From: Nitrospirota bacterium
GTDB taxonomy: Bacteria; Nitrospirota; Thermodesulfovibrionia; Thermodesulfovibrionales; JdFR-88
Direction of reading: 5' to 3'
DNA: 64,000 nucleotides
Assembly (NCBI GenBank): GCA_021840255.1
Contig: JAKBYX010000011.1
Span: 1 to 64,000, forward strand
The notes below the pieces were generated by a model. That model did no database searches and was not told the origin of the DNA. It saw only the letters and a list, made by a program, of their open reading frames with translations. Shown here piece after piece: positions 1 to 64,000 of this stretch. Position numbers and translations under genes: made by a program. Positions within the stretch are counted from its first letter, which is position 1. Every line of letters starts with the position of its first letter.

Positions 1-2
1 AT

Positions 3-428
3 CGCAGTGATTTGAAACCCGGACAATATTTATTGCTGGACCCAAAGCCGGTTGCGGCTTTTGAACGCGGGATCTCAAAAGAGACCAGGGCATATGTACT
101 GGACCGTAATGGCTTCACTTGCCAGATGTGCGGCGCCGTAGCCGGAGAGCCGCATCCCTACGATCCTTCCCGGAAAACCCGGCTCCATATCGGCCACATA
201 ATAGATAAATCTATGGGCGGCAATGACGAACCGTCCAACCTAAGGGCCATCTGTTCCGTTTGTAATGAAGGGGCACGAAATCTGACGCTGGACCGGCCAT
301 CGTTACAGAAGCTTTTGATCCAAGTGCGGCGTGCGGCGGGGGTTGATCAGGTTGAAGTGCTTCGCTGGCTGGTCCGGAAATTTCCAAAGCAAACGGCTGA
401 AACCCTGGCAAAAAACATCAATAAGTAA
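3..428 (+). CDS. HNH endonuclease, 5'-partial (restriction-type)
   Basis: The frame is open to the window edge, so the TTG at 12 in the ORF track is probably internal and the gene begins upstream. The visible protein has a zinc-finger-like HNH (treble-clef) core: CQMCG near residue 37, HIGHI near residue 60, then an asparagine-rich stretch NLRAICSVCN with the second CxxC. This is the arrangement of HNH nucleases with structural zinc and a beta-beta-alpha metal site. The gene is followed 30 bp later by vsr, the usual neighbour of a DNA cytosine methyltransferase, so I infer a type II restriction nuclease whose methyltransferase would lie left of the window. Target sequence cannot be read from this. 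HNH assignment is firm; restriction role is inference. Confidence 0.75.
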   Translation, partial: RSDLKPGQYLLLDPKPVAAFERGISKETRAYVLDRNGFTCQMCGAVAGEPHPYDPSRKTRLHIGHIIDKSMGGNDEPSNLRAICSVCNEGARNLTLDRPSLQKLLIQVRRAAGVDQVEVLRWLVRKFPKQTAETLAKNINK

Positions 429-458
429 GGTCTTACGTATTAGAGAGCATCGTGGCTT

Positions 459-863
459 ATGGATACCATCTCACCTGAACGGCGATCCGCAAATATGCGC
501 CTGATACGAAGCCGTGATACCTCGCCTGAAATAATTGTGCGGCGGCTTATTCACGGCATGGGTTTCCGGTTCCGTTTGCACGCCGCTGACCTTCCTGGCA
601 AACCAGACATTGTACTCCCCCGGCTTAAGCGCATCGTCGAAGTGAGGGGTTGTTTCTGGCACCAGCACCCCGGATGCATCGATTCGCATATTCCCAAAAC
701 CCGGATTAAATATTGGGCACCCAAATTGGCAAAAAATCAACAGCGCGATAAAGAGAATATGAATAAACTCCATGCGCTTGGCTGGCGTGTGCTCGTGGTT
801 TGGGAATGCGAAATTAAAAATATTAAGAAACTCTCTGGCCGGCTTGCCCGATTTCTTGGTTAA
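459..863 (+). CDS. vsr: Very short patch repair endonuclease (Vsr)
   Basis: Vsr nicks DNA 5' of the T in T:G mismatches created by deamination of 5-methylcytosine, beginning repair. The 134-residue protein matches the family in length and order: N-terminal MDTISPERRSANMRLIRSRD, the PDIVL strand bearing the catalytic aspartate, GCFWHQHPGC with the metal/zinc histidine and cysteine residues, then the conserved WECE near the C-terminus. Where the family usually has VFVHGCFWH this protein has VEVRGCFWH. No clear Shine-Dalgarno precedes the ATG. Its presence implies a partner cytosine-5 methyltransferase, which is not in this window. Together with the HNH gene it looks like the edge of a mobile restriction-modification module inserted beside uvrA. 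Confidence 0.92.
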   Translation: MDTISPERRSANMRLIRSRDTSPEIIVRRLIHGMGFRFRLHAADLPGKPDIVLPRLKRIVEVRGCFWHQHPGCIDSHIPKTRIKYWAPKLAKNQQRDKENMNKLHALGWRVLVVWECEIKNIKKLSGRLARFLG

Positions 864-944
864 AAGCAGGTTTGGCCAAACTGCGTCATTTTTTAAGTTC
901 TTCAGGAGAAGACCACGGCCATCCATTTAAGTTAAAATATAGCG

Positions 945-3752
945 ATGTCTTTTGAAGAGCTCATAATTGAGGGCGCGAAGCAGAACAACCTCAAAAACGT
1001 CTCTCTCGTTCTGCCGCACGACAAAGTCATCGCGGTAACCGGGGTGTCCGGATCGGGGAAATCATCCCTGGCCTTTGACACCATATTCGCGGAGGGGCAG
1101 TGGAGGTTCCTGGAGTCGCTGTCCACGTATGCCAGGCTTTTCCTTGAAAAGATGGACAGGCCCGCGGTCGATGCCATCCGCAATATCCGTCCGGCGATCG
1201 CGCTTGAACAGAGAAACCCTGTGCGCGGTTCCCGTTCCATTGTCGGCACCATTACAGAGATATACGATTATTTCAGGCTCCTTTATTCCAAGATAGGCGA
1301 GCCTTTCTGCCCTTCGTGCGGCCAGCCCATCCGCAAATGGGACCCCACGGCCATCAAACAGGGGCTTTTAAGCGCACACGCCAAAGAGCGCGCACTGATA
1401 GTCTTTGAGAGCCGTGAGCCCGCCGAGGTGCTGAAGGGCAGGGGATTTTACCGGTATTTTGACCAGGGCCGCGTGGTGGAATTTGAAGGGAAGGGCGAAG
1501 GAGACCATCCCTTTGAGATCTCTTCGAACGGCAACGGGCTGGCCGTTGTCCTTGACAGGCTTGTGATACGGGATGATCCCCGCCTTGCCGATTCCATAGA
1601 AACCGCCTTCAGGCACGGCGGAGGCAGGATGAAGGTGCTCCTAGCGGGGGAAGACGAGTCCTCCTGGAGGGAGCTGCGGTTTTCAGCCGGCAACGTCTGC
1701 GACAATTGCGGAAAAGAGCTTTTGGAGCCTTCCCCCCTGCTTTTCTCTTTCAATCACCCGATAGGGGCCTGCCCGGAGTGCAAGGGCTTTGGCAATATCC
1801 TCCGGTATTCCGAGGACCTCATAGTGCCGGACCCTTACCTGTCCGTTTCTGAGGGGGCCATAGAGCCATGGGAAAAACCCTCTTACAAATGGTGGAAGAG
1901 GCAGATGCTTAAGGCGTTCAAGAATGCAGACAAAAAAGGAAAAGAAAAAGGAAAAAATGCTTTTCCGATAGATAAACCGTGGAGGGAGCTTTTCAAGAGT
2001 GAAAAAGAGACGCTGTTTAAGGGCAGCGCGGATTTTTACGGCATAGACGATTTCTTCGAGGACCTTGAAGCCAGGCGCTACAAGCTCCACGTGCGGGTTT
2101 TCCTGTCACGGTACAGGAAGGGACAGACCTGTCCGGCATGTGGGGGGAAGCGGCTCAGGCCGGAGGCCCTGGCATACAGGGTGGGCGGCAAGGACATAGC
2201 GGAGCTCACCGCCATGCCCGTGGGCGCGCTTGATGCGCTTTTTTCCTGTCCCTCACATGATTTCCTGGCGCTTTCTCCCGCAAACGCGGCGATAGCCAGG
2301 GAACCCCTGAGGCAGATAAAACTGAAACTGGGTTTTTTAAAGCGGGTAGGTCTGGATTACCTTGGCCTGGACCGTGAGGCAAGGACGCTTTCGGGCGGGG
2401 AATACCAGAGGGTGAACCTCTCAAACCAGCTTGCCTCCAGGCTTACTGGTACGCTCTATGTCCTTGACGAGCCGACCGTGGGCCTGCATCCGCGGGACAC
2501 GGAGCGGGTGGCGGACATCATGGCGGAGCTTTCCTCCCTTGGCAACACCCTTGTGGTGGTGGAGCACGACAAGGAGATCATCGAGCGGGCGGACTGGGTG
2601 GTGGAACTGGGCCCCGGCGGCGGGCACCTGGGGGGCTCCGTGGTCTTCTCCGGCACTCAAAAGGAGTTTCTGGAGACGGCGGATACTCTTACTTCCCGCT
2701 ATATCAAGGGAACAGACCGGATAAAGCCTCCCTCATCCAGGCGCAAGCCTTCGGGCTGGCTCGCTCTCTCCGGGGCAAGCGGCAATAACCTGAAAGGGAT
2801 CGATCTGAAGATACCGCTTGGCGCCTTTACGGTGGTTTCGGGCGTGTCCGGCTCCGGCAAGAGCAGCCTGGTGGTAGAGACCCTTTACCGGGCACTTGCC
2901 AGAACTCTCAAGGTGGAGCCTGAGCCTCCTTTGCCATACAAAACGCTGCGAGGCATGGAGGCTATACACGGCGTTAAACTGATAGACCAGAGCCCGATCG
3001 GCAGAACCCCGAGGTCCAACCCGGTCACCTATCTAAAGATATTCGATCAGATAAGGAAGCTCTATGCCTCCCAGCCGGAGGCAAAGGCTCACGGCTACGG
3101 GCCTGGTTTCTTTTCGTTCAATGTTCCAGGGGGAAGGTGCCCCACATGCGGCGGGGAGGGTTACCAGAAGTTCGAGATGTATTTTTTTGAAGACCTTTTT
3201 ATTAAATGCGAAGATTGCGGGGCCAGCCGCTACACTCCCGAGGCGCTGCGCGTTCATTACAGGGATCGGGACATAAGCCAGGTGCTGGAAATGACCGTGG
3301 AGGAGGCCTCAGGGTTTTTCAGCGGCATCCCGGCGATAGCCGGCAAGCTTTCCCAGCTTGAGGAGATCGGCCTTGGATATCTTAAACTGGGGCAGCCTGC
3401 GACAACATTGTCCGGCGGGGAGGCGCAGCGGCTTAAGATATGCGCGGAGCTTGGCCTTCCGCGCAAATCGGATTTTCTTTATGTGCTCGACGAGCCCACG
3501 GTGGGGCTTCACTATTACGATGTCGGGGCCCTCTTGAAGATGTTGGGCAAGCTTGTGGACAGGGGCGGCACAGTAGTGGTCATTGAACACAATCTGGACG
3601 TTGTTGAAGCTGCGGACTGGGTTATAGACCTTGGCCCCGAAGGCGGGGAAAAGGGAGGCTGGATCGTTTACCAGGGCACTCCCGAGGGTCTCCGGAAAGA
3701 ACCCCGCTCCCATACGGGGCGCTACCTTAAAAAGCATCAGGGCAAACGGTAA
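945..3752 (+). CDS. uvrA: UvrA, excinuclease ABC subunit A (divergent)
   Basis: UvrA is the dimeric ABC ATPase that recognises DNA lesions and loads UvrB in nucleotide excision repair. The 935-residue protein has two ABC modules: Walker A GVSGSGKSS near residues 33-41 and again near 630, signature motifs LSGGEYQRV and LSGGEAQRL, and Walker B YVLDEPTVGLH twice. Zinc-binding pairs are visible as FCPSCG, CDNCG/CPEC and CPTCGGEGYQKFEMYF with CEDC. The region after the first zinc pair reads LEQRNPVRGSRSIVGT rather than the textbook DQKTTSRNPRSTVGT, so this is a divergent member and could be a UvrA paralog. No other uvr gene is nearby. Start chosen at the first ATG; no strong ribosome site is visible. 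Confidence 0.9.
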   Translation: MSFEELIIEGAKQNNLKNVSLVLPHDKVIAVTGVSGSGKSSLAFDTIFAEGQWRFLESLSTYARLFLEKMDRPAVDAIRNIRPAIALEQRNPVRGSRSIVGTITEIYDYFRLLYSKIGEPFCPSCGQPIRKWDPTAIKQGLLSAHAKERALIVFESREPAEVLKGRGFYRYFDQGRVVEFEGKGEGDHPFEISSNGNGLAVVLDRLVIRDDPRLADSIETAFRHGGGRMKVLLAGEDESSWRELRFSAGNVCDNCGKELLEPSPLLFSFNHPIGACPECKGFGNILRYSEDLIVPDPYLSVSEGAIEPWEKPSYKWWKRQMLKAFKNADKKGKEKGKNAFPIDKPWRELFKSEKETLFKGSADFYGIDDFFEDLEARRYKLHVRVFLSRYRKGQTCPACGGKRLRPEALAYRVGGKDIAELTAMPVGALDALFSCPSHDFLALSPANAAIAREPLRQIKLKLGFLKRVGLDYLGLDREARTLSGGEYQRVNLSNQLASRLTGTLYVLDEPTVGLHPRDTERVADIMAELSSLGNTLVVVEHDKEIIERADWVVELGPGGGHLGGSVVFSGTQKEFLETADTLTSRYIKGTDRIKPPSSRRKPSGWLALSGASGNNLKGIDLKIPLGAFTVVSGVSGSGKSSLVVETLYRALARTLKVEPEPPLPYKTLRGMEAIHGVKLIDQSPIGRTPRSNPVTYLKIFDQIRKLYASQPEAKAHGYGPGFFSFNVPGGRCPTCGGEGYQKFEMYFFEDLFIKCEDCGASRYTPEALRVHYRDRDISQVLEMTVEEASGFFSGIPAIAGKLSQLEEIGLGYLKLGQPATTLSGGEAQRLKICAELGLPRKSDFLYVLDEPTVGLHYYDVGALLKMLGKLVDRGGTVVVIEHNLDVVEAADWVIDLGPEGGEKGGWIVYQGTPEGLRKEPRSHTGRYLKKHQGKR

Positions 3753-3877
3753 AAAGCAGGCCGTTATCCGCCCCTCTCAGCAATATTTTCGATGTTCTGG
3801 TAAAATTGCGGCAGGAATAAAAAAGTCCTGCACCGGGAAAAAGAAAAAACGCTTTTTGATTGTGGGGGGTTTTTCCG

Positions 3878-4318
3878 ATGAGTACTGCGAGGGAGCTTTT
3901 TGAAAAAGGGGAGGAACTCCTCAGAAAGGGCGAAAGGCTAGCGGCCCTGGCCAGCTTCGAAAAATCCCTCAAGCTGGACGAATCCAATCTCCTGTGCAAA
4001 TCTTACCTGGCCCTTCTTTCCGCCACCCAGAGAGGACAGCTGGAAAACGCGGTAAAGGCCTCCGAGGACATTGTGGAGCAGTCCCCGGGGGAGCCTCTGG
4101 TCTATTTGAACCTTGGCAGGCTTTATCTCATAGCGGAGAGGAAGCAGGACGCGGTGACCACGCTTCGAAAGGGCGCATCCATCAGGAAACTTCCGGAGAT
4201 AGAGCAACTGCTGGAGTCCCTGGGCTTGCGCAAAAAACCGGTCATCGGGTTTCTGTCCAGGCAGAATCCCATCAATAAATTTTTGGGGCTCCTGCTTAAA
4301 AAACTTCATCTCAGATAA
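3878..4318 (+). CDS. Small tetratricopeptide-repeat protein
   Basis: The track starts this ORF at a TTG (3860), but the ATG at 3878 is preferred: it follows a GGGGGG tract at suitable distance and gives MSTARELFEKGEELL, a natural first TPR helix. The 146-residue protein is almost entirely alpha-helical, with two to three TPR-like units (GERLAALASFEKSLKLDESN; PLVYLNLGRLYLIAERKQDA) and a basic C-terminal tail ending KLHLR. No signal peptide or transmembrane segment is seen, so it is probably a cytoplasmic protein-interaction adaptor. It sits alone between uvrA and mtnA with 100 and 60 bp gaps and nothing around it reveals its partner. Confidence 0.75.
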   Translation: MSTARELFEKGEELLRKGERLAALASFEKSLKLDESNLLCKSYLALLSATQRGQLENAVKASEDIVEQSPGEPLVYLNLGRLYLIAERKQDAVTTLRKGASIRKLPEIEQLLESLGLRKKPVIGFLSRQNPINKFLGLLLKKLHLR

Positions 4319-4378
4319 GGCCTGAAGCCGTTAAGTGGTTGCAAAAATCCCTCATCGGCTGGTTTAATATGAGCAGAC

Positions 4379-5509
4379 ATGCTTAACGCGATAGAGCAAA
4401 AAGAAGGCAAGGTCTATATCCTTGACCAAAGCAAGCTCCCCCACGAGATAGACCTCATTGAATGCAAAAGCTGGAAGGATGTGGCTTGGTGCATCCGGGA
4501 GCTGAAAATAAGAGGAGCCCCGGCTATAGGCATAGCCGCCGCAATGGGAGTGGCCCTTGGCGCCCAAGCGGCGCGGGCCGGAAGCGCAGAGGCGCTTGCA
4601 GGGGCGCTTGGGCCGGTTTATGAAGGGCTTCTGGCAACCCGGCCGACGGCGGTCAATATCAAATGGGCCGTTGACAGGATGAAGGCCAGGCTTGCCGGGT
4701 GTAAGGGCAGCGTTAATGAGGTGAGGGCAACCCTCTGGCAGGAAGCCCAATCCATACTGGAAGAGGACATCAGGATCAACAAGACCATCGGCGCATGGGG
4801 TGCGCAGTTCATAAATGACGGGGATGTGGTCCTCACTCACTGCAATGCCGGGGCGCTGGCCACGGGGGGATATGGCACGGCGACCGCCGCGATCTTTGTT
4901 GCCAGGGAACAGGGCAAAAAAATCCATGTGATCGTCGATGAGACCAGGCCTGTCCTTCAGGGGGCAAGGCTGACCGCCTTTGAGATGAAAGAGGCGGGCA
5001 TTCCGATGACCCTTATCACGGACAACTCCGCTGGCGCCCTTATGAGAAGAGGGGAGATAGACCTGGCCATTGTGGGCACGGACAGGACCACAAGGAACGG
5101 GGACGTTGCAAACAAGATAGGCACTTATACGGTGGCCGTGCTGTGCAAGGAACACGGGCTGCCTTTCTACGTGGCCGCCCCGTTGAGCAGCATAGATTTT
5201 TCGATGGCCTCGGGCGACATGATACCCATCGAGGAGAGAGACCCTGAAGAAGTGGCGTCTCTGGCCGGCAAAAGAATAGCACCTCACGGGGTAAACGCAA
5301 GGAACATGGCCTTTGATGTCACTCCGGCCAAATATGTGACCGCCATCATTACGGAGCTTGGGGTCTTTAAGCCCGGCGAACTGAAGAAACTTGCGCCGGG
5401 GAAGACAAAAGAAAATAAAACAGAAAAACCTTCTGTGGCGATGCGGGAAGGTGTGCGGCAGCCAGCAAGCGGGGCGAAAAAGGAAAAAGTCCGGAAGCAG
5501 AAAAAGTAG
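4379..5509 (+). CDS. mtnA: S-methyl-5-thioribose-1-phosphate isomerase
   Basis: MtnA converts methylthioribose-1-phosphate to methylthioribulose-1-phosphate in the methionine salvage pathway, which recycles the methylthioadenosine left by spermidine synthesis. Family landmarks are present: IRGAPAIGIAAAMG near residue 45, the catalytic cysteine in THCNAGALATGGYGTA near 160, and the catalytic aspartate in GTDRTTRNGDVANKIGTY near 240. The family core ends around residue 340 (FKPGEL); a further 35-residue lysine-rich tail is unusual and is encoded in A-rich DNA. It is followed 1 bp later by the prenyl synthase, so they are probably co-transcribed. No other mtn gene is in the window; speE at 57.4 kb is the likely source of its substrate. 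Confidence 0.93.
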   Translation: MLNAIEQKEGKVYILDQSKLPHEIDLIECKSWKDVAWCIRELKIRGAPAIGIAAAMGVALGAQAARAGSAEALAGALGPVYEGLLATRPTAVNIKWAVDRMKARLAGCKGSVNEVRATLWQEAQSILEEDIRINKTIGAWGAQFINDGDVVLTHCNAGALATGGYGTATAAIFVAREQGKKIHVIVDETRPVLQGARLTAFEMKEAGIPMTLITDNSAGALMRRGEIDLAIVGTDRTTRNGDVANKIGTYTVAVLCKEHGLPFYVAAPLSSIDFSMASGDMIPIEERDPEEVASLAGKRIAPHGVNARNMAFDVTPAKYVTAIITELGVFKPGELKKLAPGKTKENKTEKPSVAMREGVRQPASGAKKEKVRKQKK

Positions 5510-5510
5510 A

Positions 5511-6500
5511 ATGATCAAGGAAGTCAACCAGGACATAAAAAAGATATTTGATTCCTACGAAGGGGACCTCCTCCGCGTGGAGGAAAGCCTCAGAGGGCTT
5601 TTCGCCAGCGATATCGTTCTCATACCGCTTATCGGACGCTACCTTGTCGAGGGTGGAGGCAAGCGCATAAGGCCTGTTTTTCTGCTTGTGAGCGCAAGGC
5701 TTTCCGGCTACATGGGCTCCGGCCATATCACGCTTGCGGGGGTCATAGAATCGATACACAGCGCCTCCCTCCTGCACGATGACGTGGTGGATACGGCAGA
5801 GGTGAGAAGGGGCAGGCCGGCGGCGCATGTGACATGGGGCAATCAGGCCGTTGTGCTTGTAGGGGATTTTCTGTACGCAAATGCCCTTAAACAGGCCGTG
5901 ACCTCCGGGGACATAAGGGTCATCGGTGCGCTGTCCGGCGCCGTGACCTCCATGACCGAAGGGGAGCTCCTTCAGCTTGAAAAATCGGGTGACGTGAACA
6001 TAACCGAGGATGATTACATAAAGATAATCTCTTCCAAAACGGGAGTTCTGATGTCGGCTGCATGCAGGATCGGGGCGCTCCTGGGAGGAGCTCCTCCCGA
6101 ATGGGAGGAGGCCCTGGCCCGGTTCGGGCTCAAGGCGGGAATAACGTTTCAAATGGCCGATGACGTGCTGGACTATATGGCTGGCGATGGCGGGTTTGGC
6201 AAGAAACTTGGCAAGGACTTGGAGGAGGGCAAGATAACCCTTCCTCTTATAAACCTGCTCAGGGAGGCCAGCGGGAGCGAGCGCGATGAGATAAAGGGCA
6301 TCCTTGAGAGCGGCCCCACCCGGGAGGGCCTGGGCAGAGTGCTTGAGCTGTTCAAGAAATACGACGCGGTGAACGTTGCGCTTGAAAAGGCCAGGCGGTA
6401 TCTTGATGACGCAAAGGCTGAACTTAATATAATCAGGGATTGTCCCGAGAAACAGGAACTCCTCACCCTTGCCGATTATGCCCTGAAAAGGGAATTTTAA
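5511..6500 (+). CDS. Polyprenyl diphosphate synthase (IspA/IspB family)
   Basis: Trans-prenyl chain elongating enzyme that condenses isopentenyl diphosphate with allylic diphosphates; most likely makes the quinone side chain. The ATG at 5511, one base after the mtnA stop, gives a normal 329-residue protein; the track start at 5391 overlaps mtnA by 120 bp and is rejected. Diagnostic motifs: GGGKRIRP near residue 47, first aspartate-rich motif LLHDDVVD near 85, second FQMADDVLD near 212, followed by [12 protein letters not shown]. The length and motif pattern fit octaprenyl/heptaprenyl-type synthases better than short-chain farnesyl synthases, but chain length cannot be decided from sequence reading alone. 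Confidence 0.92.
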
Positions 6501-6514
6501 AGGATGCGCCGCCT

Positions 6515-7036
6515 ATGCACCCACCCATGCACCCTATAGTAGCCCTCGTAAAAAAAGCGGTTGATATCTATGTGAGGGAAGGGAAGGTCATATCAGACAC
6601 CGGTGAGCTTTCCAAGGAACTTACGGAGAAGGCTGGTGTCTTTGTCTGTCTTAAAAAAAAAGGCCAGCTAAGGGGCTGTATTGGCACTATTGAACCTGTC
6701 ACCGGCTGCGCCTCCCTGGAAGCGGTAAGAAACGCCATAGCCTCAGCCACCGAGGACCCCCGTTTTTTCCCGGTGTCGGAAGACGAATTGGAAGAACTGG
6801 ACTATTCCGTTGATGTCCTTTGCCCGCCCGAGAAAGTAAATTCCCTATCGGACCTTGATGCCAAAAAATATGGCGTAATAGTATCAAAGGGGGCTAGGAA
6901 AGGTCTTCTCCTTCCCGACATCGAAGGGGTCAATACCACGGAAGAGCAGGTGAGGATAGCCATGTTGAAGGCGGGCATTCCGCCTGGGGAAAAAGACATA
7001 GAGATATACAGGTTCGAAGTTAAGAGGTATTCCTGA
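6515..7036 (+). CDS. amrA: AmmeMemoRadiSam system protein A (AMMECR1 family)
   Basis: Member of the AMMECR1 family, the A component of the AmmeMemoRadiSam set, which in many anaerobes comes with a Memo-like protein and a radical SAM enzyme. Biochemical role is not settled. The conserved core [21 protein letters not shown] (here from about residue 40) is the family hallmark. The ATG at 6515 is preceded by AAAGGA about nine bases upstream; a second ATG four codons later is possible. The track start at 6440 runs inside the prenyl synthase and is rejected. The partner B and radical SAM genes are not in the window. The next gene starts 1 bp after its stop. Confidence 0.88.
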
Positions 7037-7037
7037 G

Positions 7038-8579
7038 ATGAATGAAGAACAGGACGAAAAGCAAACACTGCCGCTTAAAGGGAATTTCCAGCAGGACGCG
7101 TCTTTCCCAAGGCTCCTTGCGTTTCTGAACGAATCCGGGCGGACCGGCACACTCACGGTCACATCCGGCGCGATCGCCAAAAAAGTGTACATGAAAGATG
7201 GGGAGGCGGTGTTCGCCTCATCGAACAGCAACGACGACTGGCTGGGTGTCGCGCTCGTAAAGGCCGGGAAGATCTCCCTTCAGCAGTTCGATTACTCCAC
7301 AGAGATAATGAAAAAGTCCGGCAAGAGGCACGGCGCGGTGCTCGTTGAGCTTGGTTATATCACTCCCAAGGAGCTTTTCTGGGCAGTTAAATACCAGGTG
7401 AGAGAGATAATCTACAGCCTCTTTGAGTATGACAGGGCCGAATACGAGTTTGTGGAAAGCCAGATACCCGATGAGGTCATTACATTGAAGATGAGCACCG
7501 GCAGCCTCATATATGAGGGGGTAAGCCGGATAGACAATCTTATACGCATCAAGGAGGAGATACCTCCGGTATGGACGACGCTGCAGTTGAATGATGACCC
7601 CTTGCGGCTCTTCCAGAACGTCCAGTTCTCTCCCAAGGACAAAAAGATACTGTCACTGGTAGACGGGCAAAGGACCATCAAGCAGGTGATAGAGGATTCC
7701 TGGTTCAACAGCTTCGAGGCGATGAAGATAGTCTATGTTTTCTGGGCAATAGGGATACTGACCGAAAAGAAGATGGAGACGGAAAACATCACTCTGGACG
7801 TTCTTCTCCATGAGCCCCTGCCCGGGGAGGGGCGGGACGCCTTCGCCTCAAAGGTGGTGGCCTTTCACTCTAAACTCCCAGGGATGGACCCGTATGAGCT
7901 TTTGGGGCTGGACGCGGGGGCAACCACCCAGGAGACAAAGAAAAACTATTACCGGCTCGCCAGGGAGTTCCACCCGGAGAGGGTGTTTGATTCCGATGAG
8001 CAGCAGTTGAAGGAAAAGCTCGTTGATATATTCGATGCCGTAAAGGGGGCTTACATTGCGCTTATGCGGCAGCACGCGCAGGACGAGGCCGGCGCGGCAA
8101 CCTCAACGGCGCCTGAAATTAAAAGTGAAAATGACCCAGTAGAGGCCGGTCTTCCTGTAAACAATATAGAGGCGGCCGGAAATAATATAGAGGCGTACGA
8201 ATATACAGAGGCCGCAGAAAACAATATAGGGCCGCGCGAGGATGCCCCCCAAAAAGCTGACGCTGCTCAAAGCAGCGGTGAAGCGCCCGGCCTGATCGGG
8301 TCTTTAAGGGAGGCAACCCGGAGCGACCCTTTAAACCCTGAACACTGGAGACGTCTTGCCCTGGCACTGAGCAGTGGGTATGGCGATTTTTTTGAGGAGG
8401 CGGAGAGGGCGATGTTCGAGGCCTTAGGGCTCTCCCCGCTGGAAGGAGACTGCTATGCGGAGCTTGGGTATATTTATCTGAAGGCCGGAAGAAGCGGAGA
8501 GGCAAAGAGGCAGTTTGAAAAAGCCCTCGTCCTGGACCCCGAAAATCAAAAAGCCTTGGAAGGGTTGAGGCACTTTTAG
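7038..8579 (+). CDS. DUF4388 (PATAN-like) protein with J-like domain and TPR
   Basis: A 513-residue three-part protein. Residues about 8-180 match the DUF4388/PATAN type (LPLKGNFQQDASFPRLLAFL; TGTLTVTSG; KVYMKDGEAVFASS), a domain common in Myxococcota, Geobacter-like and Nitrospirota proteins linked to regulators and motility. Residues about 280-340 form a J-like domain (DPYELLGLDAG, then YYRLAREFHPERVF) in which the invariant HPD is HPE, so it probably cannot stimulate DnaK ATPase normally. An acidic low-complexity linker (about 350-410) precedes a C-terminal TPR pair ending in ALVLDPENQKALEGL. Start overlaps the amrA stop region. Function unknown; a scaffold or regulatory adaptor is my guess. 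Confidence 0.85.
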   Translation: MNEEQDEKQTLPLKGNFQQDASFPRLLAFLNESGRTGTLTVTSGAIAKKVYMKDGEAVFASSNSNDDWLGVALVKAGKISLQQFDYSTEIMKKSGKRHGAVLVELGYITPKELFWAVKYQVREIIYSLFEYDRAEYEFVESQIPDEVITLKMSTGSLIYEGVSRIDNLIRIKEEIPPVWTTLQLNDDPLRLFQNVQFSPKDKKILSLVDGQRTIKQVIEDSWFNSFEAMKIVYVFWAIGILTEKKMETENITLDVLLHEPLPGEGRDAFASKVVAFHSKLPGMDPYELLGLDAGATTQETKKNYYRLAREFHPERVFDSDEQQLKEKLVDIFDAVKGAYIALMRQHAQDEAGAATSTAPEIKSENDPVEAGLPVNNIEAAGNNIEAYEYTEAAENNIGPREDAPQKADAAQSSGEAPGLIGSLREATRSDPLNPEHWRRLALALSSGYGDFFEEAERAMFEALGLSPLEGDCYAELGYIYLKAGRSGEAKRQFEKALVLDPENQKALEGLRHF

Positions 8580-8633
8580 GTTTTAGCGTTGCAACACGTC
8601 TTTATTTTTCGCGCACAATATTAAAAGAAACAA

Positions 8634-8649
8634 CCGTGCCGCGGCACGG
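8634..8649. other. Perfect 16 bp palindrome CCGTGCCGCGGCACGG
   Basis: Lies in the 165 bp gap between the convergent DUF4388 gene and the bactofilin gene. The symmetry is exact over all 16 bases. There is no T-tract directly after it on either strand, so it is not a typical intrinsic terminator, though it may help end both transcripts or bind a dimeric protein. The rest of the gap holds a GC-rich stretch with an AAAGGAGG-ATG pair that encodes only five codons. Confidence 0.5.
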
Positions 8650-8744
8650 AATCACGGCAAAAGGAGGGCGGAGCAGGCCCCGCCCCCATGAATCCCAAAA
8701 AATAAATCAATAAAGAATTTTTTTGTTTGAACCCAAAGACAGAC

Positions 8745-9380
8745 TTACTGCTTTTGGGGTTCCGTCTTTTTTGAGAAGAGGCCCTTTTTAGGTTTCGGCT
8801 CCGGGATGCGCTCTCCTTCCATGCGAATGATCCTTCCTTCGACCTTCGCCCCTTTTTCTATGGAGAGGTATTCCCTGTATACCAATTCTCCTTTCCCCTG
8901 GGCGTTGGAGCCTACGTCTATCTCGGCGCTTTCAAGGGTGCCGCTGAATTCTCCGTTTATGTGGATCTTTATAGCCGCCTGGATCTTCCCCCCATGGAAT
9001 TTCCCCGTGACCTTAACATAGCCCCCCGCAACTATATCGCCCCCGGTCATGCCGCCCTCGATCTCCACGCTGCCGCCTTTGGTCCTGATATTTCCCTTGC
9101 AGTTGCCTTTGATGAATATATTGGAATTTTCAGCGCTGGTGATATCGCCCTCGTAATCCCCGGTGACCTCCAGGTCTCGGGTGATTATCATATTACCGGT
9201 TAGCCTGCTGCCGCTGATGATGGCATTCATGTTCCCTTCATTCCTGGGCGCAGCCAGTGCGCTCTTGCCAGCCTCCGTTGCCCCTCCTTCATAGGCCGCG
9301 CGCTCAGGCAGTTTCAACAGCGACACAGGTTTTTCGGAATGGTTATCCGGTTTCTCGATGGCCTTCAGATTCTCGCTCAT
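8745..9380 (-). CDS. Bactofilin (polymer-forming cytoskeletal protein)
   Basis: Bactofilins polymerise without nucleotide into filaments that scaffold cell-shape and envelope machinery. The central 110 residues have the expected right-handed beta-helix pattern with regularly spaced glycines and hydrophobics: ISGSRLTGNMIITRDLEVTG, GDITSAENSNIFIKGNCKGN, IRTKGGSVEIEGGMTGG. Flanking tails are low-complexity, as is typical. The start at 9380 is chosen because AAAGGAG lies seven bases upstream of ATG; the track start at 9458 lacks such a site. The 211-residue product is of usual family length. It is monocistronic here, facing away from the Tol/moaC operon. Confidence 0.9.
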   Translation of the reverse strand: MSENLKAIEKPDNHSEKPVSLLKLPERAAYEGGATEAGKSALAAPRNEGNMNAIISGSRLTGNMIITRDLEVTGDYEGDITSAENSNIFIKGNCKGNIRTKGGSVEIEGGMTGGDIVAGGYVKVTGKFHGGKIQAAIKIHINGEFSGTLESAEIDVGSNAQGKGELVYREYLSIEKGAKVEGRIIRMEGERIPEPKPKKGLFSKKTEPQKQ

Positions 9381-9788
9381 GTATGTGCTCCTTTCGTCCG
9401 GAGTCTTCCGGCAAATGATGGACGTTTTCTTAAAAGTGTTATCCCGCCGCACGGGCATTCTGGATTTTCTGGAACCCGGTCTTTAGTAAAATTTTTCAAG
9501 TGTGCCGTTTTGAAAATGGCCGCCCTTGCTAGTTATGAAAAGAGGTCGTTTTCATCCGCGGGGGTGTTTTTAACAGCTCCTTCGCCTGGGAGATGCCCCG
9601 TTTGGAAAGCCATGACGAAGCGCATCCAAGGAAAAGCAGCTGCATTTTGCGCTTCGTTATAGGGCTTGCCAAGGTTCACGTACGGGACTTGAAGTAATTA
9701 TATGGGAACGGAATGGATTTGAAATATGACGGGAGTCACCAAAGCTGATCCTGCGGCAACATGCCCCTTGATAGCCAAAGGAAGAAAT
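9381..9788. other. Gene-free stretch with 10 bp inverted repeat
   Basis: About 400 bp between bactofilin and moaC, both on minus. ORFs on plus across it are shadows without family character. The one structure I can see is ACGAAGCGCA (9615-9624) with its exact complement TGCGCTTCGT (9648-9657), a 10 bp stem with a 23 nt loop and no T-run. It presumably also holds the bactofilin promoter, but no convincing -35/-10 pair was found. Confidence 0.4.
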
Positions 9789-10232
9789 CTATTTTTTTGC
9801 TGCCCTTTGGAAGACCCCGCTTTTACCGCCGCTTTTGCGGGTGAGCATGACGTCCTGTATCACCGCTCCTTTGTCCACGGCCTTGCACATGTCATAGACG
9901 GTAAGGGCGGCCACCGAGGCCGCAACCAGCGCCTCCATCTCCACCCCCGTCGGGCCGGTGGTCTTTACGGAGGACTCTATTTCCACGGAATTTTTTTCCT
10001 CATCCAGCCAGATATCCACCCCGGCCTGCGAGATCGCCAGGGGATGGCAAAGAGGTATGAGCTCCGGGGTTTTTTTCGCGGCCATGATCCCCGCGATCCG
10101 GGCGGACGCCTGCACGTCTCCCTTGGGCATGCGGCCTTCCCTTATAAGGAGGATGCTCTCCGGGCTCAGAAGGACGGTCGCGCGGGCAACCGCCTGCCTG
10201 GAGGTGGAAGGTTTCCCGCTTATGTCCACCAT
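9789..10232 (-). CDS. moaC: Cyclic pyranopterin monophosphate synthase MoaC
   Basis: MoaC, with MoaA, turns GTP into cyclic pyranopterin monophosphate, the first step of molybdenum cofactor synthesis. Conserved blocks: MVDISGK, GDVQASARIAGI, LIPLCHPL, TGVEMEALVAASVAALTVYDMCK and KSGGKSG. The first ATG (10232) gives 147 residues, but translation continues conserved upstream in the same frame: SLSHLDAKGRAR, matching the usual MoaC N-terminus, precedes that methionine. No ATG, GTG or TTG occurs between it and an in-frame TAA at 10320-10322. Real initiation is therefore probably at a rare codon (ATC at 10307 after AAGGTGA, or CTG at 10265). The gene overlaps the cpoB 3' end in that case and is the last gene of the Tol operon. 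Confidence 0.88.
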   Translation of the reverse strand: MVDISGKPSTSRQAVARATVLLSPESILLIREGRMPKGDVQASARIAGIMAAKKTPELIPLCHPLAISQAGVDIWLDEEKNSVEIESSVKTTGPTGVEMEALVAASVAALTVYDMCKAVDKGAVIQDVMLTRKSGGKSGVFQRAAKK

Positions 10233-10291
10233 CCGGGCCCTTCCCTTGGCATCCAGGTGGCTCAGGGATTTTTTGTTTTTCGTCTCTTTTT

Positions 10292-11245
10292 TTACCCCCG
10301 TCTTGATCTTTTCACCTTTTTAAGCAGCGCCTTCGCGGTTTTTGCCTGATGGCTTTTGGGGTATTTCTCTATGACCTGCCTGAAAAGCGCCGCTGCCACC
10401 TTCTTGTCATTCGTCTTCAGGAAAGAGATGCCCTGCTGCAAAAGCGCGTTTGGCACCTTTATGCTCTTTGGGTAGTGTTTTACGACCTTTTCATATGCGA
10501 GTATTGCCTGGTCATAGTTTTTCTGCTTGAAATAACTTTCGGCTATCCAGAACTGCGAGTTTCCGGCAAGTGGATCATCCGGGAATTTCTTTAAGAACTT
10601 CTCAAACCCCTGCCTGGCGCCGTCGTATTTTCCACTCTGGTAACTGGCATATGCTTTGTCATAAACGGTCTGGGGCGTCTGGGCTGCTTCCTGCGCCTGC
10701 TGTTGTTCCTTTGCTGCCTGGGCGGCTTGAGCGGCCTGCGCTGCCTTCACCTGGGCTGCCTGGGCCTGCAACGCGGTCTCAAGCTTGGTGATCCTGCTGC
10801 CAAGGGAGTCCAGCGCGGTTTGCTGCTGCGCTATCTTTTTTTCCAGTCCTGCCGTCTCTGAAGACTGGTCGGAAAAGAACTGCTGGTTTTGGTGCTTTTG
10901 CTCATCCACGCTGCCCCTGAGATTGTTCAGATCGCTCTGCATGCTCGACAACTGGTCCAGCACTCCCGCCTGCGAAGACCTTATGGTGTGCAGTTCCGTT
11001 GCACTCTTGGAGGAAAGTGTTTTCTGGGACGCCTGGATGTTGGTGCTCATGCTGTTGACCTGGGTTTGAAGCGTATACGTCTGGTTTTGTAGCTCGCTTA
11101 TGTCCGCCTTCATCTGGGCCTGGTCATCTGCGCAGCCGGCGGTCAGCGCGGCAATGGCGCATAACAAAACCAGAACGGGCCAGTGTTTTTTAAAAAAAAC
11201 GCCTATCATGTCTTTTTTGCCTTTTTTGTCTTCTTTTCTCCCCAT
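10292..11245 (-). CDS. cpoB: Tol-Pal system coordinator CpoB/YbgF, lipoprotein form
   Basis: CpoB links outer-membrane constriction by Tol-Pal to peptidoglycan synthesis in the periplasm. Start at 11245 is favoured by GGAGG shortly upstream; the track start at 11302 is not. The product (317 residues) has a hydrophobic segment ending in a lipobox (LTAGC, Cys near residue 38), so it is probably lipid-anchored, unlike the soluble E. coli protein. Then comes a long coiled coil (about 45-150), an Ala/Gln-rich linker and three C-terminal TPRs beginning at VYDKAYASYQSGKYDGA. It follows tolB by 31 bp; pal, which normally lies between them, is missing. Confidence 0.88.
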   Translation of the reverse strand: MGRKEDKKGKKDMIGVFFKKHWPVLVLLCAIAALTAGCADDQAQMKADISELQNQTYTLQTQVNSMSTNIQASQKTLSSKSATELHTIRSSQAGVLDQLSSMQSDLNNLRGSVDEQKHQNQQFFSDQSSETAGLEKKIAQQQTALDSLGSRITKLETALQAQAAQVKAAQAAQAAQAAKEQQQAQEAAQTPQTVYDKAYASYQSGKYDGARQGFEKFLKKFPDDPLAGNSQFWIAESYFKQKNYDQAILAYEKVVKHYPKSIKVPNALLQQGISFLKTNDKKVAAALFRQVIEKYPKSHQAKTAKALLKKVKRSRRG

Positions 11246-11276
11246 TATGCCTCCGTCCAAAAGATTTTTTTGTTTT

Positions 11277-12590
11277 TTATTGAAAACTCCATCTTGGACC
11301 ATATGCGGTCATGCCGGGCGGGCTCAGCCTTTTCTGGTTCTTGCCGTTGGCCTGCATTACGTAGATCTCCCTGCGCCCGTCACGGTTTGAGGTGAATGCG
11401 ATAAGGCTGCCGTCTGGTGAGAAGCATGGTTGGTCGTTGACGCCCGCGTCCGTAAGGAGCATCTGGTCCGATCCGTCCGTTTTGACAGTGAATATCTGGC
11501 TGATGCCGTCGTATCTTCCCACAAAAACTATCCTTTTTCCGTCGGGCGACCATGCCGGGGAGGTATTGTAATTTCCCTGGAATGTAACCCTCGAAATATT
11601 ATAGCCATCAGAGTCCATGATGTAAATCTGGGCGTTGCCGCTCCTGTCGGATACGAACGCTATCTTTTTGCCGTCAGGAGAGAAGGCCGGAGACACGTCT
11701 ATCCCCAGGGATTTTGTCAGTCTCACAAGCTTGCCGTTACCCAGCTTTTCATATAGATTGGGGCTGCCTTTGAAGGAAGAAGAGAAGACCACATCTCCGG
11801 CTGCGTCAATGTCCCCGGCCAGGTTTGTGCCTCCGGCCCGGAAGACTGCGGTTTCCCTTGCCCCCGCCAGATTGATCTTGTATATGCCCCACGCCCTGTG
11901 GCGCTCCGCTGTATAAAGCAAGGTCCCCCCGTCCCTGGACCACCTTGGGGGCAGCAGTATCGTTTCATTGAGCCCCAGAAAGCGCATGCGCCTTGTGTCC
12001 CAGTCGGAGACCACGATGTCTTTCCTGCCCCTTTTGGTGGTGATGAAGGCGAGCCTGCTTGTAAACGGGCCCTTAAGGCCTGTAAGCGCCTGGTATATAT
12101 CTTCCGCCATGGAATGGGAAAGCGGCCTCAGGAGGTCCTCGGGGGCGCTGTAGGTCTTGCTCAGGATGGCGGCCCCGGACTCCACGTCATAAAGGGTCGC
12201 CGAGACCTGGAACTCACCCTCTGGCGTGTAATTAACCGTGCCCTTCAGCACGAAAAACACCCCCGCCGGCTGCCAGTCCGCACGGTTGAAAGGCTGGTAA
12301 GGGGCCTCGGTAAAACCTTTTTTGTCAAGGAACAGGAACAGTCCTGTATAGTCCAGGTCTTCCTGAACCACCTTCGATATCTCCGTCCCTCCCAAACCCG
12401 AAAGAGGGCTTATGGCTATGGGGACTTTTCTGTTGGGGTTGTTGATGTTCACGTATATCATCGCCCGCGCCATGCGAGCGCAGAAGAGGGAGAGCATCGC
12501 GAAAAGGGTGAAGAATATGGCGCCCTGGATCAGCGGATAGCGCCGGAAGGTCTTTTTCTTTTTCTGACTTTTCTCTTTCATGATACCCAA
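11277..12590 (-). CDS. tolB: Tol-Pal system beta-propeller protein TolB
   Basis: Periplasmic TolB binds Pal and couples to TolA during cell division. An N-terminal hydrophobic segment (IQGAIFFTLFAMLSLFCARMARA) acts as signal peptide. Residues about 45-170 are the alpha/beta N-domain, followed by a six-bladed propeller whose repeats show the family pattern SPAFSPDGKKIAFVSDRSGN, SPAWSPDGKRIVFVG and PCFSPDGSLIAFTSNRDG. TTG at 12590 is used because it is 12 nt from an AAGGAGGT; the ATG nine bases further on is 21 nt away. It lies 24 bp after the TolA-like gene. Confidence 0.93.
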   Translation of the reverse strand: MGIMKEKSQKKKKTFRRYPLIQGAIFFTLFAMLSLFCARMARAMIYVNINNPNRKVPIAISPLSGLGGTEISKVVQEDLDYTGLFLFLDKKGFTEAPYQPFNRADWQPAGVFFVLKGTVNYTPEGEFQVSATLYDVESGAAILSKTYSAPEDLLRPLSHSMAEDIYQALTGLKGPFTSRLAFITTKRGRKDIVVSDWDTRRMRFLGLNETILLPPRWSRDGGTLLYTAERHRAWGIYKINLAGARETAVFRAGGTNLAGDIDAAGDVVFSSSFKGSPNLYEKLGNGKLVRLTKSLGIDVSPAFSPDGKKIAFVSDRSGNAQIYIMDSDGYNISRVTFQGNYNTSPAWSPDGKRIVFVGRYDGISQIFTVKTDGSDQMLLTDAGVNDQPCFSPDGSLIAFTSNRDGRREIYVMQANGKNQKRLSPPGMTAYGPRWSFQ

Positions 12591-12614
12591 ATTATTAAAA
12601 TGACCTCCTTTTTT

Positions 12615-13346
12615 TCAATCCGGGTTGAAGACAAATCCTACCTCAAGGCCGCCCGGCGGCAGCACCCCCGGCGGGGGCGGCACCTTTGCCGTCCTTTGAA
12701 TGGCCCTTATCGCGGACTGGTCAAAAAGCCCGTTGCCTGAGCGCTTCTCAAACCCTTTGGCGACAAGGGTCCCGTCTTTAAGGATGTCTATGGTGACCGT
12801 GGCCTCTATCCCGTGGACCTTAGCGTCCGGAAGATACCAGTTTCTCCAGATAGACCCCTTCACTTGGCTTAAGTATCCCTTAAGCGCGGTATTATCCCCC
12901 GCGCCTGCCTGTGCGCTGCCTCCTGCGTGGCCTTTGTTTTTACTGCTTTTGCTGCTTTTGTTTATGACCACTTTTTCTCTAAGCTTTACCTTTTTTTCGA
13001 TCCCGTTTACGGCCCGCTCGATATCCACGCTCTGCTGTATCCTGGCCAGTTCTTTAGCTATCAGGGCATCGCTTTCATGCGAATGCCTCTCAGGCCTCTT
13101 TTCCGGCATGGCCATCGAGGCCTTTTTTTCAACAGGGACCGGGCGGGGGGCTTTGGTCTGCGCCAATTGTCTTTCAGTAACGGGTTTTCTGCTTTCCGCC
13201 GGTTTATCAAATCTGCCGGCAGGCGAGACCAGGTCCACCTGGAACGGTTGGGGTATTATGAAGGGCTTTTTGAGCGTTATGGCAAGCGCGGACAGTATGA
13301 CCGCGTGAAACAATACCGACAGGAAGAGCGTTTTTTCAAAAGTCAT
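12615..13346 (-). CDS. TolA/TonB-family energy transducer
   Basis: Inner-membrane protein spanning the periplasm to carry proton-motive-force-driven motion from TolQR. The 243-residue protein has an N-terminal transmembrane helix (LFLSVLFHAVILSALAITL), a charged, lysine/proline-rich middle region (about 40-140) and a compact C-terminal TonB/TolA fold (GSIWRNWYLPDAKVHG; VTIDILKDGTLVAKGFEKRSG; SAIRAIQRTAKVPPPP). Its place between tolR and tolB argues for TolA rather than TonB, although the C-terminal domain reads like TonB_C. It is short for TolA (E. coli about 420). Confidence 0.85.
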   Translation of the reverse strand: MTFEKTLFLSVLFHAVILSALAITLKKPFIIPQPFQVDLVSPAGRFDKPAESRKPVTERQLAQTKAPRPVPVEKKASMAMPEKRPERHSHESDALIAKELARIQQSVDIERAVNGIEKKVKLREKVVINKSSKSSKNKGHAGGSAQAGAGDNTALKGYLSQVKGSIWRNWYLPDAKVHGIEATVTIDILKDGTLVAKGFEKRSGNGLFDQSAIRAIQRTAKVPPPPGVLPPGGLEVGFVFNPD

Positions 13347-13381
13347 CCAGGCGCTTTACTTTTTTCGCTTTTTGTTTTTGC

Positions 13382-13783
13382 CTATTTGTTCTTCAGTGGT
13401 TCGGTCACGATGCCCAGTTTCTGGATCCCGGCGTCCTTAATCTCGCCCATCACCTGCGCGACCCTTCCGTACGAGACAGCCCTGTCAGCCTCCAGGTAGA
13501 CGTCCGGGTCCTCCTTGCTGAGCATGCTGAGCCGGGCCTTCATCTGTTCCATGTTGAGCCTGGCTCCCTTCATGTAGAGACTTCCGTCCTTCTTTACGTT
13601 TATCGTTATAGGGCCTTCATAGGGAAGGGACTTGCCTTTGGCCTGCGGGAGATTGACGTCCACCCCCTGTTTCATAAGCGGCGCCGTCACCATGAAGATG
13701 ACCAGCAGCACCAGCATTACGTCAACAAGAGGAGTGACATTTATTTCCGAGAGGCTGCCGCGGCCCTGCCTTTCACCTGTCAC
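13382..13783 (-). CDS. tolR: TolR/ExbD biopolymer transport protein
   Basis: Single-pass inner-membrane component of the TolQR proton-driven motor. INVTPLVDVMLVLLVIFMVTAP near residue 14 is the family signature: the aspartate in LVDV is the proton-carrying residue in the membrane helix. The remaining about 100 residues form the periplasmic domain. Length (133) is normal. It overlaps tolQ by 11 bp and is 35 bp from tolA, so the three are co-translated. Confidence 0.93.
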   Translation of the reverse strand: MTGERQGRGSLSEINVTPLVDVMLVLLVIFMVTAPLMKQGVDVNLPQAKGKSLPYEGPITINVKKDGSLYMKGARLNMEQMKARLSMLSKEDPDVYLEADRAVSYGRVAQVMGEIKDAGIQKLGIVTEPLKNK

Positions 13784-14399
13784 GGTTTGCGCCTGTAAGG
13801 ATCGCTTCTATCTCGGGGGAGAGGCTTTCCATCTCCTGGATGGCGCGCCTGGTCCTGCCTACATAATAGTTATAGCCTATAACGGCCGGGATTGCCGCCA
13901 CAAGCCCGAACGCCGTTGTGATCAGCGCCTCCGAAATGCCGGGGGCCACTACCGCGAGGGACGCGCTTCCCTTGAAGCCTATGCCCCTGAAGGCGTTGAC
14001 TATCCCCCATACGGTCCCGAAAAGACCGATAAACGGGGTGGTTGAACCGGTTGTGGCAAGAAAGTTCACATACTTTTCTATCTTTCCGGCCTCTACTACC
14101 TCCTGCCGGTTTATGGCCCGCTTCAGCCGTTCCTTCGATACCGCCTCGGGAAACACGTTCCTGTAAAGGCTTGCCGCGGGGCTTGTGTCCAGGGCCTTCG
14201 CCTGGGCGAGCGTCCCCCTTGCGTCCCCGCTGTCGAGCACCCGGATGAATATCCGGTTCTGCCTTTCCAGCCTGGACATGTACTGGTATTTGTAGATGAT
14301 TATCGCCCAGGAGACAACGGAGAACGTAAGCAGCAATAATACGACCAATTTCACCAGCATGCTGGCTTCGAGTACCATCTGTAAAGGGTTTGTTTCCAT
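13773..14399 (-). CDS. tolQ: TolQ/ExbB proton channel family protein
   Basis: Three-helix inner-membrane subunit of the Tol motor. Helix 1 at residues 13-33 (MLVKLVVLLLLTFSVVSWAII), cytoplasmic loop, then two helices including the family signature TTGSTTPFIGLFGTVWGIVNAF near 115 and TAFGLVAAIPAVIGYNYYVG near 165. First gene of tolQRAB-cpoB-moaC. No Shine-Dalgarno precedes the ATG. A TATAAT (minus strand, 14414-14419) is only 14 nt upstream, which would give a very short leader if used. Confidence 0.93.
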   Translation of the reverse strand: METNPLQMVLEASMLVKLVVLLLLTFSVVSWAIIIYKYQYMSRLERQNRIFIRVLDSGDARGTLAQAKALDTSPAASLYRNVFPEAVSKERLKRAINRQEVVEAGKIEKYVNFLATTGSTTPFIGLFGTVWGIVNAFRGIGFKGSASLAVVAPGISEALITTAFGLVAAIPAVIGYNYYVGRTRRAIQEMESLSPEIEAILTGANRDR

Positions 14400-14509
14400 A
14401 GCTTTTATTTTAAATTATATCTTTCCCTAAAAGTCAAATTCAGCCGTCACGGAAACGGCCGGAGCTCTTTTTTTTAAAGGATTTGTATATTATAAGGTAG
14501 TTTAAATGG

Positions 14510-14549
14510 CAAATTAAATTTTTTAATTTGACGATATGTTCGACCATAT
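14510..14549. promoter_or_regulatory. Two operator-like inverted repeats upstream of dsrC
   Basis: CAAATTAAA (14510-14518) and TTTAATTTG (14522-14530) form an exact 9 bp inverted repeat with a TTT centre. Four bases on, ATATGTTCGACCATAT (14534-14549) is a 16 bp near-palindrome (14 of 16 symmetric). Both lie in the divergent gap between tolQ and dsrC, upstream of the proposed dsrC promoter. They look like protein-binding sites; the regulator is unknown. Confidence 0.45.
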
Positions 14550-14573
14550 ATTACTGTTTACGACTTTGGGCTG

Positions 14574-14603
14574 TTTCAAATAACCCCGGAAAAAGTTTAT
14601 AAT
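14574..14603 (+). promoter_or_regulatory. Candidate sigma-70 promoter of dsrC
   Basis: A perfect -10 hexamer TATAAT (14598-14603) lies 18 bp after a weak -35 TTTCAA (14574-14579). AAGGAGG at 14617-14623 and ATG at 14630 follow at normal distances. The -10 is convincing, the -35 less so. Confidence 0.5.
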
Positions 14604-14629
14604 TATTAGTAAAACTAAGGAGGAAAAAA

Positions 14630-14965
14630 ATGCCAACCATTGAATTCCAGGGCAAACAAGTTGAATTGGATGAGGACGGTTATCTCTTAAACCTGGGGGA
14701 CTGGACGCCTGAGCTTGCCAACGTTCTGGCTGAACGCGACGGCATGACCCTTACCGAGGCCCACTGGGAAGTGATCAATTTTCTCAGGGATTACTACGCT
14801 AAGTACCAGATCGCCCCTATGATCAAGATACTCGTGAAAGAGATCGCCAAGTCCATGGGCCCGGAGAAGGGCAACACCAAGTATCTCTATCAGCTGTATC
14901 CCGCCGGTCCCGCGAAGCAGGCCTGCCTTTATGCCGGCCTTCCGAAACCCACGGGGTGCGTGTAG
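14630..14965 (+). CDS. dsrC: DsrC, sulfur carrier of the Dsr pathway
   Basis: DsrC carries sulfur as a persulfide or trisulfide between DsrAB and DsrMK(JOP), or receives it from TusA/DsrEFH. The 111-residue protein has the TusE/DsrC fold and, decisively, the full C-terminal arm KQACLYAGLPKPTGCV: the penultimate cysteine and a second cysteine with ten residues between them. Both are required for redox Dsr function; TusE proteins for tRNA thiolation keep only the last one. AAGGAGG lies six bases upstream of ATG and a strong terminator follows, so it is a highly expressed single-gene unit. dsrAB is not in this window. Confidence 0.96.
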   Translation: MPTIEFQGKQVELDEDGYLLNLGDWTPELANVLAERDGMTLTEAHWEVINFLRDYYAKYQIAPMIKILVKEIAKSMGPEKGNTKYLYQLYPAGPAKQACLYAGLPKPTGCV

Positions 14966-14985
14966 CAGCGGCTTTTTTTATTTTG

Positions 14986-15033
14986 AGAGCGCGGGTAAAC
15001 GGCGGAAAAAGACCGTTTTCCCGCGCTCTTTTT
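14986..15033 (+). terminator. Rho-independent terminator of dsrC
   Basis: AGAGCGCGGG (14986-14995) pairs with CCCGCGCTCT (15020-15029); an inner ACGG/CCGT pairing extends the stem. A five-T run follows. Located 20 bp after the dsrC stop. Confidence 0.85.
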
Positions 15034-15116
15034 CGGGTAAAAGGTGTTCTTTTGTTTTTATTTTTTGATTTGACTATTTTGTTCTATTTAAAAACAAAAA
15101 CCGGTTTGAGCCAACA

Positions 15117-15704
15117 ATGGATCTAAAAGACTTCCTCGTAGAAAAACGCCAGGCCGTCCTCAAAAGATGGCTCGATTATGTGTTGCAGACCTATCCGGCA
15201 CAGACCGCAGAGATGCTCAAATCCAGAAAAAACCAGTTCACCAACCCGGTGGGGAAGATCATATCGGACAGCCTTGGCGCCGTCTACGATGAGCTTGTAC
15301 GGCAACTCGGGGGCAAGGAGCAGGAGCCGGGAGAAGAACGCCTGGGGGAGTTTCTGGTGAACATCATCAAGGTGCGTGCTGTTCAGGATTTCACCGCATC
15401 AGGCGCGCTGGGTTTTATCTTTTCACTGAAAAAAGCAGCGAGGGAAGAGGCGGAAGGGTCCGGGTTCGCCAGGGAAGAGATATCTGCTTTTTACAGGCAG
15501 ATGCTGGAGTTTGGCACCCTTGTGGACCGGCTTGCGCTGGGCGCCTTTGATTTTTATATGCAGTGCAGGGAGAAGATATACGAGCTAAAGGCGGCCGAGG
15601 TGCGAGATCACACCTTCAGGCTTCTGCAGCAGGCCAATCTTCTCGTTGAGAAGCAAAAAAAAGAAAAAGGAAAAGAAGAACACGGGGAGGAACGTAAAAA
15701 TTAA
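15117..15704 (+). CDS. RsbRD-N-domain-type protein preceding dsrM
   Basis: A 195-residue, fully helical protein resembling the N-terminal (globin-like) domain of RsbR/RsbRD stressosome proteins: MDLKDFLVEKRQAVLKRWLDYVL, then a paired-helix bundle and a long charged C-terminal helix ending in a Lys/Glu tail. There is no STAS domain. Proteins of this type are often encoded just before dsrM in sulfate reducers, which is why I associate it with the Dsr complex; function is unknown and could be sensing or assembly. No good Shine-Dalgarno precedes the ATG. It is 23 bp from dsrM. Confidence 0.75.
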   Translation: MDLKDFLVEKRQAVLKRWLDYVLQTYPAQTAEMLKSRKNQFTNPVGKIISDSLGAVYDELVRQLGGKEQEPGEERLGEFLVNIIKVRAVQDFTASGALGFIFSLKKAAREEAEGSGFAREEISAFYRQMLEFGTLVDRLALGAFDFYMQCREKIYELKAAEVRDHTFRLLQQANLLVEKQKKEKGKEEHGEERKN

Positions 15705-15727
15705 GCGAAGGAGGATGAGATAAAGGG

Positions 15728-16717
15728 ATGAAAGCTCTGTTGCCTTTCCTGGCCGTAGTGTTTCTGGTTTTGCTTGTCATCGCGGGCGTAAAGGCCGCCG
15801 GCCTGTATTTCGTGTTCGGCGTACTGGTGCCTTACGCTGCCGCGGCCGTTTTCCTCTTGGGGTTTGTTTACCGGGTGGTCAAGTGGGGCAAGACGCCCGT
15901 GCCGTTCCATATCCCCACCACGTGCGGACAGCAAAAATCGCTCCCCTGGATCAAGCCCAACGGCATAGAAAATCCATCGGGCACGGGCGGTGTGGTGATT
16001 AGGATGCTCCTTGAGGTCTTCCTGTTCCGCTCCCTTTTTAAAAACCGCAAGACAAAAATGAAGGGGGAGTATCTTACATATGCGTGGGCGCCGTGGCTCT
16101 GGCTTTCCGGGATGGCGTTCCACTGGTCTTTCCTGTTCATAGTGATAAGGCATCTGAGGTTCTTTTTCCAGAGTGTGCCGGTGCCCGTGCAGGCGATCGA
16201 GCACCTGGACAGCATCCTCAACTGGGGCGTTCCCGCGCTGTACATAACCGATGTGATATTCCTTGCGGCCGTGACCTATCTGTTTTTACGGAGAGTCACG
16301 TTGTCGCAGGTGAAGGCCATAACCCTTCCCGCTGATTTCTTCCCGCTTTTCCTGCTCTTCGGGATCGGCGCCTCAGGCGTGCTCATGAGATATTACACCA
16401 GGGTTGACGTGGTGGGCGTCAAAGAGCTTGTCATGGGCTTGGTCAGCCTTCACCCAGCGGTGGTAAGCGGCATAGGCACCATATTCTATATCCATCTTTT
16501 CCTTATCAGCACTCTTTTTGCCTATTTTCCATGGAGCAAGCTTGTGCATGCCGGCGGCGTGTTTTTGAGCCCTACCAGGAACCTGTCCAACAACAGCCGG
16601 GTAGTCCGGCATGTGAACCCATGGAGTTATCCCGTGAAGGTGCACACATACGAGGAATATGAAGATGACTTCCGGGAGAAAATGAAAATGGCCGGCGTGC
16701 CGGTGGAAAGGGAGTAG
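15728..16717 (+). CDS. dsrM: DsrM, cytochrome b subunit of the Dsr membrane complex
   Basis: Membrane subunit that exchanges electrons between menaquinone and DsrK through heme b, similar to NarI. The 329-residue protein has an N-terminal helix pair, then four to five further membrane helices with histidines placed for heme ligation (GMAFHWSFLFIVIRHLRFF near 140; SLHPAVVSGIGTIFYIHLFLI near 245) and a hydrophilic C-terminus that should contact DsrK. GAAGGAGG and an AAAGGG sit upstream of the ATG. dsrK starts 2 bp after its stop. Confidence 0.93.
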   Translation: MKALLPFLAVVFLVLLVIAGVKAAGLYFVFGVLVPYAAAAVFLLGFVYRVVKWGKTPVPFHIPTTCGQQKSLPWIKPNGIENPSGTGGVVIRMLLEVFLFRSLFKNRKTKMKGEYLTYAWAPWLWLSGMAFHWSFLFIVIRHLRFFFQSVPVPVQAIEHLDSILNWGVPALYITDVIFLAAVTYLFLRRVTLSQVKAITLPADFFPLFLLFGIGASGVLMRYYTRVDVVGVKELVMGLVSLHPAVVSGIGTIFYIHLFLISTLFAYFPWSKLVHAGGVFLSPTRNLSNNSRVVRHVNPWSYPVKVHTYEEYEDDFREKMKMAGVPVERE

Positions 16718-16719
16718 AA

Positions 16720-18396
16720 ATGGCGAAGGAACCCAAAAAGGAAGAGCTGTTACAGAGCATAAGTTACAAGGCGCCAAAGACCTTCTGGATGGACACGCCT
16801 ACGGAGATAAAGCCGGGCATGTTCTGCTGGGGCGCTAAGGCCAAGAGCCTGAACGTCGTGGGCCTGCCCAACGCCAGGGACTGGAACCCCACCGAGGAGG
16901 ACTGGAAACTGCCCGAGAACTGGCAGGAAATACTCATCGAGGGACTGCGCGAGAGGCTGGACAAGTACCGCTCCCTGCGCCTGTTCCTGGACATATGCGT
17001 AAGGTGCGGGGCCTGTGCGGACAAGTGCCATTTCTACATAGGCACCGGCGACCCCAAGAACATGCCGGTGGTGAGGGGCGAGCTCATGAGGAGCGTCTAC
17101 AGGAAGTACTTCACCACCCCGGGCAAGGTGTTTGGCAAGCTGGCCGGCGCAAGGGAAATGGACCTGCAGGTGCTCAAGGAATGGTGGACCTACTTCTTCC
17201 AGTGCACGGAGTGCCGCCGCTGCTCCGTCTTCTGCCCTTACGGCATCGATCATGCGGAGATCACGATAGCGGGCAGGGAGCTTTTGAATCTCCTGGGCCT
17301 GAACATCGAATGGATACAGGGGCCGGTCTCCAACTGTTATATGAAAGGCAATCACCTCGGCCTGGAACCCCAGACGATCGTGAGCAACGTGGAGTTCATG
17401 GTGGATGACATCGAGACCCTGACTGGCATCCGCATAAACCCAACGTTCAACAGGAAAGGGGCCGAGATACTTTTTGTGACCCCGTCGGGAGACCTCTTCG
17501 CGGACCCCGGCACATATACCTGCATGGGGTACCTGATGCTCTTCCATGAGCTGGGTCTCGATTACACGTGGAGCACCTATGCCTCGGAGGGCGGAAACTT
17601 TGGCTTCTTCACCTCCAACGAGATGGCTAAGAGGCTTAACGCCAAGATTTACGCGGAGGCAAAGAGGCTTGGGGTGAAATGGATACTGGGCGGTGAGTGC
17701 GGCCACATGTGGAGACTCGTTCACCAGTATATGGACACATGGAACGGCCCCGCCGATTTCCTTGAGGTCCCGAAATCCCCGATAACCGGCACGGTCTTCG
17801 AGAATGCCCGCACCACAAAGATGACCCATATCATCGAGTTCACTGCGGACCTTATGAAACACGGCAAGCTGAAGCTGGACCCCTCCAGGAACGACCACCT
17901 GAAAGTCACGTTCCACGACTCCTGCAATACGTCAAGGGGTATGGGGGTGTTCGAGGAGCCGCGGTTCGTGCTTAAAAACATATGCCGGAACTTCTACGAG
18001 ATGCCCAGGGAGACCATAAAGGAGCAGACGTTCTGCTGTGGCAGCGGCTCCGGCCTGAATGCCGGAGAGGACATGGAACTGCGCCTGAGGGGCGGATTGG
18101 CCAGGGCAAACGCAGTCAAGTACGTGCATGACAAGCATGACGTGAACATGCTGGCCAACATCTGCGCCATAGACAGGGCGTCCCTGACAACCTCGATGAA
18201 TTACTGGGTTCCCGGGGTCACGGTGGCAGGCGTGCACGAGCTGGTGGCCAATGCCCTTGTCATGAAGGGAGAGAAAAAGAGGGAGACCGACCTGAGGGGC
18301 GAGCCTCTTCCGTCCGCGGAGGAGGAAATAAGCGTGGAGGCCAGGGCGGTGGCCCAGGCGGAAGGCGAAAAGCTGGGAGGTGAGGCTAATGTATAA
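16720..18396 (+). CDS. dsrK: DsrK, HdrD-like iron-sulfur catalytic subunit
   Basis: Cytoplasmic iron-sulfur subunit thought to oxidise or reduce the DsrC disulfide/trisulfide. The 558-residue protein has two ferredoxin-type clusters, CVRCGACADKCHFY near residue 91 and CTECRRCSVFCPYG near 165, and the CCG-domain region that builds the special catalytic cluster of heterodisulfide reductases (HDSCNTSRG near 400 and FCCGSGSGLNAGED near 435, then NICAID). It ends in an acidic tail that overlaps dsrJ by 8 bp. Co-translated with dsrM and dsrJ. Confidence 0.95.
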   Translation: MAKEPKKEELLQSISYKAPKTFWMDTPTEIKPGMFCWGAKAKSLNVVGLPNARDWNPTEEDWKLPENWQEILIEGLRERLDKYRSLRLFLDICVRCGACADKCHFYIGTGDPKNMPVVRGELMRSVYRKYFTTPGKVFGKLAGAREMDLQVLKEWWTYFFQCTECRRCSVFCPYGIDHAEITIAGRELLNLLGLNIEWIQGPVSNCYMKGNHLGLEPQTIVSNVEFMVDDIETLTGIRINPTFNRKGAEILFVTPSGDLFADPGTYTCMGYLMLFHELGLDYTWSTYASEGGNFGFFTSNEMAKRLNAKIYAEAKRLGVKWILGGECGHMWRLVHQYMDTWNGPADFLEVPKSPITGTVFENARTTKMTHIIEFTADLMKHGKLKLDPSRNDHLKVTFHDSCNTSRGMGVFEEPRFVLKNICRNFYEMPRETIKEQTFCCGSGSGLNAGEDMELRLRGGLARANAVKYVHDKHDVNMLANICAIDRASLTTSMNYWVPGVTVAGVHELVANALVMKGEKKRETDLRGEPLPSAEEEISVEARAVAQAEGEKLGGEANV

Positions 18397-18775
18397 CGGC
18401 GGCAAGATAATCGCGGGCCTGACGATTTTCCTGGGCCTGATTACGTTTCCCATCTACTATAGCGTGGGCAAGGCCAATCCCCATCCAAACCCGTCGCTGG
18501 ATACGCCCGTCATAAACCAGATGAAGGTGAAGCACTGCGTGGAGTCCAGAGAGTTCATGAGGGCCAACCACATGCGGCTGCTCCGGGGCTGGATGAAAAC
18601 GGTCCTCGCCGGCAAAGGCTGCGTGTATGTCAGCTCGACTGGCGAAAAGTACAATATGAGCTGGGACACCTGCTGGAACTGCCATTCCAGCAAAAAGCAG
18701 TTCTGCGACAGGTGCCATAACTACATGGCCGTGGACCTGCCGTGCTGGAAGTGCCATTCAGAGCCCAATACGTAG
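18389..18775 (+). CDS. dsrJ: DsrJ, triheme cytochrome c subunit
   Basis: Periplasm-facing triheme cytochrome. The ATG at 18389 is chosen because GGGAGGTGAG precedes it; the GTG at 18380 is less likely. After an uncleaved-type membrane anchor (IIAGLTIFLGLITFPIYY) come three heme-binding motifs: CWNCH, CDRCH and CWKCH. The KHCVESREFMRANHMRLLR segment carries the conserved cysteine and methionine/histidine residues of the family, where one heme has unusual His/Cys ligation. The 128-residue length is normal. dsrO and dsrP, which usually follow, are absent; a terminator comes next. Confidence 0.92.
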   Translation: MYNGGKIIAGLTIFLGLITFPIYYSVGKANPHPNPSLDTPVINQMKVKHCVESREFMRANHMRLLRGWMKTVLAGKGCVYVSSTGEKYNMSWDTCWNCHSSKKQFCDRCHNYMAVDLPCWKCHSEPNT

Positions 18776-18805
18776 GTAATGCGGGGTCTTTAATACATTC
18801 AAGAC

Positions 18806-18850
18806 GGCCGGGAACCGGGACTTGCCTCCGGTTCCCGGCCCTCCTTTTGA
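18806..18850 (+). terminator. Terminator hairpin after dsrMKJ
   Basis: Perfect 13 bp stem GGCCGGGAACCGG (18806-18818) / CCGGTTCCCGGCC (18828-18840), nine-base loop, followed by CTCCTTTT. Lies 30 bp after dsrJ and closes the cluster where dsrO would be expected. Confidence 0.75.
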
Positions 18851-18983
18851 GGGTTAAGATGTTTGCAAAAAGGGCCCGTTTACAGATAATATATTGACAG
18901 TGCTTTCTCTGGTTTATATCAGGAAATCATCGTTTCAAAATTAAACTTTTTTTAAAAAGTAAAAATCCAAGGAGGTGAGTGAT

Positions 18984-19169
18984 ATGTATAACGTGTCCGT
19001 TGATTCAGCGAAGTGCGAGGGTTGCGAAGAGTGTGTAAGCATATGCCCCAATGAGGTGTTCAAGATGGCCGATGGGAAGTCTGATCCGCACCAGGGTGCC
19101 GAGTGCGTCTTCTGCGAAAGCTGCATAGGCGTTTGCCCTACCCAGGCCATTACCATTACCGAGATGTAA
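18984..19169 (+). CDS. Small 2[4Fe-4S] ferredoxin
   Basis: A 61-residue bacterial-type ferredoxin with two complete cluster motifs, CEGCEECVSICPNE and CVFCESCIGVCPTQ. AAGGAGGTGAG lies upstream of the ATG at 18984; the track GTG at 18975 is within that ribosome site. It is soluble, without signal peptide, so it is not a replacement for DsrO (periplasmic). Its position just after dsrMKJ, on its own transcript, suggests it serves as cytoplasmic electron partner to sulfur or carbon enzymes; the specific partner is unknown. Confidence 0.92.
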   Translation: MYNVSVDSAKCEGCEECVSICPNEVFKMADGKSDPHQGAECVFCESCIGVCPTQAITITEM

Positions 19170-19191
19170 GGGGAGAAAAAAACGAAACTAA

Positions 19192-19227
19192 AAAGAGAGG
19201 GGGAAACTTTTCCCCCTCTCTTTTTTT
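19192..19227. terminator. Bidirectional terminator between ferredoxin and tusA
   Basis: AAAGAGAGGGGGAAA (19192-19206) pairs with TTTCCCCCTCTCTTT (19209-19223), followed by a T-run on plus and by TTTTT on minus. It lies between convergent genes and should end both transcripts. Confidence 0.85.
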
Positions 19228-19255
19228 CTTGCTTCACCTGCTGCCGGGGCCTTTT

Positions 19256-19507
19256 CTACTTTTTCTGTATGTAAAGCTCCCAGTAGCCTTTGTCTTCCAG
19301 CTTCTTGGACTCGAACCCGTAGCCAAGCTTCTGGGCCCACCTGGGTATCGTGTCTTCGGCGGAAGCGGGCGCATCGCAGAGGACCTTTATAATGTCGCCC
19401 CCCTTGAGTTTCTCGATCGCCTTTTTTGTCAGAACCAGGGGATAGGGGCACACCCTTCCCAGCGTATCCAGAACTTCTGTCGGTGCAGTGCTGCTTAGTT
19501 CGCCCAT
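19256..19507 (-). CDS. tusA: TusA family sulfurtransferase
   Basis: TusA proteins carry sulfur as a cysteine persulfide. The CPYP of GRVCPYPLVLTKKAIEKLK (near residue 20) is the CPxP active site; the remaining sequence has the two-layer alpha/beta TusA fold and ends with YWELYIQKK. AAGGAGG lies upstream (minus) of the start. Last gene of the minus operon dsrH-dsrE-dsrF-tusA. With DsrE and DsrC it could form the TusA-DsrE-DsrC relay known from sulfur oxidisers. Confidence 0.92.
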   Translation of the reverse strand: MGELSSTAPTEVLDTLGRVCPYPLVLTKKAIEKLKGGDIIKVLCDAPASAEDTIPRWAQKLGYGFESKKLEDKGYWELYIQKK

Positions 19508-19570
19508 GTTAGAGATCTCCTCCTTTCGTTTTTATGAGGATTTTCACTTTTTTCACTTTTTGTTTTTGCG

Positions 19571-19981
19571 CTAAAAGAAAAGGACGTGCTTGGCCTCTTC
19601 CATTATTTTTTCTATCTGGGCAAACGGAACGACATTCATCCTCTTTTCCGCCCCCATATCATCCGCATCCGGCAGCTGGTCTTCCGTTATGCCGTATTTC
19701 TCCATGTCTTCCTTGCATACATATACGTCAAGGTCGACCAAGAGGCAGTTTTTCGCGTGCAGCTCGCTTGAGTTAATGCCGTAAGGGGCCATTGCATTTT
19801 GCCCCTTGGATATGCCCAGCAGACCCTCGCCCACAAAGCAGAGCGAAGGGGTAACCGTGTCCCCATCCTCAAGGAGCACCTCCACGGTCTGGTAAGAGAG
19901 GGCATGCGTCAGGGCAAGCCTTGAAGTCTCACCCTTATACTGCGGCCTCTGGACTATGAATGCGCATTTGATGTCCGCCAT
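19571..19981 (-). CDS. DsrF-like DsrE/F-family protein
   Basis: 136 residues of the DsrE/DsrF fold (IKCAFIVQRPQYKGETSRLALTHALSYQTVEV at the N-terminus; DVYVCKEDMEKYGI near 85). In Allochromatium, DsrE, DsrF and DsrH form a hetero-hexamer that passes sulfur to DsrC. Here the gene overlaps its neighbour closely (3 bp gap) and lies in the second-to-last operon position. The cysteine in VCKEDME is located where family proteins have a conserved residue, but whether it is active is not known. Assignment to DsrF rather than another DsrE-fold member rests on gene order. Confidence 0.8.
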   Translation of the reverse strand: MADIKCAFIVQRPQYKGETSRLALTHALSYQTVEVLLEDGDTVTPSLCFVGEGLLGISKGQNAMAPYGINSSELHAKNCLLVDLDVYVCKEDMEKYGITEDQLPDADDMGAEKRMNVVPFAQIEKIMEEAKHVLFF

Positions 19982-19984
19982 TAT

Positions 19985-20344
19985 TTATTCACCTCCTATT
20001 TGCAGGACCCTGTCGGCGCAGTGAACCTTGGACAGGTACCAGTGCATCGCGTTCCACTGTATCTTCGCTATGCTCTCGGTCTTTTGGATGCCCCTTGACA
20101 CGGTGCAAGCCTCGCAGGTGCATACCTCAACTCCCTTTTCCATCAGTTCAACCAGGTACTTCTCGCCGGTCGAATAGTCCTTCAGGTGTTTCTGGTGGGC
20201 CTTTACGGAAACGGTGGCATTGCCAGAAAACCAGATGTTAACAACATGTCCTTTGTCTGCGGCCGCATTGGCCAACCTTAACGCAAAGTCATAACACCCC
20301 GAGCCCACAAGGCCGGGGAAAACGCCCATCGTCAGAACTCCCAT
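19985..20344 (-). CDS. DsrE-like sulfurtransferase
   Basis: 119-residue DsrE/TusD-fold protein. The segment VCTCEACTVSRGI near residue 73 corresponds to the active-site cysteine loop of DsrE/TusD (C-A-x-x-x-R-G), and three cysteines cluster there. The N-terminus GVFPGLVGSGCYDFALRLANAA matches the first strand and helix. The protein probably receives sulfane sulfur from TusA or a rhodanese and delivers it to DsrC. It lies between the DsrH-like and DsrF-like genes. Confidence 0.83.
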   Translation of the reverse strand: MGVLTMGVFPGLVGSGCYDFALRLANAAADKGHVVNIWFSGNATVSVKAHQKHLKDYSTGEKYLVELMEKGVEVCTCEACTVSRGIQKTESIAKIQWNAMHWYLSKVHCADRVLQIGGE

Positions 20345-20356
20345 CTTTATGTCCTC

Positions 20357-20653
20357 CTAGAGCCAGGCTACTTTTTCAAAATCGTTAAAAATGACGTCAA
20401 CCAGTCCGCTGTAATCCACTACCTTGACCCTCTTGTCCACCTTATCAGGCGAAAGCCCTCTTGTCTGCAGGTCCTCGGAAAGGGCATAAAGCCTGGGTGT
20501 TTTATCAAGCAGGGCAGACTCCTTGCCGCCCTCCTTGAGCACCGCATGGTAAACTCCGTTCTGCACCAGGATGATGCCCACGTTTTCCCCTTTCATCCTG
20601 TCCAGGGTTTCGACGGCAAGCTTATAATCGCTGACAAATACGCCAAGTTTCAT
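20357..20653 (-). CDS. DsrH/TusB-like protein lacking cysteine
   Basis: 98 residues with the DsrH/TusB pattern: LVQNGVYHAV, then RLYALSEDLQTRGLSPDKV and VVDYSGLVDVIF. The protein contains no cysteine at all, whereas DsrH of sulfur oxidisers has a conserved one (Cys20), so it is probably structural. First gene of the minus operon, 13 bp before dsrE; GGAGGTGTG precedes its ATG. Together the three genes keep a DsrE/F/H-like set in the order H-E-F, different from E-F-H in Allochromatium. Confidence 0.78.
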   Translation of the reverse strand: MKLGVFVSDYKLAVETLDRMKGENVGIILVQNGVYHAVLKEGGKESALLDKTPRLYALSEDLQTRGLSPDKVDKRVKVVDYSGLVDVIFNDFEKVAWL

Positions 20654-20755
20654 CCAGACACACCTCCATTTCGAACCAGGGATTTATCGGTCTTTCCAAA
20701 CGGCCGGGCCGCCTGGAAGCTAAAAAACAAGGTAAACAAAAACCCGATGATCAAG

Positions 20756-20797
20756 GCATCTCCCTTCAGATCAAAAAACCGCGCAGGCGGGAGATGC
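20756..20797 (-). promoter_or_regulatory. Leader hairpin in the dsrH-E-F-tusA transcript
   Basis: GCATCTCCC (20756-20764) and GGGAGATGC (20789-20797) are exact complements, a 9 bp stem in the untranslated region between the promoter and dsrH. On minus it is followed by CTTGATCATCGGGTTTTTGTTT, a T-rich stretch that leaves attenuation possible. Confidence 0.4.
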
Positions 20798-20826
20798 GCC
20801 CCTGCCTTTTAAGGATAAAATATAAC

Positions 20827-20855
20827 TCTATACTAGGTGCCCCGCTTCTTGTCAA
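20827..20855 (-). promoter_or_regulatory. Sigma-70 promoter of dsrH-E-F-tusA
   Basis: On the minus strand, TTGACA (20855-20850) and TATAGA (20832-20827) are separated by 17 bp: perfect -35, good -10, ideal spacing. The transcript would have a leader of about 165 nt before dsrH. Confidence 0.75.
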
Positions 20856-20864
20856 TAAAAAAAC

Positions 20865-20883
20865 CTATAAAAAAGGTTTATAG
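20865..20883. promoter_or_regulatory. Inverted repeat between divergent promoters
   Basis: CTATAAA (20865-20871) / TTTATAG (20877-20883) with a five-base centre, next to the minus promoter and upstream of the rpsU promoter. Possible operator; no known regulator motif recognised. The rest of this 333 bp gap holds only the sites listed. Confidence 0.35.
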
Positions 20884-20918
20884 CTTGATATTTCAAGCGC
20901 TTTTGAGATTCTTTGTGC

Positions 20919-20948
20919 TTGACTGCACTTATTGTTAACTGATAAATT
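20919..20948 (+). promoter_or_regulatory. Sigma-70 promoter of the rpsU operon
   Basis: TTGACT (20919-20924), 18 bp spacer, TAAATT (20943-20948). The same -10 and spacer occur in the hrcA promoter of this window. Confidence 0.6.
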
Positions 20949-20986
20949 ATATTTCATTCAATGGGTTGAAAGGAGTTGATGACGGC

Positions 20987-21181
20987 ATGCCCTTCATAAG
21001 GGTGGGCGACGGGGAGTCCCTTGAAAACGCGCTCAAGAAGTTCAAAAAGCAGTGCGACCGCGAAGGAATCATTTCAGAGGTCAAGAAGCGCGAATTCTAT
21101 GACAAGCCTAGCGTAAAAAAGAAGAAAAAGGCCATCGCGGCCCGTAAAAAAGCCTCAAAAAAACAAAGGCCTTCCAGATAA
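20987..21181 (+). CDS. rpsU: 30S ribosomal protein bS21
   Basis: Small basic ribosomal protein needed for translation initiation. [23 protein letters not shown] matches the bS21 N-terminus, followed by [18 protein letters not shown] and a lysine-rich tail. 64 residues. The ATG at 20987 follows AAAGGAG by 12 bases; the track TTG at 20966 overlaps that site. First gene of the macromolecular-synthesis operon with yqeY, nif3, dnaG and rpoD. Confidence 0.95.
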
Positions 21182-21221
21182 AAAGTTTTTTTAGAATACT
21201 TGTTTTTCAGGAAGGAAAACC

Positions 21222-21725
21222 GTGTCTCTGACAGAGAAGATCGACGGCGATTTGAAGGCGGCCATGAGGGCGTCCGACAAGCTCACGCTTGAGACCCTGA
21301 GAGGGGTGAAGTCTGCCCTAAAGTACAGGCAGATAGATAAGGGCGCCCCGCTTTCTGATGACGACGCCATAGCGGTGCTCTCCACCCTTTCCAAACAGCG
21401 CAGGGATTCTATAGAGCAGTTTCGGAAAGGGGGCCGGGAAGATCTCGCTCAAAAAGAGGAGGCCGAGCTCCAGATACTGAAGGGCTATTTGCCACCTGAG
21501 CTTGCCCCAGAGGAACTTGACCGCCTTATTGCCCAGTCCATCAGCGAAAGCGGGGCAAGCGGCCCCCAGGACATGGGCAAGGTCATGCGCATACTTATGC
21601 CCAAGGCAAAGGGGGCGGATGGCAAACTGGTGGGCGAAAAGGTCAGGGCCGCGTTATCGGGAAGCGAAGCGGCCGGAAGGGGATCAGCGGAAAAGGAAGC
21701 GGCCAACAAGGAAGAAATAAAATGA
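21222..21725 (+). CDS. yqeY: GatB/YqeY domain-containing protein
   Basis: 167-residue YqeY family protein, related to the tail domain of GatB (tRNA amidotransferase), probably a tRNA-binding accessory factor; precise role unknown. Family features: LRGVKSALKYRQI, QRRDSIEQFRKGGREDLAQKEEAEL and LKGYLPPELAPEEL, then GKVMRILMPKAKGADGKLVGE. A glutamate/lysine-rich tail follows. It starts with GTG after AGGAAGG. Usual neighbour of rpsU and dnaG. It overlaps the next gene by 4 bp. Confidence 0.92.
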   Translation: MSLTEKIDGDLKAAMRASDKLTLETLRGVKSALKYRQIDKGAPLSDDDAIAVLSTLSKQRRDSIEQFRKGGREDLAQKEEAELQILKGYLPPELAPEELDRLIAQSISESGASGPQDMGKVMRILMPKAKGADGKLVGEKVRAALSGSEAAGRGSAEKEAANKEEIK

Positions 21726-22690
21726 AACTGAGAGATATATACGGGAAGGCTGTCGCCGCAGGCATGGAAAACGACCCACGGGGGAAAGAGTCCGTCTCCC
21801 TGTCCCTTGCCAACCGGAAAAAAGAATACGATGCCCTGAAAGAAGAAGACAGGGCGTATTTTGACATGGAGTCCCTCTCGAACCCCTATGCCGACACAAG
21901 GGTACTCTCCGGAACGGGAGAAGAAGATGTCCAAACGGTCATCGTGGGCATAGATATCGAGACTCCTGAGCTGCTTCTTGTTGACGCGCTTAAGGCCAGG
22001 GGAAGGCGGGTGGATGCCGTGGTGGCCCATCATCCTGAGGGCAGGGCTTACGCCAATCTTTACCAGGTCATGGGGATGCAGTCGGACATCCTGAACAAGG
22101 CGGGAGTTCCGATAAACATCGCCGAAGACCTCATGGATGGCCGGGCAAAGGAGGTCCAAAGGAGGCTCATGCCGGTAAACCACACCCGCGCCTCCGATGC
22201 CGCAAGACTGCTTGGCATACCGTTTGCCTGTTTCCATACGGTGGCTGACAATATGGTAAGCACCTATCTGGAGAGGTTGTTCGAGGAGAAAAAGCCGGCC
22301 GTCCTTTCGGACGTCATGGACCTGCTCAAGGCGGTACCGGAATACAAAGAGGGACTCATGAACGGCTCCGGCCCCAACATACTCATAGGGTTTCCAAAAA
22401 GAAAGGCGGGCCGGATCTACGTGGACATGACCGGCGGGACCGAGGGCTCCAAGGACATATTCCAGGGCATGGCCTCAAGCGGCATCGGTACTATCGTTGC
22501 GATGCACCTGAGCGAAGAGCACCGCAAAGAAGCCGAAAAAAACCACATAAATGTAGTCATCGCTGGCCACATAGCCAGCGACAACCTGGGTGTAAACCTC
22601 CTGTTCGACGAGATAACAAGAGGGTCGTCCGACGGGGGCCTTGAAATAATCGAGTGCTCCGGTTTTAAAAGAGTAAGCAGGACCCAGTAA
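21722..22690 (+). CDS. NIF3/DUF34-type metal-binding protein
   Basis: 322-residue member of the NIF3 (NGG1p-interacting factor 3, DUF34) superfamily, proteins with a dinuclear metal site and uncertain function. Characteristic parts: VDAVVAHHPEGRAY near residue 103 (histidines for metal), VNHTRASDAARLLG, FACFHTVADNMV, and the C-terminal GHIASDNLGVNLLFDEI. It is not a usual part of the rpsU-dnaG-rpoD operon yet overlaps yqeY by 4 bp, so it is probably co-expressed with the replication and sigma factor genes. Confidence 0.85.
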   Translation: MKLRDIYGKAVAAGMENDPRGKESVSLSLANRKKEYDALKEEDRAYFDMESLSNPYADTRVLSGTGEEDVQTVIVGIDIETPELLLVDALKARGRRVDAVVAHHPEGRAYANLYQVMGMQSDILNKAGVPINIAEDLMDGRAKEVQRRLMPVNHTRASDAARLLGIPFACFHTVADNMVSTYLERLFEEKKPAVLSDVMDLLKAVPEYKEGLMNGSGPNILIGFPKRKAGRIYVDMTGGTEGSKDIFQGMASSGIGTIVAMHLSEEHRKEAEKNHINVVIAGHIASDNLGVNLLFDEITRGSSDGGLEIIECSGFKRVSRTQ

Positions 22691-22773
22691 AAAAATCCTG
22701 GCGCTTTTTTATGTGGTCTCCATAGACGAGCCAGCCCCCTTTTATTTTTTTAAAGTTCAACTATAATTTATAG

Positions 22774-24639
22774 ATGCCCCGCGACGTTATTGAAAGGCTT
22801 AAATCCAGGATCGACATTGTGGATGTCCTGTCCGGGTACATAACCTTGAAGCGTGCCGGGCGGAACTATATGGCCCTCTGTCCTTTTCACAACGAAAAAA
22901 CCCCTTCTTTTATGGTAAGCCCGGAGAAACAGATGTTTCACTGTTTCGGATGCGGCGCGGGAGGCGATGCGCTGGGATTTGTCATGAAATACGAGTCCAT
23001 GGGGTTTTCGGAAGCGGTCAGGCTGCTGGCCGAAAAGGCGGGGCTGGACGCGGCGGATTTCGCCCCGGCTGGTGGAGGCGGCGCGGCGGGTCTTAAGAGA
23101 CAGCTTGCCCCGGTTTTGAAGGAGGCCAGGGATTTTTATGCAAAGGGCCTCGAAGGAGGCTCTTTGGGTAAAAACGGGCCGGCAAGGCAATACCTTGAGA
23201 AAAGGGGTGTATCCGGGGAAAGCATAAAGAGGTTCGCCCTGGGCTATGCTCCCTCCGGGTGGGGGCAGCTCTTGGCCCATTTAATGAGGCTCGGTTTCAG
23301 CGAGGACCTTATCTTTTCTTCCGGTGTAGCCAGAAGGGGCCAAAGCGGGCAAAAAAAACTCTTTGACATGCTTAGGGACAGGATCGTATTCCCGATAGCT
23401 GCCGCTGACGGTCTGGTGATAGCTTTTGGGGGGCGGATCATGGATGCCCCCATCCATAAAGATGCCAGGGAAAATGCGGGCGGCGAAGCAACTCAGAAAC
23501 AGCCGAAATATCTTAACACCGCCGATTCCCCGCTTTTTAAAAAGGGCGAGACCCTCTACGGGTTCGACCTGGCCAGGGATGCCGTACGGAAAAAGGAATA
23601 TCTTGTCCTCTGCGAGGGGTATCTGGATGTGATCATGTGCCACCAGCATGGTTTTGAGAACGTGGCGGCCCCGCTTGGGACCGCTCTTACCCCGGCCCAT
23701 TTAAGGAAGCTCAAGAGGTACGCGAACCGGCTTGTCCTGGTTTTTGACGGCGACGCGGCGGGCATCAGCGCGGCGAAAAGGGCCATTGCGCTGGCCCTTG
23801 AGCAGGACTTCCGGGTAAAGATCGCGATCATGCCTTCAGGCGAAGACCCGGACAGCCTTTTAAGGAGCAAAGGCCCAGTGGTTTTCAAAAAGGCGCTTGC
23901 GGCCTCACTGGGGCCGGTGCAGTTCATATTGAAGACGGCCAAAGGCCAGAGGGTGGATATCATAAAGGAAGCGATGGGGCTTCTGCACAGGGTCCAGGAT
24001 ACCATTGTCCGGGAGGAATTCATACGGGAACTCGCGGAGGCTGGGAAGATAAGGGAGCAGGCCATAAGGCAGGAGATGGAACGTCAGGGAGGAAATCAGG
24101 CAGTGGCCGGAGGGAGACATTCCGGCGCAAGAAATGATCTTTCCTCTGGCGCCCGGAAGATGTTCGGGCACACGGAGGAAACATTGCTTTTGAGCGTCTT
24201 TGTGAACGCCCCTGAAAAAAGGGCGCGGATAATAGAGGAAGCGGGGGCGCTGGATGAGATGGAGGACCCGCTTGTCAAGGCCCTTATACTGAAGCTTGGC
24301 GGTAATTCGGATGTGTCCGGGGCAGGCGTGCCAGAGGGGGCAATTGCCGCAGGGAGCGGTCCCGAAGGGTTTTTCCCGCTGGATCTTACCGGTGCGGCTG
24401 CCAGCGAATTTTCCCAGGAGGAGGTCACCCTTTTGACCAGGGTGTCCATACAGCCGGGGTTTTCGCCTGATGAGGCGGACGGCACCATTTCCGGATGTGT
24501 AAGGAAGATACGCCTGCGCGGCATTGAAAAAAGGATAGCCGAGGCTGGCAAAAAAGGAGACGTGAACCTTTTAAAAAACCTGTACAGGGACAAAGAGGCC
24601 ATAAAAGGAGGAGACCGGACGGATGGACAACGAATTTAA
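22774..24639 (+). CDS. dnaG: DNA primase DnaG
   Basis: Synthesises RNA primers for replication with DnaB helicase. 621 residues with the CHC2 zinc domain ([24 protein letters not shown] near residues 35-65), the RNA polymerase/Toprim core ([13 protein letters not shown] near 278, [11 protein letters not shown] near 322, GEDPDSLL) and a C-terminal helical domain for DnaB. Starts 83 bp after nif3 and overlaps rpoD by 17 bp, as in the classical macromolecular-synthesis operon. Confidence 0.96.
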
Positions 24640-26071
24640 CAGCTTTATCGAGGAAGAGACCTTTGAGATCACGTCCGTTGAGACAGAGGAAGAGCACAAG
24701 ACGGAAACAAATGAGGCGGTGGAGGGCGAATACGAGCCCATCAAGTTTTACTTAAGGGAGATGTCCAATGTCCCCCTCCTGAATAAAGAGGGTGAGGTGG
24801 CCATAGCCAGGCGGATAGAATCCGCCAGGGAGAAACTCGCGAACGTCACTTTTTCCACGCCCTTTTGCATCGGGAAAATGGCGAGCCTGGGCGAACTGGT
24901 GGAGAAGGGAGAGGCCCCTTTCGCCGAGCTAATACAAAACGGTGAGGACATAGAGGAAGAAGACCTCCTGATGGAACGCAGGAAGTTTTACGAGCTTACC
25001 CAGGAACTGAAAAAGCTCCTTCGCAGGCTCAATGCCAGCAAGGCCAGGAGCACGGATGCCGGCAAGGCATCGAAGACGGCCGCAAAGATAGAGGCCGAAA
25101 TGCGCCAGAAGATCAGCGGCCTTAACCTGAAGGAAGAGACCATAATTCTCTTTTCCGACGAGCTTGAAAGGCTTATGGGGAAGGCGATCGAGCTGGAAGA
25201 CGTCCTGAAGCAGCAGAAGGGGGACAAAAAAAAGAAAAATGCGTTCGAGAAGAAAGAGCTGGAGCACCTTACCGAGACCTTCGGCATGGGTACCTCGGAG
25301 ATAAGGGGAAAGGTCCGGCAGATAGAGGAGTCCGAAGAGGAGCTGATGGAATCCAAACGTCAGCTTATAGAATCGAACCTCAGGCTTGTCATAAGCATTG
25401 CCAAAAGATATATGGGCAAGGGCCTGAGCCTCCCGGACCTCATCCAGGAAGGCAACATAGGGCTGATGCGCGCCGTTGATAAATTCGAGTACCAGAGGGG
25501 TTACAAGTTCTCAACTTATGCCACATGGTGGATAAGGCAGGCCATCACGCGCGCCCTTGCGGACCAGTCCCGCACGATCAGGATACCTGTGCACATGGTC
25601 GAGACCATAAACCGCATTACCAGGGTGTCAAGGGAACTGGTCCAGGAGTTTGGAAAAGAGCCGCAGCCGGAAGAGGTGGCCTCCCGACTCAAGATGCCTG
25701 CGGACAAGGTGAAATCCATACTCAAGGTCGCCAAGGAGCCGATATCCCTGGAAACCCCTGTTGGTGAGGAGGAAGACAGCCATCTCAGGGATTTCATAGA
25801 GGACAAGGCCGCGCCTTCGCCGCTTGATGACGTGATACTGGATGACCTTAAAAAACAGATATCGAGGATAATAGCGTCCCTTAACAACAAGGAGCAGATA
25901 ATCATAAAGAAGCGGTTTGGCATCGGGGACGACCCCCACACCCTGGAAGAGGTGGGCAAGGAGTTTTCGGTCACAAGGGAGAGGATAAGGCAGATAGAAG
26001 TGAAGGCCCTGAGAAAACTCAGGCACCCGTCCCGCAGCAAATGGCTCAGGGATTTCATGGAGAAGCCCTAA
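24623..26071 (+). CDS. rpoD: RNA polymerase primary sigma factor RpoD
   Basis: Housekeeping sigma-70. The 482-residue protein is shorter than the E. coli factor: region 1.1 is nearly absent, region 1.2 begins at [15 protein letters not shown], then a lysine/glutamate-rich non-conserved region (about 110-225). Region 2 ([37 protein letters not shown]) and region 4 ([20 protein letters not shown]) are canonical, so it should read TTGACA/TATAAT promoters, consistent with those found in this window. Start GGAGACCGGACGG-ATG lies within dnaG. Confidence 0.96.
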
Positions 26072-26081
26072 GAAAAATTCA

Positions 26082-26110
26082 GGAAAAGCCGCCAGCCTGG
26101 CGGCTTTTCC
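26082..26110 (+). terminator. Terminator of rpsU-rpoD operon
   Basis: GGAAAAGCCGCCA (26082-26094) / TGGCGGCTTTTCC (26098-26110), a 13 bp perfect stem with three-base loop ending in T-rich CTTTTCCC. Located 10 bp after rpoD. Confidence 0.75.
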
Positions 26111-26204
26111 CTTCCCGGTAGATCGTTCCGGTGCATAAAGACCCCTTTTAAGTTGACTCCCGGCAAGCTTAGCATTTAAAATAGAATTCCGATTTTTCTA
26201 CGCA

Positions 26205-26277
26205 GGGCCCATAGCTCAGTTGGTAGAGCTACCGGCTCATAACCGGTTGGTCCCAGGTTCGAGTCCTGGTGGGCCCA
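26205..26277 (+). tRNA. tRNA with CAU anticodon (Met elongator or Ile2)
   Basis: Full cloverleaf by eye: acceptor GGGCCCA/TGGGCCC, D-arm GCTC..GAGC, anticodon stem ACCGG/CCGGT with loop CTCATAA (anticodon CAT), T-arm CCAGG-TTCGAGT-CCTGG, discriminator A. No CCA is encoded (TCT follows). G1-C72 pairing rules out initiator tRNA. CAU can be elongator Met or lysidine-modified Ile2; the sequence does not decide, though the CGGCTCATAACCG arm resembles Ile2 in several bacteria. It lies between the rpoD terminator and the zinc-ribbon gene. Confidence 0.93.
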
Positions 26278-26371
26278 TCTGAATTCCGTAACCGCTGCCT
26301 GCGCGGTGCGCTTGCAGTTTAGGTTTTTGTTTTGTTTTGTAAGGCCCCTATAACTGGAGGTATGCGCCACA

Positions 26372-27097
26372 TTGAACGCCCAGATTAAGCTTCTGATAGA
26401 ACTGCAAGGGATGGACAAGGCCATAATAGAAAAAAACTCCTTCATCGAGCAGGCTCCCAAAAGGATACAGGAAGGCGAAAAATCATCCCGCGGGGCCCGC
26501 GAGCTAATGGAGTCCGTCCGCAAGGAGCACGATTCCCTGCTGAAGCAGAAAAGGGACATGGACTCCGAGCTGGAGCAGATGAACCAGAAGATAGCGAAAC
26601 TCAAGGCGCGGACTTCCGATATAAAAACGAACAAGGAGTACCAGGCGCACCTGAAAGAGATAGAAGCGGCTGAAAAAGAGGTCTTCAGGTACGAAGACGG
26701 CATCCTGGGGCTCATGGAAAAGATAGAGGCCTCCGACAGGAATCTGAAGACGGCCGCAGCGGCCTCTAAAGAGGAAGAAGCAAAGGCGGAAGTGGTCAAG
26801 AAAAAGCTGGAAGGTGAAAGCGGGGAGTCCCGGAAGGAACTCTCCGTCCTTATGCAAAAGAGGGCTGATTTTGCCGGAAAGATCGAAACAGATGTCTATG
26901 AGCTTTACATGAACCTGCTTGAAAAGCACGGCGGGATCGCCATCGCCAGGGTGAGGCATGAGATCTGCGGCGGGTGCAACATGAAGATCATGCCCCAGCT
27001 TTTCGTCCACGTAAAGGAAACGGACGAAATATATCAGTGCCCGCAGTGCGACAGGATCCTTTATTACGAAGAAGAGGCCGCTGAAGAGCCAGCCTAG
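26372..27097 (+). CDS. Coiled-coil zinc-ribbon protein (C4-type, DUF164)
   Basis: 241 residues: a long antiparallel coiled coil (about 10-180, with LKARTSDIKTNKEYQAHLKEIEAAEKE at the hairpin) followed by a C4 zinc ribbon (ICGGCNMKI, YQCPQCDRI). The family occurs widely next to RNase H-like or Nif3 genes and is thought to bind nucleic acid or act in RNA handling, without firm biochemical role. TTG start at 26372, 11 bases after GGAGG; the ATG overlapping it reads into a stop. RNase H follows 42 bp later. Confidence 0.87.
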   Translation: MNAQIKLLIELQGMDKAIIEKNSFIEQAPKRIQEGEKSSRGARELMESVRKEHDSLLKQKRDMDSELEQMNQKIAKLKARTSDIKTNKEYQAHLKEIEAAEKEVFRYEDGILGLMEKIEASDRNLKTAAAASKEEEAKAEVVKKKLEGESGESRKELSVLMQKRADFAGKIETDVYELYMNLLEKHGGIAIARVRHEICGGCNMKIMPQLFVHVKETDEIYQCPQCDRILYYEEEAAEEPA

Positions 27098-27139
27098 TTT
27101 TTTGAAAAAAGAAAGAATTTGAAAGAAAGATAAGATGAG

Positions 27140-27574
27140 ATGAGAAAGGCCGTCATTTACTCTGACGGGGCCTCGAGCGGCAATCCGGGGAAGGCTGGCA
27201 TCGGCGGGGTCATAAGCGTGGGGGCGGACACCTTCGAGTTCTCGCGGTCAATAGGCATCGCCACAAACAATGTCGCCGAATATTCAGCGCTTATTGAGGC
27301 GTTAAAAAAAGCGGTCGAGATGGGCGCCACCGAAGCCCAGATATTTCTGGATTCCGAGCTGGTCGTAAGGCAGATAAACGGCCAGTATAAAGTAAAGCAT
27401 GAAAATATAAAGCCCCTTTATGAGAAAGCAAAATCGCTGCTTTCTTCCTTTGAGAAATTCTCCGTGAGGCACATCCCCAGAGAGCAAAACAAGAGGGCTG
27501 ACGCGCTCTCCAAAGAAGGGGTAAACGCCTCATACTGCCCCCCGGGGGGGACCTTTAAACAGGGCCTCTTTTAA
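27140..27574 (+). CDS. RNase HI-type ribonuclease H
   Basis: Degrades RNA in RNA-DNA hybrids. 144 residues with all four catalytic acids in order: YSDGASSGNPGKAG (Asp), NVAEYSAL (Glu), FLDSELVVRQING (Asp) and RADALSKEG (Asp). The form is the compact archaeal/bacterial RNase HI type often linked to DUF164 zinc-ribbon proteins, lacking the basic protrusion handle of E. coli RnhA. The stop codon is at the left boundary of the first 90 bp cobalamin-leader repeat. Confidence 0.92.
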   Translation: MRKAVIYSDGASSGNPGKAGIGGVISVGADTFEFSRSIGIATNNVAEYSALIEALKKAVEMGATEAQIFLDSELVVRQINGQYKVKHENIKPLYEKAKSLLSSFEKFSVRHIPREQNKRADALSKEGVNASYCPPGGTFKQGLF

Positions 27575-27662
27575 AAATGGGCAGCGAGCGCACCCCGAAG
27601 GGCAAGCGAGCGAATATGATAGATCGTGAAATCCTCACATTCGATGCCCGGAGGGCATAAAA
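27573..27662 (+). repeat. 90 bp structured leader repeat, copy 1 (before cobU)
   Basis: Near-identical (five mismatches in 90) to 28873-28962, exactly 1300 bp away. It begins in the rnhA stop and ends on the A of cobU's ATG. Predicted hairpins: CCC-GAA-GGG; P1 CGAATATGA (27611-27619) / TCACATTCG (27635-27643) with one mismatch; P2 ATGCCC-GGA-GGGCAT (27644-27658), directly abutting P1. P2 contains GGAGGG, the Shine-Dalgarno of cobU, seven bases before ATG. GCGAGCG occurs twice in its 5' part. No similarity to the B12 box of cobalamin riboswitches. Confidence 0.9.
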
Positions 27663-28177
27663 TGGGTGAGTTTGTATTTGTCCTAGGCGGCGCAAGAAGC
27701 GGCAAAAGCTCTTTCGCCTTGGGGGAGGCCTCAAAGATCACTGGTAAAAAGGCCTTTGTCGCAACCATGGAACCCGGAGACGATGAGCTCAAAGCCCGAA
27801 TAAGCGCCCACCGCACGGAGAGGGGGCCTGAATGGGAGACCTTCGAGGAACCCCTGCATCTTACCCCCCTGCTGAAGAAGATCGGTAGCCAGTACGATGT
27901 CATCCTCCTGGACTGTCTTACTCTCTGGCTTTCAAACCTGATGCTGCTGAATGAAGACAGACCGCTTAAAGACGAGGCAGGGGAGCTGATAAAGGCGTTA
28001 AAAAAAACCGTTTGCCCCGTCTTTGCCGTTTCAAACGAAGTGGGCATGGGGATAGTGCCCGGCACGGGGCTTGGCAGGGCATTCCGGGATGAGGCAGGAA
28101 GGCTCAACCGCCTTATGGCCGGGGTCGCGGACAGGGTGTATCTGGTAGTGGCCGGCCTGCCCCAGAGGATAAAATGA
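27662..28177 (+). CDS. cobU: Adenosylcobinamide kinase / GTP guanylyltransferase CobU
   Basis: Bifunctional enzyme that phosphorylates adenosylcobinamide and attaches GMP, giving AdoCbi-GDP for nucleotide loop assembly. 171 residues: P-loop GGARSGKSSFA near residue 8, the ISAHRTERG segment with the guanylylated histidine, LLDCLTLWLSN, and VSNEVGMGIVPGTGLGRAFRD. ATG at 27662 is used since GGAGG sits seven bases upstream; the track GTG at 27626 would add MKSSHSMPGGHK, read from the repeat. First gene of the cobalamin run. Confidence 0.93.
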   Translation: MGEFVFVLGGARSGKSSFALGEASKITGKKAFVATMEPGDDELKARISAHRTERGPEWETFEEPLHLTPLLKKIGSQYDVILLDCLTLWLSNLMLLNEDRPLKDEAGELIKALKKTVCPVFAVSNEVGMGIVPGTGLGRAFRDEAGRLNRLMAGVADRVYLVVAGLPQRIK

Positions 28178-28178
28178 A

Positions 28179-28919
28179 ATGACCCCTTTCAGCCTTTTTC
28201 TGATAAGGCACGGACGGACCGGGCTTGAGGGCCGTTACAAGGGGCAGATCGATGTGCCCCTGACGGCCAGGGGTGTAAAAGACATGGAGGCCTCAGCCCT
28301 TGTCCTTAAAAAGATGCTGAAAGGCAAAAAGATAGACGCCATCTACTCGTCCGATCTTACCCGGGCCATCCAGAGCGCTGACGTGATCATGGAGAGGTTG
28401 GATGTAAGGAGGGTGACCCGGATGGAGCTCCTGAGAGAAAGGGCGTTTGGCGAATGGGAGGGGATGCGTTTTGACGAGATAGAAAAAAAATACCCCAGGG
28501 AGTTCGCCAGGTGGGTAAGCGACCCGTTCGTCAACAATCCGGTAGGGGGTGAGACGAGCAGCATGGTCAAACGGCGCGCCCTTCGCGCCCTTAAAGAGAT
28601 AATGGGGCCAGAAAAAAAATTGCCTGGGGGCAGGGTGGCCGCAATAGTATCTCATAATGGCATATTAAGGACGCTGCTTTGCCATTTCCTGGGCATGCCG
28701 TACAGGAACATATTCAGGGTCTCTCTTGATTTCGGCTGCCTGAGCCTTGTGGAGATCTACGAGGACAGGACCCCGGTCGTCAAATTCATGAACTATTCGC
28801 TGATGGATCAAACAAAAACAAAAACAAAAACAAAAATAAAAAACCCAATTGATCATATTTCAGGGGCGAAGCAAAAATGGACAGCGGGCGTAACCCGAAG
28901 GGCAAGCGAGCGAATATGA
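28179..28919 (+). CDS. cobC: Alpha-ribazole phosphatase-like histidine phosphatase
   Basis: Histidine phosphatase superfamily: LIRHGRTGLEGRYKGQ near residue 7, ERAFGEWEGMRFDEI near 88 and SHNGILRTLLCHFLGMPY near 157 give the catalytic His-Arg-His set. In this context it is most likely CobC, removing phosphate from alpha-ribazole-5-phosphate. The family core ends about residue 205; an extra 40-residue tail includes a KTKTKTKIK run from an A-rich (AAAAAC)n tract and a last part (KQKWTAGVTRRASERI) read from copy 2 of the 90 bp repeat, which also supplies the TGA stop. It starts 1 bp after cobU. Confidence 0.85.
   Translation: MTPFSLFLIRHGRTGLEGRYKGQIDVPLTARGVKDMEASALVLKKMLKGKKIDAIYSSDLTRAIQSADVIMERLDVRRVTRMELLRERAFGEWEGMRFDEIEKKYPREFARWVSDPFVNNPVGGETSSMVKRRALRALKEIMGPEKKLPGGRVAAIVSHNGILRTLLCHFLGMPYRNIFRVSLDFGCLSLVEIYEDRTPVVKFMNYSLMDQTKTKTKTKIKNPIDHISGAKQKWTAGVTRRASERI
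28811..28845 (+). repeat. (AAAAAC)n simple repeat inside cobC 3' end
   Basis: Four tandem copies of a six-base AAAAAC unit, then AAAAAT, encode KTKTKTKIK at the C-terminal tail of cobC. Such tracts change length easily; because the unit is six bases, changes would keep frame. Confidence 0.7.
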
Positions 28920-28962
28920 TAGATCGTGAATTCCTCACATTCGATGCCCGGAGGGCATAAAA
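28873..28962 (+). repeat. 90 bp structured leader repeat, copy 2 (before cobQ)
   Basis: Second copy. P1 28911-28919 / 28935-28943 and P2 28944-28949 / 28953-28958 are conserved exactly; the five differences from copy 1 lie in the 5' part and in the P1 loop (A to T). The GGAGG in P2 is ten bases from the cobQ ATG (28965), three bases further than in copy 1. The left part overlaps the end of the cobC ORF and provides its stop codon, as if the element had entered that gene's 3' end. Confidence 0.9.
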
Positions 28963-28964
28963 AG

Positions 28965-30527
28965 ATGACAAAAGGCGCAGCGGCCCGGACATTAAGGTCT
29001 CTCATGGTACTTGGCACTGGTTCCGGCGTCGGGAAAAGCCTTATTGTGACCGGCCTTTTGCGGATATTCTCAGACATGGGATTTGATGCCGCCCCCTTCA
29101 AGGCGCAGAACATGGCGCTGAACTGCTTCATAACGAGAGACGGGGGAGAGATAGGCCGGGCGCAGGCGTTGCAGGCCGAGGCCGCAAGGGTCGAGGCCTC
29201 GACGGACATGAACCCGATTCTCCTTAAGGCAACAGGGGATGCCGGCTGCCAGGTAATAGCGGATGGCCGGTCGATCGGCAACATGACCGCCCGCGAGTAC
29301 TATGCGTACGGGGTCGAAGCCTGGCGGATAGTGACCTCCGCATACCAGAGGCTTGCTGGGAAGCATGAGCTGATCGTAATGGAGGGAGCGGGCAGCCCTT
29401 CCGAGATAAACCTGATGGACAAGGATATCGTGAACATGAGGATGGCAAAGCATGCCGGCGCGCCGGCCCTCCTGGTGGGCGATATAGAAAAAGGAGGCGT
29501 GTTCGCCTCCCTTTACGGGACTTTTTTGCTTCAGGGTGCAGACAGCGGCCTGATACGGGGCTTCATAATCAACAAATTCAGGGGCGACATGGACATACTT
29601 ACCCCCGGCCTCCATATGCTGGCAGAGAAGACCGGGATGCCCTGTCTGGGCGTCCTGCCGTATATGAAGCACTCCCTTTCTGAAGAAGACTCCCTGTCGC
29701 TTTCGGAAGCAAGCCGCGGTTTTTCCCCGGGCGGGAAGGCGTTGAGGATTGTTGTGGTCAGAAACCGCTTCATATCCAACTTCACGGATTTCGAGCCCCT
29801 CGCGCTTGAGCCCGACGTGGAGGTCATATATTCGCTGAGACCAAGGGAGATCGAAGGGGCCGATCTTGTCATCATACCCGGCTCCAAGAACACAAGCAGA
29901 GACCTGCTTTTTCTCCGGCAGTCCGGCGTGGAGGCGTCAATAAAAGAAGCGGTGAAAAAGAGTGTCCCGCTTATAGGGATGTGCGGCGGTTTTCAGATGC
30001 TTGGGCATGCCATAAAGGACCCTTTTGGAGTTGAAAGCGAATTCAAGGAGATAAAAGGCATGGGGCTTCTGGATATCGAGACAGTGCTTGAGGACCCGAA
30101 AGTGACGACTCAAGTTGAAGTCATAGAAGCGGCCCAGGCAGAAGCGGGGCAGGTAAAGGACACAGAGGCGGGCAGGGCTGAAAAAACAAAAAAAGTAAAA
30201 ATCACGGGTTATGAGGTCCATATGGGGCGCTCCACCGGGGACATCGGCCTGTTCAAGCTTAAACGCCTGGCAACCGGGGAGGCCGTTCTGGACGGGTCCA
30301 GAAAAGCGGGTGTCTGGGGCACTTACATTCACGGTCTGTTTGATAACGATGCCTTCCGGGGCAGGCTTCTAAACGGTTTAAGGGCGCGCGCGGGTTTGCC
30401 GGAAAGGGAGAAGCCTGTCAACTATAGCGCAATAAAGGAAGAAGGCATTAATGCCCTGGCGGACGCGATCAGGGACAACCTGGACATGCGCTATATCGAA
30501 AGTCTCATAAAGCGATGCACAGAATAA
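28965..30527 (+). CDS. cobQ: Cobyric acid synthase CobQ/CbiP
   Basis: ATP- and glutamine-dependent amidation of cobyrinic acid a,c-diamide side chains to cobyric acid. 520 residues from the ATG at 28965. N-terminal dethiobiotin-synthetase-like ATPase: GTGSGVGKSLIVTGL near residue 17, KAQNMALNCF, EGAGSPSEINL. C-terminal class I glutaminase: IGMCGGFQMLG (nucleophile Cys, residue about 332) and a GTYIHGLFDND histidine. An acidic/Ala-rich insertion of about 30 residues (VTTQVEVIEAAQAEAGQVKD) lies in the glutaminase domain. It overlaps cbiB by 13 bp. Confidence 0.95.
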   Translation: MTKGAAARTLRSLMVLGTGSGVGKSLIVTGLLRIFSDMGFDAAPFKAQNMALNCFITRDGGEIGRAQALQAEAARVEASTDMNPILLKATGDAGCQVIADGRSIGNMTAREYYAYGVEAWRIVTSAYQRLAGKHELIVMEGAGSPSEINLMDKDIVNMRMAKHAGAPALLVGDIEKGGVFASLYGTFLLQGADSGLIRGFIINKFRGDMDILTPGLHMLAEKTGMPCLGVLPYMKHSLSEEDSLSLSEASRGFSPGGKALRIVVVRNRFISNFTDFEPLALEPDVEVIYSLRPREIEGADLVIIPGSKNTSRDLLFLRQSGVEASIKEAVKKSVPLIGMCGGFQMLGHAIKDPFGVESEFKEIKGMGLLDIETVLEDPKVTTQVEVIEAAQAEAGQVKDTEAGRAEKTKKVKITGYEVHMGRSTGDIGLFKLKRLATGEAVLDGSRKAGVWGTYIHGLFDNDAFRGRLLNGLRARAGLPEREKPVNYSAIKEEGINALADAIRDNLDMRYIESLIKRCTE

Positions 30528-31480
30528 TAGTCCTTGGGCTTGCCCTGGCACTGGATCTTGCAATCGGGGAGCCGGAATGGTTTTTCTTTCATCCGGTCAG
30601 GGTAATAGGGAAAGCAATCGAGGTCCTCGAATGGGTTTTAAGAAGGGTGATGCCTAAAAAGCCGCGCCTGGCAGGTCTCGTCCTTTGCCTGGCGGTGGTT
30701 GTGGGCACTTACTGGGTGACCCTCCTTGCGGTTAACGCCCTTGAGGGCTATCTTTCACGTTGGGCGCTGCCCGCCCTTGCTGTGCTCCTTTATACGACTA
30801 TCGCCCTTAGGGGGCTTTCAGGCGAAGCAGCAAAGATCACGGCGTTTGTAAAGGCCGGAGAGATGGACAAGGCCCGCGCTGGCCTTAAAGGCCTTGTAGG
30901 CAGGGATACCGGGGGACTGGATGCCCCATCCGCCCTGAAGGCCGTTATAGAAAGCCTTGCTGAAAACGCATCGGACGGCGTCCTTGCGCCGGTGTTTTTC
31001 TATCTGCTCGGAGGCATCCCGCTTGCCATGGCCTATAAGGCCATAAACACGCTGGACTCAATGGTGGGCTACAGGAACGAAAAATACAGGCTTTTCGGAT
31101 GGGCCTCCGCCAGGCTTGATGACCTTGCCAACCTGCTGCCATCGAGGCTCACCGGGGTTTCCCTTTGCATTGCCTCTGCCGTTACGGGGCATGGGCTTGG
31201 GTTGCCGGTAAAGACCATGCTCAGAGATGGACGGAAACACCCAAGTCCCAACAGCGGTGTGCCCATGGCCGCAATGGCTGGGGCGCTTAATGTCACCCTC
31301 GGCGGTCCTGCAATGTACGGAGGCAAGCTCATTGAAAAGCCTTTTATCGGCAACGGGCCTTTGCCGCTGGATGCGGAAAGGGCGGAAACGGCGCAAAGAC
31401 TTACCATGCTGGGCTGTCTTCTTGGCGCTGCAATAATTGCGGTCGTGGTAACAGGCCTTGCCTCCAGCCTGATCGGATAG
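30515..31480 (+). CDS. cbiB: Adenosylcobinamide-phosphate synthase CbiB/CobD
   Basis: Integral membrane enzyme joining aminopropanol phosphate (or threonine-phosphate-derived) to adenosylcobyric acid. 321 residues with several membrane helices. Family signatures: LALDLAIGEPEWFFFHPVRVIG at the N-terminus, SLAENASDGVLAPVFFYLLGG near 148, MVGYRNEKYRLFGWASARLDD near 188 and HPSPNSGVPMAAMAGAL near 240. Its start lies within cobQ and its stop overlaps the next gene region, showing tight coupling. Confidence 0.94.
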   Translation: MHRIIVLGLALALDLAIGEPEWFFFHPVRVIGKAIEVLEWVLRRVMPKKPRLAGLVLCLAVVVGTYWVTLLAVNALEGYLSRWALPALAVLLYTTIALRGLSGEAAKITAFVKAGEMDKARAGLKGLVGRDTGGLDAPSALKAVIESLAENASDGVLAPVFFYLLGGIPLAMAYKAINTLDSMVGYRNEKYRLFGWASARLDDLANLLPSRLTGVSLCIASAVTGHGLGLPVKTMLRDGRKHPSPNSGVPMAAMAGALNVTLGGPAMYGGKLIEKPFIGNGPLPLDAERAETAQRLTMLGCLLGAAIIAVVVTGLASSLIG

Positions 31481-31488
31481 TGTTTTGC

Positions 31489-32682
31489 ATGGACAATAAC
31501 ATGAATAAAAAACCTCACTCCGCTCGTGTTCGCAGGGGTAACGCATGCGTGCACGGGGGCGACATCTACGGGGCCTCGCGCCTCACGGGAATTCCCGTTC
31601 ATAAGATAATCGATTTCAGCGCATCGATAAATCCACTGGGGGCATCGCCCAGAGCGCTCAAGGCTGCAGCGGCTGCTATGGACAACCAAAGGATCCGGAA
31701 TTATCCTCCTCCCCATGCGGACGGGCTTGCCCTACGGATAGCGGAGATGCTTGGCGCCGGGGTGCATAAGAACGGGGAGCGGCAGGTGATCACCGGAAAC
31801 GGCAGCACGGAGCTTATATACCTTTTACCCCGCGCCTTAAGGCCAAAGACCGTTTTGATACATAACCCCACATTCAGCGAATACAGACGGGCGGCGCTGC
31901 TTTCTGGGGCAAGATTATTGAGCGCAAATAAAAACCTCTCAGTAAAAAGGGGAATCTCATCAGAAAAAGAGTGTATCTCTTTAGATTGTGATGTTTTATT
32001 TGATTTTGACCGCTTCGCGCGCGCAATGCGCGAGGCTGATATGGCTTACATCTGCAACCCCAATAATCCCACCGGAGAATTGACCGGCAGAGAGGTTATG
32101 GCCGCGCTGGCCCGGGAGGCTAAAAAAGCCCGCTGTCATCTTGTGGTGGACGAGGCGTTCATTGATTTTTGTCCGGGGCAATCATTGGCCGGAGAGACGG
32201 CCAAAGGGGATAAAAACAAAAACCCCTGGCTCATAATCCTGCGGTCCATGACCAAGTTCCATGCCCTTACGGGGCTGCGGATGGGCTATGCGGTTTTCGG
32301 CTCCGCCCAAACCGCAAAAAAGGTCCTGGAATACAAAGAGCCATGGAGCGTGAACATCCCCGCCATGGAGGCCGCGATGGCCGCGCTGGATGATGGCGAA
32401 CACGCGGAAAAAACCCTCAGGCTGATGGAAAAGGAGAAGAATTACATCGGTGGGCAATTGAGAGAGGCCGGCATCTGGCACCTTAAACCAGCCGCCAATT
32501 TCTTTCTGATAAGGATCAAAAGACCCGGCGAGCTCGTAAAACGGCTGTTACAAAAAGGGATGCTTGTCAGGGACTGTTCAAATTTCGAAGGATTGGGAGA
32601 GGGTTTCATAAGGATCGCCATAAAAAAGAGGGGGGAAAACAGGCTTCTCTTAAACTGCATCCGGGATTTCCTGCTCAAATAG
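31489..32682 (+). CDS. cobD: Threonine-phosphate decarboxylase CobD (PLP)
   Basis: PLP enzyme making aminopropanol phosphate, the linker used by CbiB. About 397 residues. HGGDIYGASRLTGIPVHKIIDFSASINPLG is the CobD-type N-terminus; YICNPNNPTGELTGREV, VVDEAFIDFCPG and RSMTKFHALTGLRMGYA (the PLP lysine) are fold-type I hallmarks shared with HisC, but the neighbours favour CobD. The start is uncertain (GTG 31480, ATG 31489 or 31501), none with a clear ribosome site. Last gene of the run; cobS and cobT, needed to finish the nucleotide loop, are elsewhere. Confidence 0.9.
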   Translation: MDNNMNKKPHSARVRRGNACVHGGDIYGASRLTGIPVHKIIDFSASINPLGASPRALKAAAAAMDNQRIRNYPPPHADGLALRIAEMLGAGVHKNGERQVITGNGSTELIYLLPRALRPKTVLIHNPTFSEYRRAALLSGARLLSANKNLSVKRGISSEKECISLDCDVLFDFDRFARAMREADMAYICNPNNPTGELTGREVMAALAREAKKARCHLVVDEAFIDFCPGQSLAGETAKGDKNKNPWLIILRSMTKFHALTGLRMGYAVFGSAQTAKKVLEYKEPWSVNIPAMEAAMAALDDGEHAEKTLRLMEKEKNYIGGQLREAGIWHLKPAANFFLIRIKRPGELVKRLLQKGMLVRDCSNFEGLGEGFIRIAIKKRGENRLLLNCIRDFLLK

Positions 32683-32731
32683 TTTCCTGATAATTAAACT
32701 TAGTAAGTCCTTTAATAATATAGAAAATACA

Positions 32732-32760
32732 TTGACAAAAGAGTTTCGAATCTCTTAACA
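32732..32760 (+). promoter_or_regulatory. Candidate promoter with palindromic operator, porin gene
   Basis: TTGACA (32732-32737) is 17 bp from a poor -10, TTAACA (32755-32760). Between them lies AAGAGTTTCGAATCTCTT (32739-32756), an 18 bp near-perfect palindrome (16 of 18 symmetric). A repressor bound there would block the promoter. Located 160 bp before the DUF3373 gene. Confidence 0.45.
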
Positions 32761-32919
32761 TCTTCCAACCCTTTGCAACCCTTGGGAGAAGGGGAAAATG
32801 GGAACCGGAAAACAAAAACATAAAAAACCTGAGGTTATCAATCGGTGTATAGTGTGCTATCGTGTTGGATACCGGACTCAGGGGATCATACATAAACCGG
32901 AGGAAGAGGAGGAAAAGGG

Positions 32920-34599
32920 ATGAAGAAGTCTTTGCTGTTGGCGCTTTTTGCAGTAGTGTTGCTTTTGCCGTTCCGCAGCTATGCAGAGCAGAATCTGGGG
33001 TCCTGGTTGACCATAGGCGGGGATTATCAGGCAAGACTGGATTATCTTCAGGGATCAACGCCCACTTTCTATGGATTTGGCGGTCCTGCAGGATCAGCAG
33101 GCGCGCAGAACGGGGCATTCTTTGACGCCTTTATGACAGCTTTACCGGCTTTCCATTTGACATTTGCACAGGTTCAAAGCTTAACACCGGCACAGTTGCA
33201 GGGTTTGGAGTCTCAGATAACGCCCGCGACCGTAGCGGGGCTCGAAGCTGGTGGTTTTATAACAACGGCGCAGGGCAAGGCACTGTTGGCGGGGACAAAA
33301 GCATCGGCCGGAGAGGATTTCAGGAACAATTCGCTTTTGACCAATCGTTTTGGGCTGAACTTTATGGCAAAGCCTCTGGAGAGCATCCATGTCAAGGCCC
33401 GCCTTGTAATGTACAAGGCATGGGGCAGCGATTCAGCAAACCCCGTTGACCAGAACATGTTCTTCATGGACAGGGCCGGGACGTTCGACGGTGTCCAGGG
33501 CCATGTCCCCGGAACCGACAGCGTTCTGGTTGACTATGCCTACGCAACATGGAGCAACATTGCCGACCAGCCAGTATGGTTCTCGGTGGGAAGGAGACCT
33601 TCAACCGGCGGCGTTCCCGGTAATTTAAGGAGAAACGCAGTGAATATCGGCACGGCGGGCGTTCCGAACCTCCTTATCGACTACGCATTTGACGGCTTCA
33701 GCCTGGGATGGGCACCATACATAGAGGCGCTGCCCGGCGCCTATGCAAAGTTCTGCGGCGGCAGAGGGTTTGACTCCGGTTTCAGCAATCTTCACGACAC
33801 TAATTTTGCCGGTTTGTTCGTGGTCCCCTATAATACCGACCAGCTCGAAATTACCCTCCAGTGGGACCGCGGGATAGACGTCTTTGACGCACCGCCGGAC
33901 TTCGCGGTGCCTACAACTGCCACCAGCGGGGTGCAGGAGTTCCTGAACCCCACCTCGAACGTTGGAAACATAGACTGGTACGGCGCAGTCGCGCAGGGTA
34001 TGATAAAAAATGTGAACTATTTTGCGGCCGGCGCTTTAAGCCATGCAATGCCTAACGGCAATAGGGCCGGGGCGTTTGGTCCGTTCATTGAACAGAGCCT
34101 GGGTTACGTCGATCAGAATACGGGATTTCCCCTTGCTCAATCCGCTTTGACGCCCCAGCAGGCCGCGAACGTGAAGAATCTGGAACCCCAGATGCTCGAT
34201 GGACAGAACCACACCGGATGGGCCATATATCTGGGCGCCCGGTATGACATCGACAGCACCCGCACCAAGCTTGGCGCGGAATTCAACCACGGCTCAAAGG
34301 ACTGGATCGGCTTTGTGCCCGCAGGCGACGATATGTGGACCTCAAAACTGGGCACCAGGGGCGATGTGTACGAGCTCTATGCCATACAGGAGATCCACGC
34401 AAAACCCATAGACAAACTGGCCGTTGCCTACTTCAGGCTGGGCTGGCAGTACTATGACATAAAGTACACGGGCTCGAATAACTGGCTGGGTTCGCCTTTG
34501 GCAATGAGCGACCTGGCAAGCTCTCCCCTGAACGCGCAGATATTCGCTCCCATAAAAAGCGCGCAGGACATTTACTTTACGTTCAACGTGAATTTTTAG
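32920..34599 (+). CDS. DUF3373-type outer-membrane beta-barrel protein
   Basis: 559 residues with a signal peptide (MKKSLLLALFAVVLLLPFRSYA, cleavage before EQN) and a C-terminal phenylalanine after alternating hydrophobic residues (DIYFTFNVNF), as in outer-membrane porins. Body rich in Gly, Asn, Tyr and aromatic girdle patterns. It resembles DUF3373 family proteins of Geobacter and Campylobacterota; function unknown, porin-like. GGAGGAAAAGGG precedes the ATG. A separate transcript: possible regulated promoter upstream and strong terminator downstream. Confidence 0.78.
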   Translation: MKKSLLLALFAVVLLLPFRSYAEQNLGSWLTIGGDYQARLDYLQGSTPTFYGFGGPAGSAGAQNGAFFDAFMTALPAFHLTFAQVQSLTPAQLQGLESQITPATVAGLEAGGFITTAQGKALLAGTKASAGEDFRNNSLLTNRFGLNFMAKPLESIHVKARLVMYKAWGSDSANPVDQNMFFMDRAGTFDGVQGHVPGTDSVLVDYAYATWSNIADQPVWFSVGRRPSTGGVPGNLRRNAVNIGTAGVPNLLIDYAFDGFSLGWAPYIEALPGAYAKFCGGRGFDSGFSNLHDTNFAGLFVVPYNTDQLEITLQWDRGIDVFDAPPDFAVPTTATSGVQEFLNPTSNVGNIDWYGAVAQGMIKNVNYFAAGALSHAMPNGNRAGAFGPFIEQSLGYVDQNTGFPLAQSALTPQQAANVKNLEPQMLDGQNHTGWAIYLGARYDIDSTRTKLGAEFNHGSKDWIGFVPAGDDMWTSKLGTRGDVYELYAIQEIHAKPIDKLAVAYFRLGWQYYDIKYTGSNNWLGSPLAMSDLASSPLNAQIFAPIKSAQDIYFTFNVNF

Positions 34600-34659
34600 T
34601 GCGAAAAACAAAAAACTCGGTGATTCCTAACCGCCCTCGGTTATCTTAACTGATGGCCT

Positions 34660-34692
34660 GGAGGGTCCTGAAAAGGACCCTCCCTTTTTTTC
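34660..34692 (+). terminator. Terminator of the DUF3373 gene
   Basis: GGAGGGTCC (34660-34668) / GGACCCTCC (34675-34683), six-base loop, then seven T. 60 bp after the stop. Confidence 0.88.
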
Positions 34693-34763
34693 TTTCAGGC
34701 CCTGAAGAAATTCGGGCCTGACTTGGGATGGGATACAGAGCGCACCGTCATGGCCGTCTTTTT

Positions 34764-34844
34764 CGTCATGCCCGGGGACCTTAATCGGGTATCCATTTTC
34801 AGGTTAAAGGCTGAATCTGGAGCCACGCTTTCTCGGGAATGACG
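34764..34844. repeat. Dispersed 81 bp repeat with CGTCATKCCCG ends
   Basis: Ends CGTCATGCCCG (34764-34774) and CGGGAATGACG (34834-34844) are inverted repeats differing at one position. Middle reads (minus) GGCTCCAGATTCAGCCTTTAACC, then GATACCCGATTAAGG. This style of intergenic GTCATTCCCG...CGGGAATGAC element is familiar from many Nitrospirota and deltaproteobacterial genomes. A similar-sized relative with matching ends is at 58404-58483. No gene in the 341 bp gap 34600-34940. Confidence 0.65.
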
Positions 34845-34940
34845 GCTAAAAAACATTAATCCTATGTGCTGGCTTGAATAAATACTGATAAAAAATATAG
34901 ATTAGTGCAGCACGGTTATCAAAACCTCCGGGAGGCAAAG

Positions 34941-35849
34941 ATGAGAAAAATAAAAACCCATTTTTTCATAGTCCTTTTTCTGGCCGTGATTTCCTTTGGC
35001 GTGAGCGCCTTTGCTTCAACCACGGTCAAGATTTCCCCGTCTCCTGCTTACAACCCTACCGAGCCCATCCCTCTGGAGGCGGGTATTGTGGTCAGCGAGG
35101 GCCCCGGAGTTCAGAGTCATGGCAAGTCACAAATAAACAGGCCTTACGGTCCGATGGTCGTGGACGAGCTTAAAAAGATGAAGGTCTTCAGCGGTATTAT
35201 CTACCCCTACAAAGCGGGAAGTCCTGCCGATATAGTGCTCCGCCTCTCAATAAAGGGGCGCTGGGACTACTACAGCCAGGAGCTGCAACCCAGAGATTAC
35301 TGGTCCGGCACAACGGGAGCCCGTTATGCCAAAGGGACCCATGATGTTAAAGTGGTTTTGATGGCAAAAGATAAGGAGATAATGGGCGGTTCCCTACCGG
35401 TCAAAAGCACCGGGCAGTATTACGGCAGCGATTATGACCTGATAACAAACAAGCTGAACGAGGCCCAGACCAAAAATATCGCCGTGGCGGTTGCCAAACT
35501 TATCCAGGACAACAGGCGCGTGATAATGGCCAAGGTCTTGAATAAACCGGCTGAGACAGGAGTCCCGGCTTCATCATCGTCTGCTGTGGCCGGCGCAGAG
35601 GAGATATCAAAAACCCCCGGAGTCGGCGGAACGGGCAGCCAAAGACAAAAAAACGCTGACAAGCTCAGGGAACTGGAAGATCTGCATACAAGTGGAGCGC
35701 TCTCCGATGAGGATTTTAATAAAGCCAAAACAAGGCTCATTCAGATGCAAAAGCTCGAAGATCTCTATAAAAGCGGGGTCCTTTCGGAGCAGGAATACAA
35801 AAGGGGCCTGTCTCGCATATCTGGGGAATCCCGGATAACAGGGAAATAA
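34941..35849 (+). CDS. Exported protein with two SHOCT domains
   Basis: ATG at 34941 follows GGGAGG; the track start at 34905 does not. 302 residues: signal peptide (MRKIKTHFFIVLFLAVISFGVSAFA), a periplasmic alpha/beta region (KISPSPAYNPTEPIPLEAG; IVLRLSIKGRWDYYSQ), a Ser/Ala-rich linker, and two C-terminal SHOCT motifs (LRELEDLHTSGALSDEDFNKAKTRL and LQKLEDLYKSGVLSEQEYKRGLSRI). SHOCT units mediate oligomerisation or binding; the main domain is not recognised. Separate from its neighbours. Confidence 0.75.
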   Translation: MRKIKTHFFIVLFLAVISFGVSAFASTTVKISPSPAYNPTEPIPLEAGIVVSEGPGVQSHGKSQINRPYGPMVVDELKKMKVFSGIIYPYKAGSPADIVLRLSIKGRWDYYSQELQPRDYWSGTTGARYAKGTHDVKVVLMAKDKEIMGGSLPVKSTGQYYGSDYDLITNKLNEAQTKNIAVAVAKLIQDNRRVIMAKVLNKPAETGVPASSSSAVAGAEEISKTPGVGGTGSQRQKNADKLRELEDLHTSGALSDEDFNKAKTRLIQMQKLEDLYKSGVLSEQEYKRGLSRISGESRITGK

Positions 35850-35981
35850 ACAAAAATTCTGGTAGTGTTCCAGGTTGAGTGAAAGCGAAAGCCGGCTGTC
35901 TGGCCGGTATTCGTCAAACCGGGGTACTACCCAAATTCCCCTTCCTTTTTTTAATGCGGGGCTTATATAATAACTACGTCC

Positions 35982-36266
35982 ATGAGGGCGGGATTTAACA
36001 CGAATGTGCCTTTTGGCGGAAAGATGTACCATGTGCAGACAGAAGACTGCGCTTCAAGGACCCCTGTCGTTCGCACCTTCCTTTATTGCAAGGGGGAGGT
36101 GCTCGCCTCCAAGGACGTGAACTACTCGAGGATCGTGGGCAAGCCTGACTTCGCCAGCAAGATAATGAAACTCATGGTCTTTCAGCACAGGCTCATGATA
36201 AAGGAGCTGCTGGCCGGCAGGCATACCCGGGATCGCAAGCCAGCCTCAGCCAGGGACTTTAAGTGA
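35982..36266 (+). CDS. Small conserved hypothetical protein
   Basis: 94 residues, MRAGFNTNVPFGGKMYHVQTEDCASRTPVV..., a type I recognise as a recurring uncharacterised family in deltaproteobacteria and relatives (opening with GFNT/SGFNTN and HVQTED). Two cysteines, positively charged C-terminal half, no signal or membrane segment. No operon partner: 130 bp after the SHOCT gene and 196 bp before ftsE. Function unknown. Confidence 0.65.
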   Translation: MRAGFNTNVPFGGKMYHVQTEDCASRTPVVRTFLYCKGEVLASKDVNYSRIVGKPDFASKIMKLMVFQHRLMIKELLAGRHTRDRKPASARDFK

Positions 36267-36462
36267 AAGCTTCATTAGGGATTGTTCAAGATCGGGGTAA
36301 GCGGGCTCCGGCCAGAGCTGGGAAAATGATCTCTCTTCACTCCTCCCGATGGCAGAGGGATTGGGTGAGAAAGACGCCATGCCCGGGGTATTTTTTAGCC
36401 GGGGCTGATTCCATAGCGGGCATTCAGGGGATTCAAAAAGGAAGGGATTTGGATTATTCGAT

Positions 36463-37125
36463 ATGGTCCGTTTTGAAGGCGTTATAAAGACATATGAAAA
36501 CCAGCAGGCACTGACGGGTGTAACATTCCAGGCTGCAAGGGGCGAGCTCCTTTTTTTTACGGGGGCCAGCGGGGCGGGCAAAAGCACCTTACTAAAGCTT
36601 ATATACCGCGCCATAGATCCAGACGGCGGGTCTATCTCGGTAAACGGCATCGAGACAAGCTCGATGAAGGCGGGGCACGTCCCCGGGCTCCGCAGGATGA
36701 TAGGCGTGGTTTTCCAGGATTTCAGGCTCCTTTCCGGCAGGTCGATCTATGACAACGTGGCGCTAGCGCTCCGGATAAGGGGCGTGGCGGAAAGAGCGCT
36801 TAAAACCCAGGTTATGGAGGTCCTTAAGATGGTTGGGCTCAGGCACAAGGCGGACAGCTGGCCCGAGACCCTTTCTGGAGGCGAGCAGCAGAGGGCCGTT
36901 ATAGCCAGGGCCATCGTGGCCGAACCGGTACTCCTGCTTGCCGATGAACCCACCGGAAACCTGGATCCCGACACCTCGGCCGGGGTAATGCGGATATTCA
37001 AGGACATAAACGCCAGGGGCACGACGGTTTTGATAGCTACGCACAACAGGGACCTGTACACGGGTACCGGCCGGAGGGTGCTTAAGCTTGCCGGCGGCAG
37101 GATCGAAACGGAGGCCGCGGGATGA
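36463..37125 (+). CDS. ftsE: Cell division ATP-binding protein FtsE
   Basis: Cytoplasmic ABC ATPase of the FtsEX divisome complex. 220 residues: Walker A GASGAGKSTLLKLIYR near residue 36, Q-loop VVFQDFRLL, signature LSGGEQQRAVIARAI, Walker B LLLADEPTGNLDPD and switch THNRDL. All key residues are intact. It overlaps ftsX by 4 bp. No clear ribosome site precedes the ATG; the 196 bp upstream holds no gene. Confidence 0.95.
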   Translation: MVRFEGVIKTYENQQALTGVTFQAARGELLFFTGASGAGKSTLLKLIYRAIDPDGGSISVNGIETSSMKAGHVPGLRRMIGVVFQDFRLLSGRSIYDNVALALRIRGVAERALKTQVMEVLKMVGLRHKADSWPETLSGGEQQRAVIARAIVAEPVLLLADEPTGNLDPDTSAGVMRIFKDINARGTTVLIATHNRDLYTGTGRRVLKLAGGRIETEAAG

Positions 37126-37991
37126 GCGGGTTAAGAAGCGCGCTTGCCGGGATGTGGAAGGAGAAATGGATAAACCTCCTGAGTGTCCTCTCCATTGGAG
37201 TGGGGCTCTTCATACTGCTTGTTGCCCTGTTCACGGTATACAACCTGAACTATTTCGCATCAAAGCTTCAGGACCAGTTCTCAATGACGGTTTACCTGGA
37301 TGACGGGATATCGCAGCAGGGCCTGGCCAGGCTGGAAGGGGCCATCAAGGCCAATCCCGCCGTCAGGACAGTTTCCTACATATCCAAAGACGCCGCCCTG
37401 GGAGAGCTGAAAAAAGCCATGAAGGACTCCGCGTACCTCTTTGAGGGGCTGGATGGAAACCCCCTGCCTGCCTCCATCGAGATCAGGTTCAGAAGGGATA
37501 ACTTGAAAAGTGAGGCCGCCCAGGAGCTTGCCCGGCAGATTAAAGCCATGCAGGGAGTGCAGGACGTGCAATACGGGGCCAAATTTCTGGAAGGCATAGA
37601 GCGGATAATAACGGGGGCCAGGTCAGCGGGCATTGCCTTTCTTGCGGCCCTGTTGGTGGGAGTGCTTTTTGTCTGCTACAGCACCGTCAAGATACTTTTT
37701 TACCGGAGGAAAGACGAGGTGGAAACCCTGAGCTTGCTTGGCGCGGGCGGATGGTTCATCAGGGCGCCTTTCCTTGTAGAAGGCTCATTGCTTGGGCTAG
37801 CGGGCGGCCTGCTTGCCTGTTTTGCAACTTACAGTGTCTTTGGAGGGTTTTTCCTCGGCGGGTTCGCCTCGTCCGTGCCCGTCCTGAGGTATATGCTCTT
37901 CCCCGCCTTCATTTTTTATATGCCTTTGCCCGCTGGTCTTTTCATTGGGTTTACCGGGGCGCTTATAGCCCTGGGCAGAATTCGCATCTGA
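37122..37991 (+). CDS. ftsX: Cell division protein FtsX
   Basis: Permease-like partner of FtsE. 289 residues: N-terminal membrane helix (NLLSVLSIGVGLFILLVALFTVYNL), extracytoplasmic domain (about 45-165, with FSMTVYLDDGISQ and KEDxA-like KDAALGELKKAMKD), then three more helices. It transmits FtsE ATP hydrolysis to a periplasmic partner, which must be the EnvC-like protein encoded 1 bp downstream. Confidence 0.94.
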   Translation: MSGLRSALAGMWKEKWINLLSVLSIGVGLFILLVALFTVYNLNYFASKLQDQFSMTVYLDDGISQQGLARLEGAIKANPAVRTVSYISKDAALGELKKAMKDSAYLFEGLDGNPLPASIEIRFRRDNLKSEAAQELARQIKAMQGVQDVQYGAKFLEGIERIITGARSAGIAFLAALLVGVLFVCYSTVKILFYRRKDEVETLSLLGAGGWFIRAPFLVEGSLLGLAGGLLACFATYSVFGGFFLGGFASSVPVLRYMLFPAFIFYMPLPAGLFIGFTGALIALGRIRI

Positions 37992-37992
37992 T

Positions 37993-39141
37993 ATGCGCAC
38001 GCCAGACGAAAAGGGCCTGCTTGTCTTTTTGATGATCCCTTTTTTTCTTTTCCTTCTGGTCTCCGCCGTCCATGCCGAGGATGTGAAAGGCAAGTACAGG
38101 AACATACAGAAAGAGATAAAAAAGCAGGAAGAGAACTTGCGGCAAGCCAACCAGCAGGAGTCTTCCATCTCGGACCAGTTGCAGGCCATAAACGGTGAAG
38201 TGTCCAAATATGAGGGGCGGCTTGATGCGGAAAAAAAACGTCTGGCTTCAATAAACAGAAAGATCGGACTGACCGATGCCGGCATCAAAAAAACAAGGCA
38301 GGAACTCCTTAAACATCAGAACTGGTTGAAGGCCAAGCTCATCGGCCTCTGGAAAAACGGGCAGGCGCAGGACATTGTCATGCTGCTGGGCGCGGATGAC
38401 ATGGGCTCTTTTTTAAGGAGGTGGAGCTACCTGGAGGTCATGGCGGAACAGGAGAAGAAAGATGAGGACTCTTATAGCGCCTCGTTGAACGAACTGCAGG
38501 GGCAGGAAGCCTCGCTTTCCAGTCTTGTTTCCGGCCTGAGGCGGGAAGCATCCAGGGCCGCCCTTGTCAAAAGCCGGTTGGATATGAAGAGGCAGGAAAA
38601 ACGGAACCTCCTCGTTTCGATCAGAAGCCAGAAAGCAAGCTATGAGGCCATGCTCGAAGGACTTAAGGAGGCCTCCCGCAAGCTTCTTGCCGTCATTAAC
38701 CGCTCAAATATCAGCTCCTCTTACAATGGCAAAGGGTTCCAGGGCATGAAAAGCAGGCTGCCGTGGCCTGTGCTGGGCACTGTCGTGTTCCGTTACGGCC
38801 GCGGCACGGACCCGGTGTTCGGAACTCCCATATTCAGAAACGGCATCTACATAAGGACGGCGGCCAACGCAAAGGTCCGGAGTATATTCGAGGGCAAGGT
38901 CATATATGCTGATTGGTTCAAGGGTTACGGGCAGTTGGTGATAATAAACCACGGGGGTGGCTATAACAGTCTTTACGCCGGTCTCAATGAGATTTTTTTG
39001 AAGGTTGGGGATATAATAATGGGAGGGGCCCCGGTCGGCAGGGCCGGTGGATCCGTAATGGTGAATGGGCCTTCTCTGTATTTTGAGGTAAGATACAGGG
39101 GCAAGCCGCTTGATCCCATGCAGTGGCTGGCCAGAAATTGA
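37993..39141 (+). CDS. EnvC-like murein hydrolase activator (degenerate LytM)
   Basis: 382 residues: signal-type hydrophobic N-terminus, long coiled coil (about 35-250) and a C-terminal M23/LytM-fold domain (RYGRGTDPVFGTPIFRNGIYI; VIINHGGGYNSLYAGLNE; LYFEVRYRGKPLDP). The metal ligands of active M23 enzymes are lost: the HxxxD position reads RGTDP/GIYI, the HxH position reads YAGL and the final His is Tyr. So it is probably not a peptidase but an amidase activator like E. coli EnvC, opened by FtsEX. Co-transcribed with ftsE-ftsX. Confidence 0.9.
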   Translation: MRTPDEKGLLVFLMIPFFLFLLVSAVHAEDVKGKYRNIQKEIKKQEENLRQANQQESSISDQLQAINGEVSKYEGRLDAEKKRLASINRKIGLTDAGIKKTRQELLKHQNWLKAKLIGLWKNGQAQDIVMLLGADDMGSFLRRWSYLEVMAEQEKKDEDSYSASLNELQGQEASLSSLVSGLRREASRAALVKSRLDMKRQEKRNLLVSIRSQKASYEAMLEGLKEASRKLLAVINRSNISSSYNGKGFQGMKSRLPWPVLGTVVFRYGRGTDPVFGTPIFRNGIYIRTAANAKVRSIFEGKVIYADWFKGYGQLVIINHGGGYNSLYAGLNEIFLKVGDIIMGGAPVGRAGGSVMVNGPSLYFEVRYRGKPLDPMQWLARN

Positions 39142-39211
39142 TCGTCTTTACTATTCCTTGATGGTGAAAAACGGGCCGCGATGGAATAACTATTTGGAGG
39201 TGTTCAGGCAA

Positions 39212-40531
39212 ATGTCCTTTAATTTAAAGAAGAGGAAAATATGGATCGCGGCATTGGCCGTGAGCCTGGTTGCTGCTTTTGCCGCGATGACGCTCTGGAC
39301 TGACAGCTATGTCAGCGCAGGCGAGAACAACAATTACAGCCAATTGAAGGTTTTCACCGAGGTGCTCGAAGCGGTTGAGGCCAATTATGTGAAGGTGCCG
39401 GACACGAAAAAGCTGATATACGGCGCCATAAACGGCATGATAGACTCGCTGGACCCGCATTCAGGGTTCATGCCCCCGGATGCTTATAAAGATATGCAGA
39501 TAGACACCAATGGGCAGTTCGGCGGCTTGGGCATGGAGATAGGAGTAAAAAACCGTGCACTGACCGTGGTATCCCCCATAGAGGACACGCCTGCGTACAA
39601 GGCGGGCATTAAAGCCGGGGACAAGATTCTCAAGATAGACGGAGCTCCTACCGGTGACATGACGATATTCGACGCGGTCAAGAAGATGCGCGGGCCGGTG
39701 GGGACCTCCGTGACCCTCTCGATCTTCCGCGAGGGTTTTTCCACGGCGCATGATTTTAAGCTTGTGAGGGCCATAATAAAAATAAAGAGCGTTAAATGGA
39801 AGATGCTGGACAAGAACAACGGCATCGGTTATATAAAGCTCACCGAGTTCCAGGAGCATTCCGCGCAGGATATGGCCGCGGCCCTGAAGCAACTGAAAGA
39901 CGAAGGGATGAGATCCCTGATACTGGATCTGAGGAACAATCCCGGAGGGCTCCTGAACAGCGCGGTCGCGGTAGCCGGACAGTTCCTGCCCCCGGGCAAA
40001 CTGGTCGTCTACATCAAGGGAAGAACAGGCCCCAGAACTGACTACAACACCAGCAGCCAATACCCCACGTACGACCATATGCAGATGATAGTGCTTGTCA
40101 ACGAGGGCAGCGCAAGCGCCTCCGAGATCGTGTCCGGTGCCCTCAAGGACTGGAAAAGAGCGGTCATCCTGGGTACCCAGACATTCGGGAAGGGTTCCGT
40201 GCAGACTGTAATACCCCTCAGCGATGGTTCAGCCCTAAGGCTTACTACAGCCATGTATTATACGCCCAGCGGCGTCTCTATACAGAACATTGGTATTACG
40301 CCGGACATAAGGGTGCAACTGGCCGCCGTGGACGGGGCCAAAGAGCATCCGGTCATAAGGGAGCGTGACCTTAAGAACCATCTCGGAGCCAGCACTGTCA
40401 AAGGGGCGAAAAAGGAAGAAGAGGTCATGTCGTTTTCTCCTCTGAAGCCGAAAGATGATACCCAGCTCCAGAGGGCTTTGGACATACTGAAGACCTGGGG
40501 CATATTCCAGAAGTCAGAAAAGGCCGCCTGA
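39212..40531 (+). CDS. ctpA: S41 carboxy-terminal processing peptidase
   Basis: Periplasmic serine protease. Start ATG at 39212 after GGAGG; the track start (39110) lies in the previous gene. 439 residues: membrane/signal segment (IWIAALAVSLVAAFAAMTLW), PDZ domain (FGGLGMEIGVKNRALTVVSPI; AGIKAGDKILKIDGAP) and Ser/Lys core (LILDLRNNPGGLLNSAV; VNEGSASASEIVSGALKD; TFGKGSVQTVI) with catalytic Ser in SASASEIV and Lys in FGKG. Position after FtsEX-EnvC suggests cleavage of a divisome or cell-wall enzyme; inference. Confidence 0.93.
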   Translation: MSFNLKKRKIWIAALAVSLVAAFAAMTLWTDSYVSAGENNNYSQLKVFTEVLEAVEANYVKVPDTKKLIYGAINGMIDSLDPHSGFMPPDAYKDMQIDTNGQFGGLGMEIGVKNRALTVVSPIEDTPAYKAGIKAGDKILKIDGAPTGDMTIFDAVKKMRGPVGTSVTLSIFREGFSTAHDFKLVRAIIKIKSVKWKMLDKNNGIGYIKLTEFQEHSAQDMAAALKQLKDEGMRSLILDLRNNPGGLLNSAVAVAGQFLPPGKLVVYIKGRTGPRTDYNTSSQYPTYDHMQMIVLVNEGSASASEIVSGALKDWKRAVILGTQTFGKGSVQTVIPLSDGSALRLTTAMYYTPSGVSIQNIGITPDIRVQLAAVDGAKEHPVIRERDLKNHLGASTVKGAKKEEEVMSFSPLKPKDDTQLQRALDILKTWGIFQKSEKAA

Positions 40532-40564
40532 GCGCGGCCTTTCGCCTTCCAATAAAGAAAAAGA

Positions 40565-41266
40565 ATGTCCAGGGTCATTTTTGATATCGAGACCGCAGGC
40601 GGCGATTTTGATGCCCTGGAGGCCCCCTTCAGGGATTACTTCCTCCGCTTTGCGGAATCGGATGAGGACGTTGCCGCTGCAAAGGACAGCCTTTCCTTTT
40701 ATCCGCTCACTGCGGAGATAGTGGCCATCGGAATGCTGAACCCTGACAGCGGCAAAGGCGCGGTCTATTACCAGGCCCCTCGTGTCGATCTCGAAGACAA
40801 AGAGCCCATGCTGCCCTTTGAGGAAGACGGCATCCTTTATGAGGCCGGCTCCGAAGAGCAGGTGCTCCATAAGTTCTGGCAGGCCGTTAAAAGCTATGAC
40901 CAGTTTGTCACCTTTAACGGGCGGGTTTTCGACTGCCCTTTCATCCTGACGCGTTCGGCCCTTTACAGGGTAAAGCCGTTGCGTGACCTTATGCCCAACC
41001 GGTACAACGGGGCGCACATAGACCTGATGGACCAGCTCACTTTTTTCGGCGCGGTGCGCAGGCGCTTCAGCCTGGATCTGTGGTGCAGGTTCTTTGGGAT
41101 AAAAAGCCCCAAGGAAGAGACCTGCGGCCATGAAGTAAAAGAACTGTTCAGGGCGGGCAGGTGCCTGGACATAGCCAGGTATTGCGCCGGGGACCTGAAG
41201 GCCACGAAATCACTTCTGGAATACTGGCAGAATTACATCAAATACCCTCCGGGGTGCAACAGGTAA
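40565..41266 (+). CDS. PolB-like 3'-5' exonuclease (RNase H fold)
   Basis: 233 residues with DEDD exonuclease motifs: IFDIETAGGD near residue 5, VTFNGRVFDCPFI near 115 and YCAGDLKAT near 210. It corresponds to the predicted PolB-related exonuclease domain proteins that stand alone in many bacteria. Substrate unknown; single-stranded DNA or RNA trimming is likely. Starts 33 bp after ctpA, so may be part of that transcript, though functionally unrelated. Confidence 0.82.
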   Translation: MSRVIFDIETAGGDFDALEAPFRDYFLRFAESDEDVAAAKDSLSFYPLTAEIVAIGMLNPDSGKGAVYYQAPRVDLEDKEPMLPFEEDGILYEAGSEEQVLHKFWQAVKSYDQFVTFNGRVFDCPFILTRSALYRVKPLRDLMPNRYNGAHIDLMDQLTFFGAVRRRFSLDLWCRFFGIKSPKEETCGHEVKELFRAGRCLDIARYCAGDLKATKSLLEYWQNYIKYPPGCNR

Positions 41267-41288
41267 GGAAAAGAAAAACAAAACAAAA

Positions 41289-41492
41289 ATGTGCGAACTT
41301 AACGCGTATCTGATCACCGGGGACAAGGAAGACCTCTATCTTGAGAGTGTGGACGTAATAAGGCCGGAAGAGGGGGCCGTCTATTTAAGGAGCCTGTTCG
41401 GGGAAGAGAGGCATTTCCAGGGGAGGATAAAGGAGATCCAGGCCATAAAGCGGAAGATCCTCCTTGAGCCTTCATGTCCTTCAGGCTTATAG
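41289..41492 (+). CDS. cooT: CooT-type small nickel-binding protein
   Basis: 67 residues beginning MCELNAYLITGDKEDLYLESVDVI, matching CooT, the small homodimeric Ni(II)-binding protein whose N-terminal Cys2 is essential and which helps load carbon monoxide dehydrogenase. The family is also found without CODH, as here. Ribosome site unclear. It overlaps the lipM-like gene by 19 bp. Its metal target in this organism cannot be told from this window. Confidence 0.85.
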   Translation: MCELNAYLITGDKEDLYLESVDVIRPEEGAVYLRSLFGEERHFQGRIKEIQAIKRKILLEPSCPSGL

Positions 41493-42349
41493 ATTCAGGG
41501 ACCTGCGGGGCCGCCTTCAACATGGCCCTTGACGAGGCGCTGGCCCGTTCGGTAAAGGAAGGCCTCGCTCCCCCGGCCATACGTTTCTACGGCTGGGACC
41601 GCCCCTCACTGAGTCTTGGCCGTTTCCAAAAAAAGGAGCATTTTTCCCACAATAAAGCCGGGCTTGACCTGCAGTTCATCAAAGAAAGCGGCATCCCGGT
41701 GGTGGTCCGTCCCACAGGTGGGAGGGCCGTCCTCCACGGCAATGAGCTGACCTACAGCCTGGTTTCCTGTTACGAAGGCGCATTCGAGGGGAAAGACCTC
41801 TTCGGATGTTATGCCGTTATAAGCCAGGCCATGGAGCGGGCGTTGCGGCGTTTTGGCGTCCCGGTAGAAGTGAAAATGAACCGGGCGAGCGTTGCCAGCG
41901 GCATGGCCCAGGGGTTTTTAGCGGGCGGATACAAAGAAAAAAGGGAAAGAGATGATCCGGGAGATAACCACTTGGCCGGGGGCAAAAGGCCGGGCAGGAC
42001 CTTACCTTGCTTCGGGTCCGTGTCCTACGCGGAGATGACCGCAAACGGCAGAAAGATCGTAGGGTCCGCGCAGAGACGGTGGACGGAAGGCTTTTTGCAG
42101 CAGGGGTCCATACCGTTTGAAATTGACGGGCATCTGGGGGAAAAGGTATTTCGGGGATGTTTTGATCCTCGAATGATGGCGGGCCTGGCAACGCTGGTAC
42201 CGGGCGCAAACCTCGCTCTTTTTAAGCGGTTTCTTGCGGAGGAGTTTGAGGAGGTCCTTGGGGTTCCTCTGGCGCCGTCGGAGCCGGCCCCCCAGGAGCT
42301 TGCTCTTGCCGGGGAGCTTCTGCCGGGATATGAGTCCGCGTGTTTCTGA
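41474..42349 (+). CDS. Octanoyltransferase LipM-like / lipoate ligase family
   Basis: Transfers octanoyl or lipoyl groups to carrier proteins such as GcvH or LbpA. 291 residues: MSFRLIDSGTCGAAFNMALDEALA, RPTGGRAVLHGNELTYSLV near 78, and LPCFGSVSYAEMTANGRKIVGSAQRR with the LipM catalytic Cys and the conserved lysine. Between these there is a roughly 30-residue hydrophilic insertion (KEKRERDDPGDNHLAGGKRPG) not usual in the family. Its 3' end is overlapped in antisense by the next gene over 128 bp. Confidence 0.85.
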   Translation: MSFRLIDSGTCGAAFNMALDEALARSVKEGLAPPAIRFYGWDRPSLSLGRFQKKEHFSHNKAGLDLQFIKESGIPVVVRPTGGRAVLHGNELTYSLVSCYEGAFEGKDLFGCYAVISQAMERALRRFGVPVEVKMNRASVASGMAQGFLAGGYKEKRERDDPGDNHLAGGKRPGRTLPCFGSVSYAEMTANGRKIVGSAQRRWTEGFLQQGSIPFEIDGHLGEKVFRGCFDPRMMAGLATLVPGANLALFKRFLAEEFEEVLGVPLAPSEPAPQELALAGELLPGYESACF

Positions 42350-43229
42350 AATAATAGGAAAAAGCGCTTCCTAAAAGAGAAAGCCCCATATAGCGTCCAA
42401 GGGCATAGCTTGCGATCTGGTATGGCAATATGATTACGATGCCTATGATGGGGATCAGCTTGAACGGATACCCGATCACAAAAAGAAGGAACATGGCCAT
42501 CCCGTAAGCGGTCAGCAGTGCGCTGTACCCCCAGAATCCCTTGGGGTGATCGGAGAGGAACCTTGCCGCTTTCCTGATCGACGGCCATGCCCGCTCCCCA
42601 TCCATCACTACAATGCTTGCCCCGTAAGCCCCAAGCGTCAGGCTTCCATAAACCGCAAGCAGCCCGGCCAGCAAGATGAACATATTCAGGAGGACCTCAA
42701 GCATCAGCCCCAGGAAAGAGCTTGCCTGTTTGAGGGCGTCCGAAAGATAGACCGCTCCGCCCACGGCCACCCCCAGCACAATGAAGGCGGCGAGGGTGAA
42801 AACCCCAAGCAGCATATAGAAGTTGGCAAGGGGGGTGAAATGCTTTTTTGCCTCAAGGAAAAAGAGTTTGAGCCTGAAAGTCTCTTTCCTGTTTTCAAGT
42901 GTGCGGGCTATAATTCCCATAGACCCTGCGACAACGTACATCCATATGAAAGCCGCAAAAATGGCGTAAATAAAGATGCTGGCCAGCACAAGAGCGGCAA
43001 CCCAGACATACCCGCTCATAAAGGCTTCCTTCAGGCTTTCGAGGAACTGGCCGGCATTGGCGGCCGCAAGCTCGATGCCTGCAACCATTATGGCAATAAA
43101 GAGCGGTATGCCTACTATAATGAAAAAGGCCGCCAGGTTCAGGATAGAGGCAGCTACTCTCAGGAGTACCAGGTGCCACCTGTGATTTATTACTGAGAAC
43201 CCTTCTTTTGCGGAATCGGAAAAAGTCAT
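42222..43229 (-). CDS. Multi-helix membrane protein, function unknown
   Basis: ATG at 43229 gives 335 residues; the track start at 43313 adds a non-family extension. About six to seven membrane helices (LNLAAFFIIVGIPLFIAIMVAG; ASIFIYAIFAAFIWMYVVAGSMG; MLLGVFTLAAFIVLGVAVGG; MFLLFVIGYPFKLIPIIGIVIILPYQIASYALGRY). The plan resembles DUF7847/glycerophosphoryl-type membrane proteins, though no family is claimed. The last 45 residues are proline-rich and disordered (APGGPAPTAPEEPQGPP) and are coded antisense to the lipM-like 3' end. Upstream of the cyclase on minus. Confidence 0.75.
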   Translation of the reverse strand: MTFSDSAKEGFSVINHRWHLVLLRVAASILNLAAFFIIVGIPLFIAIMVAGIELAAANAGQFLESLKEAFMSGYVWVAALVLASIFIYAIFAAFIWMYVVAGSMGIIARTLENRKETFRLKLFFLEAKKHFTPLANFYMLLGVFTLAAFIVLGVAVGGAVYLSDALKQASSFLGLMLEVLLNMFILLAGLLAVYGSLTLGAYGASIVVMDGERAWPSIRKAARFLSDHPKGFWGYSALLTAYGMAMFLLFVIGYPFKLIPIIGIVIILPYQIASYALGRYMGLSLLGSAFSYYFRNTRTHIPAEAPRQEQAPGGPAPTAPEEPQGPPQTPPQETA

Positions 43230-43322
43230 GTTTTTAATTCTACCAGACTCCGGATAAAAAAAAGATGCGGACTGGAAAAAGGCGGGGTTGGCACGGTTTG
43301 CGCATTGCGGCATTGATTTTTT

Positions 43323-43970
43323 TCAGGGAAGCGGACGGAGGTACGCGCGGGCGGGGGCGGCTTCCAGCCCCTCTATCTTGAGAGGCAGGCATATGAGCTC
43401 ATAGTCTCCGGGGACGGCCATGGAGAGGTCCAACGCCTCGATTATCCATATCCCGGCCTCAAGGAGTATTTTGTGCACCAGGGTCCCTCCGCTTAGTCCG
43501 CCCACGGACAGGTAGTCGATCCCGACGGCGCGGACCTTTTTTTGGGCCAGAAAATTCGCGGCCTCTGCTCCAAGGTGTATGAATTCCTTGCGGAAAAGAC
43601 CAGGAGAGCGGCCCCATAAGGCGGAGTTTTCCGTTTTAAAGAGTATCCTTTCTCCCTGGCGTATGCCCTGCGTTTCCAGTTCCTCCTGCCCGATCTCGCC
43701 GCTGCCGCCATTAGTGCCCTTGGCGAGTATCACCCTGGCTGGGCCCAGCAAGGCGCCAGGCGGAATCCCGGCAATGCCGGTTGCCCCTGGAATATAATGG
43801 AGGGGGGCATCCACGTGCGTTCCGGAATGGGCACCCATGGTGATACGGGAGACGTTCGCTTCATCCCCAGCCTCGATGTCCTGCAGTTTCTCCAGCTCAA
43901 CCCGCGGGTCTCCCGGCCAAACCGCCATACCTGCTCTTATCGTGACAGAGATGTCTATCAATGTGTCCAT
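43323..43970 (-). CDS. Cyclase family protein (kynurenine formamidase-like)
   Basis: 215 residues of the metal-dependent cyclase/formamidase family. MGAHSGTHVDAPLHYIPG near residue 45 is the hallmark HxGTHxDxPxH motif that holds metal; WPGDP near 18 and an acidic FRKEFIHLGAEAANFL follow. Family members hydrolyse N-formylkynurenine, isatin or act on other cyclic amides; substrate here is unknown. It stands alone, on minus, convergent with nothing. Confidence 0.88.
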   Translation of the reverse strand: MDTLIDISVTIRAGMAVWPGDPRVELEKLQDIEAGDEANVSRITMGAHSGTHVDAPLHYIPGATGIAGIPPGALLGPARVILAKGTNGGSGEIGQEELETQGIRQGERILFKTENSALWGRSPGLFRKEFIHLGAEAANFLAQKKVRAVGIDYLSVGGLSGGTLVHKILLEAGIWIIEALDLSMAVPGDYELICLPLKIEGLEAAPARAYLRPLP

Positions 43971-44090
43971 GGTATCCGCTATTTTTATGATAACGCCATT
44001 TGCTCTTTAAGCGTGGGGGTATTTTTATAATGTATGGAAATTGCAAAATTATTTTAAAATATATAACGTCCACAAGGAGGCAAAGCCTGA

Positions 44091-44915
44091 TTGGAAATTT
44101 CAAATGAGGGATCCGGATCCATGCAACAAAGGAAACACATCCGGTTGTCCGCCCATAACGCAAAATCTCTGAAAATAGCGCTCAGAAACAAGGCGCTCAG
44201 CGCCATTTCAAAAAAAGTCAGATTAAGAGACATAAGCATAGGAGGGGTGGGGCTGCACATCCCGGACGCCCAGACGATAATTTCCGAAGCCATTTATATG
44301 GAGTTTGCCATCCTTCTGCCTAATGAGGAGATCTGCTGGCTTGCCGGAAAGGTCGTCTATGTGAACGGCGATATCTGCGGTATCCAGTTCCGGGAAGATT
44401 TTGAGCAAAAGAAACTCTCCCGGCACATCCTGCAAATAGAGAGGGAACTGCGCGGCTATGAGAAATGGGGAGGAGGCCGCGGGCATACCGCGCTCAGCCT
44501 GGACATTCTTGAAGCCGTATGGGGAGAGGCGGCTGCCCCTGAAGGGAAAAAGATACTTTTTGTTTCCTCTGCAGGCGAACCTCCTTCATTTTTCACTGGG
44601 GGATATGAGATAAAAGTGCTAAGGGAGCTTGGAGAATGGAAAAAATTTTATCCTGACCTTGTTTTTGTGGATTCAGACAACCTGACGTTCGGCGCTTATC
44701 TCCAGTTCCAGGATATGGAACGTCATCCGTTGATCAGGGAGACCCCCGTTTTTATATTTACCAACAGCGATCACGAGGCGCGCTATTTCACCGTTAAGGT
44801 CAGCTCCGGTGAGAGCTTTTCATGTTCAATGCCGAAAGAACGGTTCAAAAAAGAGATTCCCGGCATCATGAACCTTCTTTTAAGCAAATATGGGAGGCGG
44901 GGCCGTTATATTTAA
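44091..44915 (+). CDS. PilZ-type protein with degenerate receiver-like C-terminus
   Basis: 274 residues. RKHIRLSAHNAKS (near residue 15) and DISIGGVGL (near 48) are the RxxxR and D/NxSxxG c-di-GMP-binding motifs of PilZ. The C-terminal half (from KKILFVSSAGEPP; LVFVDSDNLTF; TPVFIFTNSD) has the strand order of a response-regulator receiver, with an aspartate after VFV but no clear conserved lysine, so it is probably degenerate. TTG start lies ten bases after GGAGG. Convergent with pilR, 51 bp away; could couple c-di-GMP to pilus use. Confidence 0.75.
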   Translation: MEISNEGSGSMQQRKHIRLSAHNAKSLKIALRNKALSAISKKVRLRDISIGGVGLHIPDAQTIISEAIYMEFAILLPNEEICWLAGKVVYVNGDICGIQFREDFEQKKLSRHILQIERELRGYEKWGGGRGHTALSLDILEAVWGEAAAPEGKKILFVSSAGEPPSFFTGGYEIKVLRELGEWKKFYPDLVFVDSDNLTFGAYLQFQDMERHPLIRETPVFIFTNSDHEARYFTVKVSSGESFSCSMPKERFKKEIPGIMNLLLSKYGRRGRYI

Positions 44916-44966
44916 CTTGCAATTCTCCGCAGCTTGCTGCATGGCGATTCATTCGAGAAAGAGGTT

Positions 44967-46325
44967 TTATCCGATATCGTATTTGGCCAAGCGGTGCCTG
45001 AAGGAGCGGAAGCTCAAGCCAAGGAGCTTGGCGGCCTCCGCTTTTCGTCCGCCTGATTGGCCCAGCGCCTTAAGCAGATAGTCTTTTTCCAGCCCTTCAA
45101 GGAGTGTTTCCAACGCGAACCCATTGCCTATTTCATCCAGGTGTCGCTGCCTTCCGGAACAATCGCCGGTTATCTCGTCAGGGACGTCCTGTACGCTTAT
45201 GACGTCCTGGTCACTAAACAGCAGTATTCTCTCCACGATGTTTTCAAGCTCCCGGATGTTCCCCCTCCATGTGTGGTTGATAAGCAGTTCGAGGGCGCCT
45301 TTTCCAAAACGTTTTTCTTTTTCCCGCTTTTTCAGAAAATGCTCGATCAAGGCCGGGATGTCCTCTTTCCGCTCCCGCAAGGGGGGCAGATGGACCGGGA
45401 TGGCGTTCAGCCTGTAAAAGAGGTCCTCCCTGAAAGAGCCGTTCCTGACGGCCTCTTTTAAATCCTTATTGGTGGCGGAAAGGATTCTCACCTCCACGGT
45501 TATGTCCGTTGTGCTTCCCAGCCTTCGGAATGTGCCGGTTTCGATGACGCGCAGGAGCTTTGATTGAAGCTGCACGCTCATCTCGGCTATCTCATCCAGG
45601 AAGAGCGTCCCCTTGTCCGCCACCTCGAAATAGCCCTGCTTGTTCTGCGCGGCCCCGGTAAAGGCCCCTCTCATGTACCCGAAAAGTTCGCTTTCAAGCA
45701 GCCCTTCGGGAAGGTTGGCGCAGTTTATGGCCACAAAATTGGCGTCCTTCCTTGGGCCCAGGTTATGGATGGCATTGGCGATCAGGTCCTTGCCGGTGCC
45801 CGATTCCCCGGTTATAAGTACGCTGGCCCTGCTTTCAGCCACACGGGGGAGCATACGGAGGATCTCTTTCATCCGCGGGCTTCTGGCCACGATGTTCTCA
45901 TCCGTTCCGGCCTCGGCCCTCTGGCGCAAAAGAGAAAGCTGCCTCTGCATCTTCTGCTTGTCCAGCGCCTTGTTGACCATGATCCGTATCTCGTCTATCT
46001 TGAACGGCTTATGGACATAGCCGTAGGCGCCCATTTTCATCGCTTCCACGGTGGACTCCATTGTGCCGAAGGCGGTTATCATAATGATCGCAGTGTCCGG
46101 GCTGATCTCCCTCGCCCGTTTGAGTATTCCAAAGCCATCCACGCCCGGCATTCTTATGTCCGTGATCACCAGGTTGAATATCTCGCTTTCGAGGGATTGA
46201 ATGCCCTGGGTGCCATCCGCCGCAGTGAGGACGTCAAACCCCTCCTGTTCAAGGAGCATCTTTATGATCTCCCTCATGTGTCTCTCGTCTTCCACAACGA
46301 GTATCTTTTCTTTTTGCTTAGACAT
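44967..46325 (-). CDS. pilR: PilR-type sigma-54 response regulator
   Basis: NtrC-type activator. 452 residues: receiver (VITDIRMPGVDGFGIL, phospho-Asp near 53), AAA+ domain (GESGTGKDLIANAIH; RGAFTGAAQNKQGYF with the GAFTGA loop; FLDEIAEMSV) and Fis-type helix-turn-helix near the end (ALGQSGGRKAEAAKLLGLSFRSFRHRLAKY). It overlaps pilS by 8 bp; gene order pilB-T-C-S-R identifies the pair. Should activate sigma-54 pilin promoters, probably elsewhere. Confidence 0.93.
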   Translation of the reverse strand: MSKQKEKILVVEDERHMREIIKMLLEQEGFDVLTAADGTQGIQSLESEIFNLVITDIRMPGVDGFGILKRAREISPDTAIIMITAFGTMESTVEAMKMGAYGYVHKPFKIDEIRIMVNKALDKQKMQRQLSLLRQRAEAGTDENIVARSPRMKEILRMLPRVAESRASVLITGESGTGKDLIANAIHNLGPRKDANFVAINCANLPEGLLESELFGYMRGAFTGAAQNKQGYFEVADKGTLFLDEIAEMSVQLQSKLLRVIETGTFRRLGSTTDITVEVRILSATNKDLKEAVRNGSFREDLFYRLNAIPVHLPPLRERKEDIPALIEHFLKKREKEKRFGKGALELLINHTWRGNIRELENIVERILLFSDQDVISVQDVPDEITGDCSGRQRHLDEIGNGFALETLLEGLEKDYLLKALGQSGGRKAEAAKLLGLSFRSFRHRLAKYDIG

Positions 46326-47919
46326 TCGCAGGCGCCTTTCCGCTCACAGGCAGAGTGACCGTGAACTCAGTCCCCCTGCCCGGTTCGCTTCTGAACCGGA
46401 TGTTGCCGCCGTGGTCTTCCATTATGCGCAGGGCTATGGACAGGCCCAGGCCCGTGCCCGCGTCCTTGGTGGTGAAGAACGGGAAAAAGACCTTTTCGGT
46501 GTCTTTAGGGTCTATGCCCTGGCCCGTATCGGCAAATTTTATTCTGACAACGCCGTTTTCTTTTTTCCCTGAAACGGTAAGCACACCACCGGCGGACCCG
46601 TTTGCGGACATCGCCTCGAAGGCGTTCAGGACAAGATTGTAAAAGACCTGCTGGAGCCGTCCGGGGTCCGCCGTCACGCGCAGGGTTTCTATGTCCGGCC
46701 TTATCACGACCCCGGCAGGGGCGGATTTGCCCAGTATCTCTAGGGTGCTCTTAAGAAGCACATCCAGTTCAACCGGCTCTGGTTCATTCTTTGCCGGTCT
46801 TGAGTACATAAGGAAATCCGTTATTATACGGTTAAGCCTGTCTGCCTCCGACAGGACCATCAGCATAAGGGATTCCTGCTGCTCGCTGCTGGTCCCTCCG
46901 CGATGGAGCATTTCAACCGCCCCCCTCAGGGAGGCCAGGGGGTTTCTTATTTCATGCGCTATGTTTGCCGAAAGCTCCCCGATGGCGGCCCATTTTTGCC
47001 TCAGCTGCATCTCCTGCTGCATCTTTTTTATTTCGGTCAGGTCGGAGAATATGCAGATATATCCCGTGGGCTCTCCCTGGGCGGTCTTCATGGCGGAAAT
47101 CGTAAGCCCGATCGTCTTTTTCCCCCCGGACATCTCTCCTTCAGCCCGTTCGAACGGCTTGTTCAGGTCCTTGATAAAGGGGAAGATGCTTTGTATCCGA
47201 ATATCTTCCTCCACTGCCCGGTCCAGCCCTGTTATGGCTTCACCGGCCCTGTTGAGCGACAATATCCTCCCCTCCGCGTCTGTTGTCATAAGGCCGCTTG
47301 GCATGTTCTCCGCCACTTCCTTGTTGAAGACGCTCAATTTCCTGAAATCCGTCAGCCTTTTTTCAAGGGTGAGGGAAGTTCTCTCAAGGCTGGAAGAAAG
47401 CTGGCCGGTCAGGTAGGCGCATACGTAAAGGGCCACTATGTTGGAAAAGATATTGTAAAGGAAATCTTTTTCATAGAGGACCAGCCCGTAAGGCACCGGT
47501 ATCATACGCCAGTACTGAAGGTCCAGCATTGCCCCGTATAAGATGCTCGACAAGGAGGCCGTCACAAACGCGGCCCTTTTGTCTATTACGGTCCCGGAGG
47601 CGATGACGATGAGGATAAGGAGAAAGGAAAACCAGCTCTCTATTCCCCCCGTGAAATAAATGAGGGCCAGCGCCGCGAAAACGTCCAGCACTACCTGGAC
47701 ATATGCGAATGGTTTAGGTTTCGCCCTTTGAAGCAGAAGGGCGTATATTATCGTCAGACCATAGAGGACCTCTATCAGGTTGAATACGGCCTTCGGGTAT
47801 GGAAATGCCCCATTGCCAATCGAGAAAAAGGCAAAGGACCCCAAAAGCACAGTCACGAAAAAGGCCCTGAAAGCGATTAGGGCCTTTATCTTTGACATAT
47901 GCGGGTCCGTCTTGCCCAT
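46318..47919 (-). CDS. pilS: PilS-type sensor histidine kinase
   Basis: 533 residues: about six N-terminal membrane helices (1-165), PAS domain (LTTDAEGRILSLNRAGEAITG near 212), HisKA box SANIAHEIRNPLASLRGAVEML near 315 (the phospho-His in AHEIRNP) and HATPase (FYNLVLNAFEAM; FADTGQGIDPK; DAGTGLGLSIALRIMEDHGG). Membrane topology is like PilS, which senses pilin abundance in the membrane. It lies between pilC and pilR. Confidence 0.92.
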   Translation of the reverse strand: MGKTDPHMSKIKALIAFRAFFVTVLLGSFAFFSIGNGAFPYPKAVFNLIEVLYGLTIIYALLLQRAKPKPFAYVQVVLDVFAALALIYFTGGIESWFSFLLILIVIASGTVIDKRAAFVTASLSSILYGAMLDLQYWRMIPVPYGLVLYEKDFLYNIFSNIVALYVCAYLTGQLSSSLERTSLTLEKRLTDFRKLSVFNKEVAENMPSGLMTTDAEGRILSLNRAGEAITGLDRAVEEDIRIQSIFPFIKDLNKPFERAEGEMSGGKKTIGLTISAMKTAQGEPTGYICIFSDLTEIKKMQQEMQLRQKWAAIGELSANIAHEIRNPLASLRGAVEMLHRGGTSSEQQESLMLMVLSEADRLNRIITDFLMYSRPAKNEPEPVELDVLLKSTLEILGKSAPAGVVIRPDIETLRVTADPGRLQQVFYNLVLNAFEAMSANGSAGGVLTVSGKKENGVVRIKFADTGQGIDPKDTEKVFFPFFTTKDAGTGLGLSIALRIMEDHGGNIRFRSEPGRGTEFTVTLPVSGKAPANV

Positions 47920-47935
47920 TTAAAACTGCCTTTTT

Positions 47936-49156
47936 CTAGTGGACAAGCTGCATTATCTTGAATATGGGCATATACATGGCCACAACTATGAACCCCACGG
48001 CCCCGCCCAGGAAGACCATCATGAGGGGTTCTATCATGGAGGTCAGGCCGGACACGGCGGCGTCCACCTCGTCATCATAAAAATCCGCTATCTTGTTGAG
48101 CATGGAATCAAGGGCGCCTGCCGACTCGCCGACCGAGATCATCTGCGTGACCATGCTTGGGAAGACCTTTTCCGTGGCGAGCGGCTCCGCGAGGGTCTTG
48201 CCTTCCTGCACGGCTTCTTTCACTCTTACCACCGAACGCTCGATCATCTTGTTACCCGCGGTCTTTGCCGTTATATCGAGCCCCTCCAGGATGGGAACGC
48301 CGCTGCTGACAAGGGTGCCAAGAGTCCTGGTGAACTTTGCCACGGCCACCTTGAGCAGGAGAATCCCGAAAATGGGGAGTTTTATGAACACGCCGTCCGT
48401 TATAAGTCTGCCCTTCGCCGTTTTCCTGAACTGGAGAAAGGCTACGTTGAGCACCACGATAAGCACAAGCAGTGAAAGGCCGCCTTTGCCTCCCAGGAAG
48501 TGGCTCATCGCGACAACCACTTTCGTGGGGCCGGGCAGGTTGCCGCCCAGGGAAGTGAACATCTGCGAGAACGTGGGCACCACATATATCATGATGATGG
48601 TTATGACCGCCACGGCGACCAGGCTTACCACTATGGGGTAAGTCATTGCGCTTTTAACCTTCCTTTTAAGTTTGATCGTTTTTTCCATGTATGCCGCAAG
48701 CCTGGTCAAAACGGTATCCAGTATGCCGCCGGCCTCTCCAGCGGCAACCATGTTCACATAGAGCTCATCGAATACTTTGGGGTGCTTTCTCAGCGCGTCA
48801 GCATAAGTGGAGCCCCCTTCCACTTCGCCTTTTATCTCACGGATCACGGAGGCGAAGACCTTGGTGGCCGCCTGGCCTGCGAGTATGTCCAGAGCCTGCA
48901 CCAGGGGCAGTCCGGCGTCTATCATCGTGGAGAACTGCCGGGTGAAGATGATCACGTCCTTGTCCTTGACCTTACCCCCGAGCCCGAAGGGCATTTTCAA
49001 GGGTGCGGCCTCTTTCTTTTTCTTCGTTACGGAGGTGGCGATTATGCTCCTTTTTCTTAGCTGAGCTATTACTTCCTCCTTCGATCCGGCCGTTATCTCT
49101 CCGGCCTCGACCGCCCCTGCCCTGGTCTTTCCGGACCACTGAAAAACTGTAGCCAT
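47936..49156 (-). CDS. pilC: Type IV pilus inner-membrane platform protein PilC
   Basis: 406 residues of the GspF/PilC family: two homologous cytoplasmic helical domains (FTRQFSTMIDAGLPLVQALDIL near 90; FTRTLGTLVSSGVPILEGLDI near 295), each followed by membrane segments, and a C-terminal helix pair (MMVFLGGAVGFIVVAMYMPIFKIM). Anchors the PilB/PilT motors. It is between pilT and pilS, 4 bp from pilT. Confidence 0.95.
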   Translation of the reverse strand: MATVFQWSGKTRAGAVEAGEITAGSKEEVIAQLRKRSIIATSVTKKKKEAAPLKMPFGLGGKVKDKDVIIFTRQFSTMIDAGLPLVQALDILAGQAATKVFASVIREIKGEVEGGSTYADALRKHPKVFDELYVNMVAAGEAGGILDTVLTRLAAYMEKTIKLKRKVKSAMTYPIVVSLVAVAVITIIMIYVVPTFSQMFTSLGGNLPGPTKVVVAMSHFLGGKGGLSLLVLIVVLNVAFLQFRKTAKGRLITDGVFIKLPIFGILLLKVAVAKFTRTLGTLVSSGVPILEGLDITAKTAGNKMIERSVVRVKEAVQEGKTLAEPLATEKVFPSMVTQMISVGESAGALDSMLNKIADFYDDEVDAAVSGLTSMIEPLMMVFLGGAVGFIVVAMYMPIFKIMQLVH

Positions 49157-49160
49157 CCTG

Positions 49161-50255
49161 TCACCTCCTCAGATTGGGAGCTTTTTCTTTTTCTTTTTTG
49201 ACTGTTGCAAGGAACTCATCAAGAACCGGCGAGTGCCCTGCGGCTTCATCCAATGAAATCAGGTTCCTGTTCATAAGGTCGATAAGGGACTGGTTCATGG
49301 TCTGCATGCCCGAATGCGACTGGCCGGTCTGCATGATGGAATATATCTGGTGCAGCTTGTCTTCCCTTATAAGGTTCCTTATGGCGGGTGTGGGTATGAG
49401 CACCTCAACAGCCATCACCCTGCCGGGCCCGTTTTTTTTCGGTATGAGCTGCTGAGCAATTATGGCCTCAAGCACAAAAGAGAGCTGTACGCGGACCTGC
49501 TCCTGCTGGTGCGGGGGGAATACGTCCACTATCCTGTTTAATGACTGCACGGCGGAGTTTGTGTGCAGGGTGGCCAGCGTAAGGTGGCCTGTTTCCGAGA
49601 CCGTGAGCGCAGCCTCTATGGTCTCCAGGTCCCGCATCTCGCCCACCAGGACCACATCCGGGTCCTGTCTCAGGATATGCCGTAGGGCGTTTTTAAAGGA
49701 CAGGGTGTCGGCGTTCACTTCCCTCTGGTTTATGAGCGCTTTCTTGTGCATATGGAGGTATTCTATCGGGTCCTCCACCGTTATTATATGGCAGTGGCGC
49801 TCCGAGTTTATGAAATCCACCATGGAGGCAAGAGTGGTGGATTTGCCGCATCCCGTGGGGCCGGTCACCAGGACAAGCCCGCGGGGCTTTCTCGCAACGT
49901 CGGTCAGGATATCCGGCAGTCCCAAGTCGCGGAAACTCTGCACGGCGAAGGACACGGACCGGAAGACCCCGGCCACGACCCCGCGCTGCATGAAGATGTT
50001 TCCCCTGAAGCGGCTGACCCCTTTTAAGCCGAAGGAAAAATCCAGCTCGCTTGTCTCCTCGAAATGGTGCTTCTGGTTGTCCGTAAGCACACTGTAGCAA
50101 AGACTCTTGGTGTCCTCCCCGTTCAGGACCTCCTGCTGTTCCATGGGCAAAAGGCTGCCGTCTATCCTGAGCCTGGGCGGGCTTCCGGTTGTGATATGGA
50201 GGTCGGAGGCCCCCCTGTCGACCATCGTCTTTAAAAGCTCATATAAAGAAACCAC
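49161..50255 (-). CDS. pilT: Twitching motility retraction ATPase PilT
   Basis: Hexameric ATPase for pilus retraction. 364 residues with PAS-like N-domain, Walker A GPTGCGKSTTLASM near 128, Asp box and Walker B ILRQDPDVVLVGEMRD near 190, His box TGHLTLATLHTN and the PilT-specific AIRNLIRE retraction motif near 292. It uses GCGKST where PilB has GSGKTT, as in true PilT proteins. Charged C-terminal tail of about 20 residues. Confidence 0.96.
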   Translation of the reverse strand: MVSLYELLKTMVDRGASDLHITTGSPPRLRIDGSLLPMEQQEVLNGEDTKSLCYSVLTDNQKHHFEETSELDFSFGLKGVSRFRGNIFMQRGVVAGVFRSVSFAVQSFRDLGLPDILTDVARKPRGLVLVTGPTGCGKSTTLASMVDFINSERHCHIITVEDPIEYLHMHKKALINQREVNADTLSFKNALRHILRQDPDVVLVGEMRDLETIEAALTVSETGHLTLATLHTNSAVQSLNRIVDVFPPHQQEQVRVQLSFVLEAIIAQQLIPKKNGPGRVMAVEVLIPTPAIRNLIREDKLHQIYSIMQTGQSHSGMQTMNQSLIDLMNRNLISLDEAAGHSPVLDEFLATVKKEKEKAPNLRR

Positions 50256-50300
50256 CCTCTTTTTACCTCCTCAAAAATCAAAAAATCAAAAAATGCCATG

Positions 50301-52130
50301 CTAATCGCCGAAAGTGACCCTCAGGACCTCTTCTATGGAGGTGATCCCCTCCCGGACCTTGGACAGACCGCTCATGCGCAGGCTCCTCATCCCGGTGCTG
50401 ATGGACAATTTTTTTATCTCGTCAGTGGGCGCCCCTTCGAGAATGAGCTGTTTCATCTCATCTCCCACCGGCATGACCTCATAAAGGGCCACCCTCCCTT
50501 TGTACCCGGAGCCGTTGCAGGCGGAGCACCCCTTCCCCTTGTACACCTTGAGCCCGTCCAGCTCTTCTTCCGGGAACCCCACCTTAAGCAGGGCCTGGCG
50601 CGGGGCGGGCTCCTCTTCCCTGCATTGCGTGCAGATCCTGCGGGCCAGTCTCTGGGCAAGGATGAGTATTACCGAACTTGAGACCAGGAAAGGTTCGATG
50701 CCCATGTTGAGGAGCCTGTTTATGGTCCCCGGGGCGTCATTGGTGTGGATCGTGCTTAGGACCAAATGGCCGGTGAGCGCAGCTTTCACGCCGATCTCCG
50801 CCGTTTCAAAGTCCCTTATCTCGCCCACCATGATTATGTCCGGGTCCTGTCTTAAAAAGGACCTCAGGGCGGAAGCGAATGTGAGCCCGATGTCCTCGCG
50901 GACATGCACCTGGTTAATACCCAGGAAGTTGTATTCCACCGGGTCCTCGGCGGTCATTATATTCGTTCCAGGCTTGTTCAGATAGTTCAGGGCCGAATAC
51001 AAGGTGGTGGTCTTTCCGCTTCCGGTAGGGCCGGTGACCAGTATCATTCCGTACGGTTTGTCCAGGGCCGCCATGAAATCCCTGAGCGCTTTTTCATCAA
51101 ACCCCAGCTTGGTAAGGTCCACCTGCAGATTGGCTTTGTCCAAAAGCCTCAAAACGGTCTTCTCGCCAAAAAGACACGGCAGCACAGAGACGCGGAAATC
51201 TATCTCCCTTTTTTTTCCCAGTTTCAGTTTTATCCTGCCGTCCTGGGGGAGCCTTCTTTCCGCTATGTCCAGCTTGGACATTATCTTGAGCCTGGATGTG
51301 AGGGCGGCCCTTATTTTCAGAGGGAGGTTCATTACCGTATAGAGCACGCCGTCAACACGGTAGCGCACGCGAAGGGCCGTTTCATAAGGCTCTATGTGAA
51401 TGTCGCTGGCCCGCGCCTTTATCGCGTTTACCAGGATGCCGTTTGCCAGCTTCACGATGGGGGCCTCGACATCCTTGACTACCTCCGTGTCTTCCCTTTC
51501 CTCCACGGCCTCGATGTCGTCCAGCGCACTGCCGACCACCTTGTCGAACTCCTCCACGTCCACCATGGAATCAAGGGACATCCCTTCATCGCTGTCGTCA
51601 ACAGCCTCTTTTTCCTCCATGACGAAATCTTTTGCCTCAAGGATCTTTGCGGTGGCCCCGCCATCGCCGGCTGACGCTGATTTTTCCTGCTGTTTTCCCG
51701 CCCCTCCGTAATAGCCGGTTATGGCAGATGATATATCGGTTTCCCCCGCAAGCACGACCTCCACGTTGTAGCCGGTCATGAATTTCACATCGTCTATGGC
51801 GAATACATTAGAGGGGTCCGCGCTTGCGATGGTGAGGGTTGCCCCCACCCTGAGGACCGGAACGATCTGGTATTTTTTTGCCATGTCGGCCGGAATAAGC
51901 TTGATTATGGCAGGGTCTATCTTTGTCTCGGACATCTTTATTGCCGCTATGCCGTATTGCCTGCTCAGGAAATTAAGAAGGTCTGCCTCGGTAATATAGC
52001 CAAGGTGGATAAGGGCGCTGCCCAGTCTCATCCCTTCGCGCCTTTGAAGGGCCAGGGCCTGTTTGAGTTGTTCTTCGGTAACTACCTGGAAGGAAAGGAG
52101 CATCTGGCCCAGCTTAGTAGTCGTCGACAT
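50301..52130 (-). CDS. pilB: Type IV pilus assembly ATPase PilB
   Basis: 609 residues: MshEN-type N-domain (LGQMLLSFQVVTEEQLKQALALQ; GYITEADLLNFLSRQYG), a variable acidic region (about 140-215), and an ATPase core with Walker A GPTGSGKTTTLYSAL near 367, Walker B FLRQDPDIIMVGEIRD and a tetracysteine zinc module (CTQC, CSAC). First gene of the minus operon pilB-T-C-S-R. The N-domain of some PilB relatives binds c-di-GMP; the motif cannot be confirmed by eye. No strong ribosome site precedes the ATG. Confidence 0.96.
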   Translation of the reverse strand: MSTTTKLGQMLLSFQVVTEEQLKQALALQRREGMRLGSALIHLGYITEADLLNFLSRQYGIAAIKMSETKIDPAIIKLIPADMAKKYQIVPVLRVGATLTIASADPSNVFAIDDVKFMTGYNVEVVLAGETDISSAITGYYGGAGKQQEKSASAGDGGATAKILEAKDFVMEEKEAVDDSDEGMSLDSMVDVEEFDKVVGSALDDIEAVEEREDTEVVKDVEAPIVKLANGILVNAIKARASDIHIEPYETALRVRYRVDGVLYTVMNLPLKIRAALTSRLKIMSKLDIAERRLPQDGRIKLKLGKKREIDFRVSVLPCLFGEKTVLRLLDKANLQVDLTKLGFDEKALRDFMAALDKPYGMILVTGPTGSGKTTTLYSALNYLNKPGTNIMTAEDPVEYNFLGINQVHVREDIGLTFASALRSFLRQDPDIIMVGEIRDFETAEIGVKAALTGHLVLSTIHTNDAPGTINRLLNMGIEPFLVSSSVILILAQRLARRICTQCREEEPAPRQALLKVGFPEEELDGLKVYKGKGCSACNGSGYKGRVALYEVMPVGDEMKQLILEGAPTDEIKKLSISTGMRSLRMSGLSKVREGITSIEEVLRVTFGD

Positions 52131-52246
52131 TGCCTAAAAATATAAATAAATCATCGGTATATTGTCAATGAAACACGTCACAAAAGGTCAGGAAAAACCA
52201 AAGGGGAAAAAATTTCCGAGCACGGCCTTTCCGCTAACGCGCGAAA

Positions 52247-52492
52247 TCAATCAATGATCTCGTAGCTCCACTCCTCTATCACCGGGTTGGCAAGCAGTTT
52301 TTCGCACATCTGCCTGATGGCGGGACCGGCTTCTTCAGCTTTCATCCCCGGTGCAAACGTTATCTCAATGAGTTTCCCCACCCGCACATCGGCCAGCCCC
52401 CTGGCCCCCAGCCCCTGAAGGCCCGAAAGGACCGCCTTGCCCTGAGGGTCAAGCACGGAGTCCTTTAATCTGACAAATACCCTGGCTTTCAT
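52247..52492 (-). CDS. purS: FGAM synthase subunit PurS
   Basis: 81-residue small subunit of the PurLQS formylglycinamidine ribonucleotide synthase. MKARVFVRLKDSVLDPQGKAVLSGL and GKLIEITF are family hallmarks. It bridges PurL and PurQ, whose genes are not here. It overlaps purB by 4 bp (ATGA) and ends the purB-purS unit. Confidence 0.93.
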   Translation of the reverse strand: MKARVFVRLKDSVLDPQGKAVLSGLQGLGARGLADVRVGKLIEITFAPGMKAEEAGPAIRQMCEKLLANPVIEEWSYEIID

Positions 52493-53859
52493 TTTTTTGT
52501 CCTGCCTCCCACTTTCCGTTTGCCGGCGGCAGAGCTTTTTCCTCTGGCTGGCTTTAAAGCGCCTTCGCCCTGAAAGACCCTGCCGAATATATAATCCACG
52601 TTTTTGAGGTAAGGCCCCATGGAGAACAGCCCCTTGAGCGCTTTCCGTCCCAGGCGCCCTGTAACCTCACTGTCGGCCAGGAGGAGTTTCAGGAAACTTT
52701 CCCCTTTTCCCCAGCTTTTCATTGCGTTTTTCTGCACAAGCCTGTAAGCGTCTTCCCGCGACATCCCTTCCCCGGTGAGCGCCAGAAGCACACGCTGTGA
52801 ATTATAAAGGCCGTGGCTTCGCTCCATGTTGGCCCTCATTCTCTCGGGATAAACAAGCAGGCCGTCCAGAAGGCCGGTGAGCCTGGCCAGCATGTAGTCA
52901 GCCAGTATGGAGCTGTCTGGTATGATCACCCGTTCCACGGAGGAATGCGAGATGTCCCTTTCATGCCAGAGCGCGATGTCCTCCAGTGCGGCCACGGCGT
53001 TTGAACGCACTATCCTGGCAAGGCCTGAGAGGTTTTCCGCGCCTATGGGGTTTCTTTTGTGAGGCATCGCGGAGGAACCCTTCTGGCCCTTGGCGAAGGG
53101 CTCTTCCGCCTCCAGGACCTCGGTGCGCTGAAGGTGCCTTATCTCTACGGCGATCTTCTCTATGCCTGCGGCAACCAGGGCCAGGGCAAGCAGGTATTGC
53201 GCATGCCTGTCCCTCTGTATCACCTGTGTGGCCACGGGCTCCGGCTTAAGGCCCAGGCTCCGGCATACGTTTTCTTCTATCTCCGGAGGGATGTTGGAAA
53301 AAGTCCCGACCGCCCCGGAAAGCTTCCCCGTGCTTATGACCTGCCTGGCCTCCCTGAGCCTGTCCAAATTCCTGCGCATGTCCTCATGCCAGAGGGCGAA
53401 TTTAAGCCCAAGTGTCATGGGCTCCGCGTGCACGCCGTGGCTTCTGCCCATACAGACCGTATCTTTGTGGACAAGCGCCTGTTTTTTCAGGACCGCCAGA
53501 AGGTCTTTTATATCTTTTATAATGATGTCCGAGGCAGCCCTCATCTGCAGGGCCAGGGCGGTGTCCACGACATCCGAAGACGTTAGCCCCATGTGTATGT
53601 ACCTGGAGGACGGTCCCACCTTTTCAGCCACGCTCGTTAAAAAAGCGATAACGTCGTGCTTTACGCTGGCCTCTATCTCCTCTATCCTTGCGGTATCAAA
53701 ACCGGCCTTCTGCCTTATCTCCTTGAGAGCCCCAGCCGGTACGCGGCCCAAAGCCCCCCATGCCTCGCATACGGCTATCTCCACCTCAAGCCATTTTTCA
53801 TATTTGCTTTCTATCGTCCACAGGCGGCCCATCTCCGGCCTTGTGTATCTGGATATCAT
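52489..53859 (-). CDS. purB: Adenylosuccinate lyase PurB
   Basis: Two steps of purine synthesis (SAICAR to AICAR; adenylosuccinate to AMP). 456 residues: GLTSSDVVDTALALQM near 90, GRSHGVHAEPMTLGLKF near 140 with the catalytic His, and the signature GSSAMPHKRNPIGAENLSG near 262. A 30-residue basic Lys/Arg tail extends the usual C-terminus. Upstream is a gene-free 447 bp region. Confidence 0.95.
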   Translation of the reverse strand: MISRYTRPEMGRLWTIESKYEKWLEVEIAVCEAWGALGRVPAGALKEIRQKAGFDTARIEEIEASVKHDVIAFLTSVAEKVGPSSRYIHMGLTSSDVVDTALALQMRAASDIIIKDIKDLLAVLKKQALVHKDTVCMGRSHGVHAEPMTLGLKFALWHEDMRRNLDRLREARQVISTGKLSGAVGTFSNIPPEIEENVCRSLGLKPEPVATQVIQRDRHAQYLLALALVAAGIEKIAVEIRHLQRTEVLEAEEPFAKGQKGSSAMPHKRNPIGAENLSGLARIVRSNAVAALEDIALWHERDISHSSVERVIIPDSSILADYMLARLTGLLDGLLVYPERMRANMERSHGLYNSQRVLLALTGEGMSREDAYRLVQKNAMKSWGKGESFLKLLLADSEVTGRLGRKALKGLFSMGPYLKNVDYIFGRVFQGEGALKPARGKSSAAGKRKVGGRTKK

Positions 53860-54003
53860 TTTTTTGCCTTTGCACCCTCAGGGGAATTTTTTACTTTTGA
53901 AATTACAAGCACGGAATATTTTACACGTTGGCGGTGGCCGCTGTAAACGTGCGGGCGGATGTATACTGCGTCACCAATGTGGGGCAAACAGGTTTTTCTC
54001 CTT

Positions 54004-54065
54004 CGTCATTGTCCCGAAAATGCCATGACGAGATTGCCACGGGGTTCGCGCCCCTCGCAATGATG
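54004..54065. repeat. CGTCATTG-type dispersed repeat in gene-free region
   Basis: Within the gap 53860-54306, a plus-strand CGTCATTG opens and CAATGATG closes a stretch whose core, GATTGCCACGGGG...CCCCTCGCAATGAT, folds on itself (ATTGC/GCAAT and GGGG/CCCC). Read on minus it resembles the widespread GTCATTGCGAGG..GGCAATCTC element seen in many bacterial genomes. Nothing else is recognised in the gap, apart from a possible TATACT -10 at 54261-54266 upstream of typA. Confidence 0.55.
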
Positions 54066-54306
54066 GCAATGAAACGGTATTCATTCCTGAAAGAGGCCGC
54101 AAGCCCCTCGTAGTGCCCTTGGTAAGTTCTGATGCCCGCGCGAAGCTTTTTGAGCATTTCCAGGCGGCGCTTCAGTTCATATTAACCTCACCCTTATGAC
54201 TTCATAAATCCTCGCATACCCGGAATGAGCCGGATGATGCTTTGTCCTGCCGTTTCAGGTTATACTAATAGGCTAATCTGGAAAGTGAGGTTTTAAAAAT
54301 TTAGGG

Positions 54307-56127
54307 ATGACGGTAAAGAGAGACGATCTTCGCAACATTGCCATAATAGCCCATGTCGACCATGGGAAGACCACACTGGTGGACGCCATGCTGCGCCAGT
54401 CCGGTATATTCAGGGCCAACCAGCAGGTGGAAGAGCGCGTCATGGACAGCATAGACCTTGAGCGCGAGAAGGGCATCACCATAATGGCCAAGAACACGGC
54501 GGTGAAGTACGGAGGGTACAATATAAACATAGTGGACACCCCCGGCCATGCCGATTTTGGGGGCGAGGTGGAGCGCACGCTCAAGATGGTTGACGGCGTC
54601 CTTCTGCTTGTCGACGCCTCGGAGGGTCCGCTTCCCCAGACCAGGTTCGTCCTTAGAAAGGCCCTTGAGCTGAAGCTTACGCCTATCCTGGTCATAAACA
54701 AGATAGACAGGCCGGACGCGCGCATCCAGGAGGTTTTGAACGAGGTCTATGACCTCTTCATAGACCTGGACGCGGAAGAAAACCAGCTCGATTTCCCGAT
54801 AGCCTACACGAACGCGAAGGCCGGGGTGGCTACAACGGACCTGAGCGTCCCCGCGGAGGACTTAAGACCTCTTTTCGACCTTATCATCAAGCACATACCG
54901 GCTGCCGAGTTCGAGGAGGATGCCCCTTTGCAGCTCCTGGTCACAAATATAGATTATGACGACTACAAGGGCAGGCTTGCGATAGGCCGGATATTCTCCG
55001 GGCGCCTGGAGCACGGCAACCCCGTTGCCATAATAGGCAAGGATGGGGAGCTTAAAAACGCCAAGGTCTCCGCCATGTACGGCTTCGAGGGGCTAAAAAG
55101 AGTGCAGATAGAGACCGCCAGGGCCGGGGACATAATCTCGCTTGCAGGGATCGAGGGGATAAACATAGGAGACACCATCGCGTATCCGGACAACCCGGTG
55201 GCGCTGCCAAGGATAGCGGTGGATGAGCCCACCATCTCCATGGTCTTTTCCATAAACTCCTCCCCGTTCGCGGGCAAGGAGGGGAAGTTCGTCACCTCCA
55301 GGCACCTGAGGGAGCGGCTTGAAAAAGAGCTCCTTTACAACGTGAGCATCCGTGTGGATTTCAGCAGCGCGGACGCCTTCACCGTGATGGGCAGGGGAGA
55401 GCTGCAGCTGGCCATCCTTATTGAGATGATGCGGCGCGAGGGCTACGAGCTTTCGGTCTCGATGCCCGAGATAATCACAAAAAGGGAAGACGGTGTTTTG
55501 AAGGAGCCGATGGAGCACCTGGTCATAGACATCCCGGAGGAGCATGTGGGCGTCATAACCCAGCAGGTGGGCATGAGGAAGGGCAAGATGCTCAAGATGC
55601 AAAACAATAACCACGGAAGGGTGCGGCTGGAGTACCAGGTCCCTTCAAGGGGGCTCATAGGGTTTCGCTCCCAGTTCCTTATAGACACCAAGGGCACGGG
55701 TCTTCTGAACCACATATTCATGGGATACGAGCCCTGGCAGGGCCCCATGTCCAAGCGGCAGACCGGGGCGCTGGTTGCCGACAGGAAAGGGGGATCCACC
55801 GCGTACGCGCTTTTCCATCTTCAGCCCAGGGGCACGCTCTTCATAAGCGACGGCGTGCAGGTATATGAAGGCATGATCGTAGGAGAGAACTCGCGAGAGG
55901 TGGACATAGACGTAAACGTCACGAAAGAGAAAAAGCTCACGAACATGAGGGCATCCAATGCCGATGAGGCGTTGAGGCTCGTGCCCCACAGGGTGCTTTC
56001 CCTTGAGCAGGCTCTGGAGTTCATAAAAGAGGACGAATTGGTCGAGGTCACCCCTGAGTCCATAAGGTTAAGGAAGAAAGTCCTGGACCACCAGAAGCGT
56101 CCGAAACGGCAGGAAGCCCCCGAATAA
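54307..56127 (+). CDS. typA: Translational GTPase TypA/BipA
   Basis: Ribosome-associated GTPase for 50S assembly and stress. 606 residues: G1 [11 protein letters not shown] near residue 14, G2 EKGITI, G3 DTPGHADF near 78, G4 NKID near 130, plus domains II, III, V and the BipA C-terminal domain ([19 protein letters not shown]). All are intact and length is normal. Followed by a hairpin and, 120 bp on, the decarboxylase gene. Confidence 0.96.
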
Positions 56128-56150
56128 CGGGGAACAGGTAAAGGACGTCC

Positions 56151-56195
56151 CCGGGACGGCGGCTGGAAAATAAAAAGTCCCGGCTGGGGTATAAT
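56151..56195 (+). promoter_or_regulatory. Hairpin and -10 box upstream of decarboxylase
   Basis: CCGGGAC (56151-56157) pairs with GTCCCGG (56177-56183); a consensus TATAAT follows at 56190-56195 with no good -35. It may be the end of typA and the promoter of the polyamine genes. Confidence 0.35.
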
Positions 56196-56247
56196 TAAGC
56201 GAAAAATCAAATCAAATCAAAAACTCTTTTGTTGAGGAGTACGTTTT

Positions 56248-57405
56248 ATGACAAGAATCTTCAAGATAGAGCCTTATCACAGGGAGCTGATATCCAAGAC
56301 CTCGCTCCTTAATTTCCTCTCTTTCCTGGACACCAATGAAGTTGAGCTGCCGGTGCTCCTTATGGACAGCGAACGGCTTAAAAAAAAGGCGAGTGCCGTC
56401 GGAAAAAATATAAGGAATTCGAAGGTGTTCTATGCCGTAAAGGCCAATGCCGCCGACGGGGTCATAGAGCTTTTGGACGGCATGAGTCTGAATTTCGAGA
56501 TCGCAAGCGAAGGTGAGCTTGAGCCGCTGGAAAAAGTGGGCGTCTCAGCGGACAGGATCATTACGAGCAACCCTGTAAAGACGTTCAAGTTCCTCAAAAA
56601 GGCGGCGGAATACGGCATAAAATACTATGCCTATGATTCCAAAGACGAAGTGGACAAGATCGCGGCCATGGTGCCAGGCGCAAAGGTCTACGTCAGGCTT
56701 TCGGTCCCCAATGAGGGCAGCGAGTGGCCCTTGAGCAAGAAATTTGGGGTGGAGATAGACGACGGCATCTCCCTGATATCATATGCCGCCCAGAAGGGGC
56801 TCGATCCCGTTGGCATTACCTTCCATGTGGGCTCCCAGTGCACAAACATTTATAACTGGGACAACGCACTGTACAAGGCTAAGGTCCTCTGGGACCTAGC
56901 CGCTCAAAAGGGCATAAGGATGAGGGTCCTCAATATTGGCGGCGGCTATCCCGTGAAGTACACAAAGAATGTTGTGGACATAGAGGAGATAGAAAAGAAC
57001 ATAGACGGTTTTATAAAGGACCTCTTCCCGCCGGATATCGATGTTTTTATAGAGCCGGGCAGGGGGGTTGTCGGTGACGCGGGTGTTTTTGCGTGCCAGG
57101 TCATCGGTAAATCCAAGCGTGGGGACGAGAACTGGCTGCACATCGACGTGGGCGTCTTCAACGGCCTCATGGAGAGCATCGGCGGCATAAAATACAGCTA
57201 TATCCTTGAGGACACGGGCGGCAGCAAAAAGAGCTGGACGATAGCCGGGCCAAGCTGCGACGGCTTCGACGTTATAGATAGAAATGTGATGCTCCATGAG
57301 CCTGAGATAGGGAGCATGGTGCTCATCCTGTCCTGCGGGGCATATACCAACTCGTATGCGTCGGAGTTCAACGGGTTTTCAATACCTAAGACCTTGCTTA
57401 TTTAA
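56248..57405 (+). CDS. Fold-III PLP ornithine-type decarboxylase
   Basis: 385 residues. FYAVKANAADGVIELL (PLP lysine) near residue 54, FHVGSQCTN near 192, LNIGGGYPVKYT near 233, FIEPGRGVVGDAG near 270 and GPSCDGFDVI near 335 with the catalytic Cys are all conserved as in alanine-racemase-fold ornithine decarboxylases. Substrate is most likely ornithine to putrescine, though lysine use cannot be excluded. GAGGAG lies upstream. speE follows 18 bp later, which supports a polyamine role. Confidence 0.9.
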   Translation: MTRIFKIEPYHRELISKTSLLNFLSFLDTNEVELPVLLMDSERLKKKASAVGKNIRNSKVFYAVKANAADGVIELLDGMSLNFEIASEGELEPLEKVGVSADRIITSNPVKTFKFLKKAAEYGIKYYAYDSKDEVDKIAAMVPGAKVYVRLSVPNEGSEWPLSKKFGVEIDDGISLISYAAQKGLDPVGITFHVGSQCTNIYNWDNALYKAKVLWDLAAQKGIRMRVLNIGGGYPVKYTKNVVDIEEIEKNIDGFIKDLFPPDIDVFIEPGRGVVGDAGVFACQVIGKSKRGDENWLHIDVGVFNGLMESIGGIKYSYILEDTGGSKKSWTIAGPSCDGFDVIDRNVMLHEPEIGSMVLILSCGAYTNSYASEFNGFSIPKTLLI

Positions 57406-57423
57406 GGGGGAGCAAAGATAAAG

Positions 57424-58290
57424 ATGATAAAATTTTTCGAAAATGCGCCTTTTGTCCCGGTCCAGTGCGGCTACACGGTAGATAAGATCCTCCATAAGGA
57501 GAAGAGCCGGTTCCAGGAGATAATGGTCATAGAGAACTCCGATTTCGGCAGGATGCTCCTTCTGGACGGCGTTGTGCAGATGACAGAGGCCGATGAGTTT
57601 TTTTACCACGAGATGATCACGCATGTGGTGCTGCACGCCCATCCCGAGCCGAAGAAGGTGATCGTAATAGGCGGCGGGGACGGCGGCGTGGTGAGAGAGG
57701 TCCTCAAGCACAAAAGCATAGAGCGGGTATATTTCATAGAGATAGACGAAAAGGTCATTGATGTGTCCAGGAAGTTTTTCCCCGGCATCTCGCGCGGAAA
57801 TGACGATCCCAGGGTGGAGATAAGGCCCATGGACGGGGCGGAATTCGTGAGGAAAGCCCCCAAGGCGAGCATAGACGCAATAATCGTGGACTCAACCGAT
57901 ATCATAGGCTTTGCCCGGAGCCTTTACACGAAGGATTTCTTTGCATCGGTCAGAAACTGCCTAAAGGAAGACGGTTTTTTTGTCACCCATTCCGAATCCC
58001 TCATGTTTCACAGGGAAACGGTCGTAAAGGTCCAGAATATCCTTAAAAATGCCTTTCCGGTAGTGGACCTGTACGCTACCCCGATAGCCACCTACCCCGG
58101 CTATTGGTGGACATTCGCGGTTGGCTCCCTCTCCCTGGACCCGCGCAAGACAAGGCGCCCCTTCGAGATAGAGACCAGGTACTATGACGACGAGATACAC
58201 GCCCAGTCCTTCCTCACCAGGAAATTCTACGACAGGCTGATGTCAGACAGCCTTGATTGGGGCATCAAAGCCAGGATCGAAAAAGATTAG
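57424..58290 (+). CDS. speE: Spermidine synthase SpeE
   Basis: Aminopropyltransferase: putrescine plus decarboxylated S-adenosylmethionine to spermidine and methylthioadenosine. 288 residues: LLLDGVVQMTEADEFFYHEM near 49, VIGGGDGGVVREVLKH near 80, IDEKVIDVSRKFFP and the binding loop VDSTDIIGFA near 157, where most homologs read STDPxGPA, so the proline-glycine pattern is altered. TWWTFAVGSLS near 222 is typical. speD for decarboxy-SAM is not seen here; mtnA at 4.4 kb uses the by-product. Confidence 0.93.
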   Translation: MIKFFENAPFVPVQCGYTVDKILHKEKSRFQEIMVIENSDFGRMLLLDGVVQMTEADEFFYHEMITHVVLHAHPEPKKVIVIGGGDGGVVREVLKHKSIERVYFIEIDEKVIDVSRKFFPGISRGNDDPRVEIRPMDGAEFVRKAPKASIDAIIVDSTDIIGFARSLYTKDFFASVRNCLKEDGFFVTHSESLMFHRETVVKVQNILKNAFPVVDLYATPIATYPGYWWTFAVGSLSLDPRKTRRPFEIETRYYDDEIHAQSFLTRKFYDRLMSDSLDWGIKARIEKD

Positions 58291-58403
58291 GGGGAAGTGA
58301 CAGCGTCGAATGGCGCTAGTTTAATCTGTTGCAGCATGAAATTCAGCAGATTTATACACATATTTTAATCCAACTGGGAATTCACTACCAGTGAACTTCT
58401 TTG

Positions 58404-58483
58404 TTGTCATTCCCGCAAGCGCCAGCGCGTCGGGAATCCTTCCGAAAAGGCGGGGTCCGATTCCGGACAAGCCGGAATGACAA
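58404..58483. repeat. Dispersed 80 bp repeat with TTGTCATTCC ends
   Basis: Perfect 10 bp terminal inverted repeats TTGTCATTCC (58404-58413) and GGAATGACAA (58474-58483); interior GCGCC..GGCGG pairs partly. Shares its GTCATTCC style ends and size with 34764-34844. It occupies the speE-hrcA gap together with a short TTCACT-ACC-AGTGAA palindrome (58381-58395). Not an insertion sequence: no ORF. Confidence 0.65.
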
Positions 58484-58575
58484 ACTGCGAATCTTCATGA
58501 AAGAATCAAAGGTATTATTTTTTGAATCCGCGGATTTCCCTTTTGCTTCTCTTTGAATACCCGTTATTTTTCCCC

Positions 58576-58605
58576 TTGACAGCCCGGTCCATAAGTTGCT
58601 AAATT
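58576..58605 (+). promoter_or_regulatory. Sigma-70 promoter of hrcA operon
   Basis: TTGACA (58576-58581), 18 bp, TAAATT (58600-58605). CIRCE begins 4 bp after, over the expected +1. Confidence 0.7.
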
Positions 58606-58608
58606 AGT

Positions 58609-58635
58609 TTAGCACTCTCGATGCATGAGTGCTAA
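58609..58635 (+). promoter_or_regulatory. CIRCE operator (HrcA site)
   Basis: TTAGCACTC-N9-GAGTGCTAA, exact consensus. HrcA bound here should repress hrcA-grpE-dnaK at normal temperature, released on heat stress when GroEL is titrated. Confidence 0.97.
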
Positions 58636-58683
58636 AAAGATGGCGGGACAGTTGCCCTGAACGCAAAAGGGAGCAGAGGTAAA

Positions 58684-59700
58684 ATGCTTAACGAGCGCAC
58701 CGAGAAGGTGCTGTTTGCGATAGTGGAGAGTTTTATAAACACCAATGAACCGGTTGGCTCCAGGTTCATAACGAAGACATATTCGTTCAACCTGTCTCCG
58801 GCCACTATAAGAAACATCATGGCGGACCTCGAAGAGTTCGGGTTTCTTGCCCAGCCCCACACGTCGGCAGGCAGGGTCCCTACGGACAGGGGATATCGTT
58901 TTTATGTGGACTGCCTTTCCAGGTACCACGAGGCGGAGGACGCCTTTCTGGAGTCTTTCATATCCCGGCTTGAGGCCACAAGGGAAGACCTGAACGGGCT
59001 GCTGGAGGGGTCGGCAAGGACTTTGTCGGAGCACTCAAGGTATCTGGGGCTGGCCGCGCCCATGAAATCGGGCAGGACCACGCTGAACCGGATAGAGCTT
59101 TTCAGCTACAGGGCGGACTACATAGCCGTCGTGCTGCTTACGGACGAGGGGCCGATAAAGCACAAGATCATAAGGGCCGGGCAGAGGCTTTCGCCTAAAA
59201 CGCTGAGGCGCATATCCGATTACCTGAACCAGGAGTTCTCCGGTTACACGGTTGATGAGATACGGCTTAAACTTATAAAAGAAATGTCGAGGGAGAAGGC
59301 GTTATGTGATATCCTGATAACCAAGGCTGTGGAGATATGCCGCGAGGCGCTCACCTTTCCTCCCGGCGAGATCTATGTGTGCGGTTTCTCCGATTTTATT
59401 GGCCTTCCGGATTTTTCCAGCCGCATAAGGGAGATAGCCGGAGCCATAGAGGACAAGCATTTCATGCTTAAACTCCTGGAGCAGGTGGGGGCCGAAGTGG
59501 AGGGCCCTTCGGTGCTCATCGGTTCGGAAAACCCCGCCAAGGAGATGAAGGACCTTAGTCTGGTCGTTTCCACCTATAAACAAGGCGGCAAGATAGCTGG
59601 AAGCATAGGCGTAATAGGCCCCACGAGAATGGATTATTCAAGGGCCATAGCCATGGTCCAGACCGCCGCCAGATTCATTACGGAGGCGCTTTCACGATGA
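58684..59700 (+). CDS. hrcA: Heat-inducible repressor HrcA
   Basis: 338 residues: N-terminal winged helix (ERTEKVLFAIVESFINTNEPVG; LSPATIRNIMADLEEFGFLAQPHTSAGRVPTDRGYRFYVD), then the GAF-like and C-terminal parts ending in GVIGPTRMDYSRAIAMV. It autoregulates through the CIRCE 50 bp upstream. A 4 bp overlap joins it to grpE. Confidence 0.96.
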   Translation: MLNERTEKVLFAIVESFINTNEPVGSRFITKTYSFNLSPATIRNIMADLEEFGFLAQPHTSAGRVPTDRGYRFYVDCLSRYHEAEDAFLESFISRLEATREDLNGLLEGSARTLSEHSRYLGLAAPMKSGRTTLNRIELFSYRADYIAVVLLTDEGPIKHKIIRAGQRLSPKTLRRISDYLNQEFSGYTVDEIRLKLIKEMSREKALCDILITKAVEICREALTFPPGEIYVCGFSDFIGLPDFSSRIREIAGAIEDKHFMLKLLEQVGAEVEGPSVLIGSENPAKEMKDLSLVVSTYKQGGKIAGSIGVIGPTRMDYSRAIAMVQTAARFITEALSR

Positions 59701-60254
59701 AAAGGAGCCGGAAAACCAAAATGACGGATGAAAACGATCTGGGCAAGCAGCATGAGGGCGCTGGCGTGGAAGAGGGGTTGATAGAAGAGAGGCCCCCGGA
59801 AGAGGTGATCGCCGCGCATGAAAAGGAGCTGGAGGAAGAAAAGGGCAAGTATCTCCGGCTCTATGCTGAATTTGAGAATTACAAGAAGCTGGCCGCCAGG
59901 GACAAAGAGGAGATAATCAAGCGCGCCGGAGAGGACATTATCACGGAGCTCCTCCCAACGTTTGACAACCTGGAGACCGCCTTGAAGCATGCCACCGGCG
60001 AGCCCACCGGGCTCTCCCAAGGAGTGGAGATGACCTTCAGGGAACTTAAAAGGGTGCTTGAGAAATGGGGGCTGAAACCCATCGATGCCCTCGGAAGGCC
60101 CTTTGACCCCCGGTATCATCACGCCATTTCCCAGGCGGAGCGGGATGATGTGGAAGATAACACGGTTGTGGAAGAATTGCGTACCGGCTACATGCACAAC
60201 AGTAAAGTCCTCAGGGCTTCGCTTGTCGTTGTGTCCACGAAGAAGGAAAAGTAA
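59697..60254 (+). CDS. grpE: Nucleotide exchange factor GrpE
   Basis: Removes ADP from DnaK. 185 residues from the overlapping ATG (ATGA with hrcA), preceded by GGAGG ten bases up; ATG at 59721 is an alternative. Coiled coil (about 35-90; EFENYKKLAARDKEEI) then the beta-domain (FDPRYHHAISQAERDD; TVVEELRTGYM). Normal length. Confidence 0.95.
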   Translation: MKRSRKTKMTDENDLGKQHEGAGVEEGLIEERPPEEVIAAHEKELEEEKGKYLRLYAEFENYKKLAARDKEEIIKRAGEDIITELLPTFDNLETALKHATGEPTGLSQGVEMTFRELKRVLEKWGLKPIDALGRPFDPRYHHAISQAERDDVEDNTVVEELRTGYMHNSKVLRASLVVVSTKKEK

Positions 60255-60344
60255 ATTCAGGCTTTAGGAATTTTTTAATGCGTTTTAATTGAAAAATTTC
60301 AGAAAAGAAAAATCAAAAAAAAATATGAAGGAGGACTTAATAGA

Positions 60345-62279
<1,935 letters not shown>

Positions 62280-62292
62280 AATGAAGTAGACC

Positions 62293-62312
62293 GGGCGCAG
62301 CAAGTAGCGCCC
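62293..62312. repeat. Short inverted repeat GGGCGC..GCGCCC
   Basis: GGGCGC (62293-62298) and GCGCCC (62307-62312), flanked by CTACAAACC. Reading minus, GTAGGGGCGC...GCGCCC is a common dispersed intergenic element. 14 bp after dnaK. Confidence 0.45.
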
Positions 62313-62344
62313 CTACAAACCATAACCGGCCCGTAACTCTTGTA

Positions 62345-62376
62345 AATAAGGCAGGCGCTGTCCTGCCTTATTTTTT
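62345..62376 (+). terminator. Terminator after dnaK
   Basis: AATAAGGCAGG (62345-62355) / CCTGCCTTATT (62362-62372), six-base loop, six-T run. Shows that dnaJ needs its own promoter or read-through. No clear promoter was found in 62377-62544. Confidence 0.88.
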
Positions 62377-62544
62377 ATTTTTTTTAAGGCATGGGGGCAC
62401 GAGCGGTAAAACCAAGATGTTAAAATAAGTTGAAATGGTAAAATAGAAAAAAGAAGGCCCGCGCTTGGCTGAATCGGCTTGGTTTTATTAAAAAAGGTAT
62501 ATAGAAACTTGAAATTACTTGAAGGCAAATAAAATAATATAAAG

Positions 62545-63675
62545 ATGAAAGATTATTACGAAACGCTGGGCGTTGCACGGAACGCCTCCCAGGAAGAGAT
62601 AAAAAAGGCGTTCAGGCAGCTGGCCCTCAAATATCACCCGGACAGGAACAACGGACACAAGGAGTTCGAGGAAAAGTTCAAGGAGATAAACGAGGCGTAC
62701 AGTTGCATTGGCGACCCGGCTAAGAGAAGCGACTACGACATCACCGGCCAATGCGGCACCGGCGGGCCCAATTTCGGAGGGTTCGGAGCAGGCGGTTTCG
62801 GGGCGACTGGTTTTGGTGACATCTTCGAAGACATCTTCGGAGAGTTTTTCGGAGCGGCTTTCGGAGGAGGCGGCGGGGGCAGACGCGGCCCTAGGCCCGA
62901 AAGAGGCCAGGACCTCAGATACGATGTCGACATAGACCTGGAGGAGGCCGCCTCGGGAAGAAAGGTATCCGTAAAGGTGCCACGGAGCGTCAACTGCGGC
63001 GAGTGCCGCGGAACGGGCTCCGCCACCGGCCAGACGGCAACGTGCCCGGAGTGCCACGGGGCCGGTCACATAAGATACCAGCAGGGTTTCTTTTCGGTCA
63101 GCCGCGCCTGCGGAAGATGCCGCGGCGCTGGCAGGATAGTCCAGAAACCCTGTGAAAAATGCCGTGGCACGGGACGCGTGAGAGTGGAAAGGGAGCTTAC
63201 CATAACCATCCCCGCGGGGGTTGAGAACAGCATGAGGTTCAGGGTCTCAGGCGAAGGGGAGACGGGCGCGAACGGCGGCCCTCCCGGAGATCTTTATGTG
63301 GTCGTTAACATCAGGGAGCACCCCCAGTTTACCCGGGACGGCGACGATATAGTGTGCGAGCAGTCCGTGTCCTTTGCCCAGGCGGCGCTTGGGGTGGATC
63401 TGGAGATAAATACCCTCTGGGGACCTGAGAAGCTCCATTTCCCGGCAGGCACGCAGCCGGGACAGGTATTCAGGCTGAAAGGCAAGGGTATGCCCCATCT
63501 GGGCAAAAAATCAAAAGGCGACCACGTTGTGGTTGCAAAGGTGCTTATCCCCCAGAAACTTGACGAAAAACAAAGGGAACTCCTCGAAGAGCTTGCCAGG
63601 CACGCCGGTGAGCCCTTTGCCCCCAAAGGGAGCTTGAAAGATAAACTCCGGGGGATATTCGCGGCCGGCAGTTAA
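62545..63675 (+). CDS. dnaJ: Chaperone DnaJ (Hsp40)
   Basis: 376 residues: J-domain ([25 protein letters not shown], then KYHPDRN with intact HPD), Gly/Phe-rich region ([16 protein letters not shown]), four zinc-finger CxxCxGxG motifs ([32 protein letters not shown]) and C-terminal substrate domains. Type I DnaJ. No clear ribosome site. The other J-like protein in the window (DUF4388 protein) lacks HPD. Confidence 0.96.
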
Positions 63676-63684
63676 TTTTTAGAA

Positions 63685-64000
63685 ATGCGCCTTTACTGTC
63701 CTGATCTCCCCGATTCAGGGACTGTTGAACTCCATGCGGAGGAATTTAATTACGCAAAAAACGTTCTTCGGGCCAGGCACGGGAATGAGATTTTACTTTT
63801 CGATGCCAAGGGCAAAGAGGCGGTAGGTGTGATCACGCGGCTTGACCGGGGCCGCCTTTGCATCCAGATCAACGAGGTATCCAGAAACAATAAAACGCAA
63901 AAGGAATCGGCGCTCGGCATCCGGCTTCTGCAAGGCATACCGAAGGGGCCAAAGATGGACTTTATCGTCCAGAAGGCAACTGAGCTGGGGGTGTCTGAGA
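63685..64000 (+). CDS. rsmE: 16S rRNA m3U1498 methyltransferase RsmE, 3'-partial
   Basis: Ten bases after dnaJ, absent from the ORF track because the window ends inside it. Translation begins MRLYCPDLPDSGTVELHAEE and reaches LLQGIPKGPKMDFIVQKATELGV, the family signature (usually LPKGDKMDLIVQKATELGV) at the start of the SPOUT domain. The N-terminal PUA-like part (about 75 residues) is complete. Follows dnaJ in many bacteria (dnaJ-rsmE or prmA-rsmE). Confidence 0.9.
   Translation, partial: MRLYCPDLPDSGTVELHAEEFNYAKNVLRARHGNEILLFDAKGKEAVGVITRLDRGRLCIQINEVSRNNKTQKESALGIRLLQGIPKGPKMDFIVQKATELGVSE

Follow-up and report, generated by a model that had tools for sequence, protein, structure and literature searches.

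The REP and REPIN sequences mobilised by RAYT/TnpA_REP are short, dispersed, extragenic, hairpin-bearing repeats that occur in many copies, mainly downstream of coding regions (PMC3733652, PMC6006769). The BOX, RUP and SPRITE elements of Streptococcus pneumoniae are modular small interspersed repeats that can provide an upstream gene with its stop codon (PMC3049150). The TAACTGA intergenic direct repeats of Beggiatoaceae are concentrated just 5' of start codons, where a role in translation has been suggested (PMC4679880). Here, we analyzed a 64,000-nucleotide stretch of a Nitrospirota contig (the window), in which two similar leaders precede the cobalamin genes cobU and cobQ. Sequence comparisons make it probable that these leaders belong to a family of mobile, non-autonomous DNA repeats that bear hairpins and whose 3' hairpin, P2, has repeatedly been co-opted as a ribosome-binding site.

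Like REP/REPIN, the element is a dispersed, extragenic, multi-copy hairpin. Unlike REP/REPIN, it lacks a GTAG/GTGG or CGTC foot and has CATTCG as its 5' foot, is an asymmetric unit of 80–95 nt rather than an inverted REP pair, often brings a Shine-Dalgarno (SD) sequence to the next start codon, and has no linked RAYT at the Y1_Tnp loci examined, with a host genome (G000) that is 76% complete. It resembles the PATE/MITE elements derived from IS200/IS605 in an orientation apparently set by the target; no clear target duplication is seen at C15:58342 and other sites, where A runs could hide 1–5 nt. Subterminal hairpins near both ends (H1 and P2) also recall PATE/MITE in the long forms and in the G021 and G027 genomes; H1, which is longer in diverged relatives, is missing from short-form copies, unlike in PATE/MITE, and no autonomous Y1 parent sharing the element ends was found near the Y1_Tnp loci examined. 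Because the foot and the linked RAYT of REP, and the shared autonomous ends of PATE, are not seen, we assign the element to neither group, although by analogy it behaves like both. The diverged elements of relatives end in NTAA or TCAA, which recall IS608-type cleavage sites. The element is also modular and can supply an upstream stop codon like BOX/RUP/SPRITE, to which it has no visible sequence relation; the portions of PMC3049150 consulted ascribe no SD-donating role to BOX, whereas the present element often carries an SD. The TAACTGA repeats are heptamer arrays with rare canonical ribosome-binding sites; the element instead brings its own. A literature search for such a described family, or for repeats that donate ribosome-binding sites, returned analogues only.

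Anatomy and spread of the repeat

The two 90-nt window copies are 94% identical (Table 1). The initial annotation had described a 90-bp duplicate with five mismatches ending at the cobU and cobQ starts, and coordinates, identity and Pfam matches bear this out; the proposed P2 hairpin, with the SD GGAGGG inside it, is likewise found in both copies. A second proposed hairpin, P1, fared less well: it can be drawn, but the RNAfold minimum-energy fold omits it in both window copies. Across the 43 copies from which we built a covariance model, 97% of P2 cells are paired, with the third pair changed from GC to UA in 7 copies, while 84% of P1 cells are paired and several P1 pairs are broken in 7–16 copies. 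The initial remark that changes between the copies avoid paired bases holds for the two window copies and is uninformative, because P2 covaries across the 43 copies and the pairing of P1 is much weaker.

Table 1. Features of the cobU/cobQ locus, in window coordinates.
Feature	Position	Strand	Basis or remark
RNase H-like gene	27140..27574	+	Pfam; stop codon adjoins 5' end of copy 1
Element copy 1	27573..27662	+	Alignment, family membership, empty site in G001
Hairpin H1, copy 1 (CCC-GAA-GGG)	27594..27602	+	
Initially proposed P1 region, copy 1 (CGAATATGA/TCACATTCG)	27611..27643	+	Conserved CGAAT...CATTCG, pairing weakly supported
3' hairpin P2, copy 1 (ATGCCC-GGA-GGGCAT)	27644..27658	+	Compensatory changes
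Shine-Dalgarno GGAGGG within P2 before cobU	27650..27655	+	Computed anti-SD duplex
cobU, start ATG 27662-27664	27662..28177	+	Pfam CobU
Histidine phosphatase (cobC-like)	28179..28919	+	Pfam
Element copy 2	28873..28962	+	Missing at syntenic position in G001, G007, G005, G006
Hairpin H1, copy 2	28894..28902	+	
P1 region, copy 2	28911..28943	+	
3' hairpin P2, copy 2	28944..28958	+	Compensatory changes
Shine-Dalgarno GGAGGG within P2 before cobQ	28950..28955	+	
cobQ, start ATG 28965-28967	28965..30527	+	Pfam CbiA/GATase_3

The phosphatase ORF enters copy 2 by 47 nt (28873-28919), so that the protein takes both its stop codon and a new tail at its C-terminus from the element. Upstream of the locus, a tRNA gene (Rfam RF00005, 73.6 bits) lies on the + strand at 26205-26277, flanked by a sigma-factor-like ORF on one side and the gene of a zinc-ribbon protein on the other.

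The unit measures ~80–95 nt and consists of a 5' AATGGATAGCGAGCG, an optional H1, AAGCGAGCGAAT, ~20 variable nucleotides, TCCTTACATTCG, P2 and a 3' AA. The 3' end reads CCTTACATTCG-hairpin-AA, and the consensus is AAAATGGATAGCGAGCG-(nAnCCCnnAGGGC)-AAGCGAGCGAATATGATAAAT...TCCTTACATTCG-ATGCCC-GNA-GGGCAT-AAAA, with H1 in parentheses. Across relatives, the arms of P2 keep their partners as the stem changes (ATGCCC/GGGCAT, ATTCCC/GGGAAT, AGGCCC/GGGTCT, CTTTCC/GGGAAG, and likewise ATCCCC). The loop is mainly GNA and most often GGA or GAA. Copies in G021 and G027 follow the same plan with longer, different hairpins (TTAAATGGATAGCGAGCGTATT-CCCCGCAG-CTTG-CTGCGGGG-TTAGCGAGCGAATATAA...TTCCTTGCATT-AAGATTCCCTGCAG-CTTG-CTGCAGGGAATCTT-CAAT), and in diverged relatives both hairpins have stems of 8–14 bp and other sequence.

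The host genome (2.2 Mb, 29 contigs) contains 48 BLAST matches to the 90-mer and ~70 covariance-model matches (72 at E<=0.1, 69 at E<=0.01). Three congeners have 39–55 model matches each, and three genomes from a second genus of the family have 12–46. Within an order-level sample, 8 of 41 genomes, G000 and G001 included, gave matches, many of them in G021 (16) and G027 (47); diverged forms extend to further families within this Nitrospirota class. The 16-mer AAATGGATAGCGAGCG was found in 13 of 246 genomes of the phylum, every one in the class of the window. When named genomes were scanned for the pattern, a single record matched, Nitrospirae MAG isolate DBS2-1.bin129, which is identical to G001 at the matching place.

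Some copies are arranged in tandem arrays of 74–93 bp units that have the A run at their junction in common (G003:C9:9368-9628, G003:C86:165-393, G001:C25:1-224 and G000:C6:35517-35805). Short-form copies at L023, L030, L032 and L039 (~1460-1620) are apparently nested in a larger dispersed repeat (GGGAGGTTG.AATTTTCAGTCTGAACGGAAAACA ... AAAAGGGGACT).

Insertion sites and their empty counterparts

Comparison with relatives reveals the element as a discrete insertion. In the congener G001, the syntenic RNase H-cobU-phosphatase-cobQ block is present at ~80% identity and is element-free before both cobU and cobQ; G007, G005 and G006, which include other genera, likewise lack the element at the cob site. 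At cobU, the empty G001 sequence CTGTTTTAAATTAAAAATGGGTGAG corresponds to the filled CTCTTTTAAAAATGGGCAG...GGGCATAAAATGGGTGAG, which places the minimal insert of copy 1 at ~27576-27660 (AATGGG...CATAA), with edges ambiguous within A runs. Clean empty sites were also found in congeners for C17:173824 (GAGGGTAAAAATGAAGG), C10:105511 (CTAAAATAAAATGAGCC), C15:58342 (GGGACTGAGATGAGC), C4:75700 and C26:26077; wherever one of these five sites could be located in a congener, it was empty. The gain is ~85 nt (AATGG...CATAA) in A-rich sequence, often between a stop and a start codon and mostly in the sense direction; at C15:58342, it falls exactly between TGA and GATG (TGA|AATGGGC...CATAA|GATG). In total, the insertions bring ~4 additional A, consistent with a unit AATGG...CATAA and no target duplication, although the A runs leave room for other edges and for a duplication of 1–5 nt. 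The 5' flank is A-rich in G000 and TTAA in G021/G027.

The element thus inserts as a whole unit into A-rich sites, with a preference for the rear of stop codons and for the sense direction. With genes called by a simple codon-based caller of our own (window coding fraction 0.86), none of 116 scored copies lies inside a gene. Between co-directional genes of G000, 30 copies are sense and 5 antisense (p=2e-5), and relatives show a bias in the same direction (25:11, p=0.03); tandem copies somewhat inflate orientation and abutment counts, and removing array partners by hand gives ~26:5 in G000. The element 5' end adjoins gene 3' ends rather than the 5' ends of divergent genes in 18:0 cases in G000 and 13:0 in relatives. 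Some copies are antisense, convergent or divergent relative to their neighbors, and many have no close downstream gene.

Two further observations concern the flanks. A-rich (AAAAAC)n-like tandem tracts lie near some copies (window 28808-28842, L020:1608-1634, L011/L045) and are possibly slippage products or target-like sequence. The region around G000:C9:70798 is 99–100% identical to G002:C322:13029-13369, element included, between species that are otherwise ~80% identical, which makes a recent transfer (or assembly carry-over) likely.

Copies at translation starts

We defined a copy as start-abutting if a coding ORF starts <=11 nt after P2, and called starts without an SD bonus, which would be circular. 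In G000, 10 of 13 start-abutting copies carry a GGA (or GGG) loop versus 7 of 39 others (p=2e-4); in relatives, such a loop occurs in 4 of 8 start-abutting copies versus 4 of 56 others (p=0.006). To control for relatedness, we masked the loop and set each abutting copy against the five non-abutting copies closest to it: GGA was present in 70% of the former and 11% of the latter. The observed count was 14 against an expectation of 4.2, and not one relabeling out of 20,000 reached 14. Seven GGA copies in G000 adjoin no called start, and one of them, C17:173824, adjoins a small sub-threshold ORF. Given this strong enrichment before starts, P2 has probably been retained or adapted repeatedly to serve the gene behind it as a ribosome-binding site.

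The computed anti-SD pairing energy changes from the empty to the filled site from +1.5 to -10.0 kcal/mol at cobU, from +0.7 to -10.0 at an aminomutase-like gene and from -3.3 to -10.0 at clpP; two other start-abutting sites go from -6.3 to -9.8 and from -11.8 to -10.0 kcal/mol. Insertion therefore created an SD in some cases and replaced one in others. The genes behind copies match CobU, CobQ, glycosyltransferase, PDH E1, M50 peptidase, RuvA, radical SAM, ClpP and phosphoglucomutase in Pfam, and no corrinoid theme is evident among these annotated genes. Before cobU and cobQ, the element is most likely a plain donor of ribosome-binding sites that acts without a ligand, and its P2 hairpin may tune initiation strength. 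A dispersed selfish repeat donating ribosome sites had been the alternative offered by the initial annotation; the many copies, the clean empty sites and the concentration of GGA/SD loops at starts all favor it. The same element with and without a loop SD, beside known empty counterparts, amounts to a countable natural experiment in how mobile repeats rewire bacterial translation.

Alternative readings and mobilization

According to the main initial proposal, the leaders switch translation of cobU and cobQ through P2, perhaps in response to a corrinoid or another ligand. Two copies before two cobalamin genes, each with its SD held in P2, invite that idea, which we now consider most improbable: other copies precede clpP, ruvA, PDH E1, phosphoglucomutase, M50 peptidase, glycosyltransferase and radical SAM genes or have no close gene, some copies are antisense, convergent or divergent to their neighbors, and the cobU/cobQ operon is element-free in G001 and other family members. 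Folding of the two leaders is no better than that of shuffled sequences (z -0.5 and -1.1), and an Rfam scan of the window matched only the tRNA, with no cobalamin riboswitch model or other family at the element. Only 2 of ~70 copies are known to precede corrinoid genes; the covariance-model search proposed at the outset found many copies, most of which, where examined, are not 5' of corrinoid genes, and the distribution largely refutes a corrinoid switch. The initial annotation had counted many copies at random or antisense sites, and stems without covariation, against its proposal; copies are indeed many and some are not in the sense orientation, but the sites are non-random and P2 does covary. 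The case also cautions against assuming that a repeated structured leader is a riboswitch when the genes behind it are related in function. It is about as improbable that the repeat is a 27-codon mini-cistron (MGSERTPKGKRANMIDREILTFDARRA*) whose stop, beside the start codon, couples upstream and downstream genes. Both window copies keep this frame open up to a final TAAAATG, but they differ at four residues, and for the family the reading is refuted by a frame open to the 3' end in just ~14 of 48 copies and by length changes that are not multiples of three.

A regulatory RNA network spread by mobility, in which P2 binds a protein or acts as an RNA thermometer and so controls translation of the 10–14 abutted genes, is unlikely, though less so than a ligand switch. 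Half of the SD is enclosed in a hairpin of 6 bp with a computed energy of -5 to -7 kcal/mol, P2 is maintained through compensatory changes and GGA loops are associated with starts. Against this, P2 also covaries in antisense copies and in copies far from starts, so the hairpin is maintained for the benefit of the element itself, and the downstream genes have no common theme. The half-sequestered SD leaves a little room for regulation. There is a correspondingly small chance that this class-wide Nitrospirota hairpin family provides distributed control, with P2 both supplying and gating the SD of a dozen housekeeping genes, in which case these genes could be adjusted jointly by temperature or a single trans-acting factor. 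A further reading is an ancient, vertically inherited leader lost in relatives rather than gained in the host lineage. A few copies are common to G000, G001 and G003 at the same place (C4:137930), but no congener in which a clean site was located has the element there, and cobU/cobQ are element-free in other genera, which makes this reading rather less likely still than a network.

For the mobile repeat that we favor, the best analogy is with IS200/IS605 ends, REPINs and PATEs, and we infer that the substrate for its movement is a single-stranded hairpin; the short-form copies without H1 imply that a two-hairpin substrate is dispensable for some copies. The target would be a TAA-like sequence, and this alone would explain both the orientation bias and the position at stop codons. 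A copy that lands right before a start codon cuts the gene off from its former leader and places GGAGGG, formed by the P2 loop and 3' arm, at SD spacing. Selection on the downstream gene would then keep GGA loops, or favor changes to GGA, at start-abutting sites. A search for Y1_Tnp in G000 and G003, both incomplete genomes, gave no match, and the Y1_Tnp genes examined in several relatives are accompanied by different inverted repeats, and the element ends are absent there. The class-wide family is a concrete target for finding the mobilizing enzyme. The relatives' RAYT-like Y1_Tnp genes at L103:2669-3428, L105:1531-2295, L106:115-864 and L107:847-1581 are flanked by inverted repeats of 21–26 nt (e.g., AAAATAGAACCGTCCCC, GGTATCTGTCCC and GGGGACAGACACC), which form a separate REP-like family.
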